Shown here in pieces: positions 1 through 48,311 of a DNA stretch of 48,311 nt. Both the position numbers and the translations under genes were made by a program. The number at the start of each line of letters is the position of its first letter. Position 1 is the first letter of the stretch. Origin of the DNA: Nitrospinota bacterium (lineage in GTDB: Bacteria; Nitrospinota; Nitrospinia; Nitrospinales; VA-1); assembly GCA_009873655.1 (NCBI GenBank), contig WAIB01000017.1, forward strand, positions 1-48,311. Reading direction: 5' to 3'. The notes under the pieces are model-generated. The model had not been told where the DNA came from, did not search any database, and worked only from the letters and a program-made list of their open reading frames with translations.

Positions 1-173
1 AAAGCGAACTCCTGCTGGCGGTCGACGACTTCGCCCATGGGAAAGTTTTCTGAACCCTCAATGGACGCCAGGGAAAATTCCCAGTCCTCCCGCACATCGA
101 GCAAAAAGATATCTTCCCCGTTCTCGAGTCTTTTTTTCAGTTCAAGAGGCTGAAGTTGCTTGACAGAGCTCAT
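1..173 (-). CDS. Rhodanese-domain protein, N-terminal part (runs off window)
   Basis: The minus strand reads from an ATG at 173 with no stop down to base 1, giving 57 codons of the N-terminus. The visible sequence has the typical start of a rhodanese fold: a helix with LKKRLENGED, then the strand DIFLLDVRE, and then EGSENFPMGEVV, which matches the usual 'DVRE...H/EI.GA.NIPL' pattern. The catalytic Cys loop would lie beyond the window, so sulfurtransferase activity cannot be judged. It lies 28 bp downstream of the SLC13-type permease on the same strand and is probably co-transcribed with it. No Shine-Dalgarno sequence is visible before the ATG. Confidence 0.8.
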   Translation of the reverse strand, partial: MSSVKQLQPLELKKRLENGEDIFLLDVREDWEFSLASIEGSENFPMGEVVDRQQEFA

Positions 174-201
174 AGATTTTAATTGAAAACCGGTCGCCGT
201 C

Positions 202-1656
202 CTATTGGAAGCCGATCATGGGCCAGTAAAAAATCAGCAGGATTAAAAATCCCCCCAGCCCGAGTAAACTGAGAAGCGAACCCGACCAGATCATTTCTTT
301 CAAGGTCAGGAACCTGGATGAAAAGGCCAGCGCGGAAGCGGGGGTTGCTATGGGTAATATGAAAGCGAAGTTACTCGGCAGTATGACGGTCATCGTTGCC
401 AGGGCAGGATGAATGCCATAAGACGGACTCATGCTGATCGCGGTCGGTAAAAGAATGGCGATGACCGCCGAATTGCTCATGAATGTTGTCAATAGGGTGG
501 ACAACAGTGCGATGACAAGAAGAAATGTAATGGGAGAATCGACTACTCCCGAAAACAGTTTTTCTGCCAGCCACAACGCTGCCCCGGTCTCTGCCATGAC
601 TTCCCCCAGACAGATGGCTCCGCCATACATCAGAACGATGGCCCAGTTGATATGTTCTTCCACCATTTTCCAGGTAATGAGATTCAGGACAAATAAAAGG
701 ACGATTGAAATGATGGCGATGTTTGCGATTCCCAACTGGTCGCCGAAAACAAACCAGCAGAAAAGAGTCATCACCATAACCAGGCCAATGCCTTTTTCCT
801 GAAAGGTTAATTGACCCATGACATGGGATTTATGTTTTAAAGCTTTTTTTGCCGCTTCAATATCTTGAACGTCGGGGGGGAATAAAAATTTCAGGGCCAG
901 CCAGCCCCCGGCAAACAGGGTCAGCACCAGAGGAAAACTCAATTGGGTGTATTGGAGAATGCCGATGGTTTCAGCACCGGAGGTGGACTTTTCCAGCATT
1001 TCGACGGCAAGGGGAACCCTTCCCCCTCCCAGGACCGTCATGGCTCCTCCAATGATGCACCCCCAGGCCATGGCAAAGTACATGCTTTTAGCAAAGATGG
1101 AGTTTTCCCTCTTCAGGTTCAACGACTGTGCGATTTCGTGAATGATGGGAAACAAAATCACAGCCACTGCGTGTTCGGACATGAAACAGGAACTGATTCC
1201 GGCAAAACAATAAATGGATGTAATTAATTGGGATGGCGTGTTGCTCCAGTTCTTCATCACCCAGATGGATATCCTCGTGCTGAGTCCACAAGCCACCATG
1301 GAAGCGGACAGGATGAAGACACCCAGAATAAAAAAGACCGCCTTGTTACCAAAGTAGGCATAGGCTTGGGAAGCTTCCATCACTCCCAATAAAGGAACGG
1401 CTGCGATGGCCAACAGGCTGGTTATGGACAGCGGGATCAGATTGGTCGACCATAACAATACGCAAAGCACGAAAAGGCAAAGGACCTTGTAACCTTCATA
1501 GGAAAGGTCGCCGGGCCTGTCCTGGAGTAACATAAAAGAAAAAATCCCAAAGAACAGGGCCAGAAAAAGGTATCGCCGTAATCGGTCAAACAGAACAATC
1601 CATAGCGGACGACGGTCGACAAAAATTTGCTGGGGTTGTGAGTGGGATTCTGCCAT
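202..1656 (-). CDS. SLC13/DASS-family anion permease
   Basis: A 484-residue protein with about a dozen hydrophobic segments and the two-fold repeat of the divalent anion:sodium symporter family (dicarboxylate, sulfate or related anions, inner membrane). The second-half signature is present as FMSNSAVIAILLPT (around residue 395). The equivalent first-half segment reads FMSEHAVAVILFPI (around residue 160), so the usual Ser-Asn-Thr is Ser-Glu-His. The start ATG at 1656 has a modest GGA six bases upstream. The substrate cannot be predicted. The downstream rhodanese gene could hint at a sulfur compound, but that is only inference. Confidence 0.85.
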   Translation of the reverse strand: MAESHSQPQQIFVDRRPLWIVLFDRLRRYLFLALFFGIFSFMLLQDRPGDLSYEGYKVLCLFVLCVLLWSTNLIPLSITSLLAIAAVPLLGVMEASQAYAYFGNKAVFFILGVFILSASMVACGLSTRISIWVMKNWSNTPSQLITSIYCFAGISSCFMSEHAVAVILFPIIHEIAQSLNLKRENSIFAKSMYFAMAWGCIIGGAMTVLGGGRVPLAVEMLEKSTSGAETIGILQYTQLSFPLVLTLFAGGWLALKFLFPPDVQDIEAAKKALKHKSHVMGQLTFQEKGIGLVMVMTLFCWFVFGDQLGIANIAIISIVLLFVLNLITWKMVEEHINWAIVLMYGGAICLGEVMAETGAALWLAEKLFSGVVDSPITFLLVIALLSTLLTTFMSNSAVIAILLPTAISMSPSYGIHPALATMTVILPSNFAFILPIATPASALAFSSRFLTLKEMIWSGSLLSLLGLGGFLILLIFYWPMIGFQ

Positions 1657-1726
1657 GAGATCCGGATTTAATAAAAGCGTTAATTAATATGAAAAGATCG
1701 ACTTGCGATGATAACCCGGTAACCTT

Positions 1727-1824
1727 CCGGTGGCAAGGCCACGCCTTAGGGATATAGTAAAAAGGTAGTTGGTATTTCAAGCTCTTCCTCTGTTTGCCTG
1801 CCTCGCTGGAGGCCCGGTGGCAAG
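1727..1824. repeat. Intergenic pair of 11-bp direct repeats
   Basis: The 217-bp gap between the permease start and the radical SAM stop holds CCGGTGGCAAG twice, at 1727-1737 and 1814-1824. The first copy extends into a small inverted repeat (GTGGC-AAG-GCCAC). A short GC-rich stretch, GCCTGCC..GGAGGC, lies between them. This looks like decayed intergenic repeat material rather than a gene. No coding potential is seen. Confidence 0.4.
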
Positions 1825-1873
1825 ACTACGAATTGAGGAATTATTTACGAAACAAAATATATGCTTCGTTTTA

Positions 1874-2911
1874 TTAGTGGGTATTTAATGCGGGTTTTGC
1901 TTCAGGTTGCCATTGAGTCTGTTGGGTATCGACCTGATCGATGGTCCATAAATCGCAATCGCCACAGGTATCCCGGTAGTTCTTGCGGAAATGATCGAAC
2001 TTGTCGTTTTGCCAGATCCCTTTCAGGTTATCGGTCAGCAGGTTCCCCATTTTGGAGTTGGGGAGCAGGCAGCAGGGGGTGACATTGCCCTCGCGTGTGA
2101 CGTAGGCGTAGTCAAAAGTTTTCAGGCAATAGCTTCCTGACCGGTGCAGTTTTTTTCGCAGGAGTCTGTAAAAGAACCGGGTGATTCCCTGGGAGACGGT
2201 GTATTGCAGCCAATCCAGTTGAATGCCAGCCGCCTGGGCGATTTCGTCTGCCTTGAGGAAGATCATTCGCTCTTCTTTGGCATCGGGTCTTTTCAAATTG
2301 GGACGGAATTGGCGGTCCAGCCGGCCCACGTTGACCACATCACATCCAATTCGTGCTCCATAACGGATAACATCGTAAAGGTCATTTTCGCACCCCGCAT
2401 GGATGGTTGCCTGCAATCGGACGCTGGGGGAATCGTTTTGTCGTCCCCGCACAACTGCTTCGATATTTTCGTAGACTTTGGTGCTGGTATGGCCTTCCAC
2501 CACCGTTTCGTTGCCATTCACACTGTCTATGGAGAAGGTGACCAGGTCCAACCCGGAATTGAGGATTTCTTCAACCATGCTGGATTTCGTAAACAGACCA
2601 TTGGAGGTGATCATGACCCGGTGCCCGCGTTCCTTGCAATATGAAATCATGTCGAACACGCGTGGGTGGATGAAAGGTTCACCCCAGCCCGTGAGGGTAA
2701 TATCCTCACCGTTATCGAGTTTGTCCACGACCGTGGTGAAATCGGCCCATTCCATATGCTCCAGCTCGATACCCAGGTCTTCCCGTTGGCACATGGGGCA
2801 GTCCATATTGCACCGGTTGGTGATTTCAATTTGCACCTGTTTGGGGCGATTGGGAATCTTATACCTCAATCGGTTGATGGTTTCTTTGACCAGCAGAAAT
2901 GGATTATTCAT
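1874..2911 (-). CDS. Radical SAM/SPASM-type protein
   Basis: A 345-residue protein. The radical SAM cluster motif CxxxCxxC is at C34, C38 and C41 (CNMDCPMC), followed by the GWGEP loop for SAM binding. The C-terminal third has further cysteines (SYC, TPCCLLPN, TCGDCD), the arrangement of a SPASM-like auxiliary iron-sulfur domain, with the usual pattern of a 'GNVTPCC...GNL...IW' tail. Such proteins modify peptides or small molecules by radical chemistry. No precursor peptide gene is visible next to it, so the substrate is unknown. The ATG at 2911 has no Shine-Dalgarno sequence. The gene is transcribed divergently from leuC. Confidence 0.88.
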   Translation of the reverse strand: MNNPFLLVKETINRLRYKIPNRPKQVQIEITNRCNMDCPMCQREDLGIELEHMEWADFTTVVDKLDNGEDITLTGWGEPFIHPRVFDMISYCKERGHRVMITSNGLFTKSSMVEEILNSGLDLVTFSIDSVNGNETVVEGHTSTKVYENIEAVVRGRQNDSPSVRLQATIHAGCENDLYDVIRYGARIGCDVVNVGRLDRQFRPNLKRPDAKEERMIFLKADEIAQAAGIQLDWLQYTVSQGITRFFYRLLRKKLHRSGSYCLKTFDYAYVTREGNVTPCCLLPNSKMGNLLTDNLKGIWQNDKFDHFRKNYRDTCGDCDLWTIDQVDTQQTQWQPEAKPALNTH

Positions 2912-2991
2912 AAAATATTTAAGAAATGAGGCGGATATTTAGCCTTTTAAAAATATTTTACCTCAGAAAAATCAATGCAGTACAAATTTTT

Positions 2992-3020
2992 TTGGGTTTC
3001 GGTGTTTTCAATGGTATCTT
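2992..3020 (+). promoter_or_regulatory. Weak candidate promoter upstream of leuC
   Basis: TTGGGT (2992-2997), a 17-bp spacer and TATCTT (3015-3020) give a sigma70-like pair at partial match. It would give a leader of about 125 nt. That leader contains a GGGG-AAAA-CCCC hairpin (3117-3128) about 10 nt before the leuC ribosome binding site. This is a visual match only. Confidence 0.25.
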
Positions 3021-3153
3021 TGTTTACTTACACTCTTTTCGGAACTTCCAAGAGAAAACTCAAGCGTTCTGTAGATTTTAGCAGGGTGCTGGAATCAATA
3101 AAAAACAATGAATTCTGGGGAAAACCCCTTACCAATTTGAAAGGCTTTACTCA

Positions 3154-4455
3154 ATGGGTATGACGATCACAGAAAAAATTCTTGCGGCCCACGCAGGGAA
3201 AGATTCTGTCGCTCCTGGCGACAATATCTGGGTAGATGTAGATGTTTTGATGACGCACGATGTTTGCGGCCCCGGTACTTTTGCTATTTTCAAAAAACAG
3301 TTCGGTGAAAACGCAAAGGTTTGGGACCGGGATAAGGTAGTTATTATTCCCGACCATTTCATTTTTACCAAAGATACCCACGCCAATCGAAATATAGATA
3401 TTCTAAGGCAATTCGTCAAAGAACAGGACCTGCCACATTATTACGATGTGGGGACAGATAACTATAAAGGGGTTTGCCACCTTGCACTGGCCCAGGAAGG
3501 GTTCAACCGACCGGGAGAGGTTTTGTTCGGGACGGACTCCCACACTTCCACATCAGGGGCTTTTGGCATGTTCTCGACGGGCATTGGCAATACCGATGCC
3601 GCGTTTATTCTGGGAACCGGAAAGCTCTGGGTAAAAGTGCCGGAATCCATGTGTTTCGAATTCACGGGAACCTTCCCTGATCATATTATGGCAAAAGATG
3701 TCATTTTGAATGTGATTGGAGATATCGGTGTCGATGGCGCAACTTACAGGGCGATGGAGTGGAGAGGCGATGCGGTCATGAAGCTTTCCATGGAAGAACG
3801 CATGACCCTTTGCAATATGGCGATCGAAGCCGGTGGAAAAAATGGCATCATCGAAGCGGATGAAACAACCACCGATTACGTCAGGCAGCGCACGGACGCC
3901 CCTTACAAAATTTATCACTCAGATGAAGACGCGAACTATTTCTTCAAAAAAACCTATAACGCCGATGAAATGGAACCCATCGTCGCGAAACCGCATTCAC
4001 CGGATAACAAGGCCAAGGTCAGCGAGTGTGAAGATGTCAAGCTGGACCGTGCCTATATCGGCTCCTGCACCGGCGGCAAATTGACAGACTTTTTAGCTGC
4101 CGCCAGGTTGCTTAAAGGCAAAAAGGTACAGATTGATACTTTCATCGTTCCCGCGACACGCGAAGTTGAAGAAGATCTTTATAAGGAAAAAATTGGTGGA
4201 GAATCTTTGGTTGATATTTTTAAAAATGCCGGTGCTTATCTCGGGGAACCTTCCTGTGCCGCTTGTCTGGGTGGGCCCAAAGATACTTTTGGACGCACGG
4301 ATGATAATCAGGTGGTGATCTCGACGACCAACCGGAATTTTCCCGGCCGGATGGGTTCCAAGCAGTCCTACGTCTATCTGGCATCCCCTTATACCGCTGC
4401 GGCTTCCGCTTTAACCGGGCATATTACCAACCCTGCTGAATTTGTTAACAACTAA
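3154..4455 (+). CDS. leuC: 3-isopropylmalate dehydratase large subunit
   Basis: With LeuD it isomerises 2-isopropylmalate to 3-isopropylmalate in leucine biosynthesis in the cytoplasm. The 433-residue protein belongs to the aconitase superfamily. The [4Fe-4S] ligands are visible at C305 (GSCTGG) and C368/C371 (PSCAACLG), and substrate loops such as FGTDSHTST and FPGRMGS are intact. It is shorter than the roughly 466-residue enterobacterial enzyme, matching the shorter LeuC/HACN-like type that pairs with a separate small subunit. The start at 3154 has GAAAGG nine bases upstream; a second Met two codons later is the alternative. The LeuD gene follows after 9 bp. Confidence 0.95.
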   Translation: MGMTITEKILAAHAGKDSVAPGDNIWVDVDVLMTHDVCGPGTFAIFKKQFGENAKVWDRDKVVIIPDHFIFTKDTHANRNIDILRQFVKEQDLPHYYDVGTDNYKGVCHLALAQEGFNRPGEVLFGTDSHTSTSGAFGMFSTGIGNTDAAFILGTGKLWVKVPESMCFEFTGTFPDHIMAKDVILNVIGDIGVDGATYRAMEWRGDAVMKLSMEERMTLCNMAIEAGGKNGIIEADETTTDYVRQRTDAPYKIYHSDEDANYFFKKTYNADEMEPIVAKPHSPDNKAKVSECEDVKLDRAYIGSCTGGKLTDFLAAARLLKGKKVQIDTFIVPATREVEEDLYKEKIGGESLVDIFKNAGAYLGEPSCAACLGGPKDTFGRTDDNQVVISTTNRNFPGRMGSKQSYVYLASPYTAAASALTGHITNPAEFVNN

Positions 4456-4464
4456 ATTTTTATT

Positions 4465-5028
4465 ATGGAAAAGATTATAGAAGGCCTTGCCTATGTGCTG
4501 GGCAATGATATTGATACCGATCAGATAATTCCCGCGGAGCACCTGGTTTATAGTTTGAGTGATCCGGAAGAAAAGAAGAACTATGGAAGATTTGCGCTTT
4601 CCGGGGTTCCCGGTGATCAGGCAGGTTTGCCAAACGGCAATGTGCCTTTTACCGAAGGTGAAAATTTTGAATCGAAATATTCTATAGTTGTAGGTGGAAA
4701 AAACTTTGGTTGCGGTTCCTCCCGCGAACACGCCCCGGCCTGTATGGAAATCGCGGGAGTCAAGGCTGTGATCGCCCAGTCGTATGCCCGGATTTTTTAC
4801 CGCAACTCTGTGGACGGCGGGTTTTTCATCCCTTTTGAATGTGATACGCGACTGGTTGAAGATATAAAAACAGGGGACGATCTAAAGATTGATCTGAACG
4901 CGAATACCCTGACCAATAAAACCCGGGGGAAAACCTACGACCTGAAATCACTTGGTGAAGTCATAGACATTATTGAAGCAGGAAACATTTTTGAATATGC
5001 CAGGAAGTCCGGAATGATTGCTTCTTAA
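4465..5028 (+). CDS. leuD: 3-isopropylmalate dehydratase small subunit
   Basis: The 187-residue swivelling-domain partner of LeuC, completing the isopropylmalate isomerase. The family signature FGCGSSREHAP is present near residue 85, and the N-terminus carries the typical 'GNDIDTDQIIPAEHL' element. It begins 9 bp after the leuC stop, with no Shine-Dalgarno sequence, only a T-rich run before ATGG, so translation probably depends on coupling to leuC. The C-terminal IFEYARKSG is also typical. leuA, leuB and ilv genes are not in the window. Confidence 0.95.
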   Translation: MEKIIEGLAYVLGNDIDTDQIIPAEHLVYSLSDPEEKKNYGRFALSGVPGDQAGLPNGNVPFTEGENFESKYSIVVGGKNFGCGSSREHAPACMEIAGVKAVIAQSYARIFYRNSVDGGFFIPFECDTRLVEDIKTGDDLKIDLNANTLTNKTRGKTYDLKSLGEVIDIIEAGNIFEYARKSGMIAS

Positions 5029-5041
5029 TCACGGAGAGTAT

Positions 5042-5839
5042 ATGGGTTCAAATTGGAAATACAGGTTGCCCATTTTTATACTTGCTGTTTTTTTTGTTTT
5101 CAGTACAGAAGGTAAAAGGAAGGCATTTGCCGGGGATATGGTTCTGATTCCCGAGGGGACTTTCATAATGGGAAGTTCCGACGAGGACATCCTTTGGGCG
5201 GCTAAACAATTTCATTCCGAGTCTCTGGATTGGTACAGGGATGAAACCCCCCTGCAGGAAGTGGCATTGCCGGCTTTTAAGATGGATAAGTTCCTGGTGA
5301 CGGTCAGCGATTACGAAATTTACCGGGAAGCGACAGGGAAGCCCGCTCCCCGCGAACATGACAACGGGAGATTCAATCATCCGCGGCAACCCATAGTCGG
5401 GCTGTCCTGGGAAGAAGCCCGCGACTATTGCCATTGGGCTAAAAAACGCTTGCCCACTGAGAAAGAATGGGAAAAGGCCGCAAGAGGAACAGATGGAAGG
5501 TACTATCCCTGGGGTAATGAACCCGATTCACTCAATACAAATATCAGGGGCAAAGGAGATATTTATAGATATACAAACAAGGTTGGGGAGATTCCTGAAA
5601 ACATCAGCCCCTTTGGAGTCATGGATTTAGCAGGAAACGTTTGGGAGTGGACGGAAGACTGGTATCAACCGCATCCCGGAAACCAATATGACAATGATTT
5701 ATATGGAGAACGGTTCAAGGTTATAAAAGGAGGGTCCTGGAATTCAAACCTGGATCTGGCACGCAGTTCAGTACGAGGAAAAGCATTGCCAGACCAAAAG
5801 AAAAATTATATTGGCTTTCGCTGCGCGTCAACAAATTAA
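5042..5839 (+). CDS. Secreted SUMF1-fold (formylglycine-enzyme-like) protein, non-catalytic
   Basis: I place the start at the ATG at 5042 (265 residues) because GGAGAG lies five bases upstream; an ATG at 5018 in the same frame lacks one. A signal peptide of about 30 residues ends near KAFAG. The mature protein shows the SUMF1/FGE fold: MVLIPEGTFIMGSS, LSWEEARDYCHWA, RLPTEKEWEKAARG, YPWGNE, GVMDLAGNVWEWTEDW and KGGSWNSN, ending IGFRCAS. The C-terminal position that holds the catalytic cysteines in true formylglycine-generating enzymes reads GGSWNSNLDLA, so sulfatase activation is unlikely. A binding or structural role in the envelope is more plausible. It lies 13 bp after leuD. Confidence 0.85.
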   Translation: MGSNWKYRLPIFILAVFFVFSTEGKRKAFAGDMVLIPEGTFIMGSSDEDILWAAKQFHSESLDWYRDETPLQEVALPAFKMDKFLVTVSDYEIYREATGKPAPREHDNGRFNHPRQPIVGLSWEEARDYCHWAKKRLPTEKEWEKAARGTDGRYYPWGNEPDSLNTNIRGKGDIYRYTNKVGEIPENISPFGVMDLAGNVWEWTEDWYQPHPGNQYDNDLYGERFKVIKGGSWNSNLDLARSSVRGKALPDQKKNYIGFRCASTN

Positions 5840-5856
5840 TTCTGGAGGACTTTATT

Positions 5857-6729
5857 GTGTTAATGAGAAAAAAAATAGTTCAGTTTTTACTGGTTTTTGG
5901 ATGGCTGGTCTGGTCCCTTCCGGTTTTTGCGTCAGGTGAACATAATGAGCATGGAGGGCATTCCAGCGGGCATCCGGGTAAACAGGGTGGCGGCCATGGT
6001 TCCTCACACGGAGGATACAGTGGAGGTCATGGGGGCAAGGGAAAGCATGGAGGCCATGGTGGGCATGGTTATGGTCGCCGTAAAGGTCCTCCAAAAGATA
6101 TCCCCGCACATATTCGAGAAAGGCTGGATCCGGATGGAACTAAAATAAATCTCAATGGTTCTCAGATTGGGGTTAAGGGAATGGAAATTCTCGCAAACAC
6201 TCCTGAAATGAAAAATGTTGTTTCTCTTGCCTTGCAGACAAACAACCTGGGAGATGAAGGGGTAAAAATTTTATGCGGGTCAGATACCTTTCAGCATGTT
6301 GAAAAACTTTCTCTCTGGGGAAATAACGTTTCAGAAAAAGGCGCCATAATGATTTCTGAATCTCCCAACTTCAAAAACCTGACTGAACTCAAATTAACCC
6401 GCAACAAAGTAGGGGATGAAGGAATTGTTGCAATTGTGAATTCTGCAAACTCAAAAAATATTGAGTTTATGGATCTAAGCGCCAACCAGATCAGCGATCG
6501 GGGGGCAATTGCAATCGCAAATTCACCCCATTTGTCAAACTTGAAAACCCTGGATCTTTATAACAACCAGATTACGGAAAAAGGAATGGAGGCTTTGTTA
6601 AACTCAAAGACTTTAAAAAGCCTGGAATTACTAATACTGGTCCGTAATGAAATTAATCCGGGACAACGAACCGATGACCTGGCAAAAAATCAGACCCTGC
6701 CCAGTTTAAGACGACTGGAAGTTTTCTAG
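5857..6729 (+). CDS. Secreted His/Gly-rich leucine-rich-repeat protein
   Basis: A 290-residue protein starting at GTG 5857, chosen because GGAGG lies eight bases upstream; an ATG two codons later is worse spaced. A signal peptide (to about residue 26, VFASG) is followed by about 50 residues almost entirely His, Gly, Ser and Lys, with many GGH repeats that could bind metal ions. From about residue 90 come 26-28-residue leucine-rich repeats of the RNI-like type, each with LxLxxNxI/V and a 'DEG' or 'EKG' turn. The gene follows the SUMF1-fold gene by 17 bp and probably shares its transcript. The function is unknown; periplasmic or surface metal/protein binding is inferred. Confidence 0.85.
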   Translation: MLMRKKIVQFLLVFGWLVWSLPVFASGEHNEHGGHSSGHPGKQGGGHGSSHGGYSGGHGGKGKHGGHGGHGYGRRKGPPKDIPAHIRERLDPDGTKINLNGSQIGVKGMEILANTPEMKNVVSLALQTNNLGDEGVKILCGSDTFQHVEKLSLWGNNVSEKGAIMISESPNFKNLTELKLTRNKVGDEGIVAIVNSANSKNIEFMDLSANQISDRGAIAIANSPHLSNLKTLDLYNNQITEKGMEALLNSKTLKSLELLILVRNEINPGQRTDDLAKNQTLPSLRRLEVF

Positions 6730-6748
6730 GGAACCTGGAACAATTTTA

Positions 6749-6770
6749 GATTTTTTTAGATAAAAAAATC
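6749..6770. terminator. AT-only palindrome between convergent genes
   Basis: A perfect 10-bp stem with a 2-nt loop, made of T-run and A-run arms closed by a G-C pair, lies between the convergent ends of the LRR gene and the small acidic-protein gene and overlaps the stop codon of the latter. Each strand ends its stem in a T run, so it could act as a weak bidirectional terminator, although it lacks a GC-rich stem. Confidence 0.45.
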
Positions 6771-6954
6771 ACCTGTATCGGCGGTCATTGTACTGGTCGA
6801 TTTTTTCTACGACCAGCTTGCTTCCACGCATGAGGGCATCCAGCATTTCTTTCAGAGCTTCAACTTCTTCGTTGGGGTCTTCCGCATTTTTAAAGTTTGT
6901 GGCTTCCTCGTTGATTTCCTGCACCAGGGCTTCAATTTCTTCTTTCTTATTCAT
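6769..6954 (-). CDS. Small acidic coiled-coil protein, unknown
   Basis: A 61-residue ORF rich in Glu and Lys with heptad-like spacing (KEEIEALVQEINEEA, EEVEALKEMLDAL), ending in DRRYR. No family is recognised. Its composition is protein-like and it does not lie opposite another gene, which supports it being real. There is no Shine-Dalgarno sequence before the ATG. It lies about 110 bp downstream of the split sensor kinase on the same strand and could belong to that transcript. Confidence 0.6.
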   Translation of the reverse strand: MNKKEEIEALVQEINEEATNFKNAEDPNEEVEALKEMLDALMRGSKLVVEKIDQYNDRRYR

Positions 6955-7062
6955 ATTTAGTATTTAAATGATTGCTGTTGAAATATTGAACCATTGGATA
7001 TTATCCGGTAATAGGTTAGATTCAATATCCTGCCAAAAGTTTTAGTGAAAAAAGGGATTCAA

Positions 7063-8028
7063 TCAGGAGGTATGGGATTCCAGGGTTTGGCGGATTTCTT
7101 CGAGAAGGTCTTCCTGGATAAGAGATTTCTTTTCGATCAGCTTTTCAATTCCACCGTTGAGGCGCAGGCGATCCGCGGAAGTCAGGTCTTTAGCCGTGAC
7201 CACCACAATGGGAATGGGCCGATGTTCGGGGTTTTTCTTTAATTCTTCAATGAATTCGAACCCATCCATCACCGGCATCATCAGGTCGAGAAAAATAACT
7301 CCCGGAATTTTCTCCTGGACTCTTTGAAGAGCAATTTCCCCGTTTTCCGCTTCTTGAATCTTCAGGCCATATTCTTCAAGTATGGAGCAGAGCATTTTGC
7401 GGGTTTCTGGATCATCTTCTACCACCAATGCTGAACCCGAGTCCCATCGATATTTTTTCATGAGAATATGTAACCGGGTTCGGTCTATTGGCTTCGTAAG
7501 GTATTCTGATGCGCCGAGGGTAAAACCTTTGTTTTCTTCATCCACCATGGAGATCACAAAAACCGGGATATTCGCAACCTCGGGGTCGGCTTTCAATTTT
7601 GTAAGTACTGTCCAGCCATCCATCCCCGGCATCAAGACATCCAGAGTGATCAATGTGGGGTGAAGTTTTCGTGCCAGGGTCAATCCCTCTTCCCCATCAG
7701 ATGCGCAAACAATAATATAATCTTCTTTTTCAAAAGCCCGTTTCATTTGGCTGTGCATCATCGGGTCATCATCGATCACGAGGATAATATTTTTCTTGGC
7801 TTCAGATTTTAGTTCTTCCAGAACTTTCTCAGGTTTTTCTTGACCCGGGGCAACTTTTTCTGCGGTTGCCTGAACGGTCATAACAACGGGAAGATGTACC
7901 GAGAATGTCGACCCTTCACCGGGTTGGCTTTCTACAAAAATATCGCCACCCATCATTTCGCAAATGCGTTTTGTTATGGCGAGGCCGAGACCGATACCGC
8001 CATATTTTTGGATGTTGGATGAGTGCAC
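7063..8028 (-). CDS. C-terminal part of split hybrid histidine kinase: ATPase G-boxes plus two receiver domains
   Basis: This is the same reading frame as the upstream fragment, separated from it by one TAG codon at 8029-8031. It opens with the HATPase end ([11 protein letters not shown], the G-boxes), then a receiver domain with an acidic IDDD pocket, phospho-acceptor Asp in TLDVLMPG and Lys in TKP. A second receiver follows with VVEDD and [11 protein letters not shown], in which the final Lys-Pro is replaced (EKLIEKK). The 321-residue track begins with the GTG codon directly after the TAG, but that codon simply continues the kinase sequence and has no separate ribosome site. Alone it lacks the phospho-accepting His. 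It may be a non-functional remnant, or be made only by readthrough or reinitiation. Confidence 0.8.
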
Positions 8029-8679
8029 CTAGGAAAAACTTTGAAAAAGATTTTCTAGTTGCGAAGCATTCATCCCGATTCCCGTGTCGGAAATAGTGAA
8101 GTTTATCCAATCGGCTTTATTGATGGTTTTGCGCCTTATGGTGAAAACGATTTCCCCTTTCTCCGTAAACTTGCAGGCGTTGCTCAGCAAATTAAGCAAA
8201 ACCTGCCGCAACCGGGTGATGTCTACAGAGATGGAACCCAGATTCTTATCAAGGTTGACTTTTAGCTTGTTGGAATTTTTGTTAATGATTGGCTGAACGG
8301 TCTGGTTAACTTCCTCAGCCAAAGTTTTTAAATTGCAATTTTGGCTGTAAAATTCCATCTTCCCCGCCTCAATTTTGGAAAGGTCAAGGATGTCATTGAT
8401 GATCGCCAGCAGATGTTTCCCGGAGGAGTGAATTTTTTTTATATCTGGCCCAATTTCCTCTTCAATGTTTAATTCACCTGCAACTTCACCCAGGAGTTCG
8501 CTGTAACCAAGAATGGCATTGAGAGGGGTGCGAAGCTCATGACTCATATTAGCCAAAAACGTTGATTTTGCCCGATTTGCATCGGCAAGTTCCTGATTAG
8601 CCTTTTCTAACGCGGCAATTCGTTTTTGGTCATCTTCCCCGGAGCAAGGGTCGGGTCGGTTTTCTTCAATTTCCGCCAA
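8029..8679 (-). CDS. N-terminal part of split hybrid histidine kinase: HisKA and N-box
   Basis: The start is TTG at 8679, with AGAGG five bases upstream and a stop a little further up. After a short coiled-coil (AALEKANQELADANRAK) comes HisKA with the phospho-accepting His47 in FLANMSHELRTPLNA, then the ATPase N-box (NLLSNACKF) and the DTGIGM G1 box. The sequence then stops at TAG within a typical '...FQSFS-Q-V.SS..RKYGG.GLGL' run: the stop replaces what is normally Gln. A CAG-to-TAG change would restore one 537-codon hybrid kinase. No sensor domain is present before the coiled coil, so input is probably cytoplasmic or through a partner. Confidence 0.8.
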   Translation of the reverse strand: MAEIEENRPDPCSGEDDQKRIAALEKANQELADANRAKSTFLANMSHELRTPLNAILGYSELLGEVAGELNIEEEIGPDIKKIHSSGKHLLAIINDILDLSKIEAGKMEFYSQNCNLKTLAEEVNQTVQPIINKNSNKLKVNLDKNLGSISVDITRLRQVLLNLLSNACKFTEKGEIVFTIRRKTINKADWINFTISDTGIGMNASQLENLFQSFS

Positions 8680-8724
8680 TTTTGCCTCTGTGGGATTATT
8701 TTTTAAGAGTCAATGGACTTTTGA

Positions 8725-8730
8725 ATTATA
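8725..8730 (-). promoter_or_regulatory. Candidate -10 element for the split kinase gene
   Basis: On the minus strand a perfect TATAAT lies about 46 bp upstream of the TTG start, giving a leader of roughly 38 nt that contains the AGAGG site. No convincing -35 is seen at 16-18 bp. The rest of 8731-8909 shows nothing recognisable. Confidence 0.35.
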
Positions 8731-8909
8731 ACCTATTAAAAATAAACAGGGTCTTCCCCATCATCTGCAAACGTATTTTAGGAAAAATTTTAGAATATCG
8801 GTGTCACAATTTTGTTCCATTTTAGTCTTGATTTGTAACGGGTTCATTTAATTTTGTCCCATAAAAATGGAAACCGGGATACTGAAATAGAGGACGGAAA
8901 GGGGAGTAG

Positions 8910-8985
<76 letters not shown>

Positions 8986-9014
8986 AGCACTGAATTGGCT
9001 GATTAAAAGAGCGA

Positions 9015-9043
9015 AACCTATCATAATCCCTAACTTCTGTCAA
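9015..9043 (-). promoter_or_regulatory. Candidate promoter of tRNA-Phe
   Basis: On the minus strand there is a perfect TTGACA (9038-9043), 17 bp, then TAGGTT (9015-9020), ending 30 bp before the tRNA 5' end. The -35 is strong and the -10 weak. Confidence 0.4.
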
Positions 9044-9085
9044 TTTCCATTAAGTCCATAAATTATTATTTTTTCAGAAGTTTTT

Positions 9086-9094
9086 TGTTATAAT
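9086..9094 (+). promoter_or_regulatory. Extended -10 promoter of csrA
   Basis: TGTTATAAT combines a perfect -10 hexamer (9089-9094) with the TGn extension, which can compensate for the poor -35. Transcription would start near 9101, about 52 nt before csrA. Confidence 0.5.
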
Positions 9095-9152
9095 GGCGGC
9101 GTTAAAGTCTTTTGAACCTTGCCTCAAGTTTGTCAGGAATGGATTCCGCCCT

Positions 9153-9389
9153 ATGCTGGTTCTTACCCGAAAAATTGGCGAAAGCATCAAAATTAATGAA
9201 GATGTCAAAATAACCGTTATAGATGTAAAGGGCAAGAATATTCGTCTGGGTATTGATGCCCCCCGTGAAACAAAAATTTATCGAGAAGAGGTTTTTCTCC
9301 GAATAAAAGAGGAAAATAAATCTGCCGCTTCTCAGCAGTTTGATCTTGGCAAAGTTTCTCAATTGATGAAGGACAAATTAAAAAAATGA
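9153..9389 (+). CDS. csrA: Carbon storage regulator, mRNA-binding protein
   Basis: I take the ATG at 9153, since MLVLTRKIGESI is the invariant CsrA start; the open frame extends 20 codons further upstream but that part is not family-like. The 78-residue protein has the full RNA-binding core: the N-terminal LTRKIGE strand and GIDAPRETKIYREEV, including the conserved Arg equivalent to R44 of E. coli. CsrA binds GGA motifs in mRNA leaders as a dimer and represses or stabilises messages. The tail is longer than the 61 residues of E. coli CsrA, as in FliW-containing bacteria. The stop overlaps the fliW start (ATGA), so the two are translationally coupled. Confidence 0.97.
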   Translation: MLVLTRKIGESIKINEDVKITVIDVKGKNIRLGIDAPRETKIYREEVFLRIKEENKSAASQQFDLGKVSQLMKDKLKK

Positions 9390-9847
9390 GGGTTGATACC
9401 AGCCGGTTCGGTACACTAGAAATATCTGAAAAGGAAATCATCCGTTTCCCGGAAGGTTTATATGGATTTGAAAAGGAAACAGAGTTTACCCTGCTTCCTT
9501 TCAATCCTAATGTGGAAAGTCCGATGGAATGGATGCAGTCACTGAAATCATCGCATCTGGCTTTTGTCATTACGGACCCGTTTTTGTATTTACCGGACTA
9601 CAAGTTAAAGCTTTCTGAAGAAGATAAAAAAATTGTGGAGTTATCCAGTGAGGATCATTTCTTGACCCGTGCCATCGTTACTATCCCGGAAAACTATGCT
9701 GAGATGACTGCAAACCTCATCGCCCCTCTGATAATCAATAAAGAAAAAGCGATTGCCAAACAGTTCGTACTCACTAATATGGACTACGACACCCGCCATT
9801 ATCTCCTTCCTGAAGAAATGAGAAACGCCCCCGCTTCTGTTCACTAG
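9386..9847 (+). CDS. fliW: Flagellar assembly factor, CsrA antagonist
   Basis: A 153-residue protein with the FliW signature IRFPEGLYGFE near the N-terminus and a second conserved segment, ITDPFLYLPDY. In the known system (Bacillus, Campylobacter) FliW binds CsrA allosterically and releases it when flagellin is bound, linking flagellin secretion to its translation. It overlaps csrA by four bases (ATGA). The flagellin, hook-associated and flg genes that often flank this pair are absent; the neighbours here are tRNA-Phe and mnmE. Confidence 0.95.
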   Translation: MRVDTSRFGTLEISEKEIIRFPEGLYGFEKETEFTLLPFNPNVESPMEWMQSLKSSHLAFVITDPFLYLPDYKLKLSEEDKKIVELSSEDHFLTRAIVTIPENYAEMTANLIAPLIINKEKAIAKQFVLTNMDYDTRHYLLPEEMRNAPASVH

Positions 9848-9931
9848 CCTATCAGTGTAGGATGTAATGAATCCTTCCCTTTCTGTTTGACTTGCGTAAA
9901 AGAAAAGCCAGCGATTGCCAGCTGTGGTATC

Positions 9932-9959
9932 TTTACATTTCAATGTGCCAATCTAATTT
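9932..9959 (+). promoter_or_regulatory. Candidate promoter of mnmE with a very short leader
   Basis: TTTACA (9932-9937), a 16-bp spacer and TAATTT (9954-9959) end nine bases before the mnmE ATG. Transcription would begin almost at the start codon, agreeing with the absence of a Shine-Dalgarno site. The -10 matches consensus only at the key T-A....T positions. Confidence 0.3.
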
Positions 9960-9968
9960 ATTTTTGAG

Positions 9969-11351
9969 ATGGAAACCAACGATACCATTGTGGCTGTAGC
10001 AACACCTCCTGGAGAAGGTGGAATAAGCGTGATTCGGATCAGTGGGGAAAATGCCCTTTCCATTGCCGGTAAACTGTTTCATTCCTCTTTTGATATTTCG
10101 AAAAACAATCCTCCTTCCCACAAGGTTATATTTGGCGAGATTCGTGACCCCGATTCAAAACGGGTGATCGACGAGGTTCTTTTAACCTGGTTTGAAAAAC
10201 CCAACAGCTATACCGGTGAAAATGTAATTGAAATCAGTGGCCACGGAGGCACCCTGGTGACTTCCACAATACTGGAAATCATTTTAAGACAGGGGGCCAG
10301 GTTGGCAGAGCCGGGAGAATTCACACGCCGGGCTTTCATTCATGGACGAATGGACCTTACCCAGGCCGAAGCCGTGGTGGACCTCATAGAAGCTGCATCG
10401 GATAGGGCCTTGAATTCTGCAGTTTCGCAGCTTAAAGGAGGGCTTTCCCGGAGGATTAATAATTTGTTCGACCAATTATTGGCCGTGCAGGCACAACTGG
10501 AAGCGGCTATTGATTTCTCTGAAGAAGGGCTCACCTTTCAATCCCGTGAAATAACCGGTCAACAAATCGAAGATGTGAAGAAAGAAGTTCTCGCATTAGT
10601 GGGTTCTTTTCACCAGGGCAAAATCATTCGTGAAGGTGTGCGCATTACTCTGGTTGGAAAACCCAATGCGGGAAAATCCAGTCTGCTGAATGCGCTCATG
10701 CAGGAAGAACGGGCAATCGTTACCGATATCCCCGGAACAACACGGGATACCCTGGAAGAGAAAATACGGGTTAAAGACATTCATGTTGTTATCATCGATT
10801 CGGCAGGTTTGCGTAATAAGCCCGAAATTATTGAAGAAGAGGGTATCCAGAGAACTCGCAATGCCCTGGAAAAATCCGACCTTGCCCTGGTGGTATTTGA
10901 TCCCTCACAGCCTCTCGATGAAAATGACGATTTGTTGATGAAGGAATTAGGTGACAAGCCAAGATGCATTCTGTTTAACAAATCGGACCTTGAACAAAAA
11001 TGGGAAAAGGAAAAAATCAAGGAATTCTTAAAAGATGAGGAGCCCATTTCGGTTTCGGCAAAAACCGGGGCCGGGATGCAGGGTTTAATAAATGCAATTT
11101 ATGATTTTGCGGTAAAAGGAGATCGAATGGGAGAATCCATCTTCATAACCCGTGAACGCCACCGCAACCATTTGCAAAAGGCGGCAACGGCTCTAGACAC
11201 CGCTTATGAAAGTCTCCGTTCCGACTGCTCTGAAGAGTTGATTGCTGTGGACGTAAACCTTGCACTGGAACACATGGGTTCGGTTTTAGGAAAAAGTTTT
11301 GAAGAAGATTTGCTTGATAAAATTTTTGGCCAGTTCTGCATTGGTAAATAG
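9969..11351 (+). CDS. mnmE: tRNA modification GTPase MnmE (TrmE)
   Basis: With MnmG it forms cmnm5U/s2U at the wobble position of certain tRNAs. The 460-residue protein has the N-terminal folate-binding domain (PPGEGGISVIRISG; later the conserved GEFTRRAFIHGRMDL), a helical domain and an inserted G domain: G1 GKPNAGKS (230-237), G3 DSAG (277-280), G4 NKSD (337-340). It ends in the obligatory FCIGK, whose Cys is the catalytic residue. The ATG at 9969 has no Shine-Dalgarno sequence. mnmG is not in the window. Confidence 0.97.
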   Translation: METNDTIVAVATPPGEGGISVIRISGENALSIAGKLFHSSFDISKNNPPSHKVIFGEIRDPDSKRVIDEVLLTWFEKPNSYTGENVIEISGHGGTLVTSTILEIILRQGARLAEPGEFTRRAFIHGRMDLTQAEAVVDLIEAASDRALNSAVSQLKGGLSRRINNLFDQLLAVQAQLEAAIDFSEEGLTFQSREITGQQIEDVKKEVLALVGSFHQGKIIREGVRITLVGKPNAGKSSLLNALMQEERAIVTDIPGTTRDTLEEKIRVKDIHVVIIDSAGLRNKPEIIEEEGIQRTRNALEKSDLALVVFDPSQPLDENDDLLMKELGDKPRCILFNKSDLEQKWEKEKIKEFLKDEEPISVSAKTGAGMQGLINAIYDFAVKGDRMGESIFITRERHRNHLQKAATALDTAYESLRSDCSEELIAVDVNLALEHMGSVLGKSFEEDLLDKIFGQFCIGK

Positions 11352-11411
11352 CAGCCATTTCCTTTGTCAGGAAAAAGGGTTGGAAAAGAGGAAAAAATTT
11401 CAGGGAAGCTC

Positions 11412-12284
11412 GTGAAAGAAAAACAGAAAAAGAAATTCTTGTTTTGTTTCGGTATGGGGTTCACCGCAAAAGCATTGGTGCAAAGATTACCCGATTCAGA
11501 GTGGGACTTTTCTGGTACTTTCCGACTTTCAGGAAAAAACGATTCCCTTCCAGGTACAAACCTTCTGCCATTCGATGGAAACAATGCCACTCCCGATATT
11601 GAGGTTGCTCTTTCCAAAGCGACCCATCTGCTGGTCACCATTCCCCCTCAACCTTCAGGGGATGTGGTTTTACAAAATTTTGGCTCGAAAATAAAAGATT
11701 GTAAAAACCTGCAATGGATTGGATACATTTCATCGACCGGTGTCTACGGGGATACCCGGGGGGAATGGGTGGATGAATCTTCAATTCTGCAGCCTGAAAC
11801 AGAGCTCCATGTGTTGCGTGTGAAAGCGGAAGAGGAATGGTTAAAAAGCGGGTACGATTGCCCGGTGATGTTATTCCGCTGTGTCGCCATTTATGGTCCG
11901 GGAAGAAACCTGCTTCTCTCTGTCAAACAGGGAAGGGCTCGACGGATTGAAAAACCGGGGCTGGTTTTTTCCCGCATCCACGTGGAAGATTTAGCGCAAG
12001 TCCTTGAAGCCTCCATCAAAAATCCCAAACCCGGAGAAATTTATAATGTCAGTGATGACCGGCCCTCTCCCCCCTCCGAAACGGTTGAATATGCCTGTCG
12101 ACTTTTGAAGGTTGAGCCACCTCCCTTGATTCCCTATGAGTCCGCAGAGTTAACTGAAATTGCACGGGGTTTTTATAAAACCTGTAAAAGGGTGGATAAT
12201 AAAAAAATCAAAGAAGAGCTGGGTGTAAAACTGAAGTATCCCGATTATAAAAGCGGATTGGACGCAATTTTTAAATCCATGTAA
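11412..12284 (+). CDS. NAD(P)-dependent epimerase/dehydratase-like SDR (YeeZ-like)
   Basis: I choose GTG at 11412 (290 residues) because AGGGA lies five bases upstream and the protein then opens close to its Rossmann strand; a TTG at 11364 in the same frame has no ribosome site. The nucleotide-binding loop is FGMGFTAKAL, a GxGxxA variant, and an extended SDR core follows with YISSTGVYGDTRGEW (the Ser/Tyr region), RCVAIYGPGRN and FSRIHVEDLA. This layout is typical of atypical extended SDRs annotated as YeeZ or sugar-nucleotide epimerase-like proteins. The substrate is unknown. It follows mnmE by 60 bp and may be co-transcribed. Confidence 0.82.
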   Translation: MKEKQKKKFLFCFGMGFTAKALVQRLPDSEWDFSGTFRLSGKNDSLPGTNLLPFDGNNATPDIEVALSKATHLLVTIPPQPSGDVVLQNFGSKIKDCKNLQWIGYISSTGVYGDTRGEWVDESSILQPETELHVLRVKAEEEWLKSGYDCPVMLFRCVAIYGPGRNLLLSVKQGRARRIEKPGLVFSRIHVEDLAQVLEASIKNPKPGEIYNVSDDRPSPPSETVEYACRLLKVEPPPLIPYESAELTEIARGFYKTCKRVDNKKIKEELGVKLKYPDYKSGLDAIFKSM

Positions 12285-12328
12285 GCCGCACCCGGCAGGG
12301 AAAGGTCTATATCCCTTAAACCAGAGAA

Positions 12329-13078
12329 TTAAAGTCCGGTGGGATAATGCAGAAACTCGTGGTCGATATCGAACTTTTCTTTAAGGTGCTTGCCTATCGA
12401 CTTAACGCCCCCCATCTCCGTTCCATAGTGACCTGCGAATATGAGGATGCAGTTTCCTTCGATGGCTTCATGAAAATGGTGGTTGGCGCCTTCCCCGGTA
12501 ATATAACAGTCAAGTCCTTCCTGAATGGCTTGCCTGACAATGTCTGCGGCACCCCCGGTGACCAGCCCGACCGTTTTTACTTCACCCTGCCCGATTACTT
12601 TTACCTGTGAGCCCAGCTTTTCCTCAAGCAATTTACCCAGGGTTTCTGCCGGTATGGGGGAGATAGAACCTTTGAAACCAATTTTAGTGCCATCATATTC
12701 TCCAAAAGGTTCCAGGTTTTCCAGTCCAATCAAATCTGCCAGGGAACGGTTGTTGCCGAAAACGGGGTGCAGATCGAGGGGGATATGCGCGGAGTAGAGC
12801 CCAAGATTTGCCTGGATCATGGCTTCCACTTTTTCGTAATGCTGCCCGCGAATGGGTTCCAGCCCCGACCAGAACGCGCCATGATGGACAAACATCATCT
12901 GGCACTGTTTTTCAATTGCAAGATCAATCGTTGCCTGGCAAAAGTCCACCGCGACTCCAATTTTTTTTATGTCCCCGCGATTTTGGATTTGTAAACCATT
13001 GAGGGCATGGGGTGCGTCCTGAATAGAATTTATTTCCAGAAGGTTGTCGAGATAGTGGCTGAGCTGTAGAATGTCCAT
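12329..13078 (-). CDS. Nif3-family dinuclear metal protein (DUF34/YbgI-like)
   Basis: A 249-residue protein of the Nif3-like family, which forms hexameric toroids with a two-metal centre. Metal ligands are visible: HH at 65-66 (FVHHGAFW), HIPLD...H in the middle and the C-terminal FAGHYGTE motif. The biochemical role is unsettled; the annotation 'GTP cyclohydrolase I type 2' comes from one homologue. It has the short form without the inserted PII-like domain. The minus-strand ATG at 13078 has no Shine-Dalgarno site but a TATACT hexamer seven bases upstream. It is convergent with the epimerase gene and divergent from dppB. Confidence 0.92.
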   Translation of the reverse strand: MDILQLSHYLDNLLEINSIQDAPHALNGLQIQNRGDIKKIGVAVDFCQATIDLAIEKQCQMMFVHHGAFWSGLEPIRGQHYEKVEAMIQANLGLYSAHIPLDLHPVFGNNRSLADLIGLENLEPFGEYDGTKIGFKGSISPIPAETLGKLLEEKLGSQVKVIGQGEVKTVGLVTGGAADIVRQAIQEGLDCYITGEGANHHFHEAIEGNCILIFAGHYGTEMGGVKSIGKHLKEKFDIDHEFLHYPTGL

Positions 13079-13085
13079 GTTTGAA

Positions 13086-13091
13086 AGTATA
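13086..13091 (-). promoter_or_regulatory. -10-like hexamer placed for leaderless transcription of the Nif3 gene
   Basis: TATACT on the minus strand is separated from the ATG by only seven bases, so RNA synthesis would start at or next to the start codon. No good -35 is visible. Confidence 0.35.
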
Positions 13092-13117
13092 ACTTTTTAC
13101 CGACAACAGAGGCAATA

Positions 13118-14077
13118 GTGGTCAATTTTATTTTGCGCAATATCTGGCAGCGAATCATCCTGCTGATATTTATTTCAATTATTTCACATGCGATCGTACA
13201 TTTGGCTCCGGGCGAACCCGCTTTGGTGGATCCCTCCAACCCCAGGATGAAACCCGAGGACATCGCCCGCATACGGGCCGCCTTTCATCTGGATGAACCT
13301 CTGCATATTCAATACGCCTATTGGGTTAGAGACCTGTTTACGGGTGAATTGAAATCCTTCAAGGACAATCAACCGGTCATGGAAAAAATATGGGAAAGGT
13401 TCCTGAATTCTCTTCCGTTGTTTTTAATAGCCACTATGGTCACCTGGTGCCTTGCGTTCCCGGTTGGAATTCGGGCGGCCATTCACCGCGATTCGACTTT
13501 TGACCGATCGAGCACTTTTATTTCTTACGCTTTAATTTCTATACCGGGGTTTTTCCTTTCCTATCTGGTAATCATTTTTATGGTGAAAACTTTCAATGTC
13601 CCGGTTTTGGGAATGCGGACTTTTGGCCTGGAGGGGGCATCGTTTTTATTCCAGTCGATGGACCGTATCTGGCATTTGACCATCCCTGCGCTGATGTCCG
13701 CGATTGCGGGAACGGCGGTTCTTTCGCGATACGTCCGATCGCAAATGCTGGAAGTGATTCATCAGGATTATATGCGAACTGCCCGGGCAAAAGGGCTTCC
13801 GGAAGATCAGGTCATTTACCGGCATGGGTTGCGCAACGCGTTATTACCCTTTATCACCATGTTTGGTTTGACCATTCCCGGCCTGATTGGCGGTTCGGTT
13901 ATATTCGAGCAGATATTTTCATGGCCGGGAATGGGAAGGCTGGGCTATGAAGCCATTCTGGCAAGAGATTTCCCGATCATTCTGACACTGAATTTCATGA
14001 CCGCCGTGCTGGTTCTTGTGGGAACGCTGGTATCTGACATTCTTTATGCCGTGGTGGACCCACGGATAAAATTTTAA
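13118..14077 (+). CDS. ABC transporter permease, DppB/OppB type
   Basis: A 319-residue inner-membrane permease of the peptide/nickel transporter family. It starts at GTG 13118 with AGAGG five bases upstream. The N-terminal helix is followed by a periplasmic segment containing the family pattern LHLDEP..YWVRDL. The ABC-contact EAA loop is RTARAKGLPEDQVIYRHGLRNALLP, followed by GGSVIFEQIFSWPGMGRL, which is strongly diagnostic. The partner permease follows 10 bp later. No substrate-binding protein or DppD/F ATPase is within the window, so the remaining subunits must be encoded elsewhere. Confidence 0.93.
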   Translation: MVNFILRNIWQRIILLIFISIISHAIVHLAPGEPALVDPSNPRMKPEDIARIRAAFHLDEPLHIQYAYWVRDLFTGELKSFKDNQPVMEKIWERFLNSLPLFLIATMVTWCLAFPVGIRAAIHRDSTFDRSSTFISYALISIPGFFLSYLVIIFMVKTFNVPVLGMRTFGLEGASFLFQSMDRIWHLTIPALMSAIAGTAVLSRYVRSQMLEVIHQDYMRTARAKGLPEDQVIYRHGLRNALLPFITMFGLTIPGLIGGSVIFEQIFSWPGMGRLGYEAILARDFPIILTLNFMTAVLVLVGTLVSDILYAVVDPRIKF

Positions 14078-14087
14078 AGGAACGGGC

Positions 14088-15059
14088 ATGAGTGAACCGG
14101 TAGCAATTATTGAAGAAGAGGTTTTGCCGCCTTCAAAGGGGTTGTTCCAGGAACGCTGGGATATTCTCAAGCGGAATCGAATGGCCTACGCCAGTTTCTG
14201 GTTTCTCATGTTCCTGCTGGCCCTGGCGTTTTTGGGGAAATTACTGACCCGGTATATCGTCATCTTCGATCCCAAAATAGTCCGCCTGTCAGAAAAGTTT
14301 TTGCCGCCTTTGACTCCGTTTACCAGCTTGATCACTCCAAAGGAAGACGCTCCCACTTTTGGCATTTATTTTTTTGGTACCGATGAGTTGGGCCGCGATG
14401 TTTTTGCGCGGATGCTGGAGGGAACTTCCGTATCTCTCAGTGTGGGATTTGTCGCGGTAGGGATCATGCTGACGGTGGGAATCATTTTCGGCGGCATCGC
14501 GGGTTATTATGGCCGGGTGAAACTGGGGTTTGTTACTGTGGATACCATTGTCATGCGGTTTGTGGACATCATGCTGTGCTTTCCCACTTTTTTCCTGATA
14601 CTTACCGTGGTAGCCTTGCTGCCTCCCAGCATTTACAATATTATGATCGTGATTGGTTTGACCAGTTGGATGGGGACAGCGCGTTTTGTGCGGGCCGAGT
14701 TTTTGTCCCTGCGCGAGCAGGATTTTGTTGCCGCAGCCCGAAGCCAGGCCATCCCCGAATGGCGCATTATTTTTATTCATATGGTCCCGAACGCAATTGC
14801 TCCTGTACTGGTTTCTGCCACGCTGGGTGTGGCATCGGCAATTCTTACCGAGTCGGCCTTGAGTTTCCTGGGTTTTGGGGTTCAACCTCCAGACGCAACC
14901 TGGGGCAACATTCTTTCGGATGGGAAAAACTTTCTGTTCGATGCGCCCTGGCTGACTTTCATTCCGGGTTTTACAATTCTTCTGGTAGTGCTGGCGTTTA
15001 ACCTGTGCGGGGAAGGTTTGCGCGAAGCATTCAATCCAAAACTCAAAACAACAACTTGA
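14088..15059 (+). CDS. ABC transporter permease, DppC/OppC type
   Basis: A 323-residue partner of the preceding permease. It has the N-terminal 'LKRNRMAYASFWFL' helix of the OppC_N region, GTDELGRDVFARML, the EAA loop AAARSQAIPEWRIIFIHMVPNA and ESALSFLGFGVQPPDATWG, all hallmarks of DppC-type subunits. The start ATG has AAAGGA upstream. Together they should form the membrane channel of a peptide, opine or nickel importer; the substrate depends on the missing binding protein. A long ORF exists on the opposite strand but is His/Gln-rich and not protein-like. Confidence 0.93.
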   Translation: MSEPVAIIEEEVLPPSKGLFQERWDILKRNRMAYASFWFLMFLLALAFLGKLLTRYIVIFDPKIVRLSEKFLPPLTPFTSLITPKEDAPTFGIYFFGTDELGRDVFARMLEGTSVSLSVGFVAVGIMLTVGIIFGGIAGYYGRVKLGFVTVDTIVMRFVDIMLCFPTFFLILTVVALLPPSIYNIMIVIGLTSWMGTARFVRAEFLSLREQDFVAAARSQAIPEWRIIFIHMVPNAIAPVLVSATLGVASAILTESALSFLGFGVQPPDATWGNILSDGKNFLFDAPWLTFIPGFTILLVVLAFNLCGEGLREAFNPKLKTTT

Positions 15060-15097
15060 TATTGAATTTAAATCTGTGCCTTTGGAGGCATTCCACC

Positions 15098-15172
15098 GTG
15101 ATATTTGTAATGGAAAAGAAATGTATGCGCATTGGTGTTTGTTGGCAAAAAGTGGTTTGGCCTGTTGCATAG
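15098..15172 (+). CDS. 24-codon leader ORF upstream of the ABC-F gene
   Basis: GTG at 15098 is preceded by GGAGG at a spacing of nine bases and opens a 24-codon frame (VIFVMEKKCMRIGV...) ending at TAG 15170-15172. Its first codons (GTG ATA TTT GT) repeat the first codons of the ABC-F gene that starts ten bases later, at 15183. The TAG overlaps the ABC-F ribosome site AGAGGA, and that site can pair with CCTC just after it. This arrangement suggests a translationally coupled leader peptide. It has not been compared with relatives, so it could also be a relic of a duplicated start. Confidence 0.45.
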   Translation: MIFVMEKKCMRIGVCWQKVVWPVA

Positions 15173-15182
15173 AGGATCCCTC

Positions 15183-17153
15183 GTGATATTTGTTGAAAAA
15201 ATAAATAAACAGTTTGGTTCAAAGATCATTTTCCGTGACGTGAGTTTTCATTTGCGCCCTAAAGAAAAAGTGGGCCTTGTTGGCGAAAATGGAACCGGTA
15301 AAACTACGCTGTTTAAAGTCATCATGGGTAAGGAACCTTTGGACTCCGGTCAGGTAACATTGAGAAAGGGGTTGAGGTACGGTTTGCTGGAGCAGGATCA
15401 AGAAGGGGGAAAGGAAACCGCGCTGGAAAGAGTGGTGCAGGGAGATCCTTACTTCATGCAGGTAAAAAATGAAATGGAAAAACTGGAAGCCGATCAAAAG
15501 TTCCAGGATCGTTACGGTGAACTGCAGCACGAGTTTGAACGGTTGGGAGGTTATAACCGCGAAGCCCGGGCCAAAACAATATTGCAGGGGTTGGGATTCA
15601 AGCCCGGGCAGTGGGAGAATTCCCTGGACCGGCTTTCAGGCGGTTGGCGTATGCGCGTCGAACTGTCGCGGATCCTTCTTCAACAACCCGATGTGTTGTT
15701 GCTGGACGAGCCTTCCAACCATCTCGATTTGCAGTCGGTGATCTGGCTGGAGTCTTTCTTGCAAACCTATGAAGGCAGCGTTCTCCTCATTTCCCATGAC
15801 AGGAAATTCCTCAATACCCTGGCTACACGGATTTTTGAATTGGATCGTGCAGCCCTGACGGTCTATTCAGGAAATTATGATGACTATGAACAACAAAAGG
15901 AGGCTCAACGGGCGCAACTCGAATCGGAGGCCGCAAACCAGAGTCGGCGAATAGCGGAGGTGGAAAGGTTTATAGAAAGATTCCGCGCAAAAAACACCAA
16001 GGCAACGCAGGTACAAAGCCGAATCAAAATGCTGGATAAAATGGAAAGGATAAAAACGACCGGAAGTAGTAAGGCGATTCATTTTCGGTTTCCACAGCCT
16101 CTGAGAACAGGACGAAATGTTCTTGAAATGGAAAACGTGGCCAAATATTACGGCGATTTGAAAGTGTATGAAAACTTTTCTGTGACCCTGGAAAGGGGAT
16201 GGAAAGTCGCTTTGGCAGGTGAAAATGGGGCGGGTAAATCGACCCTGCTTAAAATGATGGCCGGGGTGCTGCAACCTGATAGCGGGGAGGTGAGACAGGG
16301 GGTAAAAGTATCCCGGTCTTACTTTGCTCAACATCAAGGGGAATCATTAAATTTCAATCATACCGTTTTGGAATCGTTGCAGGAGTCGGCTCCGGGGCTA
16401 TTGCGGACCCAGCAAAGAAATATTTTAGGTGCGTTTTTGTTCTCCGGCGATGATGTTGAAAAAAAAGTTTCGGTATTATCTGGAGGGGAAAAATCTCGCC
16501 TGGCTCTGGCCCGAATGCTTTGCGGCAGTGCGGGAGCAGAAGGAAAAGTTCCGGTAGCTCCGGGTTCCTCCCTGCCGCCTTCATTTATTTTGTTGGACGA
16601 ACCGACCAACCATCTTGATATGCGCTCGAGGGAACACCTTGCGGCGGTTCTGGCAGACTATGAAGGCAGCCTGGTGATCATCTCGCACGACCGTTTTTTT
16701 CTGGATGGTTTTGTCAATAAGGTTTGGGAGGTGGCCGATGGAAAAGTAAGGCAATATGACGGAAACTACAGTGAATATGAAGCCGCCAGATCCAAGGAAG
16801 AACCTGCAGAAATAAGGAAGACAACAAAAGGTGTGGAAAAAATGGTTCCCGCCAACTCTGTGTTGGAGAAGGAAAGAAAGAGGAAAGAAGCCGAAGAACG
16901 GAATTTACGTTATAAGCAATTAAAACCGCTGGAGATCCGGTTGGAAGAAGTGGAAAACCGTTTGGAAGTTTTGATGGAAGAAAACCAGCAGCTTCAGTCC
17001 GATCTTGCCGATTCGGGAATCTATGAAACGGAACAGAAAGAACGTTTGATGAAAACCATGGAGCAACAGCGAAACCTGAAAGAGGAAGAACAGAATTTAA
17101 TGGAGGAATGGGATGAGCTGACTCATTCAATTGAGCAAATTAAAAAAACTTAA
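15183..17153 (+). CDS. ABC-F family ATPase (Uup/YheS-like)
   Basis: A 656-residue soluble protein with two ABC domains and no membrane segment, acting on ribosomes in known members. I choose GTG 15183 over a TTG at 15132 because AGAGGA precedes it and the family start is VIFVEKINK. Domain 1 has Walker A GENGTGKTT, signature LSGGWRMR and LDEPSNHLD; the linker helices (about 240-310) have the ABC-F pattern; domain 2 has GENGAGKST, LSGGEKSR and LDEPTNHLD. The last 90 residues form a charged coiled coil, as in Uup-type proteins. It does not supply the ATPase for the DppBC pair, since ABC-F proteins do not energise transport. Confidence 0.95.
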   Translation: MIFVEKINKQFGSKIIFRDVSFHLRPKEKVGLVGENGTGKTTLFKVIMGKEPLDSGQVTLRKGLRYGLLEQDQEGGKETALERVVQGDPYFMQVKNEMEKLEADQKFQDRYGELQHEFERLGGYNREARAKTILQGLGFKPGQWENSLDRLSGGWRMRVELSRILLQQPDVLLLDEPSNHLDLQSVIWLESFLQTYEGSVLLISHDRKFLNTLATRIFELDRAALTVYSGNYDDYEQQKEAQRAQLESEAANQSRRIAEVERFIERFRAKNTKATQVQSRIKMLDKMERIKTTGSSKAIHFRFPQPLRTGRNVLEMENVAKYYGDLKVYENFSVTLERGWKVALAGENGAGKSTLLKMMAGVLQPDSGEVRQGVKVSRSYFAQHQGESLNFNHTVLESLQESAPGLLRTQQRNILGAFLFSGDDVEKKVSVLSGGEKSRLALARMLCGSAGAEGKVPVAPGSSLPPSFILLDEPTNHLDMRSREHLAAVLADYEGSLVIISHDRFFLDGFVNKVWEVADGKVRQYDGNYSEYEAARSKEEPAEIRKTTKGVEKMVPANSVLEKERKRKEAEERNLRYKQLKPLEIRLEEVENRLEVLMEENQQLQSDLADSGIYETEQKERLMKTMEQQRNLKEEEQNLMEEWDELTHSIEQIKKT

Positions 17154-17368
17154 CTTCTGGTAAAGTACAACAACCTTTTTGATTTAAGCCAATTCCGTTC
17201 TTTACTATTTTTGCATAAAGTAAATAATTTATTATTTAATGCGTTGATTTCTTTCTGGCATTGAATCAATTTTTTAAAGGTGTCGTTCCAGGTCTGGTCG
17301 GCGGAGTGTCCTGCACCCTTTATCTCTTGGGATAAGATATTTTGCCGGCAATCATCGAGAGATTCCAT
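17150..17368 (-). CDS. Small hypothetical protein
   Basis: A 72-residue frame from ATG 17368, chosen because GGGAG lies seven bases upstream; the frame is open to an ATG at 17383. The sequence is helical and charged (TFKKLIQCQKEINALNNKL) and ends KRLLYFTRS. It overlaps the ABC-F stop by four bases, convergently. No family is recognised. The ribosome site and helical content favour a real gene, but it may be chance. Confidence 0.4.
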   Translation of the reverse strand: MESLDDCRQNILSQEIKGAGHSADQTWNDTFKKLIQCQKEINALNNKLFTLCKNSKERNWLKSKRLLYFTRS

Positions 17369-17521
17369 TTCGATTTCTCCCATTATACGGGTTCGGGGTT
17401 CGGTGACTGTTTATTTGGATATAGGATACCATATAAAGAAAAATACTGTAAATGTTTTTCATAGTGCTTGAAAACCTTTGTTTATATGCGCTTAGATCGA
17501 TTTTAATTGGGTAAAATTTTT

Positions 17522-18061
17522 ATGGATTGGACTTTTTTTCTTCTGATAGTTTTCATAATTCTGGCGGGCATGGTGGTGTTGCCCATTTTCTCTGGCGCTC
17601 CCTGGCACCCTCTTTTACCCGGCACGATCCGTCGCATTTTGAATTTTGCGGAAATAAAACAGGGGGAAACGATTTGCGACCTGGGTTGTGGCGAGGGGCG
17701 GGTTTTAGTCACAGCCGCGAAAGAATATTCCGCCAGGGGGGTGGGGATTGAAATAGATCCGATCAAAGTTGGGCTGGCGCGTATGCTCGCGAAATTTAAA
17801 AATGTAGACCAGCAGGTAAAAATTATCCGGGGAAATATTTTCGAATTTGATCCTCAGGATGCGGACGTGGTTTATTTGTATTTGACCCACCAGGCTATGG
17901 ACAGGTTGTTTCCAGAGATTTTAAAAAAACTCAAGCCTACGGTGCGGATTGTTTCCTACCGGTTTTGTATTCGCGGAATGACCCCCGAAAAAGTCAGTGC
18001 TGACAAAACCCTTTTCCTTTATCAACTCAGCAAGGGAAAGGAAATCAATAGTTATACTTGA
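17522..18061 (+). CDS. Membrane-anchored class I methyltransferase, FAM173/ATPSCKMT-like
   Basis: A 179-residue protein. One N-terminal transmembrane helix (residues 4-23) is followed by a Pro-rich pre-domain (GAPWHPLLPG) and then a Rossmann methyltransferase: motif I ICDLGCGEGR (51-60), an acidic end of strand 2 (GIEIDP) and motif IV-like DADVVYLYLTH. The helix-prolines-motif I layout and the DADVVYLYL/ELKP..RIVS segments resemble the FAM173 group, whose animal members methylate a lysine on the ATP synthase c ring and on the ADP/ATP carrier. The bacterial target is unknown. The ATG at 17522 is preferred to a TTG at 17507. No Shine-Dalgarno sequence. Confidence 0.75.
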   Translation: MDWTFFLLIVFIILAGMVVLPIFSGAPWHPLLPGTIRRILNFAEIKQGETICDLGCGEGRVLVTAAKEYSARGVGIEIDPIKVGLARMLAKFKNVDQQVKIIRGNIFEFDPQDADVVYLYLTHQAMDRLFPEILKKLKPTVRIVSYRFCIRGMTPEKVSADKTLFLYQLSKGKEINSYT

Positions 18062-18077
18062 TGGGGTTGAACAATTT

Positions 18078-20060
18078 CTATTTTTCCATTTTAACCGGTC
18101 GAGCCTCTGCCCACTTAACCACTCCCTCCCAGATATAGGCAGACCGGTTGCCCCGCTTGACGACCAGCCAGTTTTTGTTGTTCAACTCGATGTTGGTACG
18201 GCGAACAAACTCCACTTCGGATCCTTTTTTCAAACTGATAATTTTTGGAAAAACCGTTCCAGGTCCTTTGCGCAGAGCCACTCCATCGACCATCACTTTT
18301 AAGATCCTCTGAGGATCCACCGGAGGCCGAACCATTTTAGGAGGCGTTTTCTTCTTCACTTCCGCCGGAGGAACCGGCCTGGTTGGAGAGGCAGGCGGTT
18401 GGACAACCGGAGTTGAAACTTCCGGCATCGAAACCTGCGGTGCCGGGGCTTCGGTTTTTGCCCCGGAAATTTCAGGCATCACTGCGGGGACTGGAAGTTT
18501 TGTTGCCGGCGGCGAAGGCGGCGGCGGTTTTCTTGTCGGGGGCGCGGGAGCAGGTTGCTGCTCGGTTGGCGGTAAAGAAGCGACAACCGGAGTGTCTGAA
18601 AATTTTACAAAAATGGGATTTGAAACCAAATGGTCCATTGCATTGACCGAGGCTTTGATTCTGTAATACGCACGTCCCTCCTGTTTGTTTCCCACATCTC
18701 TCCAGGTCAATTCATAAGGTAGAGAAACGGATTCCTGTTTCGCGAGTACCCCGTTTCGGATGATTTGAATTTGCGCTGTTTTCGTTCCCCCCTTGATGGA
18801 CCTCAGTTTAATTTTTACCGCGGGAAAATCTGTTGAGGTCAGTTCTTGTCCAATCGTTGCCTGCTGGCCCGTTTTCTGGTCTTCGACGGTGAACTCATCC
18901 AGGGAGAGCCGATTCTCATCTGCCTGTCGGACCGCATACATTCGACCCTTTCTCATGGCGTCTAAAAGGGTGTCGCGATTTTTTTCTCGAACCAGGAAAA
19001 CCGTTCGCACCGATCCCAGCCTGTCTCCCTTCTGGTCTTCACAAAGATAGTCGTTTCCGCCGTACCCCCACACAGGCTGGCTCCTCTGACCCTGGAGGTA
19101 TTCCATAAGCACCTGGTCCCATTGTTGACCCGCTTCTGCCAGTTGGAGGGGACGGTCCCCCACCACTTGAAAACCAGTATAGTTTCTGGTTTTCAGCAAC
19201 TCATCGGGATAGGGAAGAGTTTCCAGCATCGCATTTCCAGTTTGACGCGTTCCCGAACTTGATTCCATGTGGTTCCAGAAAACCATGGCTCCTTTCGAGT
19301 TGGCATAGTCAATCATGTTCTGGTAGGGCTTCATTCCCTGGTTACCATGGTAGGCATCAAAGGGAGAGCTTTGAAAGGGGTGGTTATTGATTGTTAATAA
19401 CAGGAACAAAACCATCAGAGGGAACGTGAGGACTCTGATATACCTCTTGTAGAAGGCACCCGCACTCACCATGAACAAGAAAAAAAGAATTATGAAATTA
19501 TTCAGTAAGGGATCGGTGTATTTAAGAGAAAGATTGCTGTGTTGCAAAGGGAGTTGTTCGTATTCCTCTGCCTGCGACATGCCGACTATCAGCATATGCT
19601 TGTCCCAATTATGGGCGGTGAGGTTCTTGTCAAAATGGCTTCCAGACCAATAATAGTGAGGAATGGTTTCCACTCCGGGAATCAGGAGGGTTTCCTTTAT
19701 CTGTCTATCATTGTCTTTGATTTCTGAAATGTAACCGGCTGCACCCCGCCCCAGTACGGAAGGGTTCTCTGTTGTATTTTTAAAGATGCGTTCAAAAGGT
19801 TTTGCACCGAATTCAAATGAATTCCTGGCCAGGTCTCCAAAAATAACCGCATCAATTCCGAATCTTTCAGATTGATTTCCAATATCTTTAATGGAGGCAC
19901 AGCCGTCGCTGAAATTGGTTTTTACATCAGCGATCCCATCAAGTTGAATGTAAATTGCAAAAGAGGAAGAGGGAAAGGTCAGGGCAAACCAAAAAATAAA
20001 TATCGAACCCCAGCGAAACGAATATGAATGTCTATTCGGATTAAAAAAAACCAAGGCCAA
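18078..20060 (-). CDS. Membrane protein with degenerate PHP-like domain, Pro-rich linker and C-terminal SH3b domain
   Basis: A 660-residue protein starting at TTG 20060 (GGAG five bases upstream). A hydrophobic N-terminus (18-37) leads into a sequence shaped like a PHP phosphoesterase: VKTNFSDGCASIKDI corresponds to the usual HxHTxxSDGxxSxxEI, and GIDAVIFGDL to the usual GLDAIAITDH, so the metal-binding His residues are gone. Two transmembrane helices (about 185-228) interrupt the domain. PHP-like blocks resume with AMVFWNHMES and WGYGGNDY. A Pro-rich tract (about 490-580) connects to a bacterial SH3 domain (VDGVALRKGPGTVFPKI...) near residues 590-650. Probably envelope-located; function unknown. 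Confidence 0.75.
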   Translation of the reverse strand: MALVFFNPNRHSYSFRWGSIFIFWFALTFPSSSFAIYIQLDGIADVKTNFSDGCASIKDIGNQSERFGIDAVIFGDLARNSFEFGAKPFERIFKNTTENPSVLGRGAAGYISEIKDNDRQIKETLLIPGVETIPHYYWSGSHFDKNLTAHNWDKHMLIVGMSQAEEYEQLPLQHSNLSLKYTDPLLNNFIILFFLFMVSAGAFYKRYIRVLTFPLMVLFLLLTINNHPFQSSPFDAYHGNQGMKPYQNMIDYANSKGAMVFWNHMESSSGTRQTGNAMLETLPYPDELLKTRNYTGFQVVGDRPLQLAEAGQQWDQVLMEYLQGQRSQPVWGYGGNDYLCEDQKGDRLGSVRTVFLVREKNRDTLLDAMRKGRMYAVRQADENRLSLDEFTVEDQKTGQQATIGQELTSTDFPAVKIKLRSIKGGTKTAQIQIIRNGVLAKQESVSLPYELTWRDVGNKQEGRAYYRIKASVNAMDHLVSNPIFVKFSDTPVVASLPPTEQQPAPAPPTRKPPPPSPPATKLPVPAVMPEISGAKTEAPAPQVSMPEVSTPVVQPPASPTRPVPPAEVKKKTPPKMVRPPVDPQRILKVMVDGVALRKGPGTVFPKIISLKKGSEVEFVRRTNIELNNKNWLVVKRGNRSAYIWEGVVKWAEARPVKMEK

Positions 20061-20189
20061 GTCTTCTCCAGAACTGCGATAATTTTAAAATTTCAGGTTC
20101 AAAAATTGAGCCGGTTTTACCCAAGGTATTTTTACCGTGAATAACAAAACGATTTTTCAACCTTAATTTTATTATGTCCTCAGAAAGTA

Positions 20190-20198
20190 TGATATACT
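20190..20198 (+). promoter_or_regulatory. Extended -10 promoter for the response-regulator gene
   Basis: TGATATACT is an extended -10 (TGn plus TATACT at 20193-20198). It would start RNA near 20205 and give a leader of about 190 nt. The -35 region is poor. Confidence 0.4.
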
Positions 20199-20216
20199 TA
20201 AATGGTTGAGATTGCA

Positions 20217-20249
20217 CCCCTTAGCTGGCTAAATTTTATGGCTGAGGGG
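20217..20249 (+). promoter_or_regulatory. Hairpin near the 5' end of the response-regulator leader
   Basis: The 334-bp gap 20061-20394 has no gene. Within it CCCCTTAGC (20217-20225) pairs with GCTGAGGGG (20241-20249) around a 15-nt loop. There is no T run after it, so it is not a terminator. It lies about 12 nt from the predicted RNA start and could stabilise the message or bind a regulator. A second small hairpin CCCAC-ATG-GTGGG lies near 20348-20360. No known riboswitch class was recognised. Confidence 0.4.
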
Positions 20250-20394
20250 ATTAAGGAAAAAATAAACCGGGTCTCTTTCTAGCAATTTTCCGGCAATCAT
20301 TTTATTGAAATACCTCAACCGGTTTGTGAATCCGATGCCGATTTTTCCCACATGGTGGGCTCGCCAATTTAATAACCCTAATGGGTAGATTTTT

Positions 20395-21876
20395 ATGACA
20401 TTAAAAATTCTTGTCGCAGATGACAGTGTTACCATTCAGAAAATTGTTGGAATGGCTTTTGAAAATGAAGATGCGGAAGTAGAAGGCATTGGAGATGGCC
20501 AGGAGGCATTTGACAAAATTCCGGACTTCAAACCCGATATTGTTCTTGCGGATGTGGATATGCCTGGGCTTGATGGATTCCAACTGTCAAAGAAGATAAA
20601 AGAAAACCCCGATCTGGCGAATATAAAAGTACTGCTTCTTGCCAGCGACTTTGAAGATTTTGATGAAGACCGCTTTAAAAAATGCCAGGCTGAAAATCAT
20701 ATTTCCAAACCATTTAAATCCGACGATATCATTCAAATGGTGGCCCGGGTTATGGAAGGGGAAACGGCGAGTGAGGTTGCCGGTGAACCTTCTTTGCAGG
20801 AAAGTTCTGTGGAAGAAGAAAAAAGCGCGGATGACGAACCCAGTCTGGAAGAGCTTTTAGAATCGGTTGAAAAACTTTCCACCGAACCTGTAGAAATTGC
20901 TGAGAGTCCCTCCGAAGAACCTGAAGATATCCCTCAGCCTGTAGAAGAGCTCCAACAGGAGGAAGAAGAATTTAATGAAGAACCGTCTACCGTCATCGAT
21001 GACGACATTTTAAGCGGAATGATTCAGGATGTGAAAAATGAAATCAGCGAGGAACCTGCACCCGCGGCGACCAGCGATAATGATATTTCAGGTGACATGA
21101 CTCAGGAAGTGGAGGAGGAAATCAGTCAAGACCCGGTTCCTGAAGCTGTTATTGATGATGAAATATTAAGCGGAATGATTCAGGATGTGAAAAATGAAAT
21201 CGGCGAGGAACCCGAACCCGCTGCGGCCAGCGGAAACGATGTTTTAGGCGAAATGATTCAGGATGTGGAAACTGAATTAGAGGAAAAGAGTCCCTCCCCC
21301 GAACCTGAAATAGAAGAACCGGTGCTGGAAGATCAAACCTTTTCGGATGAGGTTTATGCCGAAGTGCAAACGAGAAAGATGGAGAACCTCGATGATCTCG
21401 ACTCGGCCTTCAAAGAAATTGTTGCGGGTGAAAAAAAACAAAAGCAGGTACCCAAACCTGAAGCAAAAGAATCAGAGATGTCTGTATTAGGAGGCATCGT
21501 TCCTGAACCGGAGGATCTTCTGGAAAGAATGGCGCCCCGGGCATTCTCGGAATCTGAAAGACGGCCACATACCCAGGAAGAAATTAATGAAAACCTGAAT
21601 GCCATCACCGGCTCATCCTCCTTCGGTTCCGTTCATTATCAGGACTCCCCCGTTCAGGAAATGGAGTATGGCGATAAGGATGACCGTTTCATTCAGGTGA
21701 CAGGAGAGCAGGTGAGAAATCTTCTTGAAAAATCTTTGGACTCTTCTTTGCAGAAAGAAATGTCCGGCCTGTCAGATATTATTGTAAAAACGATTCGGGA
21801 AGTAGTCCGCGAAATAGCCCCAGAAATTGCCCGATCCGTCATTCGTGAAGAGATTGAAAAAATCAAGAAATTTTGA
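20395..21876 (+). CDS. Response regulator with receiver domain, acidic repeats and C-terminal helical tail
   Basis: A 493-residue protein. The receiver domain (1-120) is complete: D9/D10, phospho-acceptor D53 (LADVDMPG) and the Lys in HISKPF. From about 125 to 400 it is acidic, Glu/Pro-rich and presumably disordered, with four tandem 26-residue repeats built on ILSGMIQDVKNEI. The last 70 residues are helical (TGEQVRNLLEKSL ... EVVREIAPEIARSVIREEIEKIKK), a tail I associate with receiver proteins of deltaproteobacterium-like groups. No DNA-binding or enzymatic output domain is present, so output is probably through protein interaction. Confidence 0.85.
   Translation: MTLKILVADDSVTIQKIVGMAFENEDAEVEGIGDGQEAFDKIPDFKPDIVLADVDMPGLDGFQLSKKIKENPDLANIKVLLLASDFEDFDEDRFKKCQAENHISKPFKSDDIIQMVARVMEGETASEVAGEPSLQESSVEEEKSADDEPSLEELLESVEKLSTEPVEIAESPSEEPEDIPQPVEELQQEEEEFNEEPSTVIDDDILSGMIQDVKNEISEEPAPAATSDNDISGDMTQEVEEEISQDPVPEAVIDDEILSGMIQDVKNEIGEEPEPAAASGNDVLGEMIQDVETELEEKSPSPEPEIEEPVLEDQTFSDEVYAEVQTRKMENLDDLDSAFKEIVAGEKKQKQVPKPEAKESEMSVLGGIVPEPEDLLERMAPRAFSESERRPHTQEEINENLNAITGSSSFGSVHYQDSPVQEMEYGDKDDRFIQVTGEQVRNLLEKSLDSSLQKEMSGLSDIIVKTIREVVREIAPEIARSVIREEIEKIKKF
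21007..21318 (+). repeat. Four in-frame tandem repeats of 78 bp
   Basis: Within the response-regulator gene equivalent codons recur at 21010, 21088, 21166 and 21244, a period of exactly 78 bp (26 codons). Units 1 and 3 are nearly identical at DNA level over their first half; units 2 and 4 are more diverged. This suggests an older 26-codon repeat followed by a 156-bp duplication. Confidence 0.8.
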
Positions 21877-22002
21877 TTGTTTTCTCAGTCAGGGGATCAT
21901 CCGGGATTTAATTTCTTTCTTTATGGGGCAATTTTTGATACAAAGCCCTCTCTCATTTCAAATAAATTGAGCCTATTTCGGTTGTTCCAGATTTGTATTC
22001 CT

Positions 22003-22018
22003 AAACCCGAGCGGGTTT
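22003..22018 (+). promoter_or_regulatory. Short hairpin just upstream of valS
   Basis: AAACCC-GAGC-GGGTTT forms a 6-bp stem with a tetraloop 23 bp before the valS ATG. There is no following T run. It could be a leader element or chance. No T-box features (no stem I AG-bulge, no T-box sequence) are present. Confidence 0.25.
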
Positions 22019-22041
22019 ATAGATTTTCTGCTGATTTTTGA

Positions 22042-24693
22042 ATGATTCAACTAGATAAACAATACGAACCCGGCGAGGTTGAAAAACGCTGGGGACGGTT
22101 TTGGGAGGAAAAAAACTTTTTCCACGCAGATGAAACAAGTGAGTCGTCTGCATTCTCAATTGTTATACCGCCACCCAACATAACCGGTCGATTGCATATC
22201 GGTCACGCCTTCAATAACACGCTCCAGGATATTCTTACCCGATGGAAAAGAATGCAGGGGTTCAATGCCCTTTGGCAGCCGGGAACCGACCATGCTGGAA
22301 TCGCCACCCAGAATGTTGTTGAAAAACAGCTGCACCAGGAAGGAACCACACGACAGGATTTAGGAAGGGAGAATTTTGTCAAGCGAGTTTGGAAATGGCG
22401 TAGTGAGTCTGGCGGAACCATAATCAGTCAATTGAAAAAGCTTGGATGTTCGCTGGACTGGGAGCGCGACCGTTTCACCATGGACGAAGGTTTGTCGAAA
22501 GCAGTGCGGGAAGTTTTCGTTACTTTGTATGAAGAAGGCCTCATTTATAAAGGGGACTACATCATCAACTGGTGCCCGCGTTGTCATACAGCCCTTTCCG
22601 ACCTGGAAGTGGAGTACCAGGAAACACAGGGAAATTTATACCATTTAAAATATCCAATAAAAGAGAGCGATGGTTTTTTGGTCATAGCTACCACAAGACC
22701 CGAAACCATGCTGGGAGATACGGCCGTTGCAGTCAATCCCGATGATGAACGATACCAGGGATACAAGGGCAAGAAACTGATTCTGCCTGTTTTGAATCGA
22801 GAAATCCCGTTGATCGAAGATGGATACGTAGACACTGCTTTCGGTACAGGGGCGTTGAAAGTGACGCCTGCCCACGATCCTAACGATTTCGAACTGGGGC
22901 AACGACATCAACTGGAAACAGTAAATGTAATGAATCCGGATGGTACCATGAACTCCCTTGCAGGGCCTGATTATGAAGGGCTGGACAGGTTTGAGTGCCG
23001 GAAAAAACTGGTGCATGATTTAAAAGACTCGGGTGTCCTTGAAAAAATTGAAGATTTAACCCACTCTGTGGGGCACTGCTACCGCTGCCGAACGGTGGTA
23101 GAACCTTATTTGTCGAAGCAATGGTTTGTGAAAGCCAAACCCCTTGCCGAACCCGCATTGAAAGCGGTTAGAGATGGCAGCATAAAAATAGTTCCCAAGT
23201 TTTGGGAAAACACCTATTTTGAATGGATGGAAAATATCCGCGACTGGTGTATCTCGCGACAGATCTGGTGGGGACATCAGATTCCAGCATGGAATTGCAA
23301 AGCCTGTGGAAAAGTGATTGTTTCCAGAGAAACTCCCGATAACTGTCCCGATTGTTCTGCAACCGACCTGGTTCAGGAAACAGATGTTTTGGATACCTGG
23401 TTCAGTTCGGCACTATGGCCGTTTTCAACTTTAGGCTGGCCGGAAAAAACAGAGACCCTCAAACGTTTCTATCCAACCTCGGTGCTTTGTACCGGGTTCG
23501 ATATCCTTTTTTTCTGGGTCGCACGGATGATCATGATGGGATTGAAGTTCATGGGCGATGTTCCCTTTCGTGATGTCTATATTCATGCCCTGATCCGCGA
23601 TGCGGAAGGGCAGAAAATGAGCAAGACCAAGGGGAATGTGATCGATCCCCTGGAAGTCATGGAACAGTATGGTACAGATGCTTTGCGGTTTACCCTTGCG
23701 GCATTTGCCGCTCAGGGAAGGGATATTAAACTTGCGGAAGATCGCATCGAAGGTTATCGCAACTTTTGCAATAAGCTTTGGAATGCTTCCAGGTTTGTAT
23801 TTATGAACCTGGAGGACTATAAAGGTTCCTGTGCTCTTGAAGAAAAATCAAACCTTTCAAATGCAGACCGTTGGATATTGAGCCGGTTGAATCGCGCATC
23901 AAAAGAAGTCAACGAGGCTTTGGAAGCATTCAGGTTTAATGATGCTGCCTTGACGGTCTATAAATTTATCTGGAATGAGTATTGCGACTGGTACATAGAG
24001 CTTACTAAATCCAAGCTGACAGGTTCAGGACCCGAAAGGAAAGCGGCACAAAATGTCCTGATACATGTTCTTGACTCTGCCCTCAAGCTTTTACATCCCT
24101 TTATGCCATTTATTACAGAAGAAATATGGCAAAAATTACCTCAAGATGGAAAGAGTATCATGGTAAGTGAGTTTCCGGAATACCGAGAATCACAAACCGA
24201 TGAGGCGGTTGAAAAAGAAATGGAAGTGATAATGGAAATCATTACCGGCATCAGAAATATACGCGGGGAAATGAATTTAAATCCGGGATTGAAACTCAAA
24301 GCCTTAATCAGAACCCAGAATACTGAAATACAAAAAACTTTAAAGGAACACGGGGAATATATTCGGGAATTGGCCCGTGTAGAACAGTTGGAAACAGGAT
24401 CCAATATCGAAAAACCCAAAGTGGCCGCATCTTCGGTTCTCGGAGAAATGGACCTGATCGTGCCCCTTGAAGGCATGATGGATTTCCGGGAAGAACGTAA
24501 CCGGGTAGAAAAAGAGTTGAAAAAAATTGAAAAAGACCTCATATTTTTAGATAAGAAACTTTCCAACCCGAATTTCGTAAAGAAAGCCCCTGCGGAAGTC
24601 ATCGAAAAGGACGAGCTTAGAAAGGCATCTCTTTCTGAAAAGCAGGCAAAGCTTGAAATTCATTTAAAAACGATTGAACAAGGTTTATGTTGA
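22042..24693 (+). CDS. valS: Valyl-tRNA synthetase
   Basis: An 883-residue class I synthetase that charges tRNA-Val. The HIGH motif is at 52-55 in PPPNITGRLHIGHA and the KMSKS motif appears as KMSKT at 525-528. Between them are the CP1 editing domain (TTRPETMLGDTAVAV, later GTGALKVTPAHDPND) and a Cys-rich zinc ribbon (CKACGK...CPDC). The GFDILFFWVARM and DVLDTWFSSALWP blocks are standard. The C-terminus ends with the ValS coiled-coil arm (REERNRVEKELKKIEKDL). Length is normal for bacterial ValS. The ATG at 22042 follows a T-rich stretch with no Shine-Dalgarno sequence. Confidence 0.98.
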   Translation: MIQLDKQYEPGEVEKRWGRFWEEKNFFHADETSESSAFSIVIPPPNITGRLHIGHAFNNTLQDILTRWKRMQGFNALWQPGTDHAGIATQNVVEKQLHQEGTTRQDLGRENFVKRVWKWRSESGGTIISQLKKLGCSLDWERDRFTMDEGLSKAVREVFVTLYEEGLIYKGDYIINWCPRCHTALSDLEVEYQETQGNLYHLKYPIKESDGFLVIATTRPETMLGDTAVAVNPDDERYQGYKGKKLILPVLNREIPLIEDGYVDTAFGTGALKVTPAHDPNDFELGQRHQLETVNVMNPDGTMNSLAGPDYEGLDRFECRKKLVHDLKDSGVLEKIEDLTHSVGHCYRCRTVVEPYLSKQWFVKAKPLAEPALKAVRDGSIKIVPKFWENTYFEWMENIRDWCISRQIWWGHQIPAWNCKACGKVIVSRETPDNCPDCSATDLVQETDVLDTWFSSALWPFSTLGWPEKTETLKRFYPTSVLCTGFDILFFWVARMIMMGLKFMGDVPFRDVYIHALIRDAEGQKMSKTKGNVIDPLEVMEQYGTDALRFTLAAFAAQGRDIKLAEDRIEGYRNFCNKLWNASRFVFMNLEDYKGSCALEEKSNLSNADRWILSRLNRASKEVNEALEAFRFNDAALTVYKFIWNEYCDWYIELTKSKLTGSGPERKAAQNVLIHVLDSALKLLHPFMPFITEEIWQKLPQDGKSIMVSEFPEYRESQTDEAVEKEMEVIMEIITGIRNIRGEMNLNPGLKLKALIRTQNTEIQKTLKEHGEYIRELARVEQLETGSNIEKPKVAASSVLGEMDLIVPLEGMMDFREERNRVEKELKKIEKDLIFLDKKLSNPNFVKKAPAEVIEKDELRKASLSEKQAKLEIHLKTIEQGLC

Positions 24694-24735
24694 CCGAAAA
24701 GAGGGAACTTTCTGTTTCCAACTCCTCACTTTTTT

Positions 24736-26550
24736 ATGGATGCTAAAGCAGGTACTCTTACTCGCGATGAAATTTCTGAACAATCCCGGTGGGATTTGTC
24801 GGGATTGTATTCATCCAATGATGATTGGATAAAAGATTTCGAAACCCTGGAAGAGGATTTGTCCAAATACGCCAGCTATCAGGGGACACTGGGACAATCT
24901 TTTTCACAGCTCAAAGAGTGCCTGGAGTTCGATATGAATTTTTCCAGAAAGCTTGAAAAGGTTTATACATTTGCCCACCTTAAAAACGATGAAGATAAAA
25001 CCAACAATTATTATCAGGGAAATTTCGAAAAAGCGATGAGGCTTCTCAGTGAAGCAGGAAGTGCGTCCAGTTTCATTCGCCCTGAGATCATGTCCGTTCC
25101 CAAAGAACAAATGAGCCAGTTCCTTGAAGAAAAGGAAATGGAATTTTACCGCTTTCACCTGGAGCAGATTTTACGATATCGGGATCATACCTTGTCGGAT
25201 AAGGAAGAAAAACTTCTTGCCGCGTCGGGAGAAATGAGCCGGGCCGCAAGAGATTCGTTCGATATGCTGGATAATGCAGATCTCCAGCTTGGCGAAATTG
25301 AAGACGAAAATGGAGATTCGCTTCCCTTAACACATGGCAATTTTCAAAGCCTGATGCAAAATTACAATCGCCGTTTAAGGAAGGACGCTTTTCATACCTA
25401 TTATAAAGCCTATGAGTCGCACCGTTTCACATACTCGGCGCTTCTTTCCTCGAGCGTGAAAAAAGATTTGTTTTACTCTCGTGCCAGAAATTATTCGGGC
25501 CATCGTGCCAAAGCATTGTTTTCCGAAAATATTGATGAGGGAGTCTATGATAACCTTGTTGAGTCCGTTCATCAGAATCTAAAACCTCTTTATAAATATT
25601 TTGATTTAAGAAAAAGGTTGTTGGGCCTGGATAACCTGCATGTATATGATTGCAGTGTGCCGCTGGTAAAAAATATCAAATGGCATATGCCCTACGAAGA
25701 GGCCGTGGAAAAAATTAAAATCGCTTTAAAACCATTAGGGGAAGAATACGTTGAGTTGATGGGGACAGGTCTTTTGCGGGATAGGTGGACGGATCGCTAC
25801 GAAAATAAAGGGAAAAGAAGTGGTGCCTATTCTTCAGGTTGTTATGATTCGAATCCCTTCATCCTGATGAACTACAAGGAAGACAATATAAACAGCGTAT
25901 ATACACTGGCCCATGAGGCGGGACATTCAATGCACTCTCTTTTTTCAAGGAGAAACCAGCCTTACTTGTATTCTGACTACACCATATTTGTTGCAGAAGT
26001 CGCGTCGACATTTAATGAGTCATTGTTGACCAAGTATTTTCTTGCAGGGGATATTGACAGGGAAATGAGAATTTATTTACTTTGTCGTGAAATTGACAAT
26101 TTCCGTGGTACGCTATACAGGCAAACAATGTTTGCCGAATTTGAACATAAAGTATACAATGCTGCAGAAAATAACCAACCTCTTACTTTAGAAGCTTTTC
26201 AAGAAATTTATAAGGGTTTATTAGAGCTCTATTTCGGTTCGGGTGTAGTGTTGGACGATTGCCTCTCGCTGGAGTGTTTTCGAATTCCCCACTTTTATTT
26301 CAGCTTTTATGTGTACAAGTACGCTACAGGAATCTCAGCGGCATATGCATTGGCAGACAGAGTGCTTTCAGGCGGAAATAAGGAACTTAACGACTATCTG
26401 AATTTTCTTAAATCCGGAGGCTCTAAATACCCCATTGATTTGCTGAAGGGCGCGGGGGTAGATATGAACTCACCGGAACCGGTAAATACCGCGCTTTCCA
26501 AATTTTCTGCCCTGGTGGATGAACTGGAAAATTTGACATTAAATAATTAA
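24736..26550 (+). CDS. pepF: Oligoendopeptidase F (M3B zinc peptidase)
   Basis: A 604-residue cytoplasmic zinc metallopeptidase that trims oligopeptides. The catalytic HEXXH is HEAGH at residues 393-397 (LAHEAGHSMHSLF) with the third ligand Glu in VAEVASTFNE about 30 residues later, as in family M3. The GRxSGAYSSGCYDSNPFILMNY region and the C-terminal YKYATGISAAYALA are characteristic of PepF. It follows valS by 42 bp. The start ATG is preceded by a pyrimidine-rich tract and no Shine-Dalgarno sequence. Confidence 0.95.
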   Translation: MDAKAGTLTRDEISEQSRWDLSGLYSSNDDWIKDFETLEEDLSKYASYQGTLGQSFSQLKECLEFDMNFSRKLEKVYTFAHLKNDEDKTNNYYQGNFEKAMRLLSEAGSASSFIRPEIMSVPKEQMSQFLEEKEMEFYRFHLEQILRYRDHTLSDKEEKLLAASGEMSRAARDSFDMLDNADLQLGEIEDENGDSLPLTHGNFQSLMQNYNRRLRKDAFHTYYKAYESHRFTYSALLSSSVKKDLFYSRARNYSGHRAKALFSENIDEGVYDNLVESVHQNLKPLYKYFDLRKRLLGLDNLHVYDCSVPLVKNIKWHMPYEEAVEKIKIALKPLGEEYVELMGTGLLRDRWTDRYENKGKRSGAYSSGCYDSNPFILMNYKEDNINSVYTLAHEAGHSMHSLFSRRNQPYLYSDYTIFVAEVASTFNESLLTKYFLAGDIDREMRIYLLCREIDNFRGTLYRQTMFAEFEHKVYNAAENNQPLTLEAFQEIYKGLLELYFGSGVVLDDCLSLECFRIPHFYFSFYVYKYATGISAAYALADRVLSGGNKELNDYLNFLKSGGSKYPIDLLKGAGVDMNSPEPVNTALSKFSALVDELENLTLNN

Positions 26551-26643
26551 TTTTTATTAACCCATTTCAATGGATTTTAAAGAAATGTTTAAGATGCAAA
26601 CCATCTCGATATTATTCCCAACCTTTTGTAAAGGAAAACCGTT

Positions 26644-27441
26644 TTGAGAAAAACAGGACAGTTCAATAGAAACGGCGGAAATAAGCAGAGAAAAAATCTC
26701 AAAAACCGTCAGGAAAATTCTTCCCCGAAAAAATCAAATCAAAACTCCAACCAGGGTAATTCAGCTTCAGGGAATACCGGCTCAAGAAATTCCGGTTCAA
26801 AGAGAAAAGCACTTCACCCCTGGGTGTCTTCCAGCCAAGCGTCCTCGCAGGCTCTGACCTCGCATATTTCCATGGTCAACAAAAACCAGTCCGGGGGAAA
26901 TGGGAATAATCGTAATAAACAGCAGGGACAGAAAAGGAAAAATACTTCTCGTCAACAAAGAGAAAATGGAAACAATGGAGGGGCAAGGCCAAGGAATCAT
27001 TTTGGAAAACCCAAGCAAAAAGAAAATAGAAACAAGGCGAATATTCCTTCCGAGAATACTCGAAACACTTCGGGTTCTGAGAAAAAATTAGCAGGTGGAC
27101 TGGATGCGTTCACTTTGTTTTGTGCCTACCACTTGGGCATTGGGCCGAATAAAGAATACAAGCCCACAAATATAAATGAAATCGCAAGACGATTCGGGCA
27201 AGACCAGGGGGTTGTCAAGCAGGCCTTGAAAGATTGCAACATGGACTCCGCGTCACTGCTTGACAGGGATTTTGATATGGCCCTGGCACAGTTGGATATA
27301 CAGGTTGCGCCCGAGGGAATCGATAAAATGGAACTTGCCAAATCCATTTACGAAGATTTTCTGGAAGCACCCAGTGTGAAAAGGGATTGGAAAAAAATAA
27401 TCGAGGAAGACCGCAAAGAGAATAGAAAAGTCTTTGGTTAG
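26644..27441 (+). CDS. Asn/Arg/Lys-rich low-complexity protein with conserved-looking C-terminal domain
   Basis: A 265-residue protein starting at TTG 26644 (AAAGGA about nine bases upstream). Residues 1-145 are very rich in Asn, Lys, Arg, Gly, Gln and Ser (GNNRNKQQGQKRKN and similar), strongly basic and surely disordered, resembling RNA-binding tails. From about 150 there is a folded, helical domain (LDAFTLFCAYHLGI ... NINEIARRFGQDQGVVKQAL), whose middle part looks like a helix-turn-helix of the sigma/MarR style, followed by acidic helices. No family is recognised. A nucleic-acid-binding role is inferred. Confidence 0.75.
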   Translation: MRKTGQFNRNGGNKQRKNLKNRQENSSPKKSNQNSNQGNSASGNTGSRNSGSKRKALHPWVSSSQASSQALTSHISMVNKNQSGGNGNNRNKQQGQKRKNTSRQQRENGNNGGARPRNHFGKPKQKENRNKANIPSENTRNTSGSEKKLAGGLDAFTLFCAYHLGIGPNKEYKPTNINEIARRFGQDQGVVKQALKDCNMDSASLLDRDFDMALAQLDIQVAPEGIDKMELAKSIYEDFLEAPSVKRDWKKIIEEDRKENRKVFG

Positions 27442-27471
27442 GATGGGCGGCGTCTAATAAATTATTTTGCT

Positions 27472-29004
27472 TCAGGGAATTGAGGCATCGGATTGAAGAC
27501 GTTTGACCCTGTCATCTGTTACCACGCTTCCCGTTGGCACTCGTCGAAAGTTTAATCCTTTTTGAATAATCTGGTCCTGAATTCTCTTAACTCGCCCATT
27601 TGAACATTTCAAATCGTTCATCAAAATTGAAAAGGCGAATAACTCCCCTTCCCTGGATTCAAAAAATCCCGAAAGCGAACTGACAAAATTCAAAGTTCCT
27701 GTCTTGACTCGCGCCTTGCTGGAACTTTCAACTTTTCGCATTCTATCTTTTACATTGCCATCCACACCCATTACCCCCAGTGCGGTAACAAATTCCGGGT
27801 AAATACTCAGGTCGTTTTTTATGTTCCGCATAATATCCACCAGGATGGCTGGAGACAGTTGGTTTTGCCGGGATAAGCCGGAACCATCAAAAATTTTGTA
27901 TTGACCCGATTCATATCCCAGTTGTTTCATATATTCCTCAAAAACCATCAGTCCTTTTTTAGTGGAACCCGGCGGTTCAAAATGTTCGGCTCCAATGGTT
28001 TTCAGGATCTGTTCTGCGACAAAGTTATTACTGAATTTGTTCAATCCGCGAAGGGCCAGTGCCAGGGGTTCTCCTTCATGGGTATAAAGTTCCTCTGCAT
28101 TTTCAGGGACGATCCCCTCCATCAATTTTCCTTCAAACTTTATTCCTGAAAGTTTTAGATAGGATTTGAGGACATTGAGCGCATATTGAGTGGGATGGGT
28201 AATATTTAAAAAATAATGCGCCCGGGGTTGTCCAATGTTTATTCCTCCTGTAACAGTAACGAGGTCATGGTCTTCTTTTCCAATCCGGTTGACGATCAGC
28301 CGATTGCGTCTTCCCGGTTTCAAGGTCTTTGCATTATTTTCCAGTTTGATGTACTCGGTTTCCGGCTCGATGACAATATCCGGCCGGTCACCCACCTTTT
28401 TTCCCGGGCCCACATAGACTTTGACAGTATTAAAATTAAAAGATAATGCGCCCAAGGGAGCTTCATATGCCTGCGCCCCTGGATTTTTTATCCATGTCTT
28501 GACTCTTTTTTTTCGGTCAAAGAAAGAATCATCGCCAATAATATTTCCTTCAATTTTTTTTATGGGGAGATTCCTCAAGTCATTTACCAAAAGCCACAGC
28601 TGTTCGGTAACCAATTTGGGATCGCCAGAACCTTTTATGTACAAATTCCCTTTGAGAACCTGGTTCTCAAGGATGCCATCGGTGAAAACCTTTGTGGAGA
28701 AACGATAATTGGAACCCAGGTATTTTAACGCCACGGCCGTAGTGATAATTTTGGCATTGGAAGCAGGGATAAATAATTTGTCGCTACGGACTTCATACAA
28801 TGTTTCACCGCGGTCCAGGGAATAGATTTTAATCCCATAATTATTTTTTCGAAGGCAGGAGTTGGAAAGTATTTTGGTGACGGCCCTCCGAAACGAACTT
28901 ATGCCTATTTCGTCAACCAGGGCTAAAGAATTGGTTGGAAGAAAAAGGAAGACAACAGCCACAAAAAGGAAAATGGGTTGGAAAATGGAAATAAGTCTAG
29001 TCAT
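27472..29004 (-). CDS. dacB: D-Ala-D-Ala carboxypeptidase/endopeptidase, PBP4 type (S13)
   Basis: A 510-residue periplasmic low-molecular-weight penicillin-binding protein of family S13 that trims peptidoglycan side chains and cleaves cross-links. It has a signal peptide (to about residue 28) and all three active-site motifs: SNAK (82-85, the SxxK with catalytic Ser82), SNN (325-327) and KTG (434-436). FDGSGLSRQNQLSP is the usual conserved loop. The N-terminal part holds the long insertion typical of PBP4. There is no Shine-Dalgarno sequence, but a promoter-like pair ends eight bases upstream. It is convergent with the Asn-rich gene. Confidence 0.94.
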   Translation of the reverse strand: MTRLISIFQPIFLFVAVVFLFLPTNSLALVDEIGISSFRRAVTKILSNSCLRKNNYGIKIYSLDRGETLYEVRSDKLFIPASNAKIITTAVALKYLGSNYRFSTKVFTDGILENQVLKGNLYIKGSGDPKLVTEQLWLLVNDLRNLPIKKIEGNIIGDDSFFDRKKRVKTWIKNPGAQAYEAPLGALSFNFNTVKVYVGPGKKVGDRPDIVIEPETEYIKLENNAKTLKPGRRNRLIVNRIGKEDHDLVTVTGGINIGQPRAHYFLNITHPTQYALNVLKSYLKLSGIKFEGKLMEGIVPENAEELYTHEGEPLALALRGLNKFSNNFVAEQILKTIGAEHFEPPGSTKKGLMVFEEYMKQLGYESGQYKIFDGSGLSRQNQLSPAILVDIMRNIKNDLSIYPEFVTALGVMGVDGNVKDRMRKVESSSKARVKTGTLNFVSSLSGFFESREGELFAFSILMNDLKCSNGRVKRIQDQIIQKGLNFRRVPTGSVVTDDRVKRLQSDASIP

Positions 29005-29012
29005 CGTAGAAA

Positions 29013-29041
29013 ATTCTACTCTGGAAAAATAAATTTTACAA
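29013..29041 (-). promoter_or_regulatory. Candidate leaderless promoter of dacB, overlapping a palindrome
   Basis: On the minus strand TTGTAA (29036-29041), 17 bp, TAGAAT (29013-29018), then only eight bases to the ATG. The -10 lies within a palindrome GTAGAA-AA-TTCTAC (29006-29019), which could be an operator or an RNA hairpin at the start codon. Confidence 0.45.
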
Positions 29042-29058
29042 TTGACAATTAAGTCGGG

Positions 29059-29086
29059 ATTAGGGAACCTATGTTCCAGTCCTAAT
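29059..29086. promoter_or_regulatory. Nested inverted repeat in the dacB/29114 divergent region
   Basis: ATTAGG (29059-29064) pairs with CCTAAT (29081-29086), and inside it GAAC pairs with GTTC around CTAT, giving a two-tier hairpin with a one-sided CAGT bulge, 27 bp upstream of the membrane-protein ATG. No T run follows. A TTGACA lies just upstream (29042-29047) with no good -10 partner. Confidence 0.35.
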
Positions 29087-29113
29087 AACCCATCTTAATT
29101 TAGGAATCCTTCC

Positions 29114-29638
29114 ATGATTAATTTTTCACATGTCAAATACGGTGTGCTGGTGGCGATTATTGCCATTCTTTATGGAGGCCTGATGGGCCTGTCGTTTGGA
29201 TGTTGTGAAGAAAGTATTAAAAAAACCTTGCATGGCAACGCGCAAGAGGTGATTTCGGTTAAATATAATGGAGACCAGGCCAAAGCGGATAAAATTGTGA
29301 AAAAGTCCTGGGTTTATATGAAGCGTGCCCACCTGCACTCCCAGACTATGGGCGTAATCAGTATTGCCTTTTCTTTCCTGGTTGCCTGGCTGGCGTATCC
29401 TGCAAAAGCGCAACTGGCTGTTTCCCTTCTCAGCGGGCTGGGGTCGTTGGGCTACGGTTCGTTCTGGATGTTTTCAGGATACCTGGCACCCGGCATGGGG
29501 TCTACGGGAGCCGCAAAAGAATCGGTTGGTTTGATTGCCCAGGTATCGGGCGCTTCCTTCTTTATCTCGGGTGTATTGGTTTTCGGCATTTTGATTTATA
29601 GAATGTTTGTGGTCAAACAATTAAATGAAGAAAATTAA
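29114..29638 (+). CDS. Four-helix membrane protein, unknown
   Basis: A 174-residue integral membrane protein with predicted helices near 8-28, 77-97, 100-125 and 138-163. A soluble loop (30-70) contains NGDQAKADKIVKKSW, followed by YMKRAHLHSQTMG at the border of helix 2; the paired His at a membrane edge suggests metal or haem ligation but is not proof. A vicinal CC pair ends helix 1. AGGA eight bases upstream supports the ATG at 29114. The PfkB kinase gene follows after only 6 bp, so they are probably co-transcribed. No family is recognised. Confidence 0.75.
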   Translation: MINFSHVKYGVLVAIIAILYGGLMGLSFGCCEESIKKTLHGNAQEVISVKYNGDQAKADKIVKKSWVYMKRAHLHSQTMGVISIAFSFLVAWLAYPAKAQLAVSLLSGLGSLGYGSFWMFSGYLAPGMGSTGAAKESVGLIAQVSGASFFISGVLVFGILIYRMFVVKQLNEEN

Positions 29639-29644
29639 AATTAT

Positions 29645-30664
29645 ATGAATTACGATCTGATAGGAATAGGCAACGCTTTGGTGGATATTGAAGTCCAGGT
29701 TGAAGATGCTTTTGTCGAAGAGATTTCGGTGACTAAGGGCGGCATGACCTTGTCTTCTGTTGAAGACCAAAAAAGAATTCTGGATTCCTTGCAATCCAAA
29801 CCCAAAAAAATTTCTTCGGGAGGTTCTGCCGCGAATACAGTGCATGGTGCCAGTTTGCTCGGAGCAAAATCCTACTATCTCGGTCGGGTTGCCAATGATG
29901 CACATGGAAAACATTATACCGAGGATATGAGAAACTGCGGGGTGGGCTTTTGCGGCCCAGGATCCGACGAACATGGAACAGGTACCTGCGTTATACTCAT
30001 CACCCCGGATACAGAAAGAACCATGCTGACCAACCTGGGTGTTTCTTCCTCTCTCCATCCTGAAAATGTGGATGAAACAATAGTTAAAAGTGCCGGGGCG
30101 GTTTATGTCGAAGGGTATTTGTGGACAGGAGATGAAACCCGGGAAGCAGGAGTCCATATGGCCCAACTTGCGAAAAAAGAGGGGATCCCTGTTTCCCTCA
30201 CTTTAAGCGATGCTTTTGTTGTCAATACATATAAAGAAAGCCTTTTGGATTTCATTCAATGGAATGTGGATATTCTTTTTTGCAACGAAGTGGAGGCCAA
30301 GGCAATGACAGGCGAGGAAGATTCCCTGGAAGCATTTAAAAAACTGCAGGCGATGGTTGATACGGTATTTCTCACACTGGGTTCAAAAGGTTCTCTGGCG
30401 GGTCAAAGCGGTCAGGAGCCGGTACAGGTAAATACTTTTCCCGTCAAGGCGGTGGATACAACAGGGGCGGGAGATTTGTTTGCGGCGGGAGCTCTTTTTG
30501 GAGTTCTGAAAAACTTCTCCCTTGAAGAGTCCGCAGTTATTGGTTCTTATTGCGCCGCACAAGTGGTTTCTCACATGGGAGGGCGGCTTCCGGTTCATTC
30601 CCATACCGATGCAAAAAAAATCCTGTCAGAATATAAAAAACTCTATTCCAATGGAGGACAGTAA
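29645..30664 (+). CDS. PfkB-family carbohydrate/adenosine kinase
   Basis: A 339-residue ribokinase-fold kinase. The first signature is SGGSAANTVHGASLLGAKSYY (substrate lid and glycine pair near 58-75) and the second is DTTGAGDLFAAGAL, with the catalytic Asp and anion-hole glycines. NALVDIEV at the start and the MTLSS segment are typical of the adenosine-kinase-like branch of the family. It phosphorylates a sugar or nucleoside with ATP in the cytoplasm; the exact substrate cannot be read from sequence. The stop overlaps the next start (TAATG). Confidence 0.9.
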   Translation: MNYDLIGIGNALVDIEVQVEDAFVEEISVTKGGMTLSSVEDQKRILDSLQSKPKKISSGGSAANTVHGASLLGAKSYYLGRVANDAHGKHYTEDMRNCGVGFCGPGSDEHGTGTCVILITPDTERTMLTNLGVSSSLHPENVDETIVKSAGAVYVEGYLWTGDETREAGVHMAQLAKKEGIPVSLTLSDAFVVNTYKESLLDFIQWNVDILFCNEVEAKAMTGEEDSLEAFKKLQAMVDTVFLTLGSKGSLAGQSGQEPVQVNTFPVKAVDTTGAGDLFAAGALFGVLKNFSLEESAVIGSYCAAQVVSHMGGRLPVHSHTDAKKILSEYKKLYSNGGQ

Positions 30665-30966
30665 TGAAAAAAACGAGTATTTTTCTGCTGACGATTTTGG
30701 TATTCCCGTTTTGGATGGGTTGCGCTTCTGTGGGAAAAGATTTTGACAGTAAGAAAGTGAAAAATATTGAAAACAATGTCACAACTCAACTGGAAATTCT
30801 GGAATGGTTTGGAGTCCCTTTCAAAGAGGGTACTGAAAACGGCTATACCATGTGGACTTACCAGATTGATAAATGGAAGATGGGTGAAGTAGAGTCGAAG
30901 GGACTGGTCATTCTGTTCGATGATAAAAATAAAGTAAAAGCTTACCGCTACGAATCAAACTACTAG
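30664..30966 (+). CDS. Small lipoprotein, SmpA/BamE-like fold possible
   Basis: A 100-residue protein with a lipoprotein signal peptide ending FWMGC (Cys20 as lipidated residue). The mature part (TTQLEILEWFGVPFKEGTENGY..WTYQID..., then VILFDDKNKVKAYRY) resembles the SmpA/OmlA (BamE) pattern of a G-x-P turn followed by two beta strands, so an outer-membrane lipoprotein is likely. The start ATG shares a base with the kinase stop (TAATG), indicating translational coupling. Confidence 0.8.
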   Translation: MKKTSIFLLTILVFPFWMGCASVGKDFDSKKVKNIENNVTTQLEILEWFGVPFKEGTENGYTMWTYQIDKWKMGEVESKGLVILFDDKNKVKAYRYESNY

Positions 30967-30999
30967 GCCAATCGTTCCATTTCCTCCATACGTTAATAA

Positions 31000-31644
31000 A
31001 TGCGAAAAATTTCTCTCGTTGTCTACGACTTTGATGGAACTCTGGTAGACACTCTTTTTGACATCGCGGACTCCGTTAATCTGACTTTAGCTGAACTCAA
31101 GCTCCCTCAATTGCCGCGGGAAACGATTCGAAAATATGTGGGGAAGGGGGTGGAGCGCTTGATGTCTCAAACCCTGGAAGGTTCTTCTTATTCGGATATC
31201 CCCACGGCAGTGTCGCTTTTTAAAAAACATTATTCCCAAAACCTGGTCCACCATACGGACTTTTATCCTCATGGAAGGGAAATCCTTCATTATTTTAAAG
31301 ATAAAAGCCAGGCCATCTGTTCCAACAAGCCGGAAGGTTTTGTGCGCCGTATATTGGAATCATTGGATGGACTGCATTATTTTGACGCGGTCATTGGCGG
31401 GGACAGTGTGAATACTAAAAAGCCCGACCCGGAAGGATTGAATACCATATTACAACAACTCAATATTTCAGCCGATGAGGCGGTGCTGGTTGGGGACAGT
31501 CCCGTTGATGTTGAAACAGGAAGAAGGGCAGGGGTGTACACTTGTATCGTAAATTTTGGTTTAGGGTTTCCGGATGAAATAGCCGCAGCCGGCCCCGATT
31601 GCTCGATCGATTCCCTTTCTGAATTAAAAGACCTGTTTTGTTAG
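31000..31644 (+). CDS. gph: HAD-family phosphatase, phosphoglycolate phosphatase-like
   Basis: A 214-residue HAD hydrolase with a helical C1 cap. Motif I is DFDGTLVDT (9-17) with the nucleophile and general acid Asp residues, motif II is ICSN, motif III the Lys in KKPDPEGL, and motif IV GDSPVDVETG. Length and cap type match phosphoglycolate phosphatase, which removes the 2-phosphoglycolate formed from DNA repair or Rubisco oxygenation, but pyrophosphatase or sugar phosphatase activity is also common in this branch. The ATG has no Shine-Dalgarno site. Confidence 0.88.
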   Translation: MRKISLVVYDFDGTLVDTLFDIADSVNLTLAELKLPQLPRETIRKYVGKGVERLMSQTLEGSSYSDIPTAVSLFKKHYSQNLVHHTDFYPHGREILHYFKDKSQAICSNKPEGFVRRILESLDGLHYFDAVIGGDSVNTKKPDPEGLNTILQQLNISADEAVLVGDSPVDVETGRRAGVYTCIVNFGLGFPDEIAAAGPDCSIDSLSELKDLFC

Positions 31645-31684
31645 GTAGATACATTCCAAATCCTGCCTCATCCTTTTCCTCCCC

Positions 31685-31698
31685 CTGCCGGTAGGCAG
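31685..31698. repeat. Short palindrome CTGCCGGTAGGCAG
   Basis: An imperfect 14-bp palindrome (5-bp arms CTGCC/GGCAG around GGTA) lies in the gph-mpl gap. Similar GC-rich palindromes are common as scattered intergenic elements. It could act as a weak transcription stop for gph, but no T run follows. Confidence 0.35.
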
Positions 31699-31701
31699 CA
31701 G

Positions 31702-31730
31702 TTGACTTTATAGCAGGTAGTTCCTACAAT
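31702..31730 (+). promoter_or_regulatory. Sigma70-type promoter of mpl, predicted near-leaderless
   Basis: TTGACT (31702-31707), a 17-bp spacer and TACAAT (31725-31730) each match five of six consensus bases. The start site would fall near 31737, only about five bases before the mpl ATG at 31742, and no Shine-Dalgarno sequence is present. Confidence 0.6.
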
Positions 31731-31741
31731 GCCCCCTTCCT

Positions 31742-33145
31742 ATGGAACCCAAAGACATTAAAAACATTTATCTTATAGCAATTTGTGGTACCGGAATGGC
31801 CGCGCTGGCTGGATTGCTTAAAAAATCGGGGTATGAGGTAACCGGGTCCGATGCAAATATTTATCCTCCCATGAGCACCCTGTTGAAGGATGCGGGAATC
31901 GAAATTTTTCCTGGATACAAAAAGGAAAATATTTCCAAGAATATCGACCTCGTCATTGTTGGTAATGCTGTTTCTAAAACCAATGAAGAAGTGCAGGCGG
32001 TTTTAGAAGCAGGTATCCCCTACACCTCTTTTCCCTCCGCCCTTTCCAGGTTCTTTCTGGAAGGCAGGAAATCCCTTGTGGTGACAGGCACCCATGGAAA
32101 GACCACAACGACCTCGTTATTGAGCTGGGTTCTTGAGTCGGCCCAAAGGAAGCCGGGGTTCATGGTTGGAGGTTGGTTGAAAAATTTTGATACCAATCAC
32201 CAGGTCCCCCGGGGTGAATATTTTGTAACGGAAGGAGATGAATATGACAGCGCATTTTTTGATAAGGGACCTAAATTCCTTCACTACAGGCCGGATGCCT
32301 CAATTTTGACGAGCATTGAATTCGATCACGCGGATATTTTCAGCGACCTGGACCAGATTAAAAAGGTTTTTCGAGATTATGTTGGGCTCATCAAGCCAGA
32401 AGGGGTTATTCTGGTTAAATCAGATGACCTGAATATTCGGGAAGTGATTGAATCGGCTTCATGCAAGGTAGAAACCTATGGGTTCCAAGAAGGGGCGGAT
32501 TGGCAGATTACAAGTTATCGATTTGAAAGTGGATTCGGCCATTTTTCTCTGTCACATAAAAATCAACACCGGGGTGATTTCCAATTGGCCATGATGGGTC
32601 GGCATAACGTGGAAAATGCGGCTGCCGTGGCGGGGCTTTGTTTCAGTCTGGGTTTGACCAAAGATGAAATTTATAAAGGGTTCCAAACCTTCAAGGGAAT
32701 TAAAAGAAGGCAGGAAATTGCAGGTGAGAAAAAGGGGATTGTCGTTATAGACGATTTTGCCCATCATCCCACCGCAATAGATTTAACCATTGATGCGGTT
32801 AAAAAGGCCTACCCCAATCAAAGGGTTTGGGCGGTTTTTGAACCCAGGTCGGCGACCTCGCGCAGAAAAGTGTTTGAGGAGGCCTTCCCGAAAAGCTTTT
32901 TAAAGGCCGATCGAGTTGTTTTTGCAGGATTGTTTGCACCTGAAAAGATAAAGGAAGAAGAACGTCTCAATGTGGAAGGCGTTACCGCCTCCATCCGGGA
33001 ATCAGGAGGAATAGCCGACTATATTCCCCAGGTAAATGATATAGTAGATTTTATAATCAAAAATTCAACCTCCGGCGATGTGATTCTCATTATGTCCTCC
33101 GGGGGTTTTGGTGGAATCCACCAAAAGATTTTAGAAGGGTTATAG
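31742..33145 (+). CDS. mpl: UDP-MurNAc:tripeptide ligase (murein peptide ligase)
   Basis: A 467-residue Mur-ligase-family enzyme that reattaches recycled L-Ala-gamma-D-Glu-meso-DAP to UDP-MurNAc. The Rossmann N-domain has ICGTGMAALAGLLK and VTGSDANIYPPMST, the latter (YPPMS) being the Mpl hallmark that separates it from MurC. The ATP loop is GTHGKTTT (116-123). The central domain has EGDEYDSAFFDKGPKF, again Mpl-type. The C-terminal domain has DDFAHHPTAI and EPRSATSRR. It opens a likely operon with the next genes. Confidence 0.95.
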   Translation: MEPKDIKNIYLIAICGTGMAALAGLLKKSGYEVTGSDANIYPPMSTLLKDAGIEIFPGYKKENISKNIDLVIVGNAVSKTNEEVQAVLEAGIPYTSFPSALSRFFLEGRKSLVVTGTHGKTTTTSLLSWVLESAQRKPGFMVGGWLKNFDTNHQVPRGEYFVTEGDEYDSAFFDKGPKFLHYRPDASILTSIEFDHADIFSDLDQIKKVFRDYVGLIKPEGVILVKSDDLNIREVIESASCKVETYGFQEGADWQITSYRFESGFGHFSLSHKNQHRGDFQLAMMGRHNVENAAAVAGLCFSLGLTKDEIYKGFQTFKGIKRRQEIAGEKKGIVVIDDFAHHPTAIDLTIDAVKKAYPNQRVWAVFEPRSATSRRKVFEEAFPKSFLKADRVVFAGLFAPEKIKEEERLNVEGVTASIRESGGIADYIPQVNDIVDFIIKNSTSGDVILIMSSGGFGGIHQKILEGL

Positions 33146-33168
33146 ATTTTTTCCTGAATCTTCAATAT

Positions 33169-34296
33169 ATGGATAAAAAATATTTCGGACAAATAAAACT
33201 GGGGCTTATTCAAAGGGGCCTGACTATTCCCAACCTGGTGCAGGGGCTTGCGGAAGTTTCGCAGGGACTTTGCTCTGCAGAACCGGGCCAGGAGATAACC
33301 CTGGCCCTGGCCGAAGATTTCATAGTCAAGACCACACTGAATCCCACTGACAAAGAAGGCCCCAAACTGATATCCCGGCAGGACCGGTTACGGTTATTTA
33401 TGGAAGAGGGTGAAACGGATGTGAATATTATTCCTGTACCGGAATTCCTCAAGCAGCAGTTAAAAAAGCGCACCCCGGTTTCAGAAAATATTTGTCTCGA
33501 TGGTTATTGCTTTAATGTTTTTCTACGTGCGATCGGAAAGGGAAAAAAATTGAGCATGCCTGTCGAAGCCATCCTTTCCGTTATACAGGCGGCCTTCGAA
33601 GAAGGGGCCGCAGACCTGGTCCAATTGAATATGGATTACAGCAATGAAGATGACAGGGGTTTTCAGAGGCTGGCTCCATTGGTGGAAGCCATCAAAAAGC
33701 GGTTTAATACATTCGTAGCCTTGAAAGGGTTTCCACCATTGGATAAAAACACCATCGACCATGTTTATGCCTCCGGGTTCGATATTGTTAATTTTCCTCT
33801 CGGAGGATTTTATGGAACGGTTAAATCAAAAAAAATCATGGGTGCGGAAAAAATCTATGAGGCTTTGGAGTATGCATCGAGTGTTTTCTCCCCGGGAACC
33901 GTTTGGACCGACCTGATTATAAGCCCGGGGTCCCAGGACAGGTTTAAAGAGGGAATTAACCGTTTGACCGATTCGGGAATTATTCCGCTGATTCTTTTGC
34001 AACGAGATAGTAAAACGGAGACTCCCAGCTACCGGGACCTGGTAGAGCTGGCAGAGCAGATGGATCAGGCGGTTCAACGGAATAGCCTTCCTCTTAAATG
34101 GTTGTATCCTGCCTGCCGGTTTTTAAGTCCTCTGGACACCCGCTTTTTTACTGAAGACCCCTTGAAGGCAAGGTTGGCGGTGACGCCGGTTTATCGTTCC
34201 GGTCTTGGTAAAAGAACTTCTGCAGGATTCGCGGCGATACGGCGAAAACTTCGTATTCGCAATGTGAGTGATTCCTTTGAATCTGCCGGCTTATAA
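33169..34296 (+). CDS. Radical-SAM-like TIM-barrel protein without the CxxxCxxC cluster
   Basis: A 375-residue protein. The middle (about 125-290) has the alternating strand-helix pattern of a radical SAM barrel, with segments like VALKGFPPLDKNTIDHVYASGFDIVNFPL and LEYASSVFSPGTVWTDLIISPG, which resemble the second half of HmdB/biotin-synthase-type enzymes. Where the cluster loop should be there is only ICLDGYC (C109, C114), so a [4Fe-4S]-SAM site cannot form as usual. A C-terminal Arg-rich tail (GKRTSAGFAAIRRKLRIR) follows. It lies 23 bp after mpl and just before a true radical SAM gene. It may be a scaffold or partner; this is my inference from fold pattern only. Confidence 0.65.
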   Translation: MDKKYFGQIKLGLIQRGLTIPNLVQGLAEVSQGLCSAEPGQEITLALAEDFIVKTTLNPTDKEGPKLISRQDRLRLFMEEGETDVNIIPVPEFLKQQLKKRTPVSENICLDGYCFNVFLRAIGKGKKLSMPVEAILSVIQAAFEEGAADLVQLNMDYSNEDDRGFQRLAPLVEAIKKRFNTFVALKGFPPLDKNTIDHVYASGFDIVNFPLGGFYGTVKSKKIMGAEKIYEALEYASSVFSPGTVWTDLIISPGSQDRFKEGINRLTDSGIIPLILLQRDSKTETPSYRDLVELAEQMDQAVQRNSLPLKWLYPACRFLSPLDTRFFTEDPLKARLAVTPVYRSGLGKRTSAGFAAIRRKLRIRNVSDSFESAGL

Positions 34297-34401
34297 CTCA
34301 AAAGAAGATGAAAGGAAGGATGACTCAAGGCGACCAAACTTCAGATAATTGAAAGTCAGTTTTTGCTGGTGCAACAAAAGGCCCTTTGTTAGGCTGTGAA
34401 T

Positions 34402-35292
34402 ATGGATGATAAAGCGAAAACCCAGGAAAATATTCCGGAGGTCCCACTTAAAGAACTGGAAACTTTATGGCTCCAGGTGGGGGGTACGCTTTGCAACCTT
34501 GAGTGCACTCATTGTTTTATCAGTTGCGGGCCGAAAAATGACACCATTCCCATGATGACTCTCGCTCAGGTAAAAGAAAGGCTAAGGGAAGCAGGCGAAC
34601 TGGGAGTTAAGGATTACTATATTACAGGGGGTGAGGTTTTTATTAATCCGGAAATTTTTGAAATCCTGGAAGCGATTTTGAGTTATGGTCCGCTGGATGT
34701 GCTCACGAATGGAACCCAGATAACCCCGGAAAAAGCGAAAAGGCTTGGAGCCATTCAGGATGGCTCAAGACATCCTTTGCGGTTTAGGGTCAGCATGGAA
34801 CATTTTGAAGAATCCAAAAACGATCAAATCAGGGGTGAAAATTCTTACTGGAAGGCGATAGCGGGTATTGTCTGTCTTGCTGAAGCGGGATTTTCTCCCA
34901 TCCTGACGGTGACGCGAACCTGGGAAGAGGAACTTGATTTGGAAATGGAATCGCAGTTCATAGAATTTCTAAAGAGAAATGGAGTGGCGCAACCTCAGAT
35001 AAAAATTCTTCCCGGATTCCTGTTGGGCCAGTTAGCCGAAAATGAAAGAAATTATACACAAGAAGAATTTGTAACAGATAAATGTTTCGAAAATTTTGAT
35101 ATCACCCAATTACAATGTGCATCTTCGCGAATGGCAACGGGCGATGGAGTTTATGTCTGCCCGATTTTGGTGGACAACCCTGCTGCCCGTATGGGTAATA
35201 CCATCAGCCAGACGATGCGGCCGTTTCCTTTAGCCCATTCAGCTTGTTACACGTGCCGGGTTACCGGAATGACCTGCAAATCCACCCCTTAA
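34402..35292 (+). CDS. Radical SAM enzyme with C-terminal Cys-rich region
   Basis: I take ATG 34402 (296 residues), eight bases after AGG; a GTG two codons upstream is too close to it. The radical SAM loop is TLCNLECTHC (C31, C35, C38) with an additional Cys at 44, and the SAM-binding TGGEVF motif follows. The C-terminus has further cysteines (DKC, QCASS, YVCPI, ACYTC, MTCKS) in a SPASM-like arrangement able to hold one or two extra clusters. The substrate is unknown. No RiPP precursor is evident in the 105-bp gap upstream. A thioredoxin-fold gene starts 16 bp downstream. Confidence 0.88.
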   Translation: MDDKAKTQENIPEVPLKELETLWLQVGGTLCNLECTHCFISCGPKNDTIPMMTLAQVKERLREAGELGVKDYYITGGEVFINPEIFEILEAILSYGPLDVLTNGTQITPEKAKRLGAIQDGSRHPLRFRVSMEHFEESKNDQIRGENSYWKAIAGIVCLAEAGFSPILTVTRTWEEELDLEMESQFIEFLKRNGVAQPQIKILPGFLLGQLAENERNYTQEEFVTDKCFENFDITQLQCASSRMATGDGVYVCPILVDNPAARMGNTISQTMRPFPLAHSACYTCRVTGMTCKSTP

Positions 35293-35308
35293 ATCAGAAG
35301 GTAGAAAA

Positions 35309-35863
35309 ATGCCCTTATTACATTCCACGATGGTTCCATTGGGAACCAAGGCGATTGATTTCAGTTTGCCGGGGGTTGATGGAAGGGAATATTCCCTGGC
35401 CAGCTTTTCGAAGGATCCGGTACTGGTAATTATTTTCATGTGCAACCATTGCCCTTATGTAAAGGCAGTTATTCAACGCCTCATTGACCTGCAATCCGGG
35501 TTTTCAGGGCAGGGAGTCCGGCTGGTTGGCATCAACTGCAACGATGCGGAAAAATATCCCGACGATTCATTTGAAAATATGAAAAGCGGATCAAAGGAAT
35601 GGGGAATGAACTTTCCATATTTGTTCGATGAGTCCCAGGAGATTGCCAAAAAATATGACGCCGTTTGCACACCGGATATTTATGTTTATGGAGAAGAAAG
35701 AAAATTACTTTATCGCGGAAGAATCGATGATAACTGGGAAAAACCTGAACAGGTCACCCGGAGAGATTTAAAACAGGCAATCGACCATATTCTTGCAGGG
35801 AAAGACGTTCCGGGGGAGCAAATCCCATCCATGGGGTGCTCCATAAAGTGGAAAGTATCTTAG
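35309..35863 (+). CDS. Thioredoxin-fold (AhpC/TSA-like) redox protein
   Basis: A 184-residue redoxin. The active site is MCNHCPYV with C45 and C48, an atypical CNHC instead of the thioredoxin CGPC. The rest (LGTKAIDFSLPGVDGREYSL, VGINCNDAEKYPDDS, PYLFDESQEIAKKYDAVCTPDIYVY with cis-Pro, GRIDDNW) fits the common bacterial 'thioredoxin family protein' near peroxiredoxins. There is no signal peptide, so it is cytoplasmic. AGAAGG precedes the ATG. Its place between a radical SAM enzyme and UPF0182 hints that it might reduce the radical SAM product or a partner. Confidence 0.9.
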   Translation: MPLLHSTMVPLGTKAIDFSLPGVDGREYSLASFSKDPVLVIIFMCNHCPYVKAVIQRLIDLQSGFSGQGVRLVGINCNDAEKYPDDSFENMKSGSKEWGMNFPYLFDESQEIAKKYDAVCTPDIYVYGEERKLLYRGRIDDNWEKPEQVTRRDLKQAIDHILAGKDVPGEQIPSMGCSIKWKVS

Positions 35864-35871
35864 GATAATTT

Positions 35872-38616
35872 ATGGAAGCCTTTAAAAAATGGTTGTTCAT
35901 TCTTGCGGCGGTAATTTTTGTCGGCTCTATGTTTGCCGACAAAATCCTTTCTTTTTATATTGATTGGCTTTGGTTCAAGAACCACGGCATAGCTTCCGTA
36001 CTTTGGACCGTTTTGATCTCGCAATTCGGTTTGGGGTTCCTCGTTGGTGTTATATTTTTTACAGTTACATACGGTTTTCTGATAAGCGTTTACAGAAAAA
36101 CATCGCATCTTCCCATATTGCTGTCAGATCAGGTCCGGCGGGAAATTCCTTTATTGGACCTCCTTGCGGAAAACCTCAAGGTCCTCATTGTAGCGGCTCC
36201 TTTGGTTTTGGCGGTAATGACAGGCCTGGTAATGTCGCAACAATGGGAGATCGTCCTTCAATATCTCAATGCTTCCTCTTTTAATCAAGCCGACCCTGTT
36301 TTTGGTAAAGACGCAGGCTTCTATGTTTTTACCCTTCCCTTCTGGTTAATGGTTAAATCACTGGTCTGGGAAACCATGATCGTGATTTCCATTGGAGTGG
36401 GCCTGATTTATTTTTTCAAGCGTTTCGTTTATGTCAGTCCTACCGGAGTTGTTCTTCTCCCGGAAGCAAGAAGAACCCTTTCCGTATTGGCCGGATGTTT
36501 TTTTCTTCTTTTTGCCTGTGAATTTTATTTCCAACGCTATGAATTGTTAACCAGGGGAAACGAATTGATTTCAGGAATCGGATTTGCCGATGATTATGGC
36601 TCAATCCCTATTCTTTACATCTTGATCCTGGTTTCCCTGGTTGGGGCAGCGTTTTCTTTTTTTGGTCTCCTTCGTCCGGGAATGAAGAAAATTTTCCTAT
36701 CGGCAATTGCTTTAGCGCTGGTCTATTTTGCAGGAAATATTTATCCGAAGATACTGCAGAAATTTGTTGTCGCCCCAAATGAGCTGATTAAAGAAGCTCC
36801 TTATATAGAACGTACCATTTCCGGTACTTTAAGTGCTTATGGGTTGGGGAATACAAAAACCCACGGAATTTCAGGCTCCGAATCTTTAACCGCCGAAAAC
36901 ATAAGAAAGAACAACGCCACAATAGAAAATATTCGACTGTGGGACCAGGAACCCCTGTTAGACACACTTGGGCAGATTCAAGAAATACGCACCTACTACC
37001 AGTTTCAATCGGTTGATAACGACCGTTATCACATCAATGGAAAATATCGGCAGACTCTGTTGTCCCCCAGGGAGTTGTTGTCATCCAACCTGCCCAATCG
37101 AACCTGGATAAATGAACATCTGACTTTTACCCATGGTTACGGTGTTTCCCTGAGCCCTGTAAACCAGGTGAGCCCCGAGGGGTTGCCGGTATTATTCATT
37201 AAAGACATTCCTCCACAGTCCAATATGGATTTGAAGGTCAAGCAGCCGGAAATTTATTTTGGTGAGCTCGCAAATGACCATGTTTTTGTAAATACAGGAA
37301 CGAAGGAGTTCGATTATCCGGAGGGAGAAAAAAATGTTTATAAAAACTACGAAGGGAAGGGTGGGTTCCCCGTCGGGTCTTTTATTAAAAAGGTGATCCT
37401 GGCTGCACGGTTTAAAACTTTGAAAATTTTGTTTTCAGACGATATTGAAAACGAAAGCCGAGTCTTGATGTACCGGAATATAACCGAGCGGGTTCAGAAA
37501 GTCGCGCCTTTCCTCAAGTTGGACAATGACCCTTACCTCGTTATATCAGAAGGCCGTTTGATCTGGCTGTATGATGCCTATACGGTGAGCAACCGATATC
37601 CTTATTCCCAGCAAATTCCCCGATTCGGGAACTATGTCAGGAACTCGGTCAAAATTTCTATTGATGCATATGACGGGTCTATGAGTTTTTATATCGCCGA
37701 TCATTCCGACCCCATTATAAAAACGTATCAGAATATTTTTCCTGATCTTTTCAGGGATTTAGCTGAAATGCCGGAAGATTTGCGAAACCATATTCGCTAT
37801 CCCTCAGACTTGTTCAGGATACAGACTTTTATTTATGCGACGTACCATATGAAGCGTCCCCAGGTTTTTTACAATAAAGAAGACCAGTGGGAGATTCCTG
37901 AAATAGATGGTCGGATTATGGAGCCTTATTACACGATAATGAAGCTTCCCGGAGAGGTGAAGGAAGAATACATCTTGATGGTTCCCTACACACCAAGGGG
38001 TAAGAGCAATCTGTCAGCATGGATGGTGGCTCGAAGTGACGGGGAGAATTATGGGAAACTCGACGTTTATATGTTCCCGAAACAAAAGCTGGTCTATGGT
38101 CCCAGTCAAATTGTCGCGCGTATAAATCAAGACGCGGAAATTTCACGCCAGATTTCTTTGTGGGATCAACGCGGTTCAAGTGTTATTCAAGGGACCTTGC
38201 TCGTAATACCCATTGAAGAGTCTTTGGTTTATATCCGGCCTTTATATTTGAAGGCCGATGCAGGAAAAATTCCGGAGTTGAAAAGGGTCATCGTGGGATA
38301 TGAAGATAATATTGCCATGGAACGTACTCTGGATGGAGCCTTAAAGAAAATTTTCCCCGGCCTGTCGGGCATTTCTCCAAGCATTGCGGGACCCCCTGTG
38401 AGTACCCGTCCTGAGGTTTCCAAAAAAGAACAGAGAAACCTGATTTTTAGCAGGACTGATTATGACAAGATTCAAAAACTTTACAAAAAAGTTTTAGAGT
38501 CTCAAGACAAACTGGATCAGTCTTTAAATCAGTATAAAAATGAATTGAAAGCCCTGGGAGAGGTTTTGCAGGAAACCCCTGTCACCCTTGAACCATTAAA
38601 GCAAGCGGAAAATTAA
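35872..38616 (+). CDS. UPF0182-family large membrane protein
   Basis: A 914-residue protein of the UPF0182 (COG1615) family of unknown function. The N-terminal third has about seven transmembrane helices (WLFILAAVIFVGS, WTVLISQFGLGFLVGVIFF, and others), followed by a large soluble domain with family segments such as WDQEPLLDTLGQIQEIRTYYQF and HLTFTHGYGVSLSPVN. It ends with a coiled-coil stretch (KIQKLYKKVLESQDKLDQSL). AGGA lies upstream of the ATG, 8 bp after the thioredoxin-fold gene, so it belongs to the same transcript. Its stop lies 2 bp from the convergent purF stop. Confidence 0.92.
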   Translation: MEAFKKWLFILAAVIFVGSMFADKILSFYIDWLWFKNHGIASVLWTVLISQFGLGFLVGVIFFTVTYGFLISVYRKTSHLPILLSDQVRREIPLLDLLAENLKVLIVAAPLVLAVMTGLVMSQQWEIVLQYLNASSFNQADPVFGKDAGFYVFTLPFWLMVKSLVWETMIVISIGVGLIYFFKRFVYVSPTGVVLLPEARRTLSVLAGCFFLLFACEFYFQRYELLTRGNELISGIGFADDYGSIPILYILILVSLVGAAFSFFGLLRPGMKKIFLSAIALALVYFAGNIYPKILQKFVVAPNELIKEAPYIERTISGTLSAYGLGNTKTHGISGSESLTAENIRKNNATIENIRLWDQEPLLDTLGQIQEIRTYYQFQSVDNDRYHINGKYRQTLLSPRELLSSNLPNRTWINEHLTFTHGYGVSLSPVNQVSPEGLPVLFIKDIPPQSNMDLKVKQPEIYFGELANDHVFVNTGTKEFDYPEGEKNVYKNYEGKGGFPVGSFIKKVILAARFKTLKILFSDDIENESRVLMYRNITERVQKVAPFLKLDNDPYLVISEGRLIWLYDAYTVSNRYPYSQQIPRFGNYVRNSVKISIDAYDGSMSFYIADHSDPIIKTYQNIFPDLFRDLAEMPEDLRNHIRYPSDLFRIQTFIYATYHMKRPQVFYNKEDQWEIPEIDGRIMEPYYTIMKLPGEVKEEYILMVPYTPRGKSNLSAWMVARSDGENYGKLDVYMFPKQKLVYGPSQIVARINQDAEISRQISLWDQRGSSVIQGTLLVIPIEESLVYIRPLYLKADAGKIPELKRVIVGYEDNIAMERTLDGALKKIFPGLSGISPSIAGPPVSTRPEVSKKEQRNLIFSRTDYDKIQKLYKKVLESQDKLDQSLNQYKNELKALGEVLQETPVTLEPLKQAEN

Positions 38617-38618
38617 GA

Positions 38619-40022
38619 TTATTCTGAGAAAAGGTCTAACTGCTCGGGGGAGGCAATATGGTCTGTTACAGGCACAGGGTAGTTCCCATCGAAGCATGCG
38701 GAGCAGAATTTATTCTTTCCATTCTGTAGAACTTCCAGCATTTTTGTGATGCTCAGATATTGAAGGGAATTTGCGCCAAGATATTTTCGCGTTTCTTCCA
38801 GAGAATGGGTATGGGCTATCAACTCTTCTTTGGTGGGAGTATCGATCCCGTAAAAGCAGGAATGTAATATAGGGGGTGCTGAAATTCTAAGGTGCACTTC
38901 TTTAGCTCCCGCTTCAAGGAGCATCTTTACTATTTTTCGACTGGTTGTTCCACGGACAATTGAATCATCGATGATAGCCAGCCGTTTCCCATCAATGAGT
39001 TTCTTTACGGCATTAAGCTTGAGTTTCACCCCGAAATTTCTAATTTGGGATTGGGGTTCAATGAAAGTCCGGCCGACATAATGATTGCGGATCAACCCCA
39101 TTTCAAAGGGAATGCCGCTTTCTTCCGCAAACCCCATTGCCGAGACCACTCCCGAGTCAGGAACGGGAACAACCAGGTCCACGTCCGCAGGGCTTTCCTG
39201 TGCCATTGCCCGGCCCATTTCCTTTCGGGCTGCGTAAACATGTTCACCGAATAAAAAACTGTCGGGCCGTGCGAAATAAATATGTTCAAAAACACAGTGT
39301 TTGGCTTCTACTTTATTAAAAGGGTAAAAGGATTGCAGCCCATTCTCATTTATGAGGATCAATTCGCCCGGTTCCACTTCGCGAATGAATTCCGCTTCAA
39401 TGAGGTCCATCACACAGGTTTCCGAGGCAACGATATAGGCGTCATCCAGCTTGCCCAGACACAGGGGCCTGAACCCGTGCGGATCACGGGCTGCAAGCAG
39501 TTCTTTTTCTGTCATCAGCACCAGTGAGTAAGCTCCGGTTACCTGACGCAGTGCTTCTGCGGCCTGATCAACAAAACTTTCACTTTTAGCTTGCGCCATA
39601 AGGTGAACGATAACTTCACTGTCATTGGTCGATTGGAAGATAGCCCCCTTGCTGCCCAATTCTTGTCGAATGGCTCCGGCATTGACTAAATTTCCGTTGT
39701 GGGCGAGGGCCAGGGAACCTGCGGCATAGTTGATCATGCAGGGTTGTGCATTTACCAGTTCGCTCTTCCCTGCTGTAGAATAACGGTTATGCCCGATTGC
39801 CAGTGGACCGGGCAGTTTAAGAAGTTTTCCGGGATCAAATATGTCAGCGACTAATCCCATTCCCAGTTCAAGATGCATTTTGGAATAGGTGCTGGCAACA
39901 ATGCCGGCGCTTTCCTGCCCGCGGTGCTGCAGAGCATAAAGCCCGAGATAAACCAGATTAGCTGCTTCCGGGTGGCCGTAAACCCCGACTACTCCACATT
40001 CTTCATGTAGTTTGTCCAGCAT
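38619..40022 (-). CDS. purF: Amidophosphoribosyltransferase
   Basis: The first committed enzyme of purine synthesis (PRPP plus Gln to phosphoribosylamine). The 467-residue protein has a glutaminase domain whose nucleophile Cys9 follows a short propeptide ([13 protein letters not shown]), then [12 protein letters not shown]. The PRTase loop is [15 protein letters not shown]. The presence of a propeptide and cysteines near the end ([10 protein letters not shown]) fits the Bacillus-type PurF with an Fe-S cluster. The start overlaps the purL end by 20 bp, so translation is coupled. It is the last gene of the pur operon. Confidence 0.96.
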
Positions 40023-42240
40023 AACTTCCCAGAGTTGTTTTCCAGATTTTTTTCAGGGATTCAATTTCCTGCTTAATATATTCCCTGCCATTGATGTTGA
40101 CCGTAAAATGGCTTCCTCCTGTTTTCCCCAATAATATAAAATCCACCGGATAGGATAAAGCCAGGTCTTCAATTTTATCCGTAAACTCTTCAGGAAAAGA
40201 GATTACGATTCGAGATTGAGATTCGCCAAATAAGAGTGCGTCCCCTCGAAGAGTCGATTCCAGGTCGAGTGTTGCCCCTATACCCTCTGCGGGAGAGGCA
40301 AAGCAGGATTCCGCCACGGCAATTGCAAGCCCTCCCTCAGAGCAGTCGTGCGCCGATTGGATCAGTCCTTTTTGTATCAGTTCCAGGCAAAAATCCTGAA
40401 CCTGCTTTTCGTGTTTCCGGTCTAGAACAGGAGGTTTGCCTTCCGTTTTGTCGAACAACACTTTCAAGTATTCGCTGCCCCCCAATTCTTCCATCGTGAA
40501 GCCAATTAGCCCAATGCGGTGACCTGGTTTTTTAAATCCCTGCGTCATGACCTTGGTCTGATCTTCAATCAGACCGACCACCGCCACGGTGGGTGTGGGG
40601 AAAATCGCCTCCCCTTTTGTTTCATTATAGAGGCTGACGTTTCCACTGACTACTGGAATGTTGAAATAAAGACAGGCATCGCCCATTCCCTGAACGGCTT
40701 GCTCAAACTGCCACATGATTTCGGGTCTTTCCGGGTTTCCAAAATTAAGACAATTGGTCAGGCCAATGGGAGTGGCACCCGTGGCGGCCAGGTTTCGGCA
40801 ACATTCCGCCACTGCGATGGCTGCCCCCTCGTAAGGATCGAGATAACAGAACCGGCTGTTGCAATCTACCGATATGGCCACCGCTTTTTTGGTGCCTTTA
40901 ATACGTAAAACAGCGGCATCTGAACCGGGCAAAACCAGCGTGTTGAGACGCACCATATGGTCATATTGTTCATAGACCCATTCTTTGCTGGCAATATTCG
41001 GGCTGCCGAGTAATTTTATTAAAGCTTTATCGCCTCGGGGGGGGTGGGGCAATTCGGTTAAATTCAGTTGATGAATCCGGTCAAGGTATTCCGGCCGTTG
41101 GGTTTCCCGTTTCAGGTCAAGGGCTCCATCCACAACGGGAAAAGTGGGCAGGTTGACCACTTCTTTTCCATTAAACCGGATTCGGACACCGGACTCATCT
41201 GTCACTTCTCCAATGATGGCCGCATCCAGTCCCCATTTTTCGAGGATGGCGACCGCCTCCTCTTCATGTCCCGGTTGAATGACAAACAGCATTCTTTCCT
41301 GTGACTCGGACAACAGGATTTCGTAAGGGGTCATCCCTGCTTCCCTCAATGGAACTTTTGACAAGTCCATTCTTACCCCGGCTTCCGACCGGTGTGCCAT
41401 TTCAAATGAAGATGAAGTGAGTCCCGCGGCTCCCATATCCTGAACTCCCACCACCCAGTCGAATTCCATCAATTCAAGACAGGCCTCGATCAACAGTTTT
41501 TCAGTGAAAGGATCCCCCACCTGAACGGTGGGTCTTTTTTCTTCTGTGGTCTCATCAAACTCGGATGAGGCAAGAAGGCTGGCCCCATGAATTCCATCCC
41601 GGCCTGTTTTGGATCCTACATACAGAATACGGTTCCCAACCCCGCCCGCTTTTGCCAAAAAGATCTTGTCTGATTTTGCGAGCCCCAGACAAAAAGCATT
41701 GACCAGTATGTTTCCGTTATAACAGGAATCAAAATATACCTCTCCTCCCACCGTGGGAACCCCGGTGCAGTTACCGTAGCTGGAAATTCCATCAACCACA
41801 CCATTAAGCAAAAACCGGGTTCGGGGATCATCCAATTCCCCAAAACGCAGGGAATCGAGTAGGGCTATGGGTCTTGCCCCCATTGTAAAAACATCTCTCA
41901 TGATTCCACCCACACCCGTGGCGGCACCCTGGTGAGGTTCGATGAAGGAAGGATGGTTGTGGCTTTCAATCTTAAATACCACGGCGAAGCCATCCCCGAT
42001 ATCAATGGCCCCGGCATTTTCACCGGGACCTTGTAAAACGTTGGGACCTTCTGATGGCAGATTTTTTAAAAAAGGTCGCGAACTTTTGTAGCTGCAGTGC
42101 TCGCTCCACATAACAGAAAAAATACCTAATTCTGTAAAGTTGGGTTGGCGTCCTATTAAATCCAGAATACGTCGATATTCTTCACCCGTCAGCCCGTGGT
42201 CTTTAACAAGTTGTGAGGTGATTTCAGGCTCTTTATCCAT
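40003..42240 (-). CDS. purL: FGAM synthase large subunit
   Basis: A 745-residue small-type PurL, which with PurQ and PurS converts FGAR to FGAM. Signature segments include [39 protein letters not shown] with ATP-binding residues, [29 protein letters not shown] and [17 protein letters not shown]. This length is the type requiring separate PurQ and PurS, which are encoded immediately upstream. The start lies 2 bp after the purQ stop. Confidence 0.97.
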
Positions 42241-42242
42241 TT

Positions 42243-42932
42243 TCAGCTTTGAGTGATAAGAGATTTAAAAATGCTTTGTCCGTCTACATTGGGCCACAAA
42301 GGATCAGCGCATCGTTCCGGGTGCGGCATCATACCCATCACGTTTTTTTGCGCATTACAAAGGCCGGCAACCGAACTGACCGAACCATTGGGATTGCTTG
42401 AATCGGTGATATTCCCCTCCGCGTCGCAATAACGAAAAAGGATTTGCCCTTTTTCTTCCAGATCTCCTAAAGAGTGGGGGTCAATATAGTAACTCCCCTG
42501 ATGATGGGCGATGGGGATTTGTAAAACGGACTTGTCACTGCATTCCTGAGTGAAAGGGGTATGGGTCGATTCCACCCGAACGTACACATTTTTACAGATA
42601 AACTTCCGGGTGTGGTTCTGCATCAATGCCCCGGGCAAGAGACCCGACTCCACCAGGATTTGGAATCCATTACAGATCCCAAGAACCTTTCCACCCTTTT
42701 TGGCAAATGAAATGACGGAATTCATAACAGGAGAAAAGCGGGAAATAGCGCCTGCTCGAAGATAATCTCCATAGGAAAAGCCGCCAGGAAGAACCACCAG
42801 GTCAAAGGAACTCAAATCAGCATTGTCCTTATGCCACAACCAGTGGGTTTCCTGATTCAGGACCTTTTTCAGGATGTGGTAACAATCATGATCGCAATTT
42901 GATCCGGGAAAAACAACTATTCCGCACTTCAT
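42243..42932 (-). CDS. purQ: FGAM synthase glutaminase subunit
   Basis: A 229-residue class I glutamine amidotransferase that supplies ammonia to PurL. The opening [16 protein letters not shown], the nucleophile loop [11 protein letters not shown] (catalytic Cys near 87) and the C-terminal [11 protein letters not shown] with the catalytic His are all present. It follows purS by 25 bp and abuts purL. Confidence 0.97.
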
Positions 42933-42957
42933 GTTTGACCGATTTTAGTAGTAGGTA

Positions 42958-43206
42958 TTATTCAGTGGAGACCAGTTTGAAACGGAAGGATTCAATCACC
43001 GTGTTTGCAAGAAGCCGTTCGCACATTTCCCGTACTCGAATTTCCGCTTCTTCTTCAGAAACCGAATCGAGTTTTATTTCCAGATACTTCCCGATATGCA
43101 CATCCAGAACTTCGTCATACCCCAGATCGTTCAGTGCATGGTGAACGGTTTTCCCCTGTGGATCAAGTACCCCTTCCTTGAATGTTACATGTATTTGGGC
43201 AAGCAT
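42958..43206 (-). CDS. purS: FGAM synthase small subunit
   Basis: An 82-residue protein that bridges PurL and PurQ. It shows the family pattern: an N-terminal strand with V.LKEGVLDPQG, then NDLGYDEV..VHIGKYLEIKL and a C-terminal CERLLANTVIESF. It heads the purSQLF operon. Its ATG has no Shine-Dalgarno sequence; a TAAAGT hexamer lies seven bases upstream, as expected of a leaderless start. Confidence 0.95.
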   Translation of the reverse strand: MLAQIHVTFKEGVLDPQGKTVHHALNDLGYDEVLDVHIGKYLEIKLDSVSEEEAEIRVREMCERLLANTVIESFRFKLVSTE

Positions 43207-43213
43207 TTTGCGA

Positions 43214-43219
43214 ACTTTA
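43214..43219 (-). promoter_or_regulatory. -10-like hexamer seven bases upstream of purS
   Basis: TAAAGT on the minus strand (four of six consensus matches) lies seven bases before the purS ATG. No -35 is evident. No PurR box or purine/xanthine riboswitch fold is recognised in 43207-43463. Confidence 0.25.
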
Positions 43220-43380
43220 TCACAGAAAAAGTTTCAATTCAGCAGGCTTTGTAGCAGGAATTTATAAAAACACAAGGGCCATTTTTTGACCGACCTGAAA
43301 AATTATGATAAACAAGGAGTTAGAAAGTGTGAAACTTTTTTTCTTGCCAGAATTCTTTTCTCCAAACAATGACTTCCGCT

Positions 43381-43386
43381 TATAAT
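43381..43386 (+). promoter_or_regulatory. Candidate -10 for the aldolase/SDR gene
   Basis: A perfect TATAAT about 78 bp before the start codon gives a leader near 70 nt that contains the AAGGA ribosome site. The -35 (TTCTCC) is poor. A second TATAAT at 43445-43450 lies too close to the ribosome site to be the main promoter. The rest of 43207-43463 shows nothing else. Confidence 0.35.
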
Positions 43387-43463
43387 CCTTCTTTAATGTT
43401 TAAGGAAAATTGCGGGTATGGGTGGATGAAAAGGATTTGCGTCCTATAATTTAAGGAAAAACT

Positions 43464-45524
43464 ATGGAAAACAAATGGAATGATTCCTCGGCCCAGGCTG
43501 CCATTGAAAAATACAGCGATGTGGATGAAGACATTGCCCTGCGTGTGTACACTTCACGTTTGATAGGGGCTGACCCCGCGCTGGTACTGCATGGAGGCGG
43601 AAACACATCGGTCAAGTCGCGAACAAAAAATAAAGTGAATGAGGAAGTCGATGTCCTTTATGTCAAAGGAAGCGGATGGGACCTGGATACACTGGAACCC
43701 CCGGGGCTTCCCGGTGTTCTTCTGGACCACCTCATTAAGTTGAGAGATTTGGATTCGTTGAGCGATGAAGACATGGTCAACGAGCAGAGAACCCATCTGC
43801 TGGATGCTTCCTCTCCCAACCCTTCGGTGGAAACCCTTTTGCATGCCTTTTTGCCGCATAAATTTATTGACCACTCTCATGCCGATGCAAGCCTGATTAT
43901 TGCCAATCAACCCGATGCGGAAAAAATATGCAGGGAAATTTATGGGGATACCATTGGCATCGTTTCATACATCATGCCGGGGTTTGCCCTGGCCAAGGCG
44001 GCGGCCGAAGTTTACGAAAAAAATAAAAACGTTGAAGGGCTGATGCTGATCAATCATGGTCTGTTCACTTTTGGTTCAACAGCCAGGGAAAGCTATGATC
44101 GGCATATTCATGCGGTGACCCTGGCGGAAGAATATATTGCCAATAAACAGCCCAAGGCAATGACTCCTCTCGAGGGACCCGCGATCAACGCAGGCGAAAA
44201 AGTTTTATTGAACGCATTGGCTCCTGTGCTTCGTGGTTTATATGGGGAAAAGTCAGGCAAATCCTGGGTGGTTCATCATCGAAAAAGCGAGAAGGCCAAA
44301 GCGTTTGCTTCCAGTCAGGAATGTGCTACCTGGTCACAAATAGGGACAGCCACTCCCGATCATGTCATTCGTACCAAGCAAAAACCCCTTCTGCTGAATT
44401 TAAAACAATGGCAGGACGCAGACGCTTTGAGAAATGAAGTCGCTTCTGCCCTGGAAACCTATTACGAAAATTATCACCAGTATTTTGAATCGAATAAAGA
44501 AGTTAAAGGCGTGGATAAAACGGAACTGGACCCTCTGCCCAGAGTGTTGCTGGTTGCCGGCCTGGGGCTGGTTACCATAGGAAAAACCGTAAAAGAAACA
44601 AAAATCGCCGCAGATATTTATCAACACACGATAGATATAATCCATAAATCCTTTTCAGTTGGGGATTACGTTCCCCTGAAATCGGATGACTTGTTCGATA
44701 TGGAGTATTGGTCTTTAGAACAGGCGAAACTTGGAAAAAGTAAAGCCCCGGTTCTTCAGGGCAAGGTGGCATATATTACCGGAGCGGCTTCGGGCATTGG
44801 TTTGGCGACGGCCAACCTGTTTGCCGAGCAGGGAGCCAATCTTTACCTGGCAGACTTGTCTGAAGACAAACTGGTTGAAGCGGCAGAGGTGATCCGCAAA
44901 AAACACAAGGTAGGTGTCGTTGCTCAGGTTTTGAACGTGGTCGATGAGGATGCTGTCAGAGAATCATTTGCAGATGCGGTTGCCAATTTCGGCGGTGTGG
45001 ATTTCTTGATATCCAATGCCGGAAACGCGGTTCAAGGGGCAATTGGCCAGATTGATTTAAAAGATTTGAGACAGAGTTTCGAGTTGAACTTTTTTGCCCA
45101 TCAGGTATTGGCCTCTGAGGCGGTCCGCCTGTTTTTGATCCAGAAAACCGGGGGAGTGCTTTTGTTCAATGCCTCCAAGGCGGCCTTCAACCCGGGAAAG
45201 GATTTTGGTCCATACGCGCTGCCAAAAGCGGCTATGGTAGCGTTGACCAAACAATACGCTCTCGATTACGGTCAGTTTGGAATCCGTTCCAATGCGATCA
45301 ATGCCGACCGCATTCGCACCGCCCTTTTTTCAGAAGAGGTGGTCGCGGAACGGGCTGCCGCGCGAGGCCTTTCCGCGGACGATTATTTCAAGTCCAACCT
45401 GCTGCAGCAGGAGGTTTTTGATACCGATGTGGCGCAGGGTTTCCTCAACCTCGCGCTCGCTGAAAAAACAACGGGCAGTATCCTCACTATTGATGGAGGC
45501 AACATTGCCGCCAGTCCCCGCTAG
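43464..45524 (+). CDS. Bifunctional class II aldolase / short-chain dehydrogenase
   Basis: A 686-residue fusion. The N-terminal class II aldolase domain has VLHGGGNTSVKS, the zinc-ligand motif DHSHADA and LINHGLFTFG. The C-terminal SDR has TGAASGIGLATA for NAD(P), SNAGNAV, and the YALPK catalytic Tyr-Lys. The architecture is that of RhaEW-type proteins (rhamnulose-1-phosphate aldolase plus lactaldehyde dehydrogenase) and close relatives called 'bifunctional aldolase/SDR'. No rhamnose isomerase, kinase or transporter is nearby, so the substrate may differ. AAGGA precedes the ATG. Confidence 0.92.
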   Translation: MENKWNDSSAQAAIEKYSDVDEDIALRVYTSRLIGADPALVLHGGGNTSVKSRTKNKVNEEVDVLYVKGSGWDLDTLEPPGLPGVLLDHLIKLRDLDSLSDEDMVNEQRTHLLDASSPNPSVETLLHAFLPHKFIDHSHADASLIIANQPDAEKICREIYGDTIGIVSYIMPGFALAKAAAEVYEKNKNVEGLMLINHGLFTFGSTARESYDRHIHAVTLAEEYIANKQPKAMTPLEGPAINAGEKVLLNALAPVLRGLYGEKSGKSWVVHHRKSEKAKAFASSQECATWSQIGTATPDHVIRTKQKPLLLNLKQWQDADALRNEVASALETYYENYHQYFESNKEVKGVDKTELDPLPRVLLVAGLGLVTIGKTVKETKIAADIYQHTIDIIHKSFSVGDYVPLKSDDLFDMEYWSLEQAKLGKSKAPVLQGKVAYITGAASGIGLATANLFAEQGANLYLADLSEDKLVEAAEVIRKKHKVGVVAQVLNVVDEDAVRESFADAVANFGGVDFLISNAGNAVQGAIGQIDLKDLRQSFELNFFAHQVLASEAVRLFLIQKTGGVLLFNASKAAFNPGKDFGPYALPKAAMVALTKQYALDYGQFGIRSNAINADRIRTALFSEEVVAERAAARGLSADDYFKSNLLQQEVFDTDVAQGFLNLALAEKTTGSILTIDGGNIAASPR

Positions 45525-45634
45525 TCGGCTTGGACGCCGGGGGCAACAGGTCGATACCCATAGAGCAGGCAGGCTTTTTGTGGCTTTTTCCTGAAGCCAG
45601 GAAAGGGCCAGTTTAAAACCTGATCCCTTTTGCA

Positions 45635-45672
45635 CGTCATCGCGAACGACCCAAGGGAGTGTGGCGATCCAG
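45635..45672. repeat. Dispersed intergenic repeat of the CGTCATtGCGA...GTGGCaATCC type
   Basis: The segment reads CGTCATCGCGA at the left and GTGGCGATCCAG at the right around a short spacer. This is the pattern of a widespread intergenic inverted-repeat element seen in many environmental bacteria (typical form CGTCATTGCGAG...CGTGGCAATC). It lies in the 166-bp gap between the aldolase/SDR and molybdoenzyme genes. Mobility is not implied. Confidence 0.55.
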
Positions 45673-45690
45673 ATTCAATAAAAACTTCGA

Positions 45691-46428
45691 TTAGTAATTC
45701 GTAATCTCCCCACCTGAAATGCGTCGTGGTTCTTTGCCAAGCTCAAGGGGATGATCGGTGCCGGGAAGAATGGTGCCGTCTGGAGAGTAAGGGCCGATCT
45801 TGCTCCACGTTCCCGCCTGATGTTCTGAAACGTATTCCATTTCCAAAATCGCTTTCGGGTTTTTGTAACCGTACTTGGAGGGTGCGATCAAACGGAGAGG
45901 AAATCCGTGCCCGTCGGAAAGCGGATGTCCGTTCATCGAGTGGGCGAGAATAACCTGGTCCTGGTTCAAATCTTTCCTTGAAAGATATTCTTTATAGTCA
46001 TCGCCGCAATGAAAGAGAATTCCCCTGGCTCCAGGCAGGGGTTTTACGATCTCTTCCAGTTCACGAACCGCAAACCCCGACCAGCTTGCGCGTGCCGACC
46101 AGCACTCCACACATTTCATCCGGGAAGATTGTGTTTTAGGGTTGATCGATTTAATTTGTTCCAGCGTGAACGATTGCGGGGACTCGCAAAGTCCGGTTAT
46201 TTTTAGCCTCCATGCTTCACCATTGATTCGGCGTAACGGTTTCCAGAAATTGATGTAGAAAAATTTATATTTTCCTTCACGGGTTTTGCCTATGAAATCC
46301 GTTCCTTCATAGGAATGCAGTTCTTGGGCTACGGTAGAGCCGCGAAGCAGACTCCATAAGAGGGTGGCGGTTGCCCAGAACCCGCGTTCAAGAAAAAGCC
46401 GTCGCGATAATTTTTCTAGCGTGCGCAT
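45691..46428 (-). CDS. Molybdopterin-dependent oxidoreductase, MsrP/sulfite-oxidase fold, Tat-exported
   Basis: A 245-residue periplasmic molybdoenzyme. The twin-arginine signal is LSRRLFLERGFW at the N-terminus. The single sulfite-oxidase Mo domain has LKITGLCESPQSFTLEQI and the Mo-ligand Cys106 in RMKCVECWSARASWSG, with an extra Cys109 beside it. The GFPLRLIAPSKYGYKNPK segment is typical. There is no SoxC dimerisation domain, so it resembles MsrP (YedY). The haem membrane partner YedZ is not adjacent; instead the gene overlaps the upstream SUMF1-fold gene by 13 bp. It probably reduces or oxidises S- or N-containing substrates. Confidence 0.88.
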   Translation of the reverse strand: MRTLEKLSRRLFLERGFWATATLLWSLLRGSTVAQELHSYEGTDFIGKTREGKYKFFYINFWKPLRRINGEAWRLKITGLCESPQSFTLEQIKSINPKTQSSRMKCVECWSARASWSGFAVRELEEIVKPLPGARGILFHCGDDYKEYLSRKDLNQDQVILAHSMNGHPLSDGHGFPLRLIAPSKYGYKNPKAILEMEYVSEHQAGTWSKIGPYSPDGTILPGTDHPLELGKEPRRISGGEITNY

Positions 46429-47054
46429 CGAAATCCCAGAAATGGCAACCTGTCTGACGAGGCAACCGGGTTGCGGTCAAAAGTTTTACTGAATTCATAT
46501 TCCAGGTGAAAGTTCCAGAGTCCACCACGGGTTACTTTTTTACCTTCGACTTCGCTTCCGGTCCATTCCCAAACGGAACCGGCCATATCCCGGACCCCGT
46601 AAGGGGAGGTGTCTTTTTTGTTGAGTCCCACCCGGCGTTTGATCAGCCCTGAGTAAAAAGTGTGTGCCTTTTTTCGGGGAAGCTTGTCGCCCCAGGGGTA
46701 GATGCGGGCCTTGTCTCCGCGAGCGGCTTTCTCCCACTCTTCTTCTTTTGGAAGCCGCTTACCCCGTTTTGCACAATAAGTTTGCGCTTCGTGCCAGTTG
46801 ATATCCGTCACAGGATGAGAACCCGCCCCTTTCCAGAAAGCATGGCCGGGAAATTGTTTGGCAAATTCCTCATTGGTGACTTCGTAGAGATCAATCGAAA
46901 AACGATCGAGATGCATGGTATGCCGAGGGGTAGCGTAACGGTCATGGTCGTCTCCCATCACAAATTCCCCGGCGGGTATTTCAACCATCTCAGAAGCAAA
47001 AGAAATAAGCGGAAAAACAGTCAGGAAAATAAAAATAATGCCATGAATTTTCAT
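46416..47054 (-). CDS. Secreted SUMF1-fold protein, non-catalytic
   Basis: A 212-residue protein with a signal peptide (cleavage near SFASE) and the SUMF1 fold: MVEIPAGEFVMGDD, IDLYEVTNEEFA, DINWHEAQTYCA, RLPKEEEWEKAARG, YPWGD, GVRDMAGSVWEWTG, TRGGLWNF and FLGFRCAR. As in the first SUMF1-fold gene, the catalytic Cys region is GGLWNFHLEYEF, without cysteines, so it is not a formylglycine-generating enzyme. It overlaps the start of the molybdoenzyme gene, suggesting the two products act together in the periplasm. A perfect TATAAT lies six bases before its ATG. Confidence 0.85.
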   Translation of the reverse strand: MKIHGIIFIFLTVFPLISFASEMVEIPAGEFVMGDDHDRYATPRHTMHLDRFSIDLYEVTNEEFAKQFPGHAFWKGAGSHPVTDINWHEAQTYCAKRGKRLPKEEEWEKAARGDKARIYPWGDKLPRKKAHTFYSGLIKRRVGLNKKDTSPYGVRDMAGSVWEWTGSEVEGKKVTRGGLWNFHLEYEFSKTFDRNPVASSDRLPFLGFRCAR

Positions 47055-47060
47055 GGCACT

Positions 47061-47066
47061 ATTATA
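47061..47066 (-). promoter_or_regulatory. TATAAT six bases upstream of the SUMF1/molybdoenzyme operon start
   Basis: On the minus strand TATAAT is followed by AGTGCC and then the ATG, with no Shine-Dalgarno sequence. It is placed for leaderless transcription. The -35 position is GC-rich and unlike consensus. Confidence 0.4.
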
Positions 47067-47082
47067 GCCATCAAAAACAGGA

Positions 47083-47220
47083 GACCGGGTCTTTTATTTG
47101 CCAGTTGCGGTTCGCCCTGTTACGAGGGAGGAAATATTTGGGAGTATATAGTTGAAAGATCAACAAGGGTGGCTGGCCTTTTGGGAATAGATCTATTGGC
47201 CCCACGCTTCGTGGTTATCC
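47083..47220. repeat. Cluster of small palindromes in the 47055-47322 gap
   Basis: The gap holds AGACC-G-GGTCT followed by TTTT (47083-47096), the perfect palindrome AATAGATCTATT and CCACG-CTT-CGTGG, with GGCC flanks. No gene is seen. The first could be a terminator for a plus-strand transcript. The others look like decayed repeat material at the boundary to the AT-rich edge. Confidence 0.35.
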
Positions 47221-47322
47221 CCATTCAATAGTTTTTTTGTCTATAAACAACTTTAAATAAAGGAGGTGTTTTTATTGCGTAACATTTACATAACTCCACT
47301 TTTTTTGTATCTGGTGAGATTT

Positions 47323-47541
47323 CTAACTCTTGCCTAGGAAACCTATAAATGGTTTTGCTATCAATAAACTTATTAGAAAAATACACCCAAAAATAACTAA
47401 TGTTTGAGACAAGATTTCTAAACTATAAAAAAACTTATTCACAAATGACAAGTCATAATGGAAATATGTGACTAACTCTAATGGAACAGACAAAACAATA
47501 AAAACTCTAAACATTCCATTTTTATAGTTTTCGTAAGTCAT
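47323..47541 (-). CDS. Small hydrophobic membrane protein, unknown
   Basis: A 72-residue frame if it starts at ATG 47541 (AAGG about eight bases upstream); the frame stays open to an ATG at 47604, which would overlap the next gene. Two transmembrane helices are predicted (MFRVFIVLSVPLELVTYF and TLVIFGCIFLISLLIA). No family is recognised. Base composition is much more AT-rich than the rest of the window. Confidence 0.5.
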   Translation of the reverse strand: MTYENYKNGMFRVFIVLSVPLELVTYFHYDLSFVNKFFYSLEILSQTLVIFGCIFLISLLIAKPFIGFLGKS

Positions 47542-47566
47542 AGCATCAACCTTAAATATAATTGTC

Positions 47567-47950
47567 TTAATAAACATCCTTTTGACAAACAGTATTACCT
47601 TCATCTAATAAAGCAAGGTTTTGCAATGAACGTTTTAAATCATTGAATCGAAATTCACAATCCTTTTTTTTATTAGAATTTATTGACTTAGATAACTCGG
47701 GCAAACAGTTAAAACCTTTACTTCCTTCTTGCTTTCTTTTTATACAGGATTTGAGTCGATACTTTGATGCTGGTTTAATACAATTTTCTAAAGATTTAAT
47801 ATTTTTAAAAATTATATCGATATGGTTATTAAAGTTTTTCTCCACGGTTGTGCATTTATCTATTGCAAAAACACTCTTAATATTAAGAATCCCAAAAAAG
47901 AACAGAAAAGTGAAGGTGAGTGATAGTAAGAATGTGAGTGGGATTTTCAT
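47567..47950 (-). CDS. Small secreted Cys-rich protein, unknown
   Basis: A 127-residue protein from ATG 47950, chosen because a clean signal peptide starts there (MKIPLTFLLSLTFTF...SVFAI); the frame extends 25 codons upstream without hydrophobic logic. The mature part has six cysteines (DKC, ENC, KSC, FNC, DCE, VCQ), enough for three disulfides, in a basic helical context. No family is recognised. The AT-rich codon use differs from the neighbours to the left. Confidence 0.55.
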   Translation of the reverse strand: MKIPLTFLLSLTFTFLFFFGILNIKSVFAIDKCTTVEKNFNNHIDIIFKNIKSLENCIKPASKYRLKSCIKRKQEGSKGFNCLPELSKSINSNKKKDCEFRFNDLKRSLQNLALLDEGNTVCQKDVY

Positions 47951-48095
47951 ATAAATAGAAGAACATTGGTTAAAACTTATCGCATTTGGTGGATGCTTTG
48001 ATGAGCAAACCAAATACCAAAACAAAAAATAGTTAATAGCAACCAGAACGACTATTTTATTTTTGCCTGCTTATACTTTTTGGGTTCCCAATCGT

Positions 48096-48311
48096 TCATT
48101 TCTTTGGTTTCCAGTTCCTTGCCATCTCTTGTGCTTTTTCTATTTGTGATGGAGTCATTTTCTTTTCTAATAAGTTTATGTTTTTTAAACATTCTTTGTC
48201 CCCATTAGAACCGCATATGTTCCACCACGTATATGCAATAATATAGTCTTTTGAAACACCTTTCCCTTCGGCATACATAACTCCTAGGTATTTTTGTCCT
48301 GATAAATTTCC
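48096..48311 (-). CDS. Sel1-repeat protein, C-terminal part (runs off window)
   Basis: The minus-strand frame is open from base 48311 to the stop at 48096. It reads SGQKYLGVMYAEGKGVSKDY followed by IIAYTWWNI, a textbook Sel1-like TPR repeat, then a helical tail ending KAQEMARNWKPKK, as in many secreted Sel1 proteins. An ATG at 48278 lies inside the repeat and is unlikely to be the start. Such proteins scaffold protein contacts, often at the envelope. Confidence 0.85.
   Translation of the reverse strand, partial: GNLSGQKYLGVMYAEGKGVSKDYIIAYTWWNICGSNGDKECLKNINLLEKKMTPSQIEKAQEMARNWKPKK

Follow-up and report, generated by a model that had tools for sequence, protein, structure and literature searches.

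Gene pairs that combine a transporter with a soluble regulator are known as the AmtB-GlnK type. The protein family analysed here resembles them in that a soluble protein is encoded beside a nutrient permease in many lineages; however, it is unrelated to GlnK, and a regulatory role is a hypothesis here. Among protein models, NF045502 (variant_rSAM, a generic domain model) and TIGR04043 (MSMEG_0568 family radical SAM protein) share with the family the layout of an N-terminal domain and a barrel, and with its intact relatives linked to DASS/SLC13 permeases also the SAM motifs. Intact DASS-linked relatives exceed the NF045502 cut-off of 125 bits (L138: 201.6; L140: 166.2; L226: 185.6), whereas the Nitrospinales member, termed PSAM, lacks the Cys motif and remains far below it (40.6 bits, E-value 1.5e-10), with a match limited to residues 126-298 (profile positions 164-351), i.e. 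to the barrel minus the Cys motif. An LRRxLRV tail is specific to the DASS-linked group and is missing from the alignment of the non-tail relatives L147-L149 and L154. In structure, the PSAM barrel core comes closest to the lipoyl synthase/LipS2-type fold (Z 14 over ~200 residues), and intact relatives of PSAM match NF053743 (LipS2) weakly; however, with 11-13% identity and no cluster ligands in PSAM, the fold alone is held in common. In the open-access literature we found no description of a radical SAM or pseudo-radical-SAM protein linked to SLC13 or to a sulfate permease.

The gene cluster

The window, i.e. the whole stretch of DNA that was analysed, comprises 48,311 nucleotides of contig WAIB01000017.1 from a Nitrospinota bacterium (assembly GCA_009873655.1). 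Its relevant features are collected in Table 1.

Table 1. Features of the window discussed in the text
Feature	Position	Strand	Description
DASS/SLC13 sodium-coupled anion permease	202..1656	-	484 aa; orthologous to the permease whose gene immediately follows those of the PSAM family in other phyla
mpl (Mur ligase family)	31742..33145	+	directly upstream of PSAM
PSAM	33169..34296	+	pseudo-radical-SAM protein of 375 aa, with a beta-rich domain at the N-terminus, a degenerate radical SAM barrel and a conserved C-terminal tail
DGYC, PSAM residues 111-114	33499..33510	+	conserved stretch specific to Nitrospinales
PSAM C-terminal tail IRRKLRIRNVSDSFESAGL	34237..34293	+	alignment-conserved; LRRxLRV common with relatives adjoining DASS permeases
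RSAM	34396..35292	+	intact radical SAM protein, 298 aa; CxxxCxxC and extra C-terminal Cys; member of the RSAM-TRX-UPF0182 unit
TRX	35309..35863	+	AhpC-TSA/redoxin family, 184 aa, CNHC
UPF0182 membrane protein	35872..38616	+	914 aa

The four plus-strand open reading frames that an earlier, sequence-only reading had placed after mpl are present at those positions, and its assignments of the last three agree with our profile searches. RSAM, proposed to be an intact radical SAM enzyme with additional cysteines, matches PF04055 with 62.4 bits (E-value 7.8e-17; gathering score 29.5), carries the CxxxCxxC motif in the form CNLECTHC and has further cysteines near its C-terminus; its match to the Rv1681 family NF049973 (82.5 bits) falls below the curated cut-off of 380 bits. 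TRX, proposed to be a thioredoxin-fold protein, matches the AhpC-TSA/Redoxin family and contains the CNHC sequence, while the UPF0182 product matches PF03699 with 943.2 bits (gathering score 27). The DASS product scores 206.7 bits against TIGR00785, above the curated cut-off of 198.6 bits, and is 45% identical to the permease of locus L138. Of 64 Nitrospinales genomes, 56 carry PSAM. In comparisons with three congeners its dN (0.076-0.087) is below that of mpl (0.093-0.107), and its dN/dS is ~0.04-0.05 for the three congener pairs, with dS near saturation. We therefore regard the four open reading frames as real genes and not as chance occurrences.

A radical SAM barrel without the active site

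The Pfam profile search assigned PSAM to no family at E-value <= 1, and a search of the PDB by sequence gave no relevant match. A structural model was built with AF2 from the sequences of the window and 18 fetched loci; its overall confidence is low (mean pLDDT 53.7). Using the barrel core of this weak model (residues 103-313) as a query, the structure search reported lipoyl synthases with Z 14.3, all matches at ranks 1-21 being radical SAM enzymes (as judged by title, apart from AbmM, which belongs to this class as well), while unrelated TIM barrels begin at about Z 9. Together with the NF045502 match, this identifies PSAM as a partial TIM barrel of the radical SAM type, the confidence of the model being low.

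The PSAM sequence contains neither CxxxCxxC nor a variant [4Fe-4S] triad. In the alignment with relatives the Cys loop is deleted, and the E...CPG and GLEP stretches, which are the SAM-binding motifs of the relatives, are both replaced. The DGYC stretch, whose Cys residue (C114) is invariant, aligns with HGGY of the intact relative L138, upstream of the Cys loop of the latter. The earlier suggestion of a radical-SAM-like barrel devoid of CxxxCxxC is thus borne out by the profile match to the barrel, the structural match and the absence of the motif, and neither the profile match, the alignment nor the structure search pointed to an unrelated fold. We conclude that PSAM is a true pseudo-radical-SAM barrel, with the radical SAM fold, without Cys or SAM motifs, and under purifying selection.

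Relatives outside Nitrospinota adjoin DASS permeases

In 65 of the 67 non-Nitrospinota genomes examined, the PSAM-family gene is followed directly downstream, on the same strand, by a gene for a DASS/SLC13 (Na_sulph_symp) permease, with a median gap of 18 nt (<=30 nt in 32 of the 47 cases measured). The two exceptions are G535, where the gene is flanked by a CysK/ThiF group on one side and by Sat on the other, and G410, where no DASS was found before the contig ends ~1.4 kb downstream. At least two of nine sulfur-cluster (sulfate-assimilation) genes are present at 42 of the 49 loci with longer flanks, the gene calls having been checked with Pfam on genes from five of these loci. Neighbours were read in 60 of the 88 genomes with family matches; the remaining 28 comprise about 7 of the tail clade (by rank) and otherwise weaker matches. 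As a control, we inspected 13 loci of non-tail variant_rSAM relatives, and none of these loci gave a DASS match. The reciprocal test, on 14 loci outside the order fetched for DASS alone, revealed a short tail protein directly upstream in two (263 aa in L162 and 215 aa in L171) and DASS without a tail protein in 12. Among 310 genomes outside the phylum, the 7 with a profile-detected tail-bearing PSAM all fall among the 22 that possess DASS.

The relatives differ in the state of their active site: the C-x(6-11)-C-x2-C motif is retained by 57 of 67 and lost in 10. In several of them (175-270 aa; the smallest, L143, has 175 aa) the barrel is much shortened while the tail persists. This bears on the reading that the PSAM barrel keeps some other catalytic or ligand-binding activity, unrelated to either neighbour, which would be consistent with the novel DGYC stretch and its invariant Cys and with the conservation of barrel residues outside the lost motifs (e.g. 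Q152, P190, D197, Y200, G203, D205, P210, K310, W311 and D323). However, since the barrel shortens while the tail persists, a single active site conserved throughout the family is disfavoured, and we regard such an activity as unlikely.

The LRRxLRV-like tail is kept by 65 of the 67 relatives outside Nitrospinota. In PSAM it takes the form IRRKLRI (residues 357-363 of the window protein), and R358, R359, L361, R362, D368, S369, S372 and G374 of the tail are invariant in all 26 aligned Nitrospinales sequences. A function of the tail as a membrane anchor was considered and rejected, the hydrophobic moments of the basic stretch being no better than those of shuffles for most members. Among eight tails tested, this stretch stood out only in L171 (0.011 of shuffles as high), was borderline in L144 (0.067) and L162 (0.059) and unremarkable in L138, L140 and L143 (0.21-0.39); the high moments of the window PSAM and L139 tails arise from the acidic end, off the basic stretch.

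In the family tree the Nitrospinales PSAM proteins form one clade (support 100/99) and join some degenerate DASS-linked proteins with support of 37/94, a placement that is not firm, the bootstrap not having converged. The tree was midpoint-rooted, has many open forks and long branches (L143, L144 and L171) and was used for the monophyly of Nitrospinales PSAM alone. A tree of the DASS permeases was discarded as evidence, as those adjacent to PSAM are not usefully separable from the others and several branches are long.

We consider it very probable that PSAM is non-catalytic and descends from a radical SAM family whose genes stand immediately upstream of DASS/SLC13 permease genes in sulfate-assimilation clusters. 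It has lost the motifs that bind the [4Fe-4S] cluster and SAM in the permease-linked radical SAM enzyme from which it would derive.

PSAM and its neighbours in Nitrospinales

PSAM and DASS are both present in all 28 Nitrospinales genomes that are at least 90% complete. For the entire set of 64 Nitrospinales genomes, 50 have both, 6 PSAM only, 7 DASS only and one neither; G007 and G008 (85-86% complete) possess PSAM and no DASS at E-value <= 1e-50. Within the order the two genes were not found side by side at any of 48 PSAM loci or 6 DASS loci, and in the window DASS lies 31 kb from PSAM, which is thus not directly upstream of it. Sulfate is a putative substrate of this DASS, judging from the neighbours in other genomes. 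For sulfate uptake in many Nitrospinia, a published survey (PMC10839748) reports SulP permeases. CysH was considered as a co-occurring partner and rejected: PF01507 occurs in 71 of 77 Nitrospinota genomes, both among those with PSAM and among those without it, and therefore does not discriminate. The genome from which the window derives has two PF01507 genes, both on other contigs.

At all 48 Nitrospinales loci mpl lies directly 5' of PSAM. With a median gap of 20 nt, no other joint of PSAM is as tight. The protein could accordingly be thought to serve Mpl in cell-wall recycling today, its barrel having been recruited as an Mpl accessory and the DASS link being ancestral history; in favour of this, the upstream HAD phosphatase matches models of phosphoglycolate phosphatase and, more weakly, MupP. 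However, the adjacency by itself is weak evidence, because neighbouring pairs are equally frozen (lipo100-HAD in 35/35 cases, RSAM-TRX in 33/33), and no mpl match was found at any of 49 family loci outside the phylum. We find a role in the service of Mpl improbable.

The four genes are conserved and co-linear across much of Nitrospinales, as the sequence-only reading implied. TRX and UPF0182 adjoin at all 29 loci where both were fetched, and PSAM and RSAM at 35 of the 38 loci whose fetched sequence holds both genes. Nevertheless, it is the PSAM-RSAM joint that breaks: RSAM is absent from 8 of the 48 PSAM loci despite at least 2.5 kb of downstream sequence, five genomes with PSAM (G007, G008, G009, G028 and G058) have no RSAM orthologue, and in three others (G004, G005 and G027) the RSAM-TRX-UPF0182 unit is situated on a different contig from PSAM. 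UPF0182 does not follow the distribution of RSAM: it is missing from all 8 genomes of g16, 7 of which retain RSAM, and is present in g12 and g13, both without RSAM. Outside the phylum, neither RSAM nor UPF0182 was found near PSAM relatives at any of 49 loci. RSAM orthologues occur in 5 of 291 genomes searched there; all five genomes lack a tail-bearing PSAM, and neither TRX nor UPF0182 stands beside any of the five orthologues. The four genes are not one system: RSAM, TRX and UPF0182 make up a unit of their own, and this unit moves or is lost without PSAM. The earlier idea of an inactive/active pair of PSAM and RSAM, in which the redoxin would recycle cysteines and UPF0182 would be the membrane partner, draws on the adjacencies within the order, but given the breaking joint and the two families being unlinked outside the phylum, it is most improbable.

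A possible role beside the permease

Besides descent from the DASS-linked family, we tentatively suggest a partnership of PSAM, in a non-catalytic role, with the DASS anion permease, an assignment about which some doubt is in order; descent and partnership taken jointly are likewise put forward as a cautious proposal. As a soluble protein, PSAM would cooperate with the permease encoded in the window or regulate it and, via DASS, may influence the uptake of sulfate-type anions, the conserved tail possibly serving as the docking element. In Nitrospinales the gene is part of an mpl operon, at a distance from the permease, and RSAM-TRX-UPF0182 would have a job different from that of PSAM. We further speculate, with considerable reservation, that the ancestral permease-linked radical SAM protein was less an enzyme than a sensor of sulfur status, which bound SAM on its [4Fe-4S] barrel and was docked by its tail on DASS like GlnK on AmtB; PSAM and the shrunken forms would then be descendants with the docking tail and without SAM sensing. 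A role of the Nitrospinales PSAM itself as a SAM sensor was rejected because its SAM motifs are gone, and is retained as a speculation for the intact relatives.

If the partnership with DASS is real, sulfate assimilation in many bacteria would include an overlooked gene, encoding a radical SAM protein beside a sulfate-type permease and subject to repeated loss of the active site, and a concrete role would be available for a protein without a specific Pfam or NCBIfam model. The family would represent a natural series from enzyme through pseudoenzyme to a remnant of little beyond the tail. In the Nitrospinales, an order with marine nitrite oxidisers among its members, an order-wide gene would be tied to the uptake of anions.

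PSAM, a radical SAM protein without its active site

PSAM, the 375-aa product of the gene that follows mpl (Mur ligase family), has no match in Pfam, and in NCBIfam it has only a sub-threshold one, to variant_rSAM, beginning after the Cys motif. The structure model, for which 19 sequences were used, has low confidence, with a mean pLDDT of 53.7. The best matches of its core are radical SAM enzymes: lipoyl synthases lead (Z 14.3-13.4 over ~200 residues of this weak model), ahead of PFL-activating enzyme, NifB and biotin synthase. Barrels of unrelated families score near Z 9. Alignment with intact relatives revealed that the Cys loop is deleted and later SAM-contacting stretches are replaced. 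Despite these losses PSAM is conserved, since its dN against three congeners (0.076-0.087) is lower than that of mpl (0.093-0.107). Especially conserved is the C-terminus, where R358, R359, L361, R362, D368, S369, S372 and G374 are invariant in 26/26 sequences; its LRRxLRV-like end is called the tail below.

Features of the window and of loci outside the phylum
Feature	Sequence	Position	Strand	Remark
Rhodanese-like ORF	window	1-173	-	start only, cut by contig end; named by eye; flanks DASS
DASS (SLC13 permease)	window	202-1656	-	above TIGR00785 cut-off
rSAM/SPASM gene	window	1874-2911	-	other DASS flank
mpl	window	31742-33145	+	
PSAM	window	33169-34296	+	
RSAM	window	34396-35292	+	intact radical SAM
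TRX	window	35309-35863	+	redoxin with CNHC
UPF0182	window	35872-38616	+	
Usp gene	L138	11069-11530		
DsrE-like gene and 103-aa gene	L140	7337-7941	+	between ThiF and intact rSAM gene; 103-aa gene without Pfam family
PSAM-family remnant	L143	6788-7312	-	175 aa; directly before DASS

Genomic linkage within Nitrospinota

The sequence-only reading combined PSAM and RSAM, as an inactive and an active barrel, with TRX and UPF0182 into one system. Its observation was right: each ORF lies where it was placed, and the labels UPF0182, AhpC-TSA redoxin and Radical_SAM have clear Pfam matches. The pairing is unsupported, as the cluster consists of two units and the PSAM-RSAM joint is not constant.

The window comes from a Nitrospinaceae bacterium, its nearest named records being Nitrospinaceae, Nitrospina and Nitrospinota MAGs at 70-92% identity. 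PSAM is present in 56/64 genomes of Nitrospinales and in 0/13 other Nitrospinota genomes (a 57th candidate, G002, was rejected, its match being a different, non-tail radical SAM protein). In all 48 loci inspected within the phylum mpl lies directly upstream (median gap 20 nt). Where both genes occur, RSAM and TRX are adjacent in 33/33 loci, TRX and UPF0182 in 29/29, and PSAM and RSAM in 35/38. Ten of the 48 PSAM loci lack RSAM (8 with at least 2.5 kb downstream, 2 near contig ends), and no RSAM orthologue was found in G007, G008, G009, G028 and G058. The RSAM-TRX-UPF0182 unit lies on another contig than PSAM in G004, G005 and G027; purF adjoins it in G005, G027 and the window, and adjoins TRX-UPF0182 in G009. 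Because RSAM is absent from some PSAM loci and its unit is found elsewhere in some genomes, the cluster in the window is two units that happen to adjoin.

UPF0182 is absent from 8/8 genomes of the genus g16 (G014-G021), 7 of which have RSAM. Outside the phylum, a ~258-aa protein, metallophosphoesterase-like by eye, adjoins the RSAM orthologues of L178, L179 and L181, and neither redoxin nor UPF0182 was found beside them.

PSAM relatives outside the phylum

Searching 310 genomes outside the phylum with a 26-sequence PSAM profile (E<=0.001) gave relatives in 15 of them, some being intact radical SAM proteins with C-x8-C-x2-C and others lacking these cysteines. Their neighbourhoods split cleanly. 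In seven loci (L138-L144) a gene ending in LRRxLRV or a close variant directly precedes a permease (4 of 4 tested are Na_sulph_symp in Pfam), among genes for sulfite reductase, ThiS, PALP, JAB, ThiF, APS kinase and PAPS reductase, and in L138 ATP sulfurylase (named by eye); the non-tail relatives (L145-L157) have a DASS-type permease in 0/13 loci. Little beyond the tail is left of the remnant in L143.

A wider profile around G245 matched 88/246 genomes, of which 60, with 7 found earlier, were surveyed for neighbours. DASS lies directly downstream of the PSAM-family gene in 65/67 genomes, with a gap of <=30 nt in 32/47 measured. In one exception (G535) the gene precedes Sat in the same kind of sulfur cluster; in the other (G410) the contig continues for just 1.4 kb behind the gene. 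The Cys motif is kept in 57/67 and lost in 10/67, and the tail occurs in 65/67; of the other two, G539 has a broken gene and G426 a variant. Among 49 longer-flank loci from 49 genomes, DASS is present in 47, at least two of nine sulfur-cluster genes in 42, ThiF in 39, CysK in 36 and CysH in 34; TRX matched in one, and mpl, RSAM and UPF0182 in none. A universal-stress-protein (Usp) gene occurs in 34/49, usually right behind DASS.

Reciprocally, 14 loci outside Nitrospinales were picked by DASS match alone. In two, a short protein is encoded directly upstream: one has 263 aa and ends in LRRHLRTSGAEASFESAGL, a tail closely resembling that of Nitrospinales PSAM, and the other has 215 aa and ends in LFKLRRSLRVVQKFEE. 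Neither matches Pfam or NCBIfam models at the thresholds used. The other 12 have none; therefore DASS does not need the tail protein, while the tail protein outside Nitrospinales is almost always found with DASS.

DASS in Nitrospinales

The window DASS is 45% identical to that beside the intact rSAM of L138, and several Nitrospinales DASS loci resemble its locus. An ORF similar to the rhodanese-like one follows DASS in L172, L173, L174 and L177. The 64 Nitrospinales genomes comprise 50 with PSAM and DASS, 6 with PSAM only, 7 with DASS only and 1 with neither; all 14 genomes lacking one or both genes are <90% complete, and both genes occur in 28/28 genomes that are >=90% complete. The 13 other Nitrospinota genomes have no PSAM and one, more distant, DASS (G003). 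Since both genes are order-wide, their joint presence counts for roughly one evolutionary event, not 50.

Proposed role

The data show the radical SAM ancestry of PSAM, the loss of its active site, its conservation, the DASS linkage of its relatives and the joint presence of the two genes. From this we propose that PSAM may be a non-catalytic partner of DASS, with a possible physical or regulatory interaction in which the tail could have a role. Against this partnership, PSAM sits with mpl in Nitrospinales, and many DASS genes lack a tail protein. The argument for it comes from degeneration: several lineages have a shortened barrel or one without its active site, yet they still have the tail and DASS next door, which suggests that the job retained by the family is not radical chemistry. 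The point of interest is the DASS-linked pseudo-radical-SAM family.
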